Assembly: GCA_028715625.1 (NCBI GenBank)
Contig: JAQURL010000017.1
Location: 1 to 41,723 of the forward strand
Reading direction: 5' to 3'
From: Candidatus Margulisiibacteriota bacterium
Lineage (GTDB): Bacteria > Margulisbacteria > Riflemargulisbacteria > GWF2-35-9
Length of the DNA stretch: 41,723 nt
The notes below the pieces were generated by a model that was not told the origin of the DNA, did no database searches, and saw only the letters and a program-made list of their open reading frames with translations. The position numbers were made by a program, and so were the translations under genes. This document shows positions 1-41,723 of this stretch, piece after piece (positions within the stretch are counted from its first letter, which is position 1; the number at the start of each line of letters is the position of its first letter).

Positions 1-981
1 CTGAACAGAAGTTATCGCTGTCCGGAAAATATTCTGAAAGCCGCCGGACAGGTGTTACAAAAAAAATATTTATTAAGTGGCAAGACCGATCCTGTAAAAA
101 TTCATCTGCAGCAATGCGAAACCGATAGAAGCGAGGCAGACTGGATAGCTGCGCAAATCGAGAAGATGATCGGAGGAGTAGCCAGCTTTTCCAGGGATAG
201 CGGTATAAGCGACGGGCAGCAGAGCGAGCATATCGGCAGCTTCAGGGATTTTGCTATTTTATGCCGCACAACCCGCCTGTTTTCTACAATTACCAAAGCG
301 CTGGAAGACCATGGAATAGCTTATCAAGTGGTGGGCACAGAGCCTTTTTACAGGACCGAACCCTTCAGGTCTGTAATCAAGTCATTTAAAGATGCTTTCC
401 TCGCCCGCAATAAGGAAGGGCAGCAAAAAATAGAGAACAATATAGCTTTTGAAGTTGAGAGCATGATAAAACAGAAAAAGAGCCTGGCCCAAATTTTACA
501 TCGACTGCTTATAGACTATCAGTTGTCTGATGAAGACCAGCAAAGGCTGGAAAATATGGCCCGGCCATTTGGCGCGGATTATCTTGGTTTTCTTAGCGCC
601 CTGAATACCCGTCAGGGCATAGATGATTATAACGACAAGGTAGAAGCGGTCTCGGTAATGACCATGCATGCAGCAAAGGGCCTGGAATTCAATTGTGTAT
701 TTATCCCTGCCTGTGAAGACAATGTTTTGCCTTTTACTTTTTTTGGGATCAAGACCTCAGAAGAAATCAAAGAAGAGGAACGGTTGTTTTATGTAAGCCT
801 GACGAGGACCAGGAAGTATCTTTATATATCTTTTGCCAGAAAAAGGACAATTAAATATAAAGTGCTGAAACAGGAAAAAAGCCCGTTTCTTGACCGTTTG
901 GAGAAAAAACTATACGAACTGCAAAAACAAACGACAAAAAATGATGAAAAAGAGAAATTCGATCAACTGCAAATGTTTTAG
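1..981 (+). CDS. UvrD/PcrA-type superfamily 1 DNA helicase, C-terminal part (5' end outside window)
   Basis: The frame is open from the first base, so this is the 3' part of a larger gene. The first residues read LNRSYRCPENIL, the SF1 motif IV region (family form NYRSxxxIL). Further on, VSVMTMHAAKGLEF matches motif V and EEERLFYVSLTRTRKYLYIS matches motif VI, both needed for ATP and DNA coupling in UvrD, Rep and PcrA helicases. The family unwinds DNA 3'-5' in nucleotide excision and replication-associated repair. The N-terminal Walker motifs are not in view, so UvrD, PcrA, Rep and AddA-like enzymes cannot be separated. The tail is Lys/Gln-rich. The TAG stop overlaps the stop of the convergent response-regulator gene by four bases. 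Helicase identity is sure; the subfamily is not. Confidence 0.9.
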   Translation: MNRSYRCPENILKAAGQVLQKKYLLSGKTDPVKIHLQQCETDRSEADWIAAQIEKMIGGVASFSRDSGISDGQQSEHIGSFRDFAILCRTTRLFSTITKALEDHGIAYQVVGTEPFYRTEPFRSVIKSFKDAFLARNKEGQQKIENNIAFEVESMIKQKKSLAQILHRLLIDYQLSDEDQQRLENMARPFGADYLGFLSALNTRQGIDDYNDKVEAVSVMTMHAAKGLEFNCVFIPACEDNVLPFTFFGIKTSEEIKEEERLFYVSLTRTRKYLYISFARKRTIKYKVLKQEKSPFLDRLEKKLYELQKQTTKNDEKEKFDQLQMF

Positions 982-1382
982 GGGATTTTAAATACTTCTT
1001 TAAGGATATTATATAACTGTTCCCTGCGTACGGGTTTATCCAGGAAATAATCTACACCCGCAGCTTTGGACTGTGAAATGTTGGCATTGTCCGCTATGGC
1101 ACTGATCATTATTATATTGAATGCAGGATTTATATTTTTGAGATAAGGTATCAAAGTTATGCCGTCCAGTTTCCCGGGCATATTTACATCACAAGTTATA
1201 CAGTCTATTTGATCTTTTAACGGTTCGATCTTTTTAAGTGCTTCATGACCGCTCATCGCCCATTCGATTACATTTCCGCCCAAAATTGTCAGTAATTTGG
1301 AGAGGATTTTAATCATAGCCATATTGTCATCGATGACAAAAAAATTATAGGCTTGTGCGTTAGCCTTTAACCCGATATTCAT
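978..1382 (-). CDS. Stand-alone CheY-like response regulator receiver protein
   Basis: A 134-residue single receiver (REC) domain with no output domain. Asp18-Asp19 form the acidic pocket, Asp65 in CDVNMPG is the predicted phosphoacceptor, Ser94 is the switch Ser/Thr and Lys116 (DKPV) is the conserved lysine. The start sequence NIGLKANAQAYNFFVIDD is nearly the same as that of the upstream 273-residue gene, 58 bp away on the same strand, so the two arose by duplication and probably share a transcript. No histidine kinase lies beside them. Single REC proteins pass phosphate or bind a partner such as a flagellar switch or a kinase; the partner here is unknown. No clear ribosome binding site precedes the ATG. 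Confidence 0.9.
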   Translation of the reverse strand: MNIGLKANAQAYNFFVIDDNMAMIKILSKLLTILGGNVIEWAMSGHEALKKIEPLKDQIDCITCDVNMPGKLDGITLIPYLKNINPAFNIIMISAIADNANISQSKAAGVDYFLDKPVRREQLYNILKEVFKIP

Positions 1383-1440
1383 TCTTTTATTTTAATTTAA
1401 TAAAATATTGTAGTCCAGTAAATTAAAAATAAATTCTGAA

Positions 1441-2262
1441 TCAGCCGGGGTAGATTGCAGATAATGTGTCCAATAAAGTGTCTTTATCCGTCGGCATTTT
1501 TAACGCTGAAGCTGCGCCACAGATTTTTGCGTCACGGATAAAATCAGGAGTATATTCACCGGAAAAAGCTACGATATTTAAAGCTGGAGCCAATTTTTTA
1601 ATTTCAGCGATAAAGTCCATACCGTTCATATCAGGAAGGTTAACATCAACAAGGATGACATTAATCTGATTTTTGAGCATTTGAATCTCCGCGAAAGCAT
1701 CGGAACCGCTTAAAACCGAACCAATTATTTTGCAACCGAAAGAAACCAACAGGTTTTTAAGGATTGTCGCATTTACCGCCGCAGTTTCAACAATAAAAAC
1801 ACCCAGTGGATTGCCCTGACAGGAAAGCATTTTTTGGTTTGTGCTGGTATCACGTAAATTGAATAATTCTTTTAGAACCACATACATTTGTTCTTTCTGG
1901 AAAGGCTTCATAAGAAAATGTTTGGCTCCCAGAATTTTTGCTTTTGTTTTGTTGGCAGCATGGCCCATGGCACTGATCATGATAATTTTTATCTGCGGAT
2001 TAATACTGCGAATGCGCGGCAAAAGAGTAATGCCATCCATGCCGGGCATATTGATATCGCAGGTAATACAGTCTATCTGATCCTTTAACTGCTCTATTAA
2101 CGGAAGGGCTTCCTGGCCATTAAGCGCGGAACCTATTATTTCTCCGCCAAGACCTGCTAAAGCAGCGGAGATCATTTTGACCATTGCCTTGGAATCATCG
2201 ATGACAAAAAAATTGTAAGGTTTTCCGTTTGGTTTTAATCCGATATTTAAAATGTTATCCAT
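1441..2262 (-). CDS. Tandem double-receiver response regulator
   Basis: A 273-residue protein with two REC domains and no DNA-binding or enzymatic output. REC1 (about 14-135) has Asp22-Asp23, phosphoacceptor Asp69 (CDINMPG), Ser97 and Lys119 and looks fully functional. REC2 (about 152-272) keeps phosphoacceptor Asp206 (VDVNLPD), Ser234 and Lys255, but its acidic pair is Glu159-Thr160, so phosphorylation may be weak or altered. REC1 closely matches the single-REC protein encoded 58 bp downstream, indicating tandem duplication. The likely role is phosphotransfer or protein-protein signalling. No ribosome binding site is obvious. Confidence 0.88.
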   Translation of the reverse strand: MDNILNIGLKPNGKPYNFFVIDDSKAMVKMISAALAGLGGEIIGSALNGQEALPLIEQLKDQIDCITCDINMPGMDGITLLPRIRSINPQIKIIMISAMGHAANKTKAKILGAKHFLMKPFQKEQMYVVLKELFNLRDTSTNQKMLSCQGNPLGVFIVETAAVNATILKNLLVSFGCKIIGSVLSGSDAFAEIQMLKNQINVILVDVNLPDMNGMDFIAEIKKLAPALNIVAFSGEYTPDFIRDAKICGAASALKMPTDKDTLLDTLSAIYPG

Positions 2263-2397
2263 ACAGTGAATATTGTATTTTAATGTAGCTCAGAAGTCTA
2301 GCATCAAGAAAGCAGAATATGGCTTATCTGGAAGTCCGCAAATAGGCATTTTCGAAGGAAATACAACAAATTTTATAGTGAAATTTTTAGAAGAAAG

Positions 2398-3378
2398 TCA
2401 ATTTATTCTAGCAACTGAATCGTTCACAACGACAGACCCATTTATAGTTATGTTTTTGCGGTGTTTTATTTCGCTGGTAATGTTGTGCCAGAGCAAGTCC
2501 ATGCTTTTCATGCCAAGCAATATTCTGTCAGTTTGTATTGTTGTTAATTTGGGATGAGGCAGCTTTAAATATCTGGGAGCCTGGATGCCGTCATATCCGG
2601 TAATAGATAGGTCCTTAGGGATGTGAACATTGTGCTTTTGCGCACATCTGTAAATATAATAAGCCATTAAATCTGAGTAACACATGAGAGCGCTAATTTT
2701 AGGCTTGCAAGACAAGATTTTATGCCAGGCTACTTCTACTGTGTCAATGTCATGAACGCTTGCCTGAAAAACAAACTTGTCGTTATGATATGGATTGGTT
2801 GCAGCAATAGCCTTTAAAAATTCTTTGCAGATAACTTCTTCCTCAGGTTCACCCAAAAGAACGGCAATATTTTTGTGCCCGCAGTTTAACAGCAGGTTTA
2901 CCAGGCTAGGAGTGGTTTGCTCTCTTTCACAATAAACGCTTGTTATTTGTGGATAGTGGATGTTGGGATGTCCGGCGTTGACCAGACAAACCTTATATTC
3001 CAGAGCTTTTTCAATATATTCGTCGGATGTTTTTCCAACAAAAAGAATACCATCCAGACCATAAATATTTTTAGGAGAAATAGCCCCAAAATTGTTTAAA
3101 ACTCTGATATTTACATTTAATTCACCTGAACGCGAGAAAATTCCCAAGAGAACTTCATTATAAAAGTCACCAAGAAAATAATTCTGAAAATTATCAAAAG
3201 CCACACCTATAGTGGTTACGTCGCTTTTATTTTTTTTATATCCGCTGGCATCTATTAAAGTGTAAATTTTATCGCGTACATCCCTGGAAATTTTATAGGG
3301 TTTATTGATAGCCATGGAAACTGTAGCTATAGATACTCCGCATTCTCTGGCAATGTCTTTTTGTCTGATCATATGCAT
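2398..3378 (-). CDS. LacI/GalR-family transcriptional regulator
   Basis: A 326-residue repressor-type protein. Residues 4-50 hold the LacI helix-turn-helix and hinge (IRQKDIARECGVSIATVSMAINKP is the family signature), followed by a periplasmic-binding-protein-like effector domain to the C-terminus (for example ISALMCYSDLMAYYIYRCAQ and DLSITGYDG). Family members bind palindromic operators and respond mostly to sugars or nucleosides. No sugar transport or catabolic gene is adjacent. The divergent neighbour is a radical SAM gene, and the 66 bp between them carry a perfect 14-bp palindrome that could be an operator. ATGs at 3378 and 3372 are both possible starts. Confidence 0.92.
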   Translation of the reverse strand: MHMIRQKDIARECGVSIATVSMAINKPYKISRDVRDKIYTLIDASGYKKNKSDVTTIGVAFDNFQNYFLGDFYNEVLLGIFSRSGELNVNIRVLNNFGAISPKNIYGLDGILFVGKTSDEYIEKALEYKVCLVNAGHPNIHYPQITSVYCEREQTTPSLVNLLLNCGHKNIAVLLGEPEEEVICKEFLKAIAATNPYHNDKFVFQASVHDIDTVEVAWHKILSCKPKISALMCYSDLMAYYIYRCAQKHNVHIPKDLSITGYDGIQAPRYLKLPHPKLTTIQTDRILLGMKSMDLLWHNITSEIKHRKNITINGSVVVNDSVARIN

Positions 3379-3422
3379 ATATCGTAAAGGCTTTTGAAAA
3401 ATTTTAAGTTTTATTTAATTTT

Positions 3423-3436
3423 ATTTAAATTTAAAT
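3423..3436. promoter_or_regulatory. Candidate operator palindrome between lacI-like and radical SAM genes
   Basis: ATTTAAATTTAAAT is a perfect 14-bp palindrome within the divergent intergenic region, flanked by imperfectly symmetric TTAATT and AATTAA arms. Its place fits a site from which the LacI-type protein controls itself and the radical SAM gene. It is pure A/T in an A/T-rich spacer and lacks the central CG common in LacI-family operators, so chance is a real alternative. Confidence 0.3.
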
Positions 3437-3444
3437 GAATTAAG

Positions 3445-4683
3445 TTGAAAATTTTAACACCGCTGAACGTAATAACCTTAACAATGCAGCATAGAGCATA
3501 TCAGATGAAACATAAAATTTTGAGCCTAAACTGTAATATAGAAAATTTTATTTGTGAAAACTCGAATGAAGCAACATATCTGCCCTATGACTATATAAAA
3601 TACTTTTATCAGAAATTGAAACCATATATAAACAACTGGATAAAGAATATCCATATGCCACCATATGAGCTTGAATGGCAGATCAGCAGTCAATGCAATT
3701 TGCGTTGTGTATATTGTATAGGAAGCAGGGTTAGCACAAGTGCAGATGACACCGGGCTAAAAGATGTATTTACAGAAGATAATGTGATAAGGGTAGCTCA
3801 TGCGATAGCAAAACTTGAGATTAACAACTTAAGAGTTTCGTTAGTTAAATTCTCAGGGCTCAGGGGTGATCCTCTACATAACAAAATAAGGCGAGCAACT
3901 ATTAAAGCCATGAAAGCATTAATTGAGACACAGGATCAGATAGATATTGCCTTGTTTACAAATGGCCAGGGACTGACAAAAAGGGACGGGCTATATGAGG
4001 CTTTGCGATTTGCCAGATATATCAACATCAGCCTGGATGCAGGATTGCAATCTTACATGCAGGTGAAAAGACCCAAAGACAAAAGAAATAATTTTACAAA
4101 CGTAATTAATAATATCTCGGAATTTATAAATTTTTGTTGCAAAAATAACAGCGAAACAGCCGTAAATTTAAGCTTTGTAATAATTCCTGAAAACATCAGG
4201 GATATCTCAAGCGTTATTAATATTGCCAGAGATTGCGGTGCGAATGCGATAAGGTTTAAATGCGACATCGGGGAACAGTTTTTGTTAAATGATTCACAAA
4301 GGGACCGGGCCTATGAACAAATTGAAAAAGCAATCAGTTTATTTGCCACAGATAAATTTGTTATACATACAACTCATTCCGCTGAAGAATGTAAAAATAA
4401 AACATATCGTTTGTGGAAGCAGCAGTATCCGGGGAAATGTTATTTTTATAAATTTTTTTCAACAATTGCTTCTGATGGAAACATTTATCTATGTGATCAT
4501 AATTCCCTGAAAGGCGCATACAGCCCCGGCAATGTTTTGCGGGAACCTTTTAATGAATTATGGGAAAAGATAAGTAAAGGAGAATTCAGCACTGCGCATT
4601 GTTATAGCAAGGTCTGTCCTCCATTCGCTAACTCCAGTAATTTTTTGCTGGAGTTTTTATGGAAACACAGAAAAAATATTTAG
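3445..4683 (+). CDS. Radical SAM protein with partial SPASM-like C-terminus
   Basis: Up to 412 residues. CNLRCVYC (Cys84, Cys88, Cys91) is the CxxxCxxC motif that binds the 4Fe-4S cluster used to cleave S-adenosylmethionine. The following blocks (LVKFSGLRGDPL, FTNGQGLT, INISLDAG) fit a radical SAM TIM barrel. The C-terminal part (about 330-400) has cysteines in CYFYK, YLCDH and HCYSKVC plus the DGNIYLCD...GNV...ELW pattern of SPASM/twitch auxiliary-cluster domains, though with fewer cysteines than a full SPASM. The substrate is unknown. The TTG at 3445 is the longest start; ATGs at 3484 and 3505 are alternatives and none has a good ribosome binding site. It is divergent from the LacI-type gene, and its stop overlaps the convergent downstream gene by four bases. 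Confidence 0.85.
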   Translation: MKILTPLNVITLTMQHRAYQMKHKILSLNCNIENFICENSNEATYLPYDYIKYFYQKLKPYINNWIKNIHMPPYELEWQISSQCNLRCVYCIGSRVSTSADDTGLKDVFTEDNVIRVAHAIAKLEINNLRVSLVKFSGLRGDPLHNKIRRATIKAMKALIETQDQIDIALFTNGQGLTKRDGLYEALRFARYINISLDAGLQSYMQVKRPKDKRNNFTNVINNISEFINFCCKNNSETAVNLSFVIIPENIRDISSVINIARDCGANAIRFKCDIGEQFLLNDSQRDRAYEQIEKAISLFATDKFVIHTTHSAEECKNKTYRLWKQQYPGKCYFYKFFSTIASDGNIYLCDHNSLKGAYSPGNVLREPFNELWEKISKGEFSTAHCYSKVCPPFANSSNFLLEFLWKHRKNI

Positions 4684-5387
4684 CGGATTTGTAACCAGGC
4701 AGGATTAATGTCCGGCACCGCTGTACATAAATGTTTTTCGGTTCCCCATAGCCGTCTGATCTCAGCATTGGATGGCATGGTGCTTCTAAGTTTGATGCTG
4801 GCATTTAATTTAAAAAAAATAATTTCATCTGTTCCCCAGATATCTTTTTCAAAAACTTGAGAAACATCTGCGAAATACGCACCGCCGTGATCTACAAACA
4901 ACAAACCTTCAGATTCAGCATCCAGACCGTAATTTTTATGTATCCAGGAGTCAGGATAATAAATGCCCCTTTTAATAGTTTTAGTTAAAAGTTCTGTTTC
5001 TTTTTCAATCATATTTAGAGTTTTATTGCCGAGCCGGAACTGTTCGGGCATATCTTCGTGAAAGTCGATCAGCAGTTTTTGCAGCATGGAATAGTAAAAT
5101 GTTTGGCCTCCAATAGTTATAACCGGGTAGAAATTAAAGGGGGGAAACATTTCCCCCATATTTTTTTTAGAAAACAGTAGTTCATTACGAAGTGTCAGTA
5201 TATTTCTGCCGGGCAAAGGAGCCTTCAGTAACAAAGGCAGCTTATGGTTCTGTTGGTCGAAAAGCAGAAACGTTTGAAACGTACTCATGCCCACCCGATA
5301 AGCCATAGTGTGGCAAGAAGCAAGAAAGTTTTTCATATTTTCTGTTAATATTGAAAAAGGTTGGTCAGAGATAATTTTGTTTTGCAT
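4680..5387 (-). CDS. Uncharacterized protein, 235 residues
   Basis: I do not recognise a family. The protein is soluble-looking, with no signal peptide or membrane helix, and rich in Phe, Tyr and Leu. It contains a Pro/Gly-rich stretch (LLLKAPLPGRNILTLRNELLF) near residue 55, the block FNFYPVITIGGQTFYYSM near 105 and LLFVDHGGAYFADVSQVFEKD near 165. It lies just downstream of typA on the same strand, with 72 bp between, and converges on the radical SAM gene with a four-base overlap of stop codons. Codon use looks like its neighbours. No function is proposed. Confidence 0.7.
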   Translation of the reverse strand: MQNKIISDQPFSILTENMKNFLASCHTMAYRVGMSTFQTFLLFDQQNHKLPLLLKAPLPGRNILTLRNELLFSKKNMGEMFPPFNFYPVITIGGQTFYYSMLQKLLIDFHEDMPEQFRLGNKTLNMIEKETELLTKTIKRGIYYPDSWIHKNYGLDAESEGLLFVDHGGAYFADVSQVFEKDIWGTDEIIFFKLNASIKLRSTMPSNAEIRRLWGTEKHLCTAVPDINPAWLQIR

Positions 5388-5459
5388 AACAGGTATTCTC
5401 GTTTTTGATAAATGTGCTGTTAATATATCGGTTTATTATTTATACTAACCTGAGAAATT

Positions 5460-7259
5460 TCAGGCACGTTTTCTGGCAAGTTCGGTAAGGAGTATTTTTC
5501 TCAGTCGTATCGATTTGGGAGTGATTTCTACCAGCTCATCATCGTTTATATAGGCGATACATTGTTCCAAGCTCATTAACCTGTGCGGTATAAGGGCTAC
5601 AGCTTCATCCGAGCCGGAAGCGCGCATATTGGTCAGCTTTTTGCCTCTGGCCGGATTTACAACCAGATCGTTATCCCGAGAGTGTTCTCCGATTATCTGG
5701 CCTTCATAGATATGGATCCCCGGCCCCATAAACATAACACCGCGTTCCTGCAGATTGAACAAGGCAAAAGCCACGGTGGTACAGGTTTCCTTGGAAATAA
5801 GCACACCATTTTTTCGAAAGATTATATCTCCGGCGTACGGGCCGTAATCAGCAAAGACATAATTCATGGTCCCCAGCCCTTTGGTCTGGGTCATAAACTC
5901 GGAATGGTAGCCGAGCAGGCCGCGGGTAGGAATTTTGTAGCGCAGTCGGGTGAGGTCATTATCCTGAGAAATTTCCAATAGCTGGCCCTTGCGAAGCCCC
6001 AGACTTTCGATAACTTTTCCCATATAGGCCTCACCTACATCTATGGTTAAATCTTCGTATGGCTCCAGTTTCTCTCCATTTATTTCTTTATAGATTACAT
6101 TGGTTTTAGAAACCTGGAATTCATAGCCCTCACGTCGCATTTTTTCTACAAGAATGGATAAATGCAGTTCTCCTCGTCCCGATACCTTAAAACCTACTTC
6201 ATCTGTAAGGTCTTCAACGTGCAAGGCTACATCCGATAATAATTCTTTATAAAGACGGTCCTTCAGGTGCCTGGAAGTTACATATTCGCCTTCCTTGCCA
6301 GCAAACGGAGAATCATTCGGTAAAAATTTCATAGATATAGTCGGCGGGTCTACCGGTACAAAGGGCAGGGGTATCGGATTAAGAGGATCAGTAATGGTTT
6401 CTCCGACATGAATGTCGCTAAGTCCGGTCACTGCTACAATATCACCCGTATTGCCATGCTCAGCTTCAACTTGCCTGTTGGCATTAAACTTGTAAATTTT
6501 GGTGATCTTGGAAGCCGAAAGGATTGCTCCTTCTTTGGCAACAACAACATCCTGATTGATCTTCATTTTTCCGGAAGTAATTTTGCCAATGGCTTGCCGA
6601 CCAAGAAAACTGGAATAACTTATGGTGCTTACCAAAAGCTGCAGAGGACCGTGTGGGTCTCCATTGGGCGCGGGTATGTAGCGAATAATTTCATCAAATA
6701 CAGGAAAGATGTTGGTTGTTTTCTGACGATAATCCAGTGTAGCATAACCTTCTTTGGATGAAGCATAGATAATTGGAAAATCCAGAATATGGTCCGGAGC
6801 GTGCAGGCTGACAAGCAGGTCAAAAACCTGATCAATTACCCATTCACATCGCGCCGCAGGTTTGTCTATTTTATTAACTACAACAATTACCGGAAGGTTG
6901 CGGGCAATGGCTTTTTTTAAAACAAAGTAAGACTGCGGCATAGGTCCTTCAGCTGCGTCCACCAGAAAAACCGCCCCGTCTGCCATATAGAGAACACGTT
7001 CCACTTCGCCGCCGAAATCGGCATGGCCCGGGGTATCAATAATGTTAATAAGGTGGTGATTATAATGACAGGCTCCATTTTTAGCCATAATGGTTATACC
7101 CCGTTCTTTTTCCAGGTCCATGGAATCCATAAGTCTTACAGAAACCTCCTGATTGGACCTGAAAAGCCCGCTCTGCTTGAAGAGTTGGTCAACAAGGGTA
7201 GTTTTACCATGGTCTACATGGGCAATTATCGCAACATTACGTATTTTATCCTGTTTCAT
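5460..7259 (-). CDS. typA: Ribosome-associated translational GTPase TypA/BipA
   Basis: A 599-residue protein, the usual family length. The GTPase domain shows G1 AHVDHGKTT, the switch region RGITI, G3 DTPGHADFGGEVERV and G4 VNKIDKP, followed by EF-G-like domains II, III and V and the BipA-specific C-terminal domain (PTRGLLGYHSEF; GEHSRDNDLVVNPARGKKLTNMRASGSD). TypA binds the 70S ribosome and aids 50S assembly and growth under stress or cold. The ATG has a GGCGGAG ribosome binding site about seven bases upstream and a good promoter at 7292-7320. It is transcribed divergently from the tolC-like gene. Confidence 0.97.
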   Translation of the reverse strand: MKQDKIRNVAIIAHVDHGKTTLVDQLFKQSGLFRSNQEVSVRLMDSMDLEKERGITIMAKNGACHYNHHLINIIDTPGHADFGGEVERVLYMADGAVFLVDAAEGPMPQSYFVLKKAIARNLPVIVVVNKIDKPAARCEWVIDQVFDLLVSLHAPDHILDFPIIYASSKEGYATLDYRQKTTNIFPVFDEIIRYIPAPNGDPHGPLQLLVSTISYSSFLGRQAIGKITSGKMKINQDVVVAKEGAILSASKITKIYKFNANRQVEAEHGNTGDIVAVTGLSDIHVGETITDPLNPIPLPFVPVDPPTISMKFLPNDSPFAGKEGEYVTSRHLKDRLYKELLSDVALHVEDLTDEVGFKVSGRGELHLSILVEKMRREGYEFQVSKTNVIYKEINGEKLEPYEDLTIDVGEAYMGKVIESLGLRKGQLLEISQDNDLTRLRYKIPTRGLLGYHSEFMTQTKGLGTMNYVFADYGPYAGDIIFRKNGVLISKETCTTVAFALFNLQERGVMFMGPGIHIYEGQIIGEHSRDNDLVVNPARGKKLTNMRASGSDEAVALIPHRLMSLEQCIAYINDDELVEITPKSIRLRKILLTELARKRA

Positions 7260-7291
7260 AAATTCTCCGCCGGTATTAAACCAGGCGATTT

Positions 7292-7320
7292 ATTGTATAG
7301 GTGAAACGTAATTTTGTAAA
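7292..7320 (-). promoter_or_regulatory. Promoter of typA
   Basis: On the minus strand TTTACA (7315-7320) and TACAAT (7292-7297) are separated by exactly 17 bp; each matches the sigma-70 consensus at five of six positions. The predicted start, near 7285, gives a leader of about 25 nt that contains the typA ribosome binding site. Confidence 0.55.
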
Positions 7321-7349
7321 ACAAATCCGTTTTGCTATTGAAAAAACTC

Positions 7350-7422
7350 GAAAAAGTTTCACGACCCGATAAAGGAGGGATACTATAAAAAAATAGTATT
7401 TTTATGGTAAGGAAACTTTTTC
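7350..7422. repeat. Nested inverted repeats in the typA/tolC intergenic region
   Basis: GAAAAAGTTTC (7350-7360) and its exact reverse complement GAAACTTTTTC (7412-7422) enclose a second hairpin, ATACTAT (7380-7386), A6 loop, ATAGTAT (7393-7399). The whole is about 73 bp and sits just upstream of the tolC -10 element. It could be a regulator site, a structured leader or a small mobile-element remnant; nothing in it codes for protein. Confidence 0.5.
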
Positions 7423-7424
7423 AT

Positions 7425-7433
7425 TGTTATAAT
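7425..7433 (+). promoter_or_regulatory. Extended -10 promoter element of the tolC-RND operon
   Basis: TGTTATAAT is a perfect extended -10 (TGn plus TATAAT at 7428-7433), about 25 bases before the tolC ATG. A good -35 is not seen, which is typical of extended -10 promoters. It abuts the right arm of the nested inverted repeat, so a factor bound there would block it. Confidence 0.4.
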
Positions 7434-7458
7434 TGTTCAGGTTAAATGTAACGTTAAG

Positions 7459-8712
7459 ATGAATAAAATACGCCTAATTATTTTTGCTTTTTTTTTAGCT
7501 TCCTGTTTATATGCACAGAGTAACTCTTATTCTCTGGAAGATTGCTTTCCTCTGGCTTTATCCAGAAGTGAAGTACTGGCTGATGAACAGGAACAGGTTA
7601 TTCAAGCCGAGGAGCGATACAAACAGGCTGTTGCAGCCTTGTTTCCGAATGTTGGAGGGGTTATTTCACACACAAAGCAGGACCCCAGCGGCACTATATA
7701 CACAGATCAGGTAAACATTAAGTTAACTGCTACACAACCGCTTTTCAGAGGTTTTCGTCTGGTTGGGGCTATTAAACAAAATGAAAGTCTGCTAAAAGCA
7801 CAAAAGCAAGCTAAAGAAGCTGCGGCCCTTCTAATTTACGCAGATGTTTCCCGATCATTTTATTTATTGTTGTATTTGCAGCGCGACAAACAATTACTGG
7901 AAGAACAATTAAGTTTATACGACAAACGTTTGCAGGAGTTAACTGAAAGATACAAGATCGGCAGATCGAGGCAAACCGAGATTTTAAGTTTTGAAGTATC
8001 CAGGTCTCAGCTTAAAACACAAATCGCACAGTCGCAAGCACAAATTCAGATAGCCGAGAATTTGTTAAGTTTTTTTACCGGCCTCGCGGAGCCGATTATG
8101 CTTAAAGAGGAAGAAAATACCGCATCGACTTTAAAATCTGTAAATGATTACAAAAAAAGAATAAAGTTGCGACCTGATATGCAGGCCGCAGAATATAAAA
8201 TAGCAGCTGCAAAGACTGGTGTAGAGGTTGCGGCTGGAGCCATGTGGTGGCCCGCAGTTGATTTGAACGGGAACTATTACTTGCAGCATGCCGTTCCAAA
8301 CCAGAGTGTTTTGTGGGACGCTCAAATACTTTTTACCTTCCCGAGTTTTATCAATAATCCTGCTGAATTTAGCACGAACACCGCACTTTCGGTGCAAAGG
8401 CAATACGAAATAGCTTTTAGTTTGTTGGAACGGAAAACAGAAGAAGATATAGATGATTTGTATAACACTCTGGAATCGGAGAAAGCACAAATTCAACATC
8501 TGGAAAATGCTTATGATTTTTCCGCAAAAAATGTTAAAAGCGTAATTCAGGACTACCGGCTGGGATTAAGTAATAACCTTGATGTGCTGCAGGCTCTGAA
8601 TGCTTTTATCGACACCAGACGGGCACTTAATAAGGTTCGTTATGCATATAAAACAGACTTTGCTGATTTAGCAGCTATTGTAGTTGATGTGCCGCTTAAA
8701 GGTGCCAAATAA
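7459..8712 (+). CDS. TolC-family outer-membrane efflux channel
   Basis: A 417-residue outer-membrane efflux protein. The N-terminus is a secretion signal (MNKIRLIIFAFFLASCLYAQ). LASC at residues 13-16 fits a lipobox, so Cys16 could be lipidated as in OprM, though signal peptidase I cleavage after YAQ is also possible. Family blocks include LEDCFPLALSRSEVL, QAEERYKQAVAALFPNVGG, VNIKLTATQPLFRGFR and, in the second half-repeat, LDVLQALNAFIDTRRALNKVRYAYKTD. The family forms a trimeric alpha/beta barrel across the outer membrane and periplasm. The RND pump gene starts two bases after its stop, so the two are cotranscribed. No Shine-Dalgarno sequence is evident before the ATG. Confidence 0.92.
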   Translation: MNKIRLIIFAFFLASCLYAQSNSYSLEDCFPLALSRSEVLADEQEQVIQAEERYKQAVAALFPNVGGVISHTKQDPSGTIYTDQVNIKLTATQPLFRGFRLVGAIKQNESLLKAQKQAKEAAALLIYADVSRSFYLLLYLQRDKQLLEEQLSLYDKRLQELTERYKIGRSRQTEILSFEVSRSQLKTQIAQSQAQIQIAENLLSFFTGLAEPIMLKEEENTASTLKSVNDYKKRIKLRPDMQAAEYKIAAAKTGVEVAAGAMWWPAVDLNGNYYLQHAVPNQSVLWDAQILFTFPSFINNPAEFSTNTALSVQRQYEIAFSLLERKTEEDIDDLYNTLESEKAQIQHLENAYDFSAKNVKSVIQDYRLGLSNNLDVLQALNAFIDTRRALNKVRYAYKTDFADLAAIVVDVPLKGAK

Positions 8713-8714
8713 CC

Positions 8715-11700
8715 ATGAACATAACAGAAATAGCGATCAAGCGTCCTGTTATGGCCTGGATGGTTATGGGAGCTTTGATTTTTTTTGGAATTATCAGCTT
8801 CCAACGTATGGGCGTAAGTCAGATGCCGGATGTGGATTTCCCCGTAATAACTGTAAGTATAGGCTATCCGGGTGCTGCACCGGAAATTATCGAATCGGAT
8901 GTTGTTGATATTGTTGAGGATGCCATCATGGGCGTTGAAGGAGTTAAGTCTATTACCTCTACCTGCCGAAATGGTTCTGCCAGGATTTCAATAGAATTTG
9001 ATCTGAACAGAAAAGTCGATGTTGCCCTGCAGGAAGTACAAGCCAAACTTGCACAGGCACAAAGGTTACTGCCGGATGCTATAGACCCTCCGGTAATCAG
9101 CAAATCAAACCCAGAGGATCAGCCAATAATGTGGATTACAGTGAGCAGTGAGAAAAGGCCGCGCAAGGAAATCATGACCTATGTACGTGATATTGTTAAG
9201 AATAAATTTACCAGCCTGCCGGGTGTAGGCGATGTTATGCTGGGAGGATATGTAGATCCCGCCCTGCGTGTCTGGGTAAACAAAAAAGCGCTTAATCAAT
9301 ATAATTTAACCGTACAGGACATTATTAACTCTATTCAGTCTGAACATGTGGAACTACCTGCCGGCTCTATAGATAACGCTACCAAGCAATTTACCATTCG
9401 TACCATGGGAGAGGCAGGAAATGTTAAAGAGTTTGAAAATATCCGCATGAACAGCAGGGGCGGGCAGCCAAATTTCATTCCTTTATATTTGCGGCAAGTT
9501 GCCAGTATTGATGATAGCCTCGCAGATGTTCAGCGTATAAGCAGGGCCAATGGCAAAGCAGCGGTAGGCTTGGGAATATTGAAACAGCGCGGATCTAACG
9601 CTGTAGAAGTAGGAAATTCTGTTAAAGAACGGATAAAAAGTTTACAAAAAGAGTTACCGCCAGATTTTAATATAGGTGTCCGAATAGATACGACCAAGTT
9701 TATCAGTGAAGCTGTCCATGAATTATTAATAACTTTAATAATCGCTGTTTTTCTGACTTCTTTTGTCTGCTGGCTCTTCCTGGGATCATGGTCAGCCACA
9801 TTTAATGTGCTGCTGGCTATTCCGACTTCGATTATTGGTACTTTTATTGTTTTATACTTTTCACACTTTACCTTAAATACTTTTACTTTAATGGCACTAA
9901 GCCTGGCCATAGGTATTGTTGTCGATGATGCAATTATGGTCCTGGAAAATATTATAAGACACAACCAGAAAGGACAGAGCAGGCTGGAAAGTGCCCGGCA
10001 GGGCACACGCGAGATATCGTTTGCAGCTTTGGCCGCAACACTGGCTATTATCGCGATATTTTTACCTGTAGCCTTTATGAGCGGAATAATCGGGAAATTT
10101 TTCTTTCAGTTTGGCGTAACTATGACTGTGGCCGTTGCCTTATCTTTATTTGAAGCCCTTACCCTGACACCTATGCGCTGTTCGCAATTTATTGGCGCGG
10201 AAGAACATGCTACCTTTATAGGTAAAGCCTTTGCCAGAGGTTTTGAAGGGGTTAGAACTTTTTACAGATATTTGCTGGAAAAAGCCCTTAAAGTAAGAAT
10301 ATGGGTGATAATAATATCTTTGTTATTATTTTCATTCAGTCTAATTATCGCTAAACATTTACGCAGCGAATTTGTGCCGGCACAAGACCAGAGTATGTTC
10401 CTTGTCAGAGTGAAAGCTCCGGCTGGCTCTTCTTTGGAATATACAGATAATGTTGCCAAGCAAATAGAAAGTTTTTTAAGTAAACGCCAGGAAATAGAAG
10501 GATATTTTTCTACTGTGGGTGGTTTTGGGGGTAATGACGCGACAGCAGCTAATATTTTTGTAAGCATGAAGCCTAAGGCACAAAGAGGTGTAGATAAAAC
10601 AAAAAGAAAAACATTGTCCCAACTGGAATTTATGAATCTTGCCAGAGGTCAGTTAAAGAAAAATATTAAGGGAGCAAAAATATATCTGCAGGATCTTTCT
10701 ATGCGCAGCTTTGGAGCGGGCATGGGTTTTCCCGTTGAATTTACAGTAAGAGGTCCTGATTGGGATACTTTGGGCAAAAACAGCATGGCCCTGCTGGACA
10801 AACTGGAGCAGAATCCTTCCTTAACAGATGTAGGAACAGATTATATATTGGGTATGCAGGAAATAGAAATTATTCCTGACCGCCAACAGGCATCTCTAAG
10901 GGGCGTAAGCCTTATAGCCATCGGGCAAACCATTCAGGCTATGGTCGGAGGCCTTGCTGTAAGCAGGTTTGAAGCAAACGGTCATCGTTATGACATTATT
11001 GTTAAGCTTCCGAAGTCCGAATTAAATGATACCCAAATTTTAGATGGGTTATATGTTAGAAACAACAGAGGAGAAACCATTCCTCTTTATCAGCTGGTAA
11101 AAGTAGTAAGAAAACCTGTCCTGCAAAGTATTACAAGAATAGATAGAGAAAGGGCTATTACAATTTTTGCGAATATAAAAACAGGGGCTTCACAGGCCGA
11201 GGTTATAAAACAAATAGAACAAATAGCCAAGAATTTTCTTCCACCAGGATACCGTATAGTTATGTCCGGCAATGCCAAGGCGGCCAGAGAATCAATGCAA
11301 AGCCTCTTGGGAGCACTTGTACTTGGTATTTTAATAGCTTATATGATACTGGCGTCGCAGTTTAACAGTTATAAGCATCCGTTTATCATTTTGCTGGCGT
11401 TGCCTTTCAGTGTTACCGGAGCATTAATTGCCCTGCTTTTAACCAATCAATCCCTAAGTATTTACAGTATGATCGGGTTGATTCTGCTGATGGGCATTGT
11501 AAAAAAGAACTCAATACTTTTAGTTGACTTTACAAACCAGATGCGGGACACAGGCAAAGATGTGAAGACAGCGCTTTTGGAAGCTTGCCCAATAAGACTT
11601 AGACCGATTCTTATGACTTCGCTGGCAACAATTGCCGGCGCGGTTCCTTCAGCCCTGGCTACCGGTCCTGGCGCTGAAACCAGAATTCCCATGGCAGTAG

Positions 11701-11819
11701 CGGTTATCGGCGGTGTGCTGGTGTCTACACTGCTGACGCTTTTTGTGGTCCCCTGTTTTTACAGTCTGACCAATAAAGACAAGAAAAAGTTATCAGCCAA
11801 AAAGTCTAAAATCCAATAA
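8715..11819 (+). CDS. RND-superfamily (HAE1, AcrB/MdtB-like) efflux transporter
   Basis: A 1034-residue inner-membrane proton-driven pump of normal HAE1 length. Both halves show the family plan: TM1 (about 11-30), a large periplasmic porter/docking loop, TM2-6, then the repeat with TM7-12. The proton-relay pair Asp404-Asp405 is present in GIVVDDAIMVLEN, and the TM10 lysine region reads GIVKKNSILLVDF. FMSGIIGKFFFQFGVTMTVAVALSLFEALTLTPM is the characteristic TM5-TM6 segment. It should export drugs, bile-like compounds or lipophiles with the TolC-like protein encoded two bases upstream. No periplasmic adaptor gene lies in this window, which is unusual for this class. Confidence 0.96.
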   Translation: MNITEIAIKRPVMAWMVMGALIFFGIISFQRMGVSQMPDVDFPVITVSIGYPGAAPEIIESDVVDIVEDAIMGVEGVKSITSTCRNGSARISIEFDLNRKVDVALQEVQAKLAQAQRLLPDAIDPPVISKSNPEDQPIMWITVSSEKRPRKEIMTYVRDIVKNKFTSLPGVGDVMLGGYVDPALRVWVNKKALNQYNLTVQDIINSIQSEHVELPAGSIDNATKQFTIRTMGEAGNVKEFENIRMNSRGGQPNFIPLYLRQVASIDDSLADVQRISRANGKAAVGLGILKQRGSNAVEVGNSVKERIKSLQKELPPDFNIGVRIDTTKFISEAVHELLITLIIAVFLTSFVCWLFLGSWSATFNVLLAIPTSIIGTFIVLYFSHFTLNTFTLMALSLAIGIVVDDAIMVLENIIRHNQKGQSRLESARQGTREISFAALAATLAIIAIFLPVAFMSGIIGKFFFQFGVTMTVAVALSLFEALTLTPMRCSQFIGAEEHATFIGKAFARGFEGVRTFYRYLLEKALKVRIWVIIISLLLFSFSLIIAKHLRSEFVPAQDQSMFLVRVKAPAGSSLEYTDNVAKQIESFLSKRQEIEGYFSTVGGFGGNDATAANIFVSMKPKAQRGVDKTKRKTLSQLEFMNLARGQLKKNIKGAKIYLQDLSMRSFGAGMGFPVEFTVRGPDWDTLGKNSMALLDKLEQNPSLTDVGTDYILGMQEIEIIPDRQQASLRGVSLIAIGQTIQAMVGGLAVSRFEANGHRYDIIVKLPKSELNDTQILDGLYVRNNRGETIPLYQLVKVVRKPVLQSITRIDRERAITIFANIKTGASQAEVIKQIEQIAKNFLPPGYRIVMSGNAKAARESMQSLLGALVLGILIAYMILASQFNSYKHPFIILLALPFSVTGALIALLLTNQSLSIYSMIGLILLMGIVKKNSILLVDFTNQMRDTGKDVKTALLEACPIRLRPILMTSLATIAGAVPSALATGPGAETRIPMAVAVIGGVLVSTLLTLFVVPCFYSLTNKDKKKLSAKKSKIQ

Positions 11820-11879
11820 TGAATAAAAAGTTAATAAAACACTGTTTTTACGACCGCCGCCCACTATACGATATTTAGC

Positions 11880-11908
11880 TTAACAAACAGTTACGTTACA
11901 CGTATAAT
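11880..11908 (+). promoter_or_regulatory. Promoter of the DUF218 gene (leaderless configuration)
   Basis: TTAACA (11880-11885), a 17-bp spacer and TATAAT (11903-11908) form a near-consensus sigma-70 promoter. The ATG of the next gene begins seven bases after the -10, where transcription would start, so the mRNA may lack a 5' leader. No ribosome binding site is present. Confidence 0.55.
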
Positions 11909-11915
11909 CGGTTTT

Positions 11916-12602
11916 ATGTTCAGGTTTTTTTTGCTAATTATCGGCTTGATAGTCTTTGCTGTATTATTCTGTTTATTGCCCTTACTCTGGCTTTATCCGT
12001 TTACTCCGGAAAAATTGCTGGTTTATGAGCATCCTGTACAAGCTGACGCAGTGGTGGTTTTATCAGGAGAGGCCCATCGTGAGGAATATGGCTTGAAACT
12101 GGTAAAAGACGGCTATGCTTCTGAGCTTTTTGCCAGCGGTTTTCAGGATCCCTGGACTATAAAAAAAATGGAAAGGACACTGCAGCAGGCCAGCCATCAC
12201 GATGTTCTTGTTGAACCCCTTTCAACCTCAACGTTTTCAGACGCATTATATACCAAACGTATTGCCCATCAAAAAAACTGGAAAACCATTCTGGTGGTAA
12301 CCTCACCGGAACATAGCTTAAGAGCGCGCTGGATTTTTCGTAAGGTTATGCCAGAAATACGCGTCTATAGCGTGCCTGTTCCGCTGGGAATGGATGGATT
12401 TGATATTGAGAAGGCAAAAATACCCGGGACCTGGGAGAATATTCAATTTGTCAGTGAGCAGAAAAAGTTTCTGGCTTATTATTTTTTATATGGCTGGCGC
12501 TTAAATTTTAATAATTTTCAGGAGGATATCAAATTTAATACTCGTATGGAAAAATTAAAACCGAGGATCAGGGGGGAAATAAAAAAGTTGACCAATTTTT
12601 AA
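11916..12602 (+). CDS. DUF218 (SanA/YdcF/ElyC-like) membrane-anchored protein
   Basis: A 228-residue protein with one N-terminal membrane segment (FFLLIIGLIVFAVLFCLLPLLWLYP) and a DUF218 domain at about 45-200. Signature blocks are ADAVVVLSGEAHREEYGLKLVKDGYA, LFASGF, DALYTKRI and ILVVTSPEHSLRARWIFRKV. Relatives such as SanA and ElyC act in envelope or peptidoglycan integrity; the biochemical activity is not settled. It has its own promoter 96 bp after the RND pump and is followed 25 bp on by the cupin gene, so the two may form an operon. Confidence 0.85.
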   Translation: MFRFFLLIIGLIVFAVLFCLLPLLWLYPFTPEKLLVYEHPVQADAVVVLSGEAHREEYGLKLVKDGYASELFASGFQDPWTIKKMERTLQQASHHDVLVEPLSTSTFSDALYTKRIAHQKNWKTILVVTSPEHSLRARWIFRKVMPEIRVYSVPVPLGMDGFDIEKAKIPGTWENIQFVSEQKKFLAYYFLYGWRLNFNNFQEDIKFNTRMEKLKPRIRGEIKKLTNF

Positions 12603-12627
12603 CTTTAAACAGAAAGGAATATAGAAT

Positions 12628-13128
12628 ATGAAGAAAGATGCAAGTTATTGGATAAAAGCTCTAAAACTGCAAACACATCCCGAAGGGGGTTTTTATAAGG
12701 AAACTTACCGTAGCCGGGAAGTTATTCCAAAAACAGGCTTACCAGCCAGATACAATAAAGAACGCTGTTTTTTTACTTCTATTTATTATTTGTTAAGAAG
12801 CCGCGACAAATCCTGTCTGCACCGCCTGAAATCGGAAGAGATCTGGCATTTTTTTGCCGGTAGATCTTTAACCATTTCCATGATCAGTCCGGCCGGAGAA
12901 TTACAGCGGGTCAAGCTGGGCAGGAATCTGGAAAAGAAGGAGACCTTGCAGGTGGTGGTGCCGGCTAATCATTGGTTTGGAGCTACGGTAGACCATAAAT
13001 CTTCATACACTTTAATTGGCTGCACAGTTGCTCCGGGATTTGATTTCGAGGATTTTGAACTGGCCAAAAAAGAACAGCTCCGGAAAGAATATCCGGAGCT
13101 GCAAAAGATTATTGAAACGCTAACCTAG
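12628..13128 (+). CDS. DUF985 cupin-superfamily protein
   Basis: A 166-residue single-cupin protein. YWIKALKLQTHPEGGFYKETYRS is the DUF985 N-terminal signature. TSIYYLL..., SCLHRLKSEEIWHFFAGRSLTISMI and VVVPANHWFGATV give the two cupin motifs with His, Glu and His ligands, and GCTVAPGFDFEDFEL is the conserved C-terminal block. The family resembles yeast YML079w and nucleotide-sugar epimerases in fold; its biochemical role is unsettled. An AAAGGAA ribosome binding site precedes the ATG. The stop lies nine bases from the stop of the convergent alpha-oxoamine synthase. Confidence 0.88.
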   Translation: MKKDASYWIKALKLQTHPEGGFYKETYRSREVIPKTGLPARYNKERCFFTSIYYLLRSRDKSCLHRLKSEEIWHFFAGRSLTISMISPAGELQRVKLGRNLEKKETLQVVVPANHWFGATVDHKSSYTLIGCTVAPGFDFEDFELAKKEQLRKEYPELQKIIETLT

Positions 13129-13137
13129 AGGAGACTT

Positions 13138-14496
13138 TTATTTTTCCGCGGAAGCCAGTTCCTCTTGTTTTGCTGTTAAAGCCAGTAAATAGTCGTTAAA
13201 GGTCGGCTGGGCGTCGGTGGAAACGTTCTGTTTGCTTATTATGTTGTACTTCTCGGCCAATTCGCTGAGTATTTCAACGGTTTTGTCGATTTGTGTTTTA
13301 GTATGGGAAGTATTCAGGATCAGTCTTATCCGGCCTTCTTTCGGCTTTACCGCTGGATATACGACCGATACGGAGAAAATACCCCGGCTGAAAAGTTCTC
13401 TATTGAAGGTCATCAAAGTTTGAACATCTGAAATATAGATCGGGATTATAGGGCTTTGGCTTTTTCCCAGGTCAAACCCCATCCGGGTTAGACGGTCACG
13501 CATATACTTGTTTTTTTCATGCAGCGATTTAACCAGGTCCGGATTGTTTTTGATCTCATCCAATGAAGCCAGAATAGTTGCCGCGTCACCGGGTGAAAGG
13601 CAAGCCTGAAATATATAAGAATTGGCGCCCCACATGATCAGGGGGATATATTTCGCCTGAGTTGCGACGAATCCGCCGATAGAAGCCGTTGCCTTGGATA
13701 AAGTTGAAACTATGAAGTCTACGTCCGATGACACACCCAGTTCGGCGCAATAACCGGCGCCATCTTTTCCATAGATCCCAAAAGTGTGGGCTTCATCAAC
13801 ATACATATAAAATCGATATTTAGACTTTAAGGCGCATATCTCCTTCAGGGGGGCCAGGTCTCCGCTCATGGAATAAGCCGATTCCAATACTACCAGGATG
13901 TTTTCATATTTTCCTGTAAATTTGGCTATTTTATCTTCCAGATCTTCCACGCTATTATGGTCAAAAGGTATCCACTTTTTTCCTGAAAGTTTAATGCCGT
14001 CTATCATAGAGGCGTGACATTCCCGGTCAAAGAGAATTATATCGTTTTTCCCGGGCAATATAGACAGACAGCCCAGATTGGCCGTGTAACCTGTTGGAAA
14101 AAGCAGCACAGCCTCTTTATCCATCAGCTTCCCTATTCTTGATTCTATTTCTTTGTGCAGCGAACTCATACCTCCGGACATTGCCGAGGTACCTGCGCCG
14201 GTGCCGTATTGCCGGATAGCCGCGCAGGATTTGTCTATTACCGACTGACTGCGGTTCAATCCCAGATAATGGTTGATGCACCAGAGGATACAATCCTGTT
14301 CGGGCACATTGAATGCGCCGATAATAGTGGCTGCGCTGTCGCTGCCCTTTTTGGTAAAACCGTTCTGAGAAAACAAACCCAGTTCCTGTTGTTTTTTTTG
14401 ATAATCATAAAGTTTTTCAGAGATCGCGGCCAGGTCAGTAAGACCTTGGTTCTGAAGCTCAGCATAATATTGTTTTATAGGCTTGAATGTATCCAT
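13138..14496 (-). CDS. PLP-dependent alpha-oxoamine synthase (BioF/Kbl/SPT-like)
   Basis: A 452-residue fold-type I PLP enzyme. NHYLGL (75-80), RQYGTGAGTSAMSGGMSSLHKEIE (95-118) and FPTGYTANLG match the alpha-oxoamine synthase core. His161 stacks on the cofactor, Asp234 and His237 lie in VDEAHTFG, and Lys268 in STLSKATASIGGF is the Schiff-base lysine. The family joins an amino acid to an acyl-CoA or acyl-ACP with loss of CO2: BioF for biotin, Kbl for threonine, SPT for sphingolipids, HemA for haem. SKATASIGGF looks closer to SPT-like members than to Kbl. No biotin, Tdh or acyl-carrier gene is adjacent. About 35 extra C-terminal residues are present. The exact substrate cannot be read from the sequence. 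Confidence 0.88.
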   Translation of the reverse strand: MDTFKPIKQYYAELQNQGLTDLAAISEKLYDYQKKQQELGLFSQNGFTKKGSDSAATIIGAFNVPEQDCILWCINHYLGLNRSQSVIDKSCAAIRQYGTGAGTSAMSGGMSSLHKEIESRIGKLMDKEAVLLFPTGYTANLGCLSILPGKNDIILFDRECHASMIDGIKLSGKKWIPFDHNSVEDLEDKIAKFTGKYENILVVLESAYSMSGDLAPLKEICALKSKYRFYMYVDEAHTFGIYGKDGAGYCAELGVSSDVDFIVSTLSKATASIGGFVATQAKYIPLIMWGANSYIFQACLSPGDAATILASLDEIKNNPDLVKSLHEKNKYMRDRLTRMGFDLGKSQSPIIPIYISDVQTLMTFNRELFSRGIFSVSVVYPAVKPKEGRIRLILNTSHTKTQIDKTVEILSELAEKYNIISKQNVSTDAQPTFNDYLLALTAKQEELASAEK

Positions 14497-14607
14497 ATTT
14501 GTCCCCCCAAAAGATTAATTGTTTACAGTTAAGCCCTGAAATATCAAAAATTAAACATCAAAATTTATGGGTGAATTTGTTATGCTGTTTTTTTAAACTA
14601 ATTTTGT

Positions 14608-14636
14608 TATACTAAAAACAAATCGTTTAAAAAGGG
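14608..14636 (+). promoter_or_regulatory. Extended -10 promoter and ribosome binding site of the cNMP-domain gene
   Basis: TATACT (14608-14613) preceded by TG one base upstream makes an extended -10. An AAGGGG ribosome binding site ends at 14636, seven bases before the ATG at 14644. No convincing -35 is seen. Confidence 0.4.
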
Positions 14637-14643
14637 GTAACGG

Positions 14644-15141
14644 ATGAATACGAAAATTTTGCAGGATTGTGAGCTTTTCCAGTATTTAAACAGCCAACAG
14701 CTGGATCTATTTAAAAATTCCATAAAAGAAAGCAAATTAAAAAAAGGAGAAGTGGTTTTTTCTCAGGGGGATACGGACAATAGTCTTTTTATTCTTATCG
14801 ACGGACAAGTCAGCATCAGGTTTATTTTACATGTTAATACCGGAGAAATAAGGCCGATCATCAACAAAATCGATAAAGGAAACTTTTTTGGGGAGTTCGC
14901 GCTGATCGATGCCCAGCCCAGAACAGCTACGGCTATTGCCCTGGAGGACAGTGTTTTATGGCGTATCACTAAAGAAGATTTTGATAAAGTATTAGAAGAT
15001 AATAAGGAAGTGGGCTATATAATCGTCAAAAATTTGCTAAAGATCCTAATTCAGAGAATACGGCAGACCGACCAGCAACTGCAGGGAGCGCTGCTTATAG
15101 GCTGGAACGCTTACAAGTTTGACAAACTGGATGAAAAATAG
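14644..15141 (+). CDS. Cyclic-nucleotide-binding (Crp-like) domain protein without DNA-binding domain
   Basis: A 165-residue protein that is almost only a cNMP-binding beta-barrel. LKKGEVVFSQGDTDNSLFILIDGQVSI is the opening signature. FGEFALIDAQPRTATAIAL (82-100) is the phosphate-binding cassette, with Glu84 and Arg93 able to hold a cyclic nucleotide. After a helix (about 110-150) there is no winged helix-turn-helix, so it is not a Crp/Fnr regulator. Such single domains act as sensors or regulatory subunits for partner proteins. The partner is unknown. Its stop is two bases from the stop of convergent accA. Confidence 0.85.
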   Translation: MNTKILQDCELFQYLNSQQLDLFKNSIKESKLKKGEVVFSQGDTDNSLFILIDGQVSIRFILHVNTGEIRPIINKIDKGNFFGEFALIDAQPRTATAIALEDSVLWRITKEDFDKVLEDNKEVGYIIVKNLLKILIQRIRQTDQQLQGALLIGWNAYKFDKLDEK

Positions 15142-15143
15142 TT

Positions 15144-16106
15144 TTATTTTTCCTCAAAAAAACCAAAGGCACGAAATTTTTTGAAACGTTCCTGACGGAT
15201 TTTTTCAGGTGATAGTTTTTTATATTTTTCCAAACTGTTCAGAATAGTTGTCTTCATGGTTTCAGCCATGGCTTCGGGGTTAAGGTGCGCCCCCCCGGGC
15301 GGTTCACTGACGATGCCATCTACCACTTTTAGTTTGATAAGTTCCGGTGCGGTTATTTTGAGGGCTACGGCAGCTTCGGCCGACCTTTTGGCGTCATTAA
15401 ACAAAATGGCAGCACAGCCCTCCGGGGAAATTACTGAATAAACGGCAAATTCCAGTATTAGCACTTCGTTAGCCACCGCGATACCCAGTGCGCCTCCACT
15501 ACCCCCCTCACCGGTAATTAGTGAAAGAACAGGTACTTTTAATGCCGACATTTCTTTAAGATTTCTGGCAATAGCTTCAGCTTGACCATGCTTTTCAGCT
15601 TCAATTCCAGGAAAGGCACCGGGCGTATCCACAAAAGTGATTACAGGCATGGAAAGTTTTTCGGCCAGCTGCATTATTCTCAAAGCTTTACGGTAGCCTT
15701 CGGGTTGAGGCATGCCGAAATTTCGGTAAATATTGTCCTTGGTGTCTTTACCTTTTTGATGTCCGATCACGGCAATCTTTTGGCCATTGATCCTGGAAAA
15801 TCCACCGACAATAGCCGGGTCATCTCCGAAACACCTGTCACCGTGCAGTTCCACAAAATCAGTAAAAATTAAAGAAATATAGTCCAGGGTTGTAGGTCTT
15901 AGCGGATGTCTGGAAATTTTTATAATCTGGTCCGGCCTTAAATTATCATATACATCCTGTTTTATTTTCAGGACCTTTGCTTTGAGTACATTAATTTCTT
16001 CACTTAAATCGATCAGACTTTTTTCAGACAGAGCTTTTAAGCTGTTAATTTTTTCATAAAGCTTGAGGATCGGTTTTTCAAAATCCAGAATAATTTCTTT
16101 TTGCAT
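15144..16106 (-). CDS. accA: Acetyl-CoA carboxylase carboxyltransferase subunit alpha
   Basis: A 320-residue protein of normal AccA length. The helical N-terminus (ILDFEKPILKLYEKINSLKAL) precedes the carboxyltransferase fold with RHPLRPTTLDYI, DRCFGDDPAIVGG, FVDTPGAFPGIEAEKHGQAEAIA and ITGEGGSGGALGIAVAN, the oxyanion-hole glycines. With AccD it transfers carboxyl from biotin to acetyl-CoA to make malonyl-CoA, the first step of fatty-acid synthesis. accD is directly upstream with a three-base gap, so they are cotranscribed and translated together. accB and accC are not in the window. Confidence 0.97.
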   Translation of the reverse strand: MQKEIILDFEKPILKLYEKINSLKALSEKSLIDLSEEINVLKAKVLKIKQDVYDNLRPDQIIKISRHPLRPTTLDYISLIFTDFVELHGDRCFGDDPAIVGGFSRINGQKIAVIGHQKGKDTKDNIYRNFGMPQPEGYRKALRIMQLAEKLSMPVITFVDTPGAFPGIEAEKHGQAEAIARNLKEMSALKVPVLSLITGEGGSGGALGIAVANEVLILEFAVYSVISPEGCAAILFNDAKRSAEAAVALKITAPELIKLKVVDGIVSEPPGGAHLNPEAMAETMKTTILNSLEKYKKLSPEKIRQERFKKFRAFGFFEEK

Positions 16107-16109
16107 AAT

Positions 16110-16910
16110 TTATTTTCCGTATTCCAGCAATAAAGCCAGTGTATTTTTTAAATCCTTTCGGTGCACCACCATGTCTAGCATACCGTGTTGCAACAGGTAT
16201 TCGGCGGTTTGAAAGCCGGGCGGGAGAGTTTCCTTTATGGTTTGCTCTATTACTCTGCGACCGGCAAAACCGATAAGGGCACCTGGTTCGGAAATATTTA
16301 TGTCTCCCAGAATTGCAAAACTGGCCGTGGTCCCTCCGGTAGTGGGGTCCATAAGCACAGAAATAAAAAAAAGGTTTTTTTCAGAAAACATTTTCAGGAT
16401 GGCGCTGGTCTTGGCCATTTGCATGAGACTGATGATACCTTCCTGCATCCTGGCTCCTCCGGAAGACGAGAAAGTTATGAGCGGCAAATTTTTTTGTATT
16501 GCGTATTCAGCGGCCCGGGTCAGCTTTTCTCCGACCACCGAACCCATACTGCCGCCCATGAAACTGAAATCCATGATGCAAACAACAGCTTTGTTCCCGG
16601 CTATTTTTGTTTCACCGCAGATCATGGCATCTTTGAGCCCGGTTTTTTCACAAGCCGCGCTGATCCTCTCCGCATAAGGCTTTATATCGTTAAAATCCAA
16701 AAAGTCTTGGGCGACAATATCCGGATCTATTTCCTGAAAGGAATCATCATCGGTAAACAGCAGTAGGCTTTCCGAATAATTCAAGCGGAAATGATGGCCG
16801 CAGTTCGGGCAAACCTTAAAATGGGTTAGGATAGAATTAATATCTGTGGAGGGTAGGTAGCCGCAGTCCGGGCATTTATTTTCGGTTACAGTTTGGTTTT
16901 TTTGAGTCAT
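16110..16910 (-). CDS. accD: Acetyl-CoA carboxylase carboxyltransferase subunit beta
   Basis: A 266-residue protein with the N-terminal zinc ribbon of AccD: Cys13, Cys16, Cys34 and Cys37 in CPDC...CPNC. The carboxyltransferase core follows (FLDFNDIKPYAERISAA, FMGGSMGSVVGEKLTRA, ITFSSSGGARMQEGI, LMDPTTGGTTASFA, GFAGRRVIEQTI). It forms the heterotetramer with AccA, encoded three bases downstream. The gene order accD-accA is common in bacteria. The upstream spacer holds TATAAT-like boxes but no strong ribosome binding site. Confidence 0.97.
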   Translation of the reverse strand: MTQKNQTVTENKCPDCGYLPSTDINSILTHFKVCPNCGHHFRLNYSESLLLFTDDDSFQEIDPDIVAQDFLDFNDIKPYAERISAACEKTGLKDAMICGETKIAGNKAVVCIMDFSFMGGSMGSVVGEKLTRAAEYAIQKNLPLITFSSSGGARMQEGIISLMQMAKTSAILKMFSEKNLFFISVLMDPTTGGTTASFAILGDINISEPGALIGFAGRRVIEQTIKETLPPGFQTAEYLLQHGMLDMVVHRKDLKNTLALLLEYGK

Positions 16911-17015
16911 AAATACTTTTTAAAGTAATTTTATTATAAGAATTATATCGGATATAAACAAGTCCGTCAGAGCAATTGTGCTGACGAACAATGAATTATG
17001 CATTAAAATAACCAT

Positions 17016-17429
17016 ATGAAGAGCTTTCGCAAAGAGCTGTGGTTCAATACCAAAAACCGCTACGAGTTTGTGCATATAACCCAGGAAGTGCAGCAGGCAG
17101 TTAAGGAAAGTGGTATTAAAGAAGGACTTTGTCTGGTAAACGCCATGCATATTACCGCCAGTGTTTTCATAAATGATAATGAATCAGGTCTGCACCATGA
17201 CTACATGAAGTGGCTGGAGAAGCTGGCACCATATAGTCCGCAGGAATATGCACATAATGTAGTAGAGGACAACGCTGATGCGCACATGAAACGTCAGATC
17301 ATGGGACGCGAAGTTGTGGTGGCCGTTACAGGCGGCCAGCTGGACCTGGGCCCCTGGGAAGCGATTTTTTACGGTGAGTTTGATGGCCATCGCCGCAAAC
17401 GAGCCTTAATAAAAATCATCGGCGAGTAA
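17016..17429 (+). CDS. YjbQ/UPF0047 family protein
   Basis: A 137-residue protein of typical family length. Hallmarks are [75 protein letters not shown] and the terminal [12 protein letters not shown]. The His and Asp residues cluster around a metal-like site in known structures. Some members show weak thiamin phosphate synthase activity, but the physiological role is unclear. It stands alone: divergent from accD, and 231 bp before the next gene. Confidence 0.93.
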
Positions 17430-17660
17430 ATCTTAATCTTTCAATTTTCAGATGCCGTTCACAATCTCTTGCAAAATCTCAACTAATTCTTGAAACGACT
17501 TCAATTTAAGTACGATAAATAGTAGTGAAACTTTTGCGTAACTGTTATTGCCGCCTCATATCCCGTTTTCACTGAAGCTTTGCTTGTCAAGAACGGGGTA
17601 AACACAACAGAGGGAATGACTTTGCAGGAGTATTCTGATTAATTTAAAAAGGAGAGATGA

Positions 17661-18650
17661 ATGCTTCATAAAATTATTGCTGTCACTATAGAGGACTGCT
17701 TGAATATATTATTGCCAAAATGGCTCAAGGCTATGAAGGAAGCCAGTATTATTGCCGGGGACCTTGTTCTGGAGAAATACTATGGCACCATCAAGCCCCT
17801 ACAGGACAAGGATTATTCCGAGTCTGTGGATGAGCTTAAGAACGCTTTGAAGAGCGCGGTTACAGAAGCTGATTATGAAGTGCAAAAAGTGCTCCTTATC
17901 CGCTTTATTGAACTGGGATTACATGAACTGATGGGCGTGCTTTCCGAGGAGGATAACGAGCAGATCGCCGCTCTGGAAAAAAAGTTTCTACATCGGGGCG
18001 AGCTTCCGGCCAAAAGGTTAACGCTGGTCATCGATTCGATTGACGGTACGGGCTGTCTGATAAACACCAATTCCGAGAACCATGTTTTAAAGAGAGGTAA
18101 TCCTGCAAACAAAGATAATTTCGGCATAAGCATCGGTCTGGCATATGGCAAAAAGATCATTGCCGGAGTAGTGTATATGCCAGCCAGGGATATCCTTATG
18201 TCCACTTCTATTCTCGGCGAAACCAGAATAAATAATAAAATTGTCAGGATAGATAAAAATCAGCGGTTTTCAACTTCTGACCCGGTTAAGCTTAGTTCTA
18301 CACTTAAGAAGTCTCAACTAATTCCCGACTTTAAAGCTCTTGATAAACTTTTGTCGAATACCAAAAATACTGATTCTACCGTGGCCAATATGCTGGCTTT
18401 TTTGAAAGGTGAAATGAAGATATATATTTCCGAAGGTATAGATTTTACTGACTTTAATATGTGGGGGTTGATGCTGCGTAATGCCGGTGGTTTTATGGGC
18501 AATCTGGAGGGCAACCCCATAACCGAAGAAGACCTGCTGTTAAAAACGGATAAAGGCTGGTTTCTGAAAGGGTTTTTTATGCTGTCACCATCACGGGAGT
18601 ATCAGCAGAAATTAATAAAAGTTCTTTTAGAAAATAATTTACTAAAATAA
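17661..18650 (+). CDS. Inositol-monophosphatase-superfamily phosphatase
   Basis: A 329-residue Mg/Li-type phosphatase. Motifs in order are TEADYEVQKVLL (Asp71), LSEED (Glu96-Glu97), VIDSIDGTG (Asp125, Asp128, Thr130), the core FGISIGLAYGKKIIAGVVYMP, and near the end DFTDFNMWGLMLRNAGGFMGNLEGNP with Asp264 in place of the usual WDxAAG aspartate. The superfamily includes inositol monophosphatase, FBPase/IMPase, CysQ-type nucleotidases and others, so the substrate is open. The extended N-terminus (about 45 residues) is longer than in simple SuhB. GGAGAG six bases upstream supports the ATG. It leads a three-gene unit: the FBPase-like gene starts three bases after its stop. Confidence 0.85.
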   Translation: MLHKIIAVTIEDCLNILLPKWLKAMKEASIIAGDLVLEKYYGTIKPLQDKDYSESVDELKNALKSAVTEADYEVQKVLLIRFIELGLHELMGVLSEEDNEQIAALEKKFLHRGELPAKRLTLVIDSIDGTGCLINTNSENHVLKRGNPANKDNFGISIGLAYGKKIIAGVVYMPARDILMSTSILGETRINNKIVRIDKNQRFSTSDPVKLSSTLKKSQLIPDFKALDKLLSNTKNTDSTVANMLAFLKGEMKIYISEGIDFTDFNMWGLMLRNAGGFMGNLEGNPITEEDLLLKTDKGWFLKGFFMLSPSREYQQKLIKVLLENNLLK

Positions 18651-18653
18651 CCT

Positions 18654-20786
18654 ATGATGAAAAACAAAATTATCAGTACTTTTATCCATACGGATAAACC
18701 GGTTTTGTTTTACAGGGAAGACAGACAACAATCTTTAATACCTTACAAATTTAATAGCGGCTCACATATTGTAATTGAATTAGCTGAAACGAAGAATGAA
18801 CAGGACTTTTCTAATGCCACAGCAAATATTTATGGAAATTCTTTTTCAAAATTAAATTACTCAAGTGTTCTTCAACTGGATTCTATGGTTGTGGTTTTAA
18901 AAAAAGAGGGTGTTTTGAGCCCTGCTACTTTAAAGGATTTATTAAAAGCAGTAAAAGATGGCAGAAAAACGATTTCCCTGGATCTGGTTTCTCCGGAATA
19001 TATACAATTTCTCCATAAGTTTGATTCTTCAATAAGCATTGTTTGTATCTCCGACCCGCATGGCACACCGGACAAAATGATGGAGGGCATGAGACTTTTT
19101 CCGGCGGCCAGATTTTTATTAAATGGTGATTTTGTAGATCGAGGCGAGCCCGGTGGCCAGTTCACAACCAATATGCTTTTGACCTCTATTTTTTTGGATA
19201 AAACAGGAAAAGCAACAAACACGCAGGATGCGCTGGCCGTGATGGGCAATCATGATGCCATGCTTTTCGGGGCAGCCATTGGAGAGAAAGCAGCGATCTG
19301 CGATTTATTACGTCTGGCTTTTCGTTTTAACGAACATGAATATTTGGCCGATAAAATGGGTCTGAATTTTAGCAGCCTGATAGCTCTGGCTAAGAAACAG
19401 TACCATGAACAGGGCTTTCAGGGGATTTATACTTCTCGTGGTAATAATATTAAAATAAAAGGCGAATTTGTTTCCCAGAATCGTCTACTGGAAGTTCTTA
19501 CCACAGAAATGCTGCTTAAACTTGTTTTCAGTGATATAGATATAAAGTTGACCGAGGACGAAATGAATTTTTTACACAACATAAAATATTCCAGAAAACA
19601 CAAACCTTTAATTGATAAAAATCTGCGACTCTTGGAAAAGAAGCTAACGATCTTAAATCGTCTGGAGAAACTTGAGCGTGCTATAGTTGCGGCTATTACT
19701 GTAACAGACACAAGGACCCAAACTTATATTGCAGGTGTTGAGTTATATAAGGAAGAGATAACTTTTCTTAATGATTTTCTGCACCTGGATCAGACACAAT
19801 ACATAGTGAACACACTATTAAAAATACCTACAAATAAAAGCCAGCGGGAAAAAGAGAAAAAAGAAAGGGTCAAAATATTTACACGGATAATTACTGATTC
19901 GGAACGAACGAAGCTGGCGCGGATAATCAGGGGAGACCATAATAGCGGACAGCTTCTTTCTCTAGAAGAAGAGCAGGTTATACTTGACCTGCAGCTTCAG
20001 ATAATTTCCAATAAAAGATTTCAGGAGTTAGCTGAAATGGGATTTTCCAGTTTTAAACTTTATCAAAAACAAAAAATTGGGGAAAAAACGTTCCTTTTTA
20101 TGCATAGCAATATTCCGGTTGACGATCACGGCAATCTACGCCCGGTTGAAATTGACGGTGTTCAATATTCAGGGATTAATTACCTTACTAAATGTCAGGA
20201 AAAAGTAGATGAAATCGGTAAACGGTATCGGGATTTTATTCAAAATTCTCGGAACGCAAAGCCGGTTGAAAAAAGAAGGCTTATCAAAGCATTCTTAAAT
20301 GAAATTAATGAAACAAGGGGATTTTTATACAAACTGGCCTGGGACTATGAAAGCCCATTATTCGGCAGAAACATAACGACATTGGAACAAACCAGAACAT
20401 CTAAGTATACAGGATTATGGGCTGAGCCTGAAGATCCCTGGTTTTCGGTTATACAGTCTGAAAAAGGAACCAGAGAAGCTGCTGACAGATTTTTTGAACA
20501 AATAGCGCTACAATTAGAAGTTGAAAAAGACAATATACAGATTATTACTGGGCATAAACCATCTAAAGACGGTCTTCCCAAAGTTTATGCAGATGGAAGG
20601 ATAGTTTGTATTGATGCCGGGGCTTCCGGAGTTTATGGAAACATGGGCGCCTATTTATTGTTATCCGGGAAGGGCACTATTTATGCCATGTCTTTAGCTA
20701 ACGAAAACAGCAATTCCCCCGTCTTAAAAAAATATGACATTTTCCAGCTAAATACTCAAACTAAAAAATTTGAGATCATCAAGTAA
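18654..20786 (+). CDS. Class III fructose-1,6-bisphosphatase-like metallophosphoesterase
   Basis: A 710-residue calcineurin-type phosphoesterase. Metal ligands are in SDPHG (Asp134, His136), GDFVDRG (158-164), GNHDA (198-202), MHSNIP and GHKP. Beyond these it resembles the Firmicute class III FBPase: after GNHD, LLRLAFRFNEHEYLADKMGL and IALAKKQYHEQGF; then IPVDDHGNLRPVEIDGVQYSG, SPLFGRNITTLEQT and IDAGASGVYGNMGAYLLL. It differs in having about 130 extra N-terminal residues, and only about 20 residues between DxH and GDxxDR instead of about 100. Sugar-bisphosphate hydrolysis is inferred. It is cotranscribed with the IMPase-family gene upstream (3-bp gap) and probably with the MutS-like gene 42 bp downstream. 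Confidence 0.8.
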   Translation: MMKNKIISTFIHTDKPVLFYREDRQQSLIPYKFNSGSHIVIELAETKNEQDFSNATANIYGNSFSKLNYSSVLQLDSMVVVLKKEGVLSPATLKDLLKAVKDGRKTISLDLVSPEYIQFLHKFDSSISIVCISDPHGTPDKMMEGMRLFPAARFLLNGDFVDRGEPGGQFTTNMLLTSIFLDKTGKATNTQDALAVMGNHDAMLFGAAIGEKAAICDLLRLAFRFNEHEYLADKMGLNFSSLIALAKKQYHEQGFQGIYTSRGNNIKIKGEFVSQNRLLEVLTTEMLLKLVFSDIDIKLTEDEMNFLHNIKYSRKHKPLIDKNLRLLEKKLTILNRLEKLERAIVAAITVTDTRTQTYIAGVELYKEEITFLNDFLHLDQTQYIVNTLLKIPTNKSQREKEKKERVKIFTRIITDSERTKLARIIRGDHNSGQLLSLEEEQVILDLQLQIISNKRFQELAEMGFSSFKLYQKQKIGEKTFLFMHSNIPVDDHGNLRPVEIDGVQYSGINYLTKCQEKVDEIGKRYRDFIQNSRNAKPVEKRRLIKAFLNEINETRGFLYKLAWDYESPLFGRNITTLEQTRTSKYTGLWAEPEDPWFSVIQSEKGTREAADRFFEQIALQLEVEKDNIQIITGHKPSKDGLPKVYADGRIVCIDAGASGVYGNMGAYLLLSGKGTIYAMSLANENSNSPVLKKYDIFQLNTQTKKFEIIK

Positions 20787-20828
20787 ACCAGACGAAATTT
20801 CTTTTTATCAGCAACGATATATTGCTTA

Positions 20829-23800
20829 ATGGTTTATAAAATTATTTCTCTAACGGGCCAGATGGCTGTAGAAACCAACAAAATCCTCGCAAGAGGATTA
20901 AAGCTGTTTGCTCCTCAACGAAATGGAATCGACACCAGACTGCTAACGGATAATCCTGGCGAACTGGTCAGGATCAGGACAGACGTGCTGGTTATAGATG
21001 GCCGTACTAATATTTGGGAAATGCTGAAAAGTCCTGTTGTGAATGCAGATATCCTGAATTCCAGGGTACAGGCATTACGAACTATAAATAGTCTAAAAGA
21101 CGGACTTTACGAAAAACTTTATGCAACCAAAGCTACAGCCATGCGGTTGTTCAGTTTTGAAGAGGCTTATGAGAACTGGGATGACCTGAGAAATGCAATA
21201 AAAGACCTGGAAGCAGATAAATACAGGGGAAAGGATGACGCTTATTCCCAGATTTTTTTAATGCCTGCTACTTCTCTGGATGACGCCAGGCTGGATATAC
21301 ATAAACACATCATGCTCATCAGGCAGATGCCCGGAGAGTTTTTTAAGTTTGTCGCGGATGACTTATATGAAGCGTTTGAGAAAGCCAGAAAGTTTTCACT
21401 GCAAGACTTAAAAAAAATTTACGAGACCAAAGACCGGAAAGCTTTCTCTGAATTAAAAAGGAATATAGAAAATTTCTGTGGGGTTTTTTCCAGATGGGAC
21501 AGCGTACTTATTCTGGCGGAATGGATAAAAAGCGGTTATTTAAAGCCTTCTGAAAATACAAATGGCAGTACTCCGGAACAGGCTTTTAATGTTTTTGATT
21601 TCAGGCCGCTTCTTTATGGAGATTACCGTAGATATTACGAAAATGTGCCTAATGATATTAACCCTGGCAAAACTCTGGAAGTGTTTTGCGGAGGGAACGG
21701 TTCGGGCAAAAGCACCTGGCTTAAGACCAGGCTGGGAGCGCAATTGCTGCATCAGAACTTTTTACATGTCAACGCTGATTCGGCCAGAATGCGTCAACAC
21801 CGACAGATAATTTACATTAACCGGGGAGGCAGCGGATATGGGGAAGACCTGAGTGCTTTCGGCAATGACATACAAAATAAGCTTTTGTCATTTTTGCCGG
21901 ATTTACAAAATGATGCCATGATTTTTCTCGATGAATTCGGTTCTACCATACCGGAGCAGGAGGCTTATTTTCTGAAAAGAGCTCTGATGGATTATTTGCT
22001 GGTAAGGAACGCGAAGATATTTTCTGCCACTCACAATGAGCTTTATATCAAATGGTTAAACAGACATAACAGAACTGATTTCGGTCTGTACCATCCTCTT
22101 TGCGCACATAATAACGGTGGAGACATTGTGTATACCTATAAACTTAAAGAAGGAGCTGACTCCGCGCATACTTTTAACGTTTTCAGGATGGTTGGAATGC
22201 CTGATGAAATAATAAACAGGGCCGTTAATTATTCCTTAAGGAACCAGTCGCCATTAGCAAAGATGGTTATTTTATCTCAACCGATAGAAGCATACACATC
22301 GTCGGAAAGAGAACAAAAAAAACAAGAAATAGCCGGATTTATGGGACTTTCCAGGCTAAATGAAATGGTGCGCAACGAACAAGGCTGGATTCTGAGGCTG
22401 TATCAACCGTTAGATTACAAAGAAAAACCCGCCAGATGGTTCCCGGACCAGGATATATTCCATCAGGCAAGCCACCCGCCACATCTCAGCAAGCTTAGGC
22501 CCAAATTACAATTCGATTTTTTTTCTTATTCCGGTGATGAAAAAATAATGTTTCCTTCTCAATTGTTTGGAAAATACAGCCACTTAAATGTTTGGGACTC
22601 GACCTTATGCGGGCTTACCAGCTGGGGGCTAACCAACAACACAGCCGAGCTTCTGGAAAAGCAGAAGTTTTTTGACGAACTCACAAAAATTCCCTTTGAG
22701 GAAGCTGATAAAATTTACAATGAGGCCAATATGTTCAGATGGGTTGTAAATTTGTATTTTGATCGGAGGTACAAAAAAGAGTTTGATTTTGATTTAAAGG
22801 ATATGTATAGATTTAATCATGTCTGCTGGGATGAATTTATAGCAAATCTGACAAGAAACTCCCAATGGTATGGCCCCGGAAGGCTTATTGACTGGTTTAT
22901 GGGTTTGATGGAAATAGAAAAAGCATTAGGCGTGTTACCGCCAGACTTCGAGTTGAAACATCAGAAAAAACTGGAAAAGATACACAAGACTGCCGATTTG
23001 ATCAGTCGCATAGAACTTGCGCAAATTAGAAGCAGCCAGACCTGGAATGAAAAATATCAGAGAAGCGCGAAAACAGCTAAAAAAATAGAAGAAAAGTTAA
23101 TGGAAGAGCTGCAAACACTGTGGCCTAAAAATTTAAACACCCTGTTAGAACAGATCAAGGCTATGGCAAAAACAATTCGTTCCCAAAGTGTGCCGATAGA
23201 CGTATTGGCACTTGATACTCAAAAAAGAAGAGAAGTTACAGGACTGATAGAAAAATACAGAATATTCAGGGAAAAATTAAGAAGACATGAGTCTGATTCC
23301 GAATATCCTGAAAAAGGCGCGCATGCGATGTTGCAGATTATCAGGGCTATAAAGGGTGAAGGAAACTTGCTGAAGCCGCTGATAAAAAGACTAAAGGAAC
23401 TGGATTCTGTTCATGCTCAGCGGCTGGCTAATTATCTTGATGAAAACTTTCATTGCTCTGACGTTGAAGAATTTATTAAAGTTTTGAATATCAACAGAGA
23501 TATAGGCGAAGGAGAGAAAGAATACCTTGGAGAATTATATTCCGGAGATGATAAATTATTATCTCCTGTTTTTGAATTTCTCGGTATTCTGCATATAGCG
23601 CATCAGATAAGGAAACAGGGCTGGGCCAAGGTAAAATTTAATAATACAGGCGAAATAGACATAAAAGGCATGTATCATCCGGCTGTTGAAAAATCGGGAA
23701 ATGAACAGGTAAAAACCGATTTTCAGATGAGCCCAACAACAGCTTTTGATATTCTGGAAGGAGCGACAATGGGTGGCAAGACTTTTCAGATACAGGAAGT

Positions 23801-24425
23801 TTACTGGGCTTTTCGTCTGGCGCATAGCCTGGGATATGTTCCTGCGGATTATGCCGATATTCCGGCCATCGACGGTATAGTTTATATTGACCGTATTCTG
23901 GAAGATGAGAAAAACAGATTAAGTGCCGGACAGAATGACGCGGCTACCTGGACAAAGATTATAAATAATGTTCGGGGGAAAATTAGAGATATGTCCGCGA
24001 GGAAACACTACTGGTTTGCCATAGATGAAATGCTTTCCAGCGTACCCAGACGTTATCAGCAGGGACTGGTTATTTCTATCCTGGAAGAGCTGAAAGCACT
24101 TGGCCAGAGAGGACAAATATCCATGCATAATCCGGAGCTGGTTTCACTTTTACTGGAGCTGGACCCGGAAGCTTATACTGTGCATCATCCGCAAATTGAA
24201 TTAAATGCTGATGGCGGAATTGAAAAATACACTTATCGGATTGTGCCCGGCAGAAGCCTGGACCGGGAAGGAAATCACAGCGCTTTTTCCCTGGAAACAG
24301 CAGAAAAAATGGGCCTTCCAGCCGAAATCATTGAAAGCGCCAGAAACTACCGAAAAAGTCATTTTCAGGAAGAGAGTGGTAATGTGATAAAAATTTCCGC
24401 GTGGCAAAAAGCCAGGGAAAAATAA
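20829..24425 (+). CDS. Tandem (two-unit) MutS-family ATPase protein
   Basis: A 1198-residue protein with two MutS-type units. Unit 1: core/lever region at about 40-250, then VPNDI before Walker A GGNGSGKST (288-296), Walker B MIFLDEF (364-370), switch histidine SATHNE (399-404) and the tail YTYKLKEGADSAHTF...GMPDEIINRA. Unit 2: core/lever at about 585-900, MYHPAVE (948-953), Walker A-like GATMGGKT (978-985), GYVPADYADI, Walker B FAIDE (1063-1067), ISMHNPEL (1097-1104) and GLPAEIIESAR. MutS proteins work as ATPase dimers with composite sites, so one chain could be a built-in dimer. There is no N-terminal mismatch-recognition domain with a Phe-x-Glu motif and no Smr domain, so it is neither canonical MutS nor MutS2. 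No ribosome binding site is evident. The stop is one base from that of the convergent gene. Confidence 0.82.
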   Translation: MVYKIISLTGQMAVETNKILARGLKLFAPQRNGIDTRLLTDNPGELVRIRTDVLVIDGRTNIWEMLKSPVVNADILNSRVQALRTINSLKDGLYEKLYATKATAMRLFSFEEAYENWDDLRNAIKDLEADKYRGKDDAYSQIFLMPATSLDDARLDIHKHIMLIRQMPGEFFKFVADDLYEAFEKARKFSLQDLKKIYETKDRKAFSELKRNIENFCGVFSRWDSVLILAEWIKSGYLKPSENTNGSTPEQAFNVFDFRPLLYGDYRRYYENVPNDINPGKTLEVFCGGNGSGKSTWLKTRLGAQLLHQNFLHVNADSARMRQHRQIIYINRGGSGYGEDLSAFGNDIQNKLLSFLPDLQNDAMIFLDEFGSTIPEQEAYFLKRALMDYLLVRNAKIFSATHNELYIKWLNRHNRTDFGLYHPLCAHNNGGDIVYTYKLKEGADSAHTFNVFRMVGMPDEIINRAVNYSLRNQSPLAKMVILSQPIEAYTSSEREQKKQEIAGFMGLSRLNEMVRNEQGWILRLYQPLDYKEKPARWFPDQDIFHQASHPPHLSKLRPKLQFDFFSYSGDEKIMFPSQLFGKYSHLNVWDSTLCGLTSWGLTNNTAELLEKQKFFDELTKIPFEEADKIYNEANMFRWVVNLYFDRRYKKEFDFDLKDMYRFNHVCWDEFIANLTRNSQWYGPGRLIDWFMGLMEIEKALGVLPPDFELKHQKKLEKIHKTADLISRIELAQIRSSQTWNEKYQRSAKTAKKIEEKLMEELQTLWPKNLNTLLEQIKAMAKTIRSQSVPIDVLALDTQKRREVTGLIEKYRIFREKLRRHESDSEYPEKGAHAMLQIIRAIKGEGNLLKPLIKRLKELDSVHAQRLANYLDENFHCSDVEEFIKVLNINRDIGEGEKEYLGELYSGDDKLLSPVFEFLGILHIAHQIRKQGWAKVKFNNTGEIDIKGMYHPAVEKSGNEQVKTDFQMSPTTAFDILEGATMGGKTFQIQEVYWAFRLAHSLGYVPADYADIPAIDGIVYIDRILEDEKNRLSAGQNDAATWTKIINNVRGKIRDMSARKHYWFAIDEMLSSVPRRYQQGLVISILEELKALGQRGQISMHNPELVSLLLELDPEAYTVHHPQIELNADGGIEKYTYRIVPGRSLDREGNHSAFSLETAEKMGLPAEIIESARNYRKSHFQEESGNVIKISAWQKAREK

Positions 24426-24426
24426 A

Positions 24427-25272
24427 TTAGCCCCGCCAGCGAGCTGTTTGTCCGCGCACATCCACATGAACAAAAGGGCCATGCGCGCCATTGCCGGGAT
24501 ATATGCCTATTCCTCCCGCTAGTTCGCGGTAACGAGCCTCTACGCGTTCAATAGCCGCTGCCAATATCTCTGAGTCGTGTATATCTACCTTGCCGTCGTG
24601 GTTCAGATCATCAGACCAGCCGCGCAGATTGTTATCTACGTAGATATCAATGGCATCACCGTACATATGGCGGCTGAGTTTGCCACGGCCGCGGGGATCA
24701 CCGAAATTGCTGTTGCAATATGGGGATCGGAAGCCGCAGAGTACCGCCAGATGGCGGATCTCGTACCCCTCACGTTTGAGCTCGGCAATGATCAATTCCA
24801 GTTTATCTACGAGCTTGAGATCAAGGACCATATATTTTGGCCAGACATCAGGCTGGTCTTTGGAAACAAAATCACCGAGCCGGAAATGTTCAGAAACAAG
24901 CAGATTGATATTCTCCTTCGTAACCTCAATGAAACCTGCGGGTTTAGCATAGGCTGCCGAGGGTACATTACCATTTTCAAAAGGCCAGTTGCCCATAATA
25001 TATTTGCCGATACGACCTTCTTTTTTTATAGAAAACGGCAGGAGAGTGATCGCACGAAGGTTCTCAGTGAGTGTTTTGACTGTTTCGGCTGAGCCTGGCA
25101 TTTGGAGAACAACACGTAATTTTCCACTTTCCCCCAATAAGCCTGGTCTAAAGCCGGTTGAAGCTGTTTCTTGTATTTGATCCGGCTGGTTTATTTTCCA
25201 GCCGCTAAGAGACAGCAAAAAAATAGCTGTGACCAAACAAAAAGCAAATGCAGTTAGTAATTTTTTTTTCAT
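24427..25272 (-). CDS. Exported peptidase M15/DUF882-like with a dockerin-type EF-hand
   Basis: A 281-residue protein with an N-terminal signal or anchor (LLTAFAFCLVTAIFLLSLSG). The catalytic-looking part is at about 145-281: GYEIRHLAVLCGFRSPYCN, SRHMYGDAIDI with zinc ligands His202 and Asp209, and HGPFVHVDVRG with His269, the His-Asp-His pattern of M15 and DUF882 D,D- or L,D-carboxypeptidases that trim peptidoglycan peptides. Between them DDLNHDGKVDIHDSEIL (221-237) fits one dockerin/EF-hand calcium loop (DxNxDGxV...D), an unusual insertion. Its neighbours upstream are two L,D-transpeptidase-type genes, supporting a cell-wall role. Confidence 0.83.
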   Translation of the reverse strand: MKKKLLTAFAFCLVTAIFLLSLSGWKINQPDQIQETASTGFRPGLLGESGKLRVVLQMPGSAETVKTLTENLRAITLLPFSIKKEGRIGKYIMGNWPFENGNVPSAAYAKPAGFIEVTKENINLLVSEHFRLGDFVSKDQPDVWPKYMVLDLKLVDKLELIIAELKREGYEIRHLAVLCGFRSPYCNSNFGDPRGRGKLSRHMYGDAIDIYVDNNLRGWSDDLNHDGKVDIHDSEILAAAIERVEARYRELAGGIGIYPGNGAHGPFVHVDVRGQTARWRG

Positions 25273-25340
25273 AATATGACTTGGGATATATATTTTACTT
25301 TACCAGTATTGAAAAGAAAAGTCAAAATTCATGAAGCGGA

Positions 25341-26162
25341 TTAATAGATGTAAACTGGTGTACCTGTCGGCACGAGAGGATAAAGCCTGGCTATATCTTC
25401 ATTGCGCAATCGCACGCAACCATGGCTCACAGCCTGACCTATAGATTCCGGCTGGTCGGTTCCATGAATGGCATAACCATCACCCAGTTCCAGGCTATAA
25501 GGCCCAAGCACTCCTTTATAGCGGCGCTGTGAAGTGCCCACAGGTGGGACCAGCAAATTCCCATCCAGCACAATATCTTTTTTTGCTGTTGCTTGGAGTA
25601 TAGATTTTTTTCCGTCTGCAAAAATCCGGACAACCTCAGAACCTTCAATCCTGACAATGGAGCCGTCAGAAAGTTTAAGTGGTTGTCCCAGATAAACCAG
25701 CCCCAGCCCTCGTTTGCGAGCTTGTTCTACATAGTGCCAGTCGGGCGGTACCCACACCGGCGCCTCTTCTTTGTCCTGAATTACCAGACGTCCACGCGGC
25801 GTTTCAAACTTCCAGATATTTGCTCCTCCAATATTTACCAGCTTTTTTTCACTGCTGGTCGCAACAGGTGCGCTGAATAAAACTGTGCCTTTTTCTTTTA
25901 GCCAGAGTTTATGCTCGGCTATGCTGATCACAAGATAAGGTCGGTCATGACGCGGGGCTGTAGTGGTTATAACAGTTTTTAATTGTTGTGCAGAGCTGTC
26001 TACTGTCCTGCGAGCGCTTTCATAAACCTCAAGCCGGTCCTGCATGGTCAAATAGGCCAGGTTGCGCCTAAAATAAACCGAAACCAGCATGCCAAACAAC
26101 AAATAAGATGTTATAAAAAAGATTATTAATAGGATTATTAACCGAATGACCAGATTACGCAT
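25341..26162 (-). CDS. L,D-transpeptidase (YkuD domain), membrane-anchored
   Basis: A 273-residue protein with an N-terminal transmembrane anchor (about 5-30) and a short coiled region. The YkuD domain (about 75-273) begins YLVISIAEHKLWLKEKG. Its active-site blocks are YAIHGT (His233) and SHGCVRLRNEDI (246-257) with nucleophile Cys249 and His247. The family makes 3-3 cross-links in peptidoglycan or attaches proteins to it. It starts two bases after the stop of a paralogue lacking these residues and lies 68 bp upstream of the M15-like peptidase gene, a likely envelope operon. Confidence 0.93.
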   Translation of the reverse strand: MRNLVIRLIILLIIFFITSYLLFGMLVSVYFRRNLAYLTMQDRLEVYESARRTVDSSAQQLKTVITTTAPRHDRPYLVISIAEHKLWLKEKGTVLFSAPVATSSEKKLVNIGGANIWKFETPRGRLVIQDKEEAPVWVPPDWHYVEQARKRGLGLVYLGQPLKLSDGSIVRIEGSEVVRIFADGKKSILQATAKKDIVLDGNLLVPPVGTSQRRYKGVLGPYSLELGDGYAIHGTDQPESIGQAVSHGCVRLRNEDIARLYPLVPTGTPVYIY

Positions 26163-26164
26163 TA

Positions 26165-26869
26165 TTAGTAAAAATATACTACCATTCCCGGTAGTAATTC
26201 CTTTCGGATAGCCTCAGCATCAGTTGTGGAAATACGAACACTACCCGGTAAGATGTATGAATCGTCAGCAAGCGGGCCCGAGGCAGGTCTGGTATAAATA
26301 ATTGTACCGCTATCGAGGAAAATCGCCAAAGGGCCAAGCGCTCCCGTAATTGAGTTGCCGGATAAAGGCTTAAGACCACGTTGCTTATAAACCCAATCAG
26401 GTACGATCCATGGAAAGCTGCCATCCACCACCTTGATAACAAGACGCTTGCCGAGTGGAGTAGTGAGCCGTACGCGGTCCGGTGATGAACCTATAGTAGA
26501 GTCTTTTCCGGTACTTATGCTCATTTCGCGGAGTTGGGCTCCTTCACGCGTCAAGACCATTACGCCTTTCTTGGTATCTATAGCCAGATGAACTGAGTTG
26601 TCTTTCCAATCCATTTGTTTTGTGAGCTCAACAGCCAATGCAAGCTGGTTTTTTTCAGCAGAGGCCATAGCCTCGATACGACGTTGTTCAGCAAGCGTCA
26701 TCAGGGTTTGCATATTTTTCAATTCATAGTGAAAAAAAACAAGGCTCGAAAGCAGCGTGATATTGATTATGATTAGAATAATAATAGCCGTTGCCAGAGA
26801 CCAGGCAAGGTATGGATAGCTTTTCCTGAATTCAAGCCAGCGAGAGAAAAATGATTTTGTGAGCATCAT
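26165..26869 (-). CDS. YkuD-like membrane protein lacking the catalytic residues
   Basis: From the ATG at 26869 the protein has 234 residues: a membrane anchor (YLAWSLATAIIILIIINITL), a helical stretch and a YkuD-like domain. It aligns with the L,D-transpeptidase encoded next to it (TPLGKRLVIK..., WIVPDWVY, GALGPLAIFLD, PGSVRISTTDAEAI, LPGMVVYFY). However, the active-site block SHGCVR is replaced by LPGSVR (His to Pro, Cys to Ser) and HGT by a YTR-type sequence, so it should be inactive. It may bind peptidoglycan or regulate its partner. I chose 26869 because a TTGGAA-17-TATAAT promoter ends six bases before it; the longer frame to 26941 begins inside a terminator hairpin. Confidence 0.78.
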   Translation of the reverse strand: MMLTKSFFSRWLEFRKSYPYLAWSLATAIIILIIINITLLSSLVFFHYELKNMQTLMTLAEQRRIEAMASAEKNQLALAVELTKQMDWKDNSVHLAIDTKKGVMVLTREGAQLREMSISTGKDSTIGSSPDRVRLTTPLGKRLVIKVVDGSFPWIVPDWVYKQRGLKPLSGNSITGALGPLAIFLDSGTIIYTRPASGPLADDSYILPGSVRISTTDAEAIRKELLPGMVVYFY

Positions 26870-26875
26870 TGTGCT

Positions 26876-26904
26876 ATTATATCGGTGGGAATCAATTTTT
26901 CCAA
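26876..26904 (-). promoter_or_regulatory. Promoter of the YkuD operon (leaderless configuration)
   Basis: On the minus strand TTGGAA (26899-26904), a 17-bp spacer and a perfect TATAAT (26876-26881) lie directly upstream. Six bases (AGCACA) separate the -10 from ATGATG at 26869, so the transcript would start at or next to the initiation codon. Confidence 0.55.
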
Positions 26905-26912
26905 TTAGAAAC

Positions 26913-26947
26913 AGAGATATGGCACGCCAACGGCGCGCCATATCTCT
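26913..26947 (-). terminator. Hairpin terminator after serA
   Basis: Arms AGAGATATGGCACGCC (26913-26928) and GGCGCGCCATATCTCT (26932-26947) pair over 16 positions, with one A/G difference that gives a wobble pair, around a 3-nt loop. It lies nine bases past the serA stop in the direction of serA transcription. The following sequence is T-rich but without a long T-run, so it may be a partly effective terminator or an mRNA-stabilising stem. Confidence 0.65.
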
Positions 26948-26955
26948 AACAAGTT

Positions 26956-28131
26956 TTAGTTAGACGCAGCTAAAAACCTTACTTTAATAACCCCATCAAC
27001 ATCAGAGATTTCTTTTAGTGTTTTCTTGCTTAACTCGTTCGCTACGTCAATTATGTTGTAGGCATAGTCACCCTTGCTTTTATTGAGCATTTCCAAAATA
27101 TTAACACCAGCCTTGGCAAGAATTGAGGATATCTGGCCAACCATGTTGGGAACATTTTTATTCATAATTAATAAACGATAGTTAGAGCTGGAAGGTAATG
27201 TTGCGTCAGGATAATTTACAGAATTGGTGATATTCCCTTTTTCCAGAAAGTCTTTTAACTGATTGATCACAATGAATGCGCAATTTACTTCAGCTTCCTT
27301 AGTTGATGCTCCCAGATGAGGGATAGCGATAACCTTTTCTACGCCCAGAAGTTCATCATCCGGGAAGTCCGTTACATAACGAGCCACAATGCCTTCCTCA
27401 ATTGCCTTTAATAAGGCTTCGTTATTTACAATACCACCTCTGGAAAAATTAAGAATGCGTACTCCTTTTTTCATGGCCTTGAATCTGCTTTCATTTAGCA
27501 GTCCCTTTGTCCCATCATTAAGCGGTGTATGTAATGTTATGTAGTCACTTTGAGCAAGCAGTTCTTCAATACCTCTGGCCCTGATAACATCCTTTGATAA
27601 ACCCCAGGCATTTTCTATGGAAATAAACGGGTCCAGGCCTATTACTTTCATACCCAGCGCCTGGGCAGCATTTGCAACCAAAACTCCGATTTTGCCCAAA
27701 CCTACAACACCTAAAGTCTTTCCCATGATTTCACTTCCAGCGAACTGTCCTTTGTTTTTTTCTACCAAACCGGGCACTTCGTTTCCTTTACCTTTTATAG
27801 TCTGTACGTAAGTCATTCCCGGGAAAATATCACGAGAAGATAAGAAAAGTCCGGCCAGTACCAGTTCTTTTACTGCGTTGGCATTTGCTCCGGGAGAATT
27901 GAAAACTACAATTCCCTGGTTCGTACATTTTTCCACAGGAATGTTATTAACGCCAGCGCCTGCCCTTCCAACAGCCAATAATGTCTCCGGTAATTTCATC
28001 TCATGCATATCGAAACTTCGAAGCAATATAGCATCCGGATTGGCTATCTCCGTACCTATTTCATAATCATCAAGGGAAAGAAGGTTTAGTCCTTCTTTTT
28101 CTATTTTATTTAAGGTTAGTACTTTATACAT
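26956..28131 (-). CDS. serA: D-3-phosphoglycerate dehydrogenase
   Basis: A 391-residue NAD-dependent 2-hydroxyacid dehydrogenase with a C-terminal ACT domain (about 320-391, VPNMVGQISSILAKAGVNILEML). The Rossmann fingerprint is GVVGLGKIG (about 143). NFSRGGIV carries the substrate arginine, and IPHLGAST carries the catalytic histidine. GRAGAGVNNIPVEKCTNQGIVVFNSPGANANAVKELVLAG is typical of the short SerA type. It oxidises 3-phosphoglycerate in the first step of serine synthesis, and the ACT domain may sense serine. AAGGAG precedes the ATG. It follows rex with a 14-bp gap, so it is probably in the Rex-controlled transcript. Confidence 0.94.
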   Translation of the reverse strand: MYKVLTLNKIEKEGLNLLSLDDYEIGTEIANPDAILLRSFDMHEMKLPETLLAVGRAGAGVNNIPVEKCTNQGIVVFNSPGANANAVKELVLAGLFLSSRDIFPGMTYVQTIKGKGNEVPGLVEKNKGQFAGSEIMGKTLGVVGLGKIGVLVANAAQALGMKVIGLDPFISIENAWGLSKDVIRARGIEELLAQSDYITLHTPLNDGTKGLLNESRFKAMKKGVRILNFSRGGIVNNEALLKAIEEGIVARYVTDFPDDELLGVEKVIAIPHLGASTKEAEVNCAFIVINQLKDFLEKGNITNSVNYPDATLPSSSNYRLLIMNKNVPNMVGQISSILAKAGVNILEMLNKSKGDYAYNIIDVANELSKKTLKEISDVDGVIKVRFLAASN

Positions 28132-28145
28132 ATTAAATCTCCTTT

Positions 28146-28751
28146 CTATATTTGAGCCGCAATGAACCGTAGCGCCACGGTAACATCCATATTATTAAGA
28201 ACAATGCTATCAGGTACACTCAGCTGTACAGGAGCAAAGTTCAGGATACCGCGTACACCCCCTTTCACTAATTTATCCGCTATTTCTTGTGCCGCTTCTT
28301 TTGGAGCCGTAATAATTCCGATCTCGATTCCACGCTGTTTTACAATTTTTTCCAGTTCATTCACCGCAAACACTTCAACCGAAGTATGAAGCCGTTCTAT
28401 TTTGTTTATACTATTATCAAATCCGGCGACTATTTCAAAGCCATCATCTTTAAGCGCTTTATGGTCCAGCAAGGCCGTCCCCAACCTTCCAAGACCAACT
28501 ATGCATGTCTTGTATGAGCGGGATAACCTCAGGCTTGCCCCAATCTGCTTCTTTAGGGACCCAACATTGTAGCCCTTGCGATTATAGCCGGTAATATTCA
28601 GCGTGCTTATATCTTTTCTGACACAAGAATCTGTTGTGCCGGCAAGTCTGGCCAGGTCCTTGGAAGAAATATACTCAACATTGGTTTTTTGTAAGGTTTG
28701 AAGTGCCGCATAAACCAGGCAGAGCCTTTCAATCGAGTTGTTTGATAACAT
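28146..28751 (-). CDS. rex: Redox-sensing transcriptional repressor Rex
   Basis: A 201-residue protein from the ATG at 28751, which has an AAAGGAG ribosome binding site seven bases upstream; the longer frame to 28826 runs over the promoter and is not used. The winged helix (about 1-75) reads SIERLCLVYAALQTL...SSKDLARLAGTTDSCVRKDISTL, and the Rossmann domain starts CIVGLGRLGTALL and ends VTVALRFIAAQI. Rex binds DNA when NADH/NAD+ is low and is released by NADH. Two Rex-operator-like sites lie upstream, suggesting autoregulation. serA follows after 14 bp. Confidence 0.95.
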   Translation of the reverse strand: MLSNNSIERLCLVYAALQTLQKTNVEYISSKDLARLAGTTDSCVRKDISTLNITGYNRKGYNVGSLKKQIGASLRLSRSYKTCIVGLGRLGTALLDHKALKDDGFEIVAGFDNSINKIERLHTSVEVFAVNELEKIVKQRGIEIGIITAPKEAAQEIADKLVKGGVRGILNFAPVQLSVPDSIVLNNMDVTVALRFIAAQI

Positions 28752-28764
28752 TAGCGCTCCTTTA

Positions 28765-28782
28765 CGGTGAAAAAATTCACAC
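28765..28782. promoter_or_regulatory. Rex operator 1
   Basis: GTGAA-AAAA-TTCAC (28767-28780) is a perfect inverted repeat that matches the core of the Rex operator TTGTGAAnnnnTTCACAA. It lies just downstream of the predicted rex transcription start and upstream of the ribosome binding site, where a bound repressor would block elongation. Confidence 0.75.
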
Positions 28783-28797
28783 AAATATACTATACAC

Positions 28798-28826
28798 ATA
28801 TTATCTACAATAACTATCCATGTCAA
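28798..28826 (-). promoter_or_regulatory. Promoter of rex-serA
   Basis: On the minus strand a perfect TTGACA (28821-28826) is followed after 17 bp by TAATAT (28798-28803), a four-of-six -10. The start point would fall near 28791, about 40 bases before the rex ATG and directly before Rex operator 1. Confidence 0.6.
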
Positions 28827-28851
28827 TACCTATATTTCAAAAGGCTTATAT

Positions 28852-28869
28852 TTGTGATAAATTTCACTA
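28852..28869. promoter_or_regulatory. Rex operator 2 (upstream)
   Basis: TTGTGATAAATTTCACTA matches the Rex consensus TTGTGAAnnnnTTCACAA at 12 of 14 defined positions. It is about 70 bp upstream of operator 1 and beyond the -35. It could permit cooperative binding of two Rex dimers. Confidence 0.65.
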
Positions 28870-28918
28870 TAAACAAATTATTGGTTTTTTAAGGGGATAC
28901 AACGTGTACAATTTTAAA

Positions 28919-29593
28919 CTACCAAAGAAAAGGGATCAATTTATACTTTGTTTCTTCTATATAGCCTTTATATCCATCTAATTCCCGGTCAAGCATTTCA
29001 TCTTCAAGAGCTGTTCTCAAGACAAGCAGGGAAATTGCAATAGCAGCAGGGATGAAGCTGTAAATTGAGCTGAAAATCAACGGAAACCCTGCCCAGGAAA
29101 TAATCATACCAAGATACCCGGGATGACGAACAAACCGATAAACCCCGGAATTACATACCGCATGAGCCCTTTCAGTTTGTATGCGCGCTACACTTGAAAA
29201 GAAAGTATTCTGTTTTTTCGCATATAAAAAAAATATTTGACCGGTTAAAACAAGAAATACACCGAGAATAAAGTATGTGCTGTTTAATTCCGGAGACCAG
29301 TGAAAACGACCAGCATCAAGTCCCGCTACAATATAGGCAACAACGGTAACGACTGCAGAAAACCCAAGTATTGTTTTGTCCCAGCTTTTTATGTCTGGCC
29401 CGGGCTTGGCTCTCTCCCTTATTAATTGTTCATTATCCCTTATGGTTAGCAGGTTCAAAGCTAATCCAAAAATGCTTAATAATACATAGACCCAACCTCG
29501 GAAGAAGTTCACTTTTCCAGCCGCAATAAATATGATTAACATAAAGAACAATAGCCCGAACAAACTCTTGCTGAAGTATTTTAATTTCCCCAT
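28919..29593 (-). CDS. Isoprenylcysteine carboxyl methyltransferase (ICMT)/PEMT-like membrane methyltransferase
   Basis: A 224-residue integral membrane protein with about five hydrophobic helices. The diagnostic C-terminal block is GVYRFVRHPGYLGMIISWAGFPLIF followed by EDEMLDRELDGYKGYIEETKYKLIPFLW, the SAM-binding RHPxY...E region shared by ICMT and phospholipid methyltransferases. Bacterial members are mostly uncharacterised; substrates are probably small lipophilic or isoprenoid molecules. AGGAG precedes the ATG. The stop is about 90 bp from the rex promoter, so it is a separate unit. Confidence 0.85.
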   Translation of the reverse strand: MGKLKYFSKSLFGLLFFMLIIFIAAGKVNFFRGWVYVLLSIFGLALNLLTIRDNEQLIRERAKPGPDIKSWDKTILGFSAVVTVVAYIVAGLDAGRFHWSPELNSTYFILGVFLVLTGQIFFLYAKKQNTFFSSVARIQTERAHAVCNSGVYRFVRHPGYLGMIISWAGFPLIFSSIYSFIPAAIAISLLVLRTALEDEMLDRELDGYKGYIEETKYKLIPFLW

Positions 29594-29736
29594 AGCGAAC
29601 GCTCCTGAAGTTGAAATTTATATTGTTAAAATAATTATATCATTAAACAGAGCGTAATTATGATTAAAGAAAAATTAATAATGTTATAATAATTCAGAAA
29701 CAAACCCTTACTGGATAGCAGGAGAACTAAAAAGAT

Positions 29737-30480
29737 ATGATCATTCGTGAAATAATCTCCAAGTCTGTATTATCCCCATCAAAAATATATGATTATGTAC
29801 TGAATCCTTATGTCGGCTGTCAATTTGGCTGCTCATATTGTTACGCGCGCTATATGAAGAAATTTACCGGACACAAAGAGCCCTGGGGCAGTTTTGTGGA
29901 TATTAAAATTAATGCGGTCGAATTACTGCGGAAGGAAGTTGTTAAGAAGAAAGTTGCACAGGTCTGGATAAGCGGTGTTTGTGATCCGTATCAACCTTTG
30001 GAAGCCAAGTATAAGTTAACAAGAGGATGCCTGAAAATATTGACAGATAACGATTGGCCCATTGTTATTCAAACTAAATCCAGATTGGTATTAAGAGATA
30101 TTGATATTATAAAAAAAGCCAAAAGCTGTAATGTGGGGTTTTCTATAGCCACCGCCGACGACAGGATCAGACAATTATTCGAACCAGGCTCAACACCCAT
30201 AACTGATAGAATAAACGCCTTGGAAAAGCTGCACAATGAGGGGATAAGTACATATGCGATGATAGCTCCGATATTGCCCGGGGCTGAACGTATTATGGAA
30301 TTTCTTGAAGGTAAAGTTGATTATATTTATGTGGATAGAATGAATTACAATTATGCCAGCAGAATATATAAAGCCAATAAATTGGAAGGTTATTTGGAGA
30401 GCGATTATTTTGATGCCGTGGGGCAAAAAATCGTGGATGACTGTAAGAAGATGAAGATTGAATGTAGTGTTGTATATTAG
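29737..30480 (+). CDS. SPL-like radical SAM protein
   Basis: A 247-residue protein. NPYVGCQFGCSYCYAR (Cys28, Cys32, Cys35) is the CxxxCxxC cluster site with the GCxYCYAR form of the spore photoproduct lyase-like family. WISGVCDPYQPLEAKYKLTRGCLKIL, IQTKSRLVLRDIDII, FSIATADD...FEPGSTPITDRINAL and MIAPILPGA are further family blocks. These short proteins are widespread outside spore formers and their reaction is mostly unknown, so DNA photoproduct repair should not be assumed. GGAG lies 12 bases before the ATG. Confidence 0.88.
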   Translation: MIIREIISKSVLSPSKIYDYVLNPYVGCQFGCSYCYARYMKKFTGHKEPWGSFVDIKINAVELLRKEVVKKKVAQVWISGVCDPYQPLEAKYKLTRGCLKILTDNDWPIVIQTKSRLVLRDIDIIKKAKSCNVGFSIATADDRIRQLFEPGSTPITDRINALEKLHNEGISTYAMIAPILPGAERIMEFLEGKVDYIYVDRMNYNYASRIYKANKLEGYLESDYFDAVGQKIVDDCKKMKIECSVVY

Positions 30481-30593
30481 CAAAAACCAGATCTGCAATC
30501 CGGGTTAAGTATTCACTGGAATAACATAAGCTGTAAAAAAGTTTGATATAATATATTTTTGTAAGGGTCATGTTTCTGAAAAGGAGGAATTAA

Positions 30594-30965
30594 ATGAATA
30601 TAGCTCTATGGATAATTCAAATTGTGGTCGCATTTTATTGTATTATGGGTTCAGTCTGGAGATTTTTGAATTTTAAGCAGGCAGCGCTGGCTATTACCTC
30701 AATAAATGCGCTTCCGGCCGCTGTTTGGAATGTCATTGGAATAATCGAAATAGTGTGCGCAATCGGACTGATACTCCCGGGGTTGTTAAAAATGAACCAA
30801 AAAGTTACCGCAATTGTGGCAGGATTTCTGACAGTGGAAATGTTATTCCTGACCGGCTTGCATGCAAAATATTTTGGACTGGAACTCAGCGCGACTAACC
30901 CGGCAATGTGGACAATAATGTTGGCTATCCTGTCTGCCCTTGTGGCTTATGGCAGGGCCAGGTAA
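30594..30965 (+). CDS. DoxX-like integral membrane protein
   Basis: A 123-residue protein with four predicted helices (about 3-20, 42-65, 70-90, 100-120). LPAAVWNVIGIIEIVCAIGLILPG is typical of the DoxX-like family. Family members are linked to redox or quinone-associated membrane functions, but the role is mostly unknown. AAGGAGG seven bases before the ATG gives a strong ribosome binding site, and a TATAAT at 30547-30552 lies upstream. Nothing convincing is encoded in the 237 bp after it. Confidence 0.8.
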   Translation: MNIALWIIQIVVAFYCIMGSVWRFLNFKQAALAITSINALPAAVWNVIGIIEIVCAIGLILPGLLKMNQKVTAIVAGFLTVEMLFLTGLHAKYFGLELSATNPAMWTIMLAILSALVAYGRAR

Positions 30966-31202
30966 AAACCCCGGCGCGCTTCTCGCCATTAGACTATCTT
31001 CACAGCTGGTTTATTGAAGCAGAGCCGGCGACTGCTGAATATATTCAAGATGTCTGTATACAATTATCTAGAGGTATGTTTTTCTTTTTGATATACAAAA
31101 ATCCTATTACTATGCCGACTGCGATTGGAAGCAAACCTGGTTCCATAAAACCTTTTAAGTGAATCAATTTATTAATATCTATCACTTTGCGTGCTTTTTC
31201 CG
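30966..31202. other. Noncoding spacer between convergent DoxX-like and SDR genes
   Basis: No convincing gene is seen. Near its left end CCCCGGCGCG (30969-30978) followed by CTTCTCGCC repeats pieces also found in the tRNA-Asn 3' end and in the GC-rich segment near 40330. It may be the trace of an old insertion, but the match is short. Confidence 0.3.
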
Positions 31203-31910
31203 TTAAATCATCATAGATTCAGCTTCTTCAGATTCAATTTGCATAAGAATTTTGGCAGCTACAATTTCCGTAGAATCGACAGGCATGTCATCGTAAGAAC
31301 CTGCTGATGCAAGATTTTCAAACATGCGAACACCTAACGCATTTTTACCGAAATTGGTTGCAGTCATGCGTGGATGAAAAACGCTGACAATAATTTTGTC
31401 TGGTGCCAGCTCCTGACGTGCAGTTAGCGAGAGCGCATTGAGTGCATATTTTGTAGAAGCATAAGAGCCCAGAAGTGGAATGTATTGTTTTGAGACCATC
31501 GAACTAATATTGAGGATCATTCCTCCGCCTTGTTTTCGCATCTGTGGTATGACAGCTTGCATAGCCCTAAGAGGGCCGTAAACATTTAATTCAACAATGC
31601 TTTGGTATTCTGCTATATCCACTTTTTCAATAGGTCCATATTGAGCTTGTCCTGCACCATTCACCAACAAGTCAACTCTGCCAAAGTGTTCTACAGTTCT
31701 ATTAATTAAGTTAACAATGTCTTCAGGTTTGCGTATATCAGTTGGAATAGCCAGAGAGTTAGGTAATTCGGATTCCATTTTCTTTAAGATCTCGGCCCTG
31801 CGAGCTGCCAGTACTACCTTGGCTTGGTTAGCACTGAGTAGTCTTGCCAGAGTAGCGCCAATTCCTTCTGAAGCACCAGTAATGATTACAACCTTATCTT
31901 TTACTTTCAT
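31203..31910 (-). CDS. Short-chain dehydrogenase/reductase (classical SDR)
   Basis: A 235-residue Rossmann enzyme. The N-terminal ITGASEGIGATLA is the TGxxxGxG cofactor site, and AARR after beta-2 favours NADP(H). VNGAG is the NNAG-type motif, SSMVSKQYIPLLGSYASTKYAL carries catalytic Ser, Tyr and Lys (YASTK), and HPRMTATNF closes the active site. The family oxidises or reduces alcohols and ketones; no substrate can be assigned from the neighbours. It is slightly shorter than the usual 245-260 residues. Confidence 0.9.
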   Translation of the reverse strand: MKVKDKVVIITGASEGIGATLARLLSANQAKVVLAARRAEILKKMESELPNSLAIPTDIRKPEDIVNLINRTVEHFGRVDLLVNGAGQAQYGPIEKVDIAEYQSIVELNVYGPLRAMQAVIPQMRKQGGGMILNISSMVSKQYIPLLGSYASTKYALNALSLTARQELAPDKIIVSVFHPRMTATNFGKNALGVRMFENLASAGSYDDMPVDSTEIVAAKILMQIESEEAESMMI

Positions 31911-32182
31911 TGGTTAATCCCTCCTTTTATTGTCTGTATTTGACAAGATTTCCACCAACACGAAATTTTTGTAAAACATAGACTTAAATTCATCAAACAC
32001 GTCTAGATTATATCAGAAGTATAGAAGCAGTGAACCATAAACTTGAGAAACGAGGTGTTGATGAATAACTTGGCGTGGAAGAATTAGAATAGCACTCTTT
32101 AATTAATGTTCTCTTGGGGTCGCAAATTTAAAATTAGATAGTATAATTAGAAAAGAACCGAGTCCCATAAAGGAGGGGGTGT

Positions 32183-32374
32183 ATGAGCCTCTTTAAAGAA
32201 CTTCTCATTAGAGTAATAATTATTATTTCACTAACTGACATAATTGAATTTTACATAATAAAAAGAAGAAATTTGCCAATAACACCAACACTAGTTATTG
32301 CAATCATTGTTGTTACGCTCATACCTTTAGTGATTAATATTTGGTATTGTCTTCGCAAGTACAACATTATCTAG
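32183..32374 (+). CDS. Small two-helix membrane protein
   Basis: A 63-residue hydrophobic protein of unknown family with two likely membrane helices (about 6-25 and 36-55) separated by a basic turn, KRRNLPITP. AAAGGAGGGGG eight bases upstream is one of the best ribosome binding sites in the window, and TATAAT at 32142-32147 supports a promoter. It sits at the edge of the tRNA-Asn-linked region. The translation signals make it a real gene in my view, but no function is assigned. Confidence 0.6.
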   Translation: MSLFKELLIRVIIIISLTDIIEFYIIKRRNLPITPTLVIAIIVVTLIPLVINIWYCLRKYNII

Positions 32375-32769
32375 AAATTTTGCATAATGATTGTTATGAG
32401 TAGTTCAGGCAGTATTTAACAAATTGTGAAATACGACCCAAAAAGTTTGGGGCTAGGTGTCGATATTGGCTCCCCGATAAAGAGGCATAATTACGCTCGA
32501 CCACAAACAATATCATCTTCTTGAAGAACATAAATCAATTTTCTGGAAGTGGTATCGAGCTGCTTAAATCAGCTCCCTTACAGATTTCTATCGAGCAGTC
32601 ACTTTTTAAGCACCGAGATTATATATTTATATACCTGTCATTGACCGTACAAATTTAAAGGTGGTTATGCAAAATGTTTAAAAGCGTTTTAACATGGGAA
32701 TAATATATATAAATTACCAAAAACATACATCTGCAATGAATATAATAATTATTGAAGGGAGAATTTGTT
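32375..32769. other. Noncoding region with degenerate tRNA-3'-end copy and terminal module
   Basis: No gene is seen in these 395 bp. It holds a short hairpin (CCCAAA-AAG-TTTGGG, near 32438-32452) and ATTGGCTCCCCG at 32465-32476, a partial copy of the tRNA-Asn 3' end. A segment ending GGTATCGAGCTGCTTAA near 32567 resembles the one ending GGTATGGAGTTGCTTAA at 36437. This is best explained as the left boundary of inserted DNA. Confidence 0.5.
32465..32476. repeat. Degenerate att-like copy A of the tRNA-Asn 3' end
   Basis: ATTGGCTCCCCG is identical to 12 bases at 40466-40477 covering the encoded CCA, discriminator and acceptor stem of tRNA-Asn. Similarity in the following 90 bp to the sequence right of copy C makes chance less likely. 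Confidence 0.45.
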
Positions 32770-33351
32770 ATGAATAAAAAAACAGTAAGTATAAGCGAAA
32801 GAACGGGTAAGTCTAGTAAAGCAGCACTTGCTTTACAAAAAACTATTGATGAAAATAGACAATTATCAGGAGATATTCAAAAATTAGCTATAGAAATAGC
32901 AAAACTAAGAGCAGGTTTAACAATATTAGAAAAATGGAATGAATTGTCTGTTTCAGAAAAACTTGAAAAAATTGAAAAAGGTGTGAAACCCAAGTATGAA
33001 CAAGAATTAGCTAAAATTCAAATAAATGTTACTCCGGAAACAGTTCAAGAGAATGATGATGATACTTTAGAAGTTATTTTGAACAGAAATAAAGCTCTAA
33101 AAAAAGATAAAGAGCTCAAACAAAAAACAATTAGCGATTTAAATACTAAAGTAAAAGCTGCTGAATCACAATTTCATACCCCTATAGCTGATTTGGTAAA
33201 ACAATTAGAGACTGACCTGGCTGAACAAAAGAAAGCAACAGAAAGAGCAAGAAATAAGCCTGCTGAGGTTCGGGTTGAATATAGAGAACGAGAAAGAGAA
33301 GTTGAATGGGGACATGATAAATATTCTTGTTGTGAGGCGCCTGTAGATTAA
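32770..33351 (+). CDS. Coiled-coil protein with C-terminal Cys-Cys tail; possible substrate of the adjacent radical SAM enzyme
   Basis: A 193-residue, Lys/Glu-rich protein from the ATG at 32770, with GGGAG eight bases upstream; a TTG start at 32752 would include the ribosome binding site and is rejected. Heptad-like helices run over about 15-70 and 95-165. A basic REREREVEW stretch then leads to the end, DKYSCCEAPVD, with the only two cysteines of the protein. The gene lies 150 bp before a radical SAM/SPASM enzyme with a PqqD-like domain, on the same strand and with the same AT-rich codon use. A long leader with a short C-terminal core would fit a ribosomally made modified peptide, but a structural or scaffold protein is equally possible. 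No family is recognised. Confidence 0.65.
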   Translation: MNKKTVSISERTGKSSKAALALQKTIDENRQLSGDIQKLAIEIAKLRAGLTILEKWNELSVSEKLEKIEKGVKPKYEQELAKIQINVTPETVQENDDDTLEVILNRNKALKKDKELKQKTISDLNTKVKAAESQFHTPIADLVKQLETDLAEQKKATERARNKPAEVRVEYREREREVEWGHDKYSCCEAPVD

Positions 33352-33501
33352 TATTGATTAATCTCTTCTTAAAATCATTTATTTGATAAAAATTTTATAA
33401 TACAATGCATAAACTATATTTTTCATAATTAAAGTAGGACCTGGCTTAACTTGTGCATTAGTATTTATGTTTTCAGGATAAGTTAATGAGAGTGTTTTGA
33501 A

Positions 33502-35073
33502 ATGCATAATGAAAATTTCATTTTAAAATTAAATAAAAACACTATCAAGAGATTTGAATACAACTCTGATGGCGGACTTCTTTTTTTATTTAATGCAATT
33601 ACAAGAAGAAACTGGACTGGCAATGATTCTTCTTATGAAATATTAAAACTGATAGACGGAAAAAGAACATTAGCCGAGATTTATACAGAACTTGGAAAAA
33701 TATTTAATAATCTTTCAAGCGGAGAAGTTATTGAAAGCACAAATTCAATTCTAACAAAGTGGATTCATGAGAAATTTATTAATGTTATTGAGCCACAGAA
33801 TAACGTTAATAGCGAAGAATATAATTGGCTTAACAAAAATGTGGCGGACTGTATAAAAACTTATCTGGATTTTCATTTTAATAAGCCAAGAAACAGCCGT
33901 ACGCCTCAGGAAGAATTCAGACTGTTTCACATTAATATAGCAGAATCAAAACATAAAAAAACCGAAAGATATTATTTCCAGCATCCTATTAGTGTTAGAT
34001 TAATAGTTGATTCAGATTGCAACCTGAGATGCAAGCATTGTTATTATTATGACAAGCCCGAGATATACAACAATGAAAATAATACCTCTAAGGAAAAAAT
34101 ATTTGAAGCAATTGATATAATAGCTGAAAAATTCAGCTCTCATTTTATGCTAATAACAGGAGGCGAACCTTTTTTAAGAACGGATATTTTAGAAATACTG
34201 GAATATATTAAAAGCAAAAATATTGTTGTATATATCCAAACAAATGGAACCTTACTAACCGATGAAATTATTGAAAGATTGGAGAAAATACTTAATTTAA
34301 ATACTGATGTTATTCAAGTTAGTATAGATGGATTAAAATCTTCATCCCATGAAAAAACAAGAGGCAAGAAGGCATTTAATAAAAGCATAAAAGCTCTAAG
34401 AGAACTTGTGAAAAGAGGGTTTATTACTGCTGTAAATTGTACGGCACTTTCAGCAAATGTACATGAACTTCCGCAAATTTATGAGTTCTTGCGAGATTTG
34501 AAAGTTGAAAAAATTACATTCGGCAAATTTGATTTAAAATCGGATAAACAACGTTACCTAATTCCTGATAAAGATATACTCTTTAAGGCTGCTGCTGAGA
34601 TAATCCGTATTTATATGGAAGATGATTTTCAAAATTTAAATATTAATCTGTTTGAAAATATCGAGCTTATAAATGATAAAAAAGTAGTCAAATATATAGA
34701 CCAATATTTACCTGAATCAAATGAATCTTCTACATACGATGATTTAAGTTGTGCCTGTGATTCCGGGTTTTGTATAAATTCAGATGGAAGCGTGCAATTG
34801 TGTCCTGAAGTATATGCACTGGGTAAAGAATTTATAATGGGCAATATTAATACCGAATCTCTGGTAGATATTTGGGAAAAGAGGCATGATAACCTGTTTT
34901 TTCAGCCAAAAATGAAAGATCAGATGCTTTGCAATAAGTGTAAATACGTTAGTTTGTGCAAAGGCGGTTGCCCTGCCAAAGCATATGCAGAATATGGCGA
35001 TAAACATATGCCTGATCCTGGTTGTCGGATAGGTGCTGAAATGGTAAAAAAATACAAAAAAAGTGAAGAATAA
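33502..35073 (+). CDS. Radical SAM/SPASM peptide maturase-like enzyme with N-terminal PqqD-like (RRE) domain
   Basis: A 523-residue protein with three parts. Residues about 14-98 (LLFLFNAITRRNW..., YEILKLIDGKRTLAEIYTEL, IHEKFINVIEP) match the PqqD-like winged helix that binds leader peptides. The radical SAM barrel starts with CNLRCKHC (Cys173, Cys177, Cys180) and continues with LITGGEPFLR, IQTNGTLLTDE and QVSIDGLKSS. From about 415 on a SPASM domain shows CDSGFCINSDGSVQLCPEVYALG, GNINTESLVDIWEK and CNKCKYVSLCKGGCPAKAY, with enough cysteines for two auxiliary 4Fe-4S clusters. Such enzymes make thioether, C-C or epimerised links in peptides. No protease or exporter is adjacent. It is AT-rich relative to the core genes. 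Confidence 0.88.
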   Translation: MHNENFILKLNKNTIKRFEYNSDGGLLFLFNAITRRNWTGNDSSYEILKLIDGKRTLAEIYTELGKIFNNLSSGEVIESTNSILTKWIHEKFINVIEPQNNVNSEEYNWLNKNVADCIKTYLDFHFNKPRNSRTPQEEFRLFHINIAESKHKKTERYYFQHPISVRLIVDSDCNLRCKHCYYYDKPEIYNNENNTSKEKIFEAIDIIAEKFSSHFMLITGGEPFLRTDILEILEYIKSKNIVVYIQTNGTLLTDEIIERLEKILNLNTDVIQVSIDGLKSSSHEKTRGKKAFNKSIKALRELVKRGFITAVNCTALSANVHELPQIYEFLRDLKVEKITFGKFDLKSDKQRYLIPDKDILFKAAAEIIRIYMEDDFQNLNINLFENIELINDKKVVKYIDQYLPESNESSTYDDLSCACDSGFCINSDGSVQLCPEVYALGKEFIMGNINTESLVDIWEKRHDNLFFQPKMKDQMLCNKCKYVSLCKGGCPAKAYAEYGDKHMPDPGCRIGAEMVKKYKKSEE

Positions 35074-35095
35074 CACACTATAAAACCTACAGAAC

Positions 35096-35109
35096 TGGCT
35101 TCCCGGCGC
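35096..35109. repeat. Att-like copy B of the tRNA-Asn 3' end
   Basis: TGGCTTCCCGGCGC differs at one of 14 positions from the tRNA-Asn 3' end (TGGCTCCCCGGCGC at 40468-40481). It lies 22 bp after the radical SAM stop. A perfect GCGAAAA-ATTC-TTTTCGC hairpin (35118-35135) follows, before the IS element. Confidence 0.4.
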
Positions 35110-35117
35110 TTGCCTCG

Positions 35118-35135
35118 GCGAAAAATTCTTTTCGC
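35118..35135 (+). terminator. Hairpin downstream of the radical SAM gene
   Basis: GCGAAAA and TTTTCGC pair perfectly around ATTC, and outer GCC/GGC bases can extend the stem. It lies 45 bp past the radical SAM stop, but no T-run follows, so termination is only one reading; it may belong to the att-like repeat structure. Confidence 0.35.
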
Positions 35136-35139
35136 AGGC

Positions 35140-36222
35140 TGTCTGAAAATGTCATTCTTGTACAAGTTAAGTAATTCGTTGACAGATTTTATTAAAATCA
35201 AAAGGCGAGACACCGTTCAAAGATTGGTGAGGCCTATGTTCATTGTAATAAAGCAAATACTGCATTAATTCATCTTTAAGATTATCTATGTTTTCAAACA
35301 AAACATCTTCTAAGAAATCATCCTTAAGAGTTTTCTAGAAACGTTCGACCTTACCATTTGTTTGAGGCCTATATGGCCTGGTAAACGAGTGTTTTATCTG
35401 CATTTCTTTTAATAATCTTTCGAATGGATTATCATCCTTATTCTTCTTGTTAGGGCCACCTCCAAATTCTGCTCCATTATCAGTGAGAACTCTTTCAAAT
35501 CTTATGTTGTAGCGTTCATTTATTAGGTTCAAACATTTTAATGTAGCAAACATAACTGTAATACTTTTTAAGTCTTCTACAACTTCTGCCCAAGCTATTC
35601 TTGTGCAGTCATCGATAATGCATACCAGATAATATCTAATATTAACTTCTTTTAGTAATCCAGGTGTTAAGTAATGGCAATCAATATGCCCTAATTCTCC
35701 AGCTTTTTCTTTTATTATTATGCGTTTAGCTTGCTTCATTTTTGGTTTAAGCCTATTTATTTGATGCCTTTTGAATATATGATATATTCCAGAAGGTGAA
35801 GGTGTCGAGTTTTTTAACTTCGGCTTAAGTATTGAATATATTTCATATCGATTATTTCCCTTTTCTCTTAACTCAATAACCTTTTGTTCAATGAACGGGA
35901 TTGGCCTTCTAGTTTTCCACTTAGGGCCTCTCCTTTGTGGAGCCAAAGAGTATTCTTCTAAGGTTTGTTTATATCGATTGTAGTATTTAATAAAGGTCTG
36001 TCTTTTTAAACCATGTAAATTATAAAAGTCTGTTACAAACTTGAATTTAGGGTGTTTCTTCTTCTTTATTAACTCATATTCTCTTATAAAATACTTGTAT
36101 CGTTTTATACGTTCACGCTCTATTGTCTTATCCTTACTTTCAGTTAACATTTCGTTGCTCCTTATAAACTTTCTTCTAAGTTTATTCCGTCAACGAATTA
36201 TTTAACACTTACAGGGGGGACA
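35140..36222 (-). mobile_element. IS481-like insertion sequence (defective)
   Basis: The ends carry imperfect inverted repeats: 35159-35185 and the complement of 36187-36213 agree at 22 of 27 positions, sharing TAATTCGTTGAC. TGTC trinucleotide-type ends further out (35140 and 36222) may be the true tips. The transposase stop lies inside the left repeat, as usual for compact IS elements. No target-site duplication is apparent. The transposase is interrupted by a stop codon. Confidence 0.7.
35167..36150 (-). pseudogene. IS481-family DDE transposase interrupted by an in-frame TAG
   Basis: Reading from 36150 gives 271 residues: an N-terminal helix-turn-helix region, then the integrase core with GHIDCHYL (first Asp), VLTDNGAEFGG (second Asp) and RPQTNGKVERF (catalytic Glu). 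There a TAG at 35335-35337 interrupts. The same frame continues for 55 residues to TAA at 35167 and includes YYNEHRPHQSLNGVSPFDF, the normal transposase C-terminus. Family members usually have Trp or His right after ERF, so a TGG to TAG change is the simplest explanation. TAG serves as a normal stop elsewhere in the window. Confidence 0.85.
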
Positions 36223-36342
36223 GATAAGTGGTTGGCCAGCTTCTGACTTGCTTTCATTAAGCGGAGTTATGACGTCCGCGTAGCGGTTTATAAAAGATTT
36301 GATGAATTAGTTGTTGAGATTTATTTATCGGTAGCGATCGTC

Positions 36343-36371
36343 GCCAATTTTTGGCATTGCCAAAAATTGGC
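36343..36371. repeat. Perfect 29-bp palindrome overlapping att-like copy C
   Basis: Arms GCCAATTTTTGGCA (36343-36356) and TGCCAAAAATTGGC (36358-36371) are exact complements around one T. The right arm runs into the tRNA-3'-end repeat. A comparable inverted repeat exists at the tRNA itself (40443-40473). Confidence 0.75.
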
Positions 36372-36385
36372 TCCCCGGCGCGGAC
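36362..36385. repeat. Att-like copy C: 24-bp direct repeat of the tRNA-Asn 3' end
   Basis: These 24 bases are identical to 40462-40485, which cover the last 18 bases of tRNA-Asn (T-arm 3' strand, acceptor stem, discriminator, CCA) plus six downstream bases. The orientation is direct and identity stops at the T-loop, as in attL/attR pairs left by tRNA-targeting integration. It bounds a segment of about 4.1 kb with the NTPase gene. Confidence 0.8.
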
Positions 36386-36433
36386 AGCATAACTCTTCTG
36401 AAGGAAAATATTTGGAAAATGGTATGGAGTTGC

Positions 36434-39400
36434 TTAATAATCCTCATCTTTTAAAAAGGCTCTTTTTTGTTCATATATTATTCTTTGCTGCCAATCCTGA
36501 ATTTTTTCTGATACATACTGACTATGATTAATCCATTTAACGTCATTTAAATGCATAAGTAACCCTTCCCAGAAAGATAAAACATCTTGATAAGAGGAAA
36601 TAAAATCACCACTTCCACTAAAAAGATGAGGTTCAAAATCAAGTTTCTTAAAATTATCGACCTTATTATTAACATTTAGGAATGTTTGGATAAACTCATA
36701 AATGTTTTGTTGAAAACATTTCTTCACTGGTATAAAAATTAAATTCAAGGCTTTTGTATTATCTGAGTTTTTGATTATGAACTGTTTAATAAATTCCATC
36801 TTTTTTTCGATGTATTCTTCATTAGGATGTTTTCCTAAAAAGAATACATTTATATAGTGGTTGTCTAAGTAGTATGATTTTTTTTGTAAGAAGAACTCTA
36901 TAATTTTATTTAAAATTTCTGACGAATTTGGAAGCCCCCAAATAAATGAGTATTCTCTTGAGTAAACTGAGTCAAAAAGGTATTCCTTTGTATCGGTTAA
37001 CACTTGAAGGTGTTTAATTATAAATTCACAATCTAATTCTATGAGTTTTTTAAGAAAAGTTCCGTCATAGTCAAAATTTAGATCTCTAATTGATTCAAAA
37101 AGCCATAATTCGTTTATTAAATTTTTATCTTTTATTACTTCGAACAATTGCTTGCCTATTTCACGGGTTGACACGAAAAGGTAGCAGAATGAACAGTTGT
37201 TTTCACTTCTTCTGTTATAAAGTGTTTGTAAGATTTTTTGAGCAATTCCGGTTTGAATATTGTCGTATTTGATTAAGAATTCATAATCAATAAATCCATA
37301 GTCAAAAACCACAGAATTAAAGTAGTCCAATAGTCGCTTAATATATTCATCGGTAATTGCTGCCTTTGGGAGACCAACCCAGAAGGCGAGCATCCAGTTT
37401 GATTTGATGTTGTAATTCTGTTTCGAAACTATCTCAAATAGACTCTTATGATCTTCAAGATGTGTATTGAGAAAATTTACTATCACAACATATAAATCGA
37501 CTTTTAATGAGTTGTTCATATCCACAATATAAGAAATAAAATTCAAGAATAAATTCTTATCTTTTATTAGGTCGTTTAAAATTATGAACATAAAATTACC
37601 CAAGATGTAATGATCTCGATCAGAATTAGACTTATAGATTTCAATTAATTGAGAATAAAGGCTTTTATAATCGGTCAGGGAAAAATTAGCCATATTATTT
37701 AGTATGTCTTCTTTGCGCTTTTTTTCTATTTCATTATAGGATAGCCCTTTTTTGAACAACACCCTTCTTTCGTATGCATCAAATGAAATTAATCGTGACA
37801 ACGCAAAAAGGTCTGTGTGGGAGCATTTTTCTATTTGTTGAAAATTGGCTATATCAACCTCAAATCTTTTCAATAATTCAATATATTCTTGTATTACCTG
37901 ACATGTTTCAAATGATGAAAAAATCGAGTGTTTTTCTATGAGTTTTTTAATATATTCTGAATCATAAAGTAAAGCTGCTTTGATTTCTTCAATTTTTCCG
38001 TGCATATTTGAAGACAGCTCTTTGATATAATCATTCAGAAAATCATTTAAACGCAGCGAATCGAGTCTAAGAACGAAGTCAAATATTATTTTATGGACTT
38101 CTTTAATCGGCTCTGTAAACGGAAGTCCCATTTGATTAAGATATATTTTATGTCCATCTGCTGTGGATGACATGTGTTCAAGTTTTAGGAAAAATGGGGC
38201 AACATGCAACAGTACAAGTCCAATTTCGTTATATATTTTTGCTTCCTCTATTAATGTTTCTAGTAATAGTTGTTGGCGAGGAGTTGCTAAATGTGCTAAT
38301 TTTTCGTACTCAAAACTGTATGTTATGTACTCTGAAAATTGAGGAGCTAAATCTTTTCTTTTGATAAAGTACCGACATGCCAACTGAATAGAAATTTTTA
38401 TTTTTGTCTTATCCAAGTAAGTAAATTTATTCAACAAATTATAAATTTTTTCATCAACACCTTTATGATTTGTTTCAAAGCAAATGTCTTGATCAACTAT
38501 AGACTCTATTTCAATCATTCGGGCTAAGAATGATAAAACTTTATCTGGGATTACAAAAAAGAAAACAGAAGAAACTAGAAACAAATCTGATATATCCTTA
38601 TTATCTAATATTTGTGAAAACAAATTCTTTACAGGTTGTGTACACTTTCTTTTTATCAATGCAATGTCAAAACTGTTAGCAATAGGAATCAAAACATCCT
38701 TCATCCTTTTTGAGTTGCTCAAAAAAAAATGATTTAAAAATACGTCAAATGAAACGGCTTCCTTAGTAAAAACTAATTCATAAAAAAAATATGTAGCTAA
38801 TAATTGATCTGAAATTTTACATATTTGCTTGTCGTATAGATTGACTATTTCAAGTGTATGTAAAAAATATACGCTATCCCAAAAATCTGCTTCACTGATA
38901 TTAAAAACCCTATATATTTCTTGAACAAAATCTTTTTCAGCATTGATAGCTCTAAAGAAGCAAATTATTGCAAGAGTTGTAAAACGGTTTTTGTTTTCAG
39001 AAATTCTGAGTTTTTCTTCCAGATTTGAAAATAGAATTTTTTGAAGGGAATAAATGTTAATTAAGGGCTCAAAGCTATTTTTTTCTTTCACGGCATTTGA
39101 GGCTAAAATTGCCAATCTTGGATTGCCATGGGAAAAATCGCAAATGCGGTCAACAAAAATATGGTTGTGAATATCAACTGTTTTAGAATTTAGAATAGCT
39201 TTGATCTCATTCCTTTCGAGTGAATTAATAGTAATTTCTTCCCATGAATACTCTTGTAAATGCCGAGAAACTTCATCGACTGCGTAGTCTCTCACTGTTA
39301 GGACTAATTTTAAGACATTAGAACCAGGGGTTCTTAAAACTTGGGACAAAATATGTGTAAGCTGACTAATCCTGTTGGCATCATCTACTAACAATATTAA

Positions 39401-40165
39401 TTTTGGATTTTGAGAGAGAACCCGCTTTAAGTCTTCAAATAGGGAAACCTCTTGATTATCTATGCAAAAAAATGAAAAGTCAGGATATTGACTCACAAAT
39501 TTATTTACAGCTTCTATTGCAATCCTACTTTTTCCTACTCCAGGCTTTCCCTTTATGACCAAAATATCCTTTAGAGATAAGGCATTTATAATATTTTTAA
39601 TTTCTGATTCCCGAAATAAAAACTCATTCTCAAAAGTTAGAATTTTTGATTGTATTTTTGAAAACTCGTTTGGTGTAAGAATCTGTCTTGTATCTACTGA
39701 AATGTCTAACAAATCTTTTGCAATAAGAGGATAGTCAAAAGCTAACTTAAAAGAAATACTTCCAGATGTTATCTGTTCAAAATCACAGGAATTGTCAGTA
39801 CATAAGTCAATAATTTCGGTTACCTCTTTTGGTTCTAACTTTGAATTGTGGCAATAGATAATTTTATTAATCTTTGTTATTTCGATTCCGGTTTTTTTCA
39901 CATCGAAACATTTTTTTATATCTTCTAATACTTTGCTTAACAAATTATCCTGTTGGGTTGTATGCTCTATGAAAATAAACTCATCGTTTTCTAATTGAAT
40001 ATATGAGTCAGGGGTTCCTTTTACTGTTTTATCCGAACCATCTTTAGAACCATTTGGAATTACATTACCTAATCCACGCTGGCTTATAACTGCATCACAG
40101 ACCTTTTGAAATAATCCACCTTCAACTTGACGTAATTTTTCTTGTATCTCATTTAGTTTTGACAT
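36434..40165 (-). CDS. Large P-loop (STAND/Avs-like) NTPase with nuclease-like N-terminus; candidate anti-phage protein
   Basis: A 1243-residue protein. At the N-terminus FQKVCDAVISQRG...GTPDSYIQLENDEFIFIEHTTQ (Pro52-Asp53, Glu67, Thr69) looks like a PD-(D/E)xK-type fold with an ExT variant. Residues about 175-480 form a P-loop NTPase: FRESEIKNI, Walker A GKPGVGKS (206-213), Walker B LILLVDD (256-262), LTVRDYA and FSHGNPRLA, in the style of STAND/AAA+ ATPases. The remaining 750 residues are predicted helical repeats without clear motifs. This effector-NTPase-sensor plan is that of Avs and related defence proteins. It is the only gene between the tRNA-Asn repeats and is AT-rich. TATAAT six bases before the ATG and no ribosome binding site suggest a leaderless mRNA. 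The defence role is inferred. Confidence 0.7.
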   Translation of the reverse strand: MSKLNEIQEKLRQVEGGLFQKVCDAVISQRGLGNVIPNGSKDGSDKTVKGTPDSYIQLENDEFIFIEHTTQQDNLLSKVLEDIKKCFDVKKTGIEITKINKIIYCHNSKLEPKEVTEIIDLCTDNSCDFEQITSGSISFKLAFDYPLIAKDLLDISVDTRQILTPNEFSKIQSKILTFENEFLFRESEIKNIINALSLKDILVIKGKPGVGKSRIAIEAVNKFVSQYPDFSFFCIDNQEVSLFEDLKRVLSQNPKLILLVDDANRISQLTHILSQVLRTPGSNVLKLVLTVRDYAVDEVSRHLQEYSWEEITINSLERNEIKAILNSKTVDIHNHIFVDRICDFSHGNPRLAILASNAVKEKNSFEPLINIYSLQKILFSNLEEKLRISENKNRFTTLAIICFFRAINAEKDFVQEIYRVFNISEADFWDSVYFLHTLEIVNLYDKQICKISDQLLATYFFYELVFTKEAVSFDVFLNHFFLSNSKRMKDVLIPIANSFDIALIKRKCTQPVKNLFSQILDNKDISDLFLVSSVFFFVIPDKVLSFLARMIEIESIVDQDICFETNHKGVDEKIYNLLNKFTYLDKTKIKISIQLACRYFIKRKDLAPQFSEYITYSFEYEKLAHLATPRQQLLLETLIEEAKIYNEIGLVLLHVAPFFLKLEHMSSTADGHKIYLNQMGLPFTEPIKEVHKIIFDFVLRLDSLRLNDFLNDYIKELSSNMHGKIEEIKAALLYDSEYIKKLIEKHSIFSSFETCQVIQEYIELLKRFEVDIANFQQIEKCSHTDLFALSRLISFDAYERRVLFKKGLSYNEIEKKRKEDILNNMANFSLTDYKSLYSQLIEIYKSNSDRDHYILGNFMFIILNDLIKDKNLFLNFISYIVDMNNSLKVDLYVVIVNFLNTHLEDHKSLFEIVSKQNYNIKSNWMLAFWVGLPKAAITDEYIKRLLDYFNSVVFDYGFIDYEFLIKYDNIQTGIAQKILQTLYNRRSENNCSFCYLFVSTREIGKQLFEVIKDKNLINELWLFESIRDLNFDYDGTFLKKLIELDCEFIIKHLQVLTDTKEYLFDSVYSREYSFIWGLPNSSEILNKIIEFFLQKKSYYLDNHYINVFFLGKHPNEEYIEKKMEFIKQFIIKNSDNTKALNLIFIPVKKCFQQNIYEFIQTFLNVNNKVDNFKKLDFEPHLFSGSGDFISSYQDVLSFWEGLLMHLNDVKWINHSQYVSEKIQDWQQRIIYEQKRAFLKDEDY

Positions 40166-40171
40166 ACTTTG

Positions 40172-40177
40172 ATTATA
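40172..40177 (-). promoter_or_regulatory. -10 element of the NTPase gene (leaderless configuration)
   Basis: TATAAT on the minus strand lies six bases before the ATG at 40165. No -35 of good match is found at 17 or 18 bp. There is no ribosome binding site, so transcription may begin at the start codon. Confidence 0.35.
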
Positions 40178-40224
40178 CTACGCTCTTAGCTTATTCAGAC
40201 GTTTTTTCAATTTTGAACAATATT

Positions 40225-40365
40225 CAGCGCGGACTCGGCTTCCACTCGGCAACATCGTGTTGCCTCGTTCCAGCCCGGCCAGTCTCACTTCCGCTCGCGT
40301 CCTGCTCGCTCATCCCGCTTTAGGCGGGCGTTTGACTGGCTTCTCGCCCGCGCCGGGACGACAAA
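40225..40365. other. GC-rich structured noncoding segment
   Basis: A GC-rich block in AT-rich DNA between the NTPase start and tRNA-Asn. GCGCGGACTCG (40227-40237) repeats 11 bases of the tRNA T-arm region. GGCAACA-TCG-TGTTGCC (near 40248-40264) and CCCGC-TTTAG-GCGGG (near 40315) are perfect hairpins. GCGCCGGGA near 40350 resembles the tRNA acceptor end in inverted orientation. It could be an RNA gene, a recombination site or a tRNA-derived remnant. No protein is evident. Confidence 0.4.
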
Positions 40366-40442
40366 CGATAGCTAGTAGTTTTTAAACATAATATTTAGTT
40401 AAAGGGGATTAAGTTTATTAATAGATTACGATTTGTTTGTCT

Positions 40443-40473
40443 GAGCCAATTTTTTTATGAAAAAAATTGGCTC
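40443..40473. terminator. Inverted repeat / T-run at the tRNA-Asn 3' end
   Basis: GAGCCAATTTTTTT (40443-40456) and AAAAAAATTGGCTC (40460-40473) are exact complements around ATG. On the minus strand the tRNA end is followed at once by a T-run, so this can terminate the tRNA transcript. The arm overlaps the CCA and the att-like repeat. Confidence 0.55.
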
Positions 40474-40543
40474 CCCGGCGCGGACTCGAACCACGGACCC
40501 GCTGGTTAACAGCCAGCTGCTCTACCGACTGAGCTACCGGGGA
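40468..40543 (-). tRNA. tRNA-Asn (anticodon GTT), CCA encoded
   Basis: The minus strand folds as a 76-nt tRNA: acceptor TCCCCGG pairing with CCGGGGA, D-arm GCTCAGTCGGTAGAGC, anticodon arm with loop CTGTTAA giving anticodon GTT, and T-arm with GGTTCGAGTCC. The discriminator is G, as expected for Asn, and CCA is encoded (complement of 40468-40470). Its 3' end is the apparent target of the insertions to its left, leaving the tRNA intact. Confidence 0.97.
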
Positions 40544-40740
40544 ACACTTTGATCTATTCTGAACCAGATCGTTTTTTATTTTATCAATGAATTTTTTTAT
40601 TGTAAAATACAATTTAAGCTAATAAAGATAATGATTTTGGGCTGAGGGGAATGTTTTAAGAAATTTTAATGCAAATTTATTCCATATTTATACAGTCGGA
40701 ATAAAGTTAGTGGTATGATTAGAACTATCTGGTTTTTGTT

Positions 40741-41723
40741 ATGAAAAATTTAAGCATTAAAATAAAAATACCACTTGTTTTTTCGCTTATCAGCATTGTT
40801 ATTTTTATAGTTTCGATTATTATCCTGAGCTTCTTTTCCTTACGCCGTATTTCCGACAGCAATTTGCGCATCCTCACAAAGCTCGCGGCGCAGAGTAATT
40901 ATGAACTACTGGTTAATGACAGCAAGACTTTAAATGACAAAATCAATCTTTGGCTGAAGAACGAAAAGTATATTAGCGCCATATGGTTTACTGACCATGA
41001 CTTCTCAGTAATTGCTGTTTGTAATGAAAGAATAGATCATACAGCTATAACTAAAAAATATCTAAAAGCTATTAAACAGGAATTAAAGAAAAATTCCCGT
41101 TACAGCCTGCTGAATTTTAACAAAAAGGATGATCTGTTTTTTATGCCTATTAATCTGGGCAGAGTTAATTTGGGTTTTTTATTCGCTCTCACCAAAAGAG
41201 CTTCGCTTGCCGATGTTTTAGCCAATACACGCAATGAGATAAAAATTGCTTTTATAATTATTTTTATCGGCGGCAGTCTGGCGATTATTTTTACGGCTTA
41301 TTTTTTAAGCCAGAATGTTATCAAGCCTATAGTCGATATAATTGATTACATTAATTTGTATATTCACTCAAATCCTCTTACCATCAAACCCATTCCTTTA
41401 AAAAACAAAGAGCCCTGCTGGAAAATGAAAAATTGTGATAACAAAGCCTGTAAATGTTTTTCGCAGACCGGTATGAATTGTTGGGAAAAATTTTTTAATA
41501 TTCAGACCCTGAAAAAAAGAAACCCGATGAGTTTTCCCTGTTTTGATTGTGTGGTTTTTTTAAATAAAGAAAAAGATGAGGTGGAAAAGCTCAAAATATT
41601 TTTTAACCAGTTGATTTCATCCATTCAGTTCCATTACCAGCGCAGCAAGCTTTACAGTTCGTCTTTGGAGGAAATTATTAATGAGAGGACCAAGGAATTG
41701 CAACAGAGGTCCCAACAGTTGCA
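40741..41723 (+). CDS. Membrane sensor protein with two-CW-type cysteine cluster, 5' part (probable histidine kinase)
   Basis: The frame is open from ATG 40741 to the window end (327 residues). TM1 (about 11-33) is followed by an extracytoplasmic sensor region of about 135 residues and TM2 (about 168-190), which leads into a HAMP-like stretch (NVIKPIVDIIDYINLY). Then comes a cysteine cluster: Cys226-Trp227, Cys232, Cys237, Cys239, Cys247-Trp248, Cys267 and Cys270. This CW...C...CW spacing resembles the two-CW domain seen in bacterial signalling proteins, probably metal- or redox-binding. A coiled coil (RSKLYSSSLEEIINERTKELQQRSQQL) follows, typical just before a kinase or GGDEF/EAL domain. The output domain is not visible, so histidine kinase is only the most likely guess. 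No clear ribosome binding site. Confidence 0.75.
   Translation, partial: MKNLSIKIKIPLVFSLISIVIFIVSIIILSFFSLRRISDSNLRILTKLAAQSNYELLVNDSKTLNDKINLWLKNEKYISAIWFTDHDFSVIAVCNERIDHTAITKKYLKAIKQELKKNSRYSLLNFNKKDDLFFMPINLGRVNLGFLFALTKRASLADVLANTRNEIKIAFIIIFIGGSLAIIFTAYFLSQNVIKPIVDIIDYINLYIHSNPLTIKPIPLKNKEPCWKMKNCDNKACKCFSQTGMNCWEKFFNIQTLKKRNPMSFPCFDCVVFLNKEKDEVEKLKIFFNQLISSIQFHYQRSKLYSSSLEEIINERTKELQQRSQQL

Follow-up and report, generated by a model that had tools for sequence, protein, structure and literature searches.

A single-chain protein with two MutS-type ATPase units and no mismatch-binding domain in a Margulisiibacteriota genome

The stretch of DNA analysed here (the window; 41,723 nucleotides of a Candidatus Margulisiibacteriota bacterium) encodes a 1198-residue protein in which two homologous MutS ATPase units, long maintained, lie in one chain without mismatch reading. 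By its domain make-up this tandem MutS is a new variant of MutS. On balance, and with some reserve, we favour the view that it is a pre-formed single-chain MutS pseudodimer, detached from mismatch repair, that works with proteins carrying the same short N-terminal tag.

Two MutS-type halves in one chain

The first-pass annotation had claimed a pair of MutS-type ATPase units within a single chain, and Pfam, hhalign, structure comparison and the finding of further tandems in three phylum-level groups all bear this out. The MutS domain V profile (PF00488, MutS_V) matched the protein in two stretches, scoring 65.1 bits over the whole chain, above the gathering cut-off of 30.2. Taken alone, the first 490 residues scored 45.7 bits (residues 286-467) and the last 708 residues 22.4 bits (E 1.4e-4), the latter under the cut-off. 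Since the C-half was weak by itself, we turned to hhalign and to structure models. The family alignments of the N-half and the C-half matched each other with 100% probability (E 2.1e-47), and against an alignment of four MutS1 proteins they gave 99.3% (E 1e-20) and 99.3% (E 1.3e-20), respectively; the weak MutS_V match of the C-half is, thus, not down to chance. The AlphaFold model of the full chain (mean pLDDT 61.9, pTM 0.55) found MutS first in the PDB, and also MutS-beta and MutS2, while the model of the C-half alone (mean pLDDT 61.3) found human MutSalpha and bacterial MutS first, with E about 1e-12. In both models, of mean pLDDT near 62, the ATPase units were among the best-scoring parts. 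A MutS_V match in one half only, or a second half belonging to another P-loop family, had been named beforehand as the outcomes that would speak against the claim; neither appeared.

The expectation that PF00488 and the domain III profile (PF05192, MutS_III; cut-off 34.1) would each match twice held for the former, with the second half by itself below cut-off, and failed for the latter, which was undetected in the window protein and reached 20.9 bits in one Omnitrophota relative. The window protein has a predicted all-helical region and Foldseek matches to MutS, and the helical region of each half is apparently domain III-like (Table 1). Each half opens with a signature resembling the MutS core, xPxxDxxxIxxRQ in the N-half, which is conserved in the family but weak in the window copy, and LE[KR]QKxFxEL in the C-half. 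The features by which we define the tandem family, a pair of domain V units together with the C-half motif LE[KR]Q[KR]xF in a single chain, are present in the window protein.

All the sequence motifs first quoted for the protein were found in it. The ATP-site residues are K294/S295, D368/E369 and H402 in the N-unit, and K984/T985, D1066/E1067 and H1100 in the C-unit; both sites therefore look competent, judging from sequence. Throughout the family, the K-[ST], D-E and H residues are retained in each of the two units; the single exception is a giant Omnitrophota ORF whose C-unit has lost Walker A and the histidine. The further claim that the Walker A motifs of the halves had diverged proved weak, because the catalytic landmarks are all kept at both sites: GATMGGKT fits GxxxxGK[ST], and its resemblance to the GPNM[AGS]GKS of MutS1 is no less close than that of unit 1. 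The mismatch-binding domain is absent, as originally stated, and the sole PF01624 (MutS_I) match of the genome lies in a separate, canonical MutS1 (836-aa frame on contig C26).

Table 1. Features of the tandem MutS gene, its neighbours and related loci (positions in the window unless a locus is named)
Feature	Position	Strand	Basis or remark
Tandem MutS-type ATPase gene (1198 aa)	20829..24425	+	ATG start; ORF coordinates exact; Pfam
N-terminal tag MVYKIIS, common to unrelated proteins of the same genome	20829..20849	+	tag census
N-half helical region, apparently domain III-like (residues 57-270)	20997..21638	+	predicted model, family alignment
N-half MutS domain V ATPase, residues 271-475	21639..22253	+	Pfam, hhalign
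Unit 1 Walker A GGNGSGKS, residues 288-295	21690..21713	+	family alignment
Unit 1 Walker B AMIFLDE, residues 363-369	21915..21935	+	family alignment
C-half helical region, residues 585-905, opening with the family motif LE[KR]QKxFxEL	22581..23543	+	model, alignment
C-half MutS domain V ATPase, residues 906-1176	23544..24356	+	Pfam, hhalign, model
Unit 2 Walker A GATMGGKT, residues 978-985	23760..23783	+	family alignment
Unit 2 Walker B YWFAIDE, residues 1061-1067	24009..24029	+	family alignment
Tagged FBPase_2 (Firmicute-type fructose-1,6-bisphosphatase)	18654..20786	+	42 bp upstream of tandem MutS gene
Tagged inositol-monophosphatase-family protein (IMPase)	17661..18650	+	3 bp upstream of FBPase gene
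Tag starts inside the window	3505, 5387(-), 17661, 18657, 20829		tag census
Tagged divergent PGK	L078:11044-12438
Tagged divergent TIM-aldolase fusion	L079:10881-13385
Tagged divergent PFK	L132:7865-9907
Tagged divergent PGM	L141:8745-10436
Tagged divergent FBPase (the FBPase_2 gene above)	18654-20786
Second tandem MutS family	L023:5193-8318	-
Second tandem MutS family	L095:2-2863	+
ORFs ending GxxPVI[IM][DN]I, Omnitrophota	L117:2207-7153, L118:3578-11779, L118:11782-12459, L163:5911-6333, L171:10-2547

Distribution and phylogeny of the tandem family

A search for the same layout, proposed at the outset, showed that Saganbacteria, Patescibacteria and Omnitrophota also encode tandems of full length. 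The window's own genome encodes two further paralogues, of 1186 aa (contig C73) and 1263 aa (contig C72), and the identity of 22-33% among the three suggests diversified roles. Saganbacteria provided proteins of 1481 aa (JACRPM010000007.1) and of 1433 and 1450 aa (JABMQY010000064.1), Roizmanbacteria one of 1175 aa (LBPR01000015.1) in a genome without any other MutS_V, and Omnitrophota a fragment (JAHFHB010000303.1); the family also occurs in additional genomes. The genes for the 1433-aa and 1450-aa proteins lie near each other on one contig (L055:8172-17665, minus strand), forming a duplicated pseudodimer. The family is rare throughout: among 74 genomes of the window's phylum, 334 sampled from Omnitrophota and 380 sampled from the phylum of Roizmanbacteria (Patescibacteria), three each had it, and these include some of the genomes from which the search started.

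In the phylogeny, one group unites six of the seven N-units (support 93/96), and the eight C-units all fall into a second (92/84); the N-unit of the window protein is a long branch that falls in neither with confidence. Tandem units are all separate from MutS1 (98/93), which lies on the opposite side together with some single-unit proteins. (In one of the single-unit proteins, L097, a GxxxxGKT-like match at residue 287 was put down to chance and left out of account for the tree.) The separate grouping of N-units and C-units across phyla indicates that the tandem is old and has been maintained. The same phylum holds a second tandem MutS type, in genomes G009 (1041 aa) and G032 (at least 953 aa), with both Walker A motifs intact. 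Its N- and C-units group with each other (99/98), pointing to what is probably a separate duplication. The tree favours a single old fusion, earlier than the dispersal of the family over several phyla, and probably a second one. A different arrangement was seen in Omnitrophota, where a giant ORF of 3336 aa, open at either end (G075; L114:2-10009, minus strand), combines two MutS_V units with a 3-dehydroquinate synthase.

A shared N-terminal tag and tagged operons

All three tandem paralogues of this genome start with the seven residues M-x-x-K-I-I-[A/S], or close to it. The pattern M-x(1-3)-K-[ILV]-[ILV]-[AS] stands at a start of 82 of the 697 ORFs in the 867 kb sampled, where about 1.4 would be expected, and residue 4 is K in 59 of the 82. 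The tagged ORFs fall into 57 phmmer groups, the largest of which has 22 members, including ankyrin-repeat proteins; 12 tagged genes within 19 kb of contig C15 (L070:375-19476) are part of this 22-member family, some with ankyrin repeats. Common upstream DNA was ruled out as the origin of the tag, as 68 distinct 12-nt words encode the 82 tags and the upstream DNA has no evident similarity, so that the sharing is at the level of protein. A strict DNA pattern of the tag occurred 71 times in the genome and once for its reversed control. The enrichment was weaker in relatives, with 20 against 1 in G006 and 16 against 0 in G002, and the tag is also enriched, less strongly, in G004 and G005.

Among the tagged proteins are PGK, a TIM-aldolase fusion, PFK, PGM, FBPase, a glucanotransferase, NAD synthase, CoaE and NDK-Maf proteins. 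PGK is present in two copies, a canonical untagged one (513 bits) and a divergent tagged one (175 bits), as is TIM (343 and 97 bits, respectively). From a reading of its motifs, the tagged PGK appears to keep the motifs of its nucleotide site and to be altered in its substrate half. The tandems of Saganbacteria and Patescibacteria lack the tag, which is therefore dispensable for core function. In Omnitrophota, both tandem ORFs with known ends close with a C-terminal GxxPVI[IM][DN]I, a motif that, in a sample of about 207 ORFs, ends just three more, and that occurs at no C-terminus in the sampled stretches of the window's genome.

Tagged genes adjoin the tandem gene at all three loci of the window's genome, and carbohydrate enzymes do so at two of the three. 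In the window, IMPase, FBPase_2 and the tandem MutS make up an apparent operon with gaps of 3 and 42 bp; on contig C73 the apparent operon consists of a ROK kinase, a GH77 4-alpha-glucanotransferase (MalQ) and the tandem MutS, with tagged neighbours, and in that on contig C72 the tandem MutS lies between genes for tagged proteins of 201 and 329 aa. Elsewhere in the window there is an ORF of 1243 aa (36434-40165, minus strand). The placing of tandem copies in apparent operons with tagged genes, and their having the same tag, most likely reflect joint work with the tagged proteins. With about 12% of ORFs tagged, the tag on all three paralogues could be coincidence.

Known MutS-type systems and possible roles

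The layout was described from the start as unlike any known MutS, and we agree: the protein is far under the cut-off of every NCBIfam equivalog, and neither a tandem MutS nor the N-terminal tag was reported in the open-access literature searched. MutS1 acts as a dimer with two ATP sites. The window protein resembles MutS1 and MSH proteins in its domain V ATPase, which includes Walker A, Walker B, the histidine and a helical tail, but has two such units per chain and no domain I, in a genome that has its own MutS1; it scores 59.3 bits against TIGR01070 (cut-off 641.7) and 73.3 bits against PRK05399 (cut-off 480). Like MutS2, which is the top sequence match among PDB structures (38.8 bits), it has domain V and an apparently core-like region without domain I. 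Chains of typical MutS2, however, hold a single unit and end in an Smr domain, whereas Pfam scans to E 1 for the whole protein and E 10 for the halves found no Smr, and the MutS2 equivalog TIGR01069 gave 86.1 bits against a cut-off of 400. KamC (NF052383; about 508 aa) has a MutS-type core and ATPase without domain I and acts outside mismatch repair, but is a single unit.

In the pseudodimer that we favour, the two domain V units would pack as in the MutS dimer and so make two composite ATP sites, an arrangement that we infer from MutS biochemistry (the full-chain model has pTM 0.55 and mean pLDDT about 62). The sites of MSH2 and MSH6 are non-equivalent, and since the N- and C-units are separate old lineages, the two ATP sites of the tandem could be fixed in a similarly non-equivalent state. 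Driven by the binding and turnover of ATP, the helical arms would then open and close round a target, probably something other than a mismatch. The context points to tagged proteins rather than DNA mismatches as the putative target, and the protein would be a structure-gripping or remodelling ATPase in the pathway or place marked by the tag.

A more specific form of this reading, overlapping with it, is that the tandem MutS uses ATP to reactivate or remodel enzymes or ribonucleoproteins, in this case the adjacent tagged enzymes. KamC is a reactivase of lysine 5,6-aminomutase, and MutS2 splits ribosomes. KamC is indeed the top NCBIfam match of the window protein, at 88.5 bits, and tagged enzymes neighbour the tandem gene in operons at two of the three loci. 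However, the KamC model prefers canonical MutS1, which it scores up to 219 bits, so that the match is unspecific and membership of KamC was rejected; no protein in 74 genomes passed the NF052383 cut-off of 300, and the Pfam-scanned neighbours of the tandem genes include no aminomutase. We regard this role as possible, with the odds against it.

MutS2 binds DNA without domain I, and the tandem MutS may therefore do so too. It could be a DNA clamp of the MutS2/MutS5 type that does not read mismatches and acts on branched DNA, in recombination or its suppression, the fusion doing no more than stabilize a dimer that would arise in any case. The MutS-like domain V and helical regions, the precedent of MutS2 and its place as top PDB sequence match would fit such a role, as would the lack of a MutS2-type protein among the MutS_V matches of this genome. 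Set against these are Pfam scans in which neither Smr nor another nuclease domain appeared, the low TIGR01069 score, paralogues so dissimilar as to suggest diversified roles, and neighbours that are carbohydrate enzymes and not repair genes, and we consider the clamp unlikely. That the gene is an accidental read-through fusion or an assembly artefact of adjacent mutS-like genes has a negligible chance of being true: the assembly is fragmented (127 contigs), but the conservation of the tandem refutes this, with two more full-length copies in the genome, others in independently assembled genomes of three phylum-level groups, no internal stops, and N- and C-units that are old separate groups.

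Other origins and functions were also rejected. A phage origin was discarded, as there were no viral contig matches and the phage and plasmid matches were partial, about 25-31% identical, with none covering 80% of the query; the same partial matches led us to discard a plasmid origin. Anti-phage defence was rejected because PADLOC gave no match for the three tandems of this genome; for G033 it gave weak P-loop matches only.

More speculatively, and we think rather improbably, the tandem MutS may be the motor of a separate tagged proteome, in which the N-terminal tag, and perhaps the Omnitrophota C-terminal tag GLxPVII[DN]I, direct MutS-type ATPases and divergent second copies of housekeeping enzymes (of glycolysis and of NAD and CoA synthesis) to a compartment or export route, a role similar to that of glycosome signals. 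If the tag does mark such a route, it would belong to a protein-sorting system absent from the literature found, and the tandem MutS would be one of its components. The tag system, with its putative function, may be a larger finding than the tandem MutS.

Asymmetric ATPase cycles are studied with MutS as a model, but in the homodimeric protein it is hard to mutate one site only. In a natural single-chain pseudodimer each ATP site could be broken separately, which would allow a direct test of this long-debated asymmetry. The family most likely shows that MutS clamps are employed outside mismatch repair.
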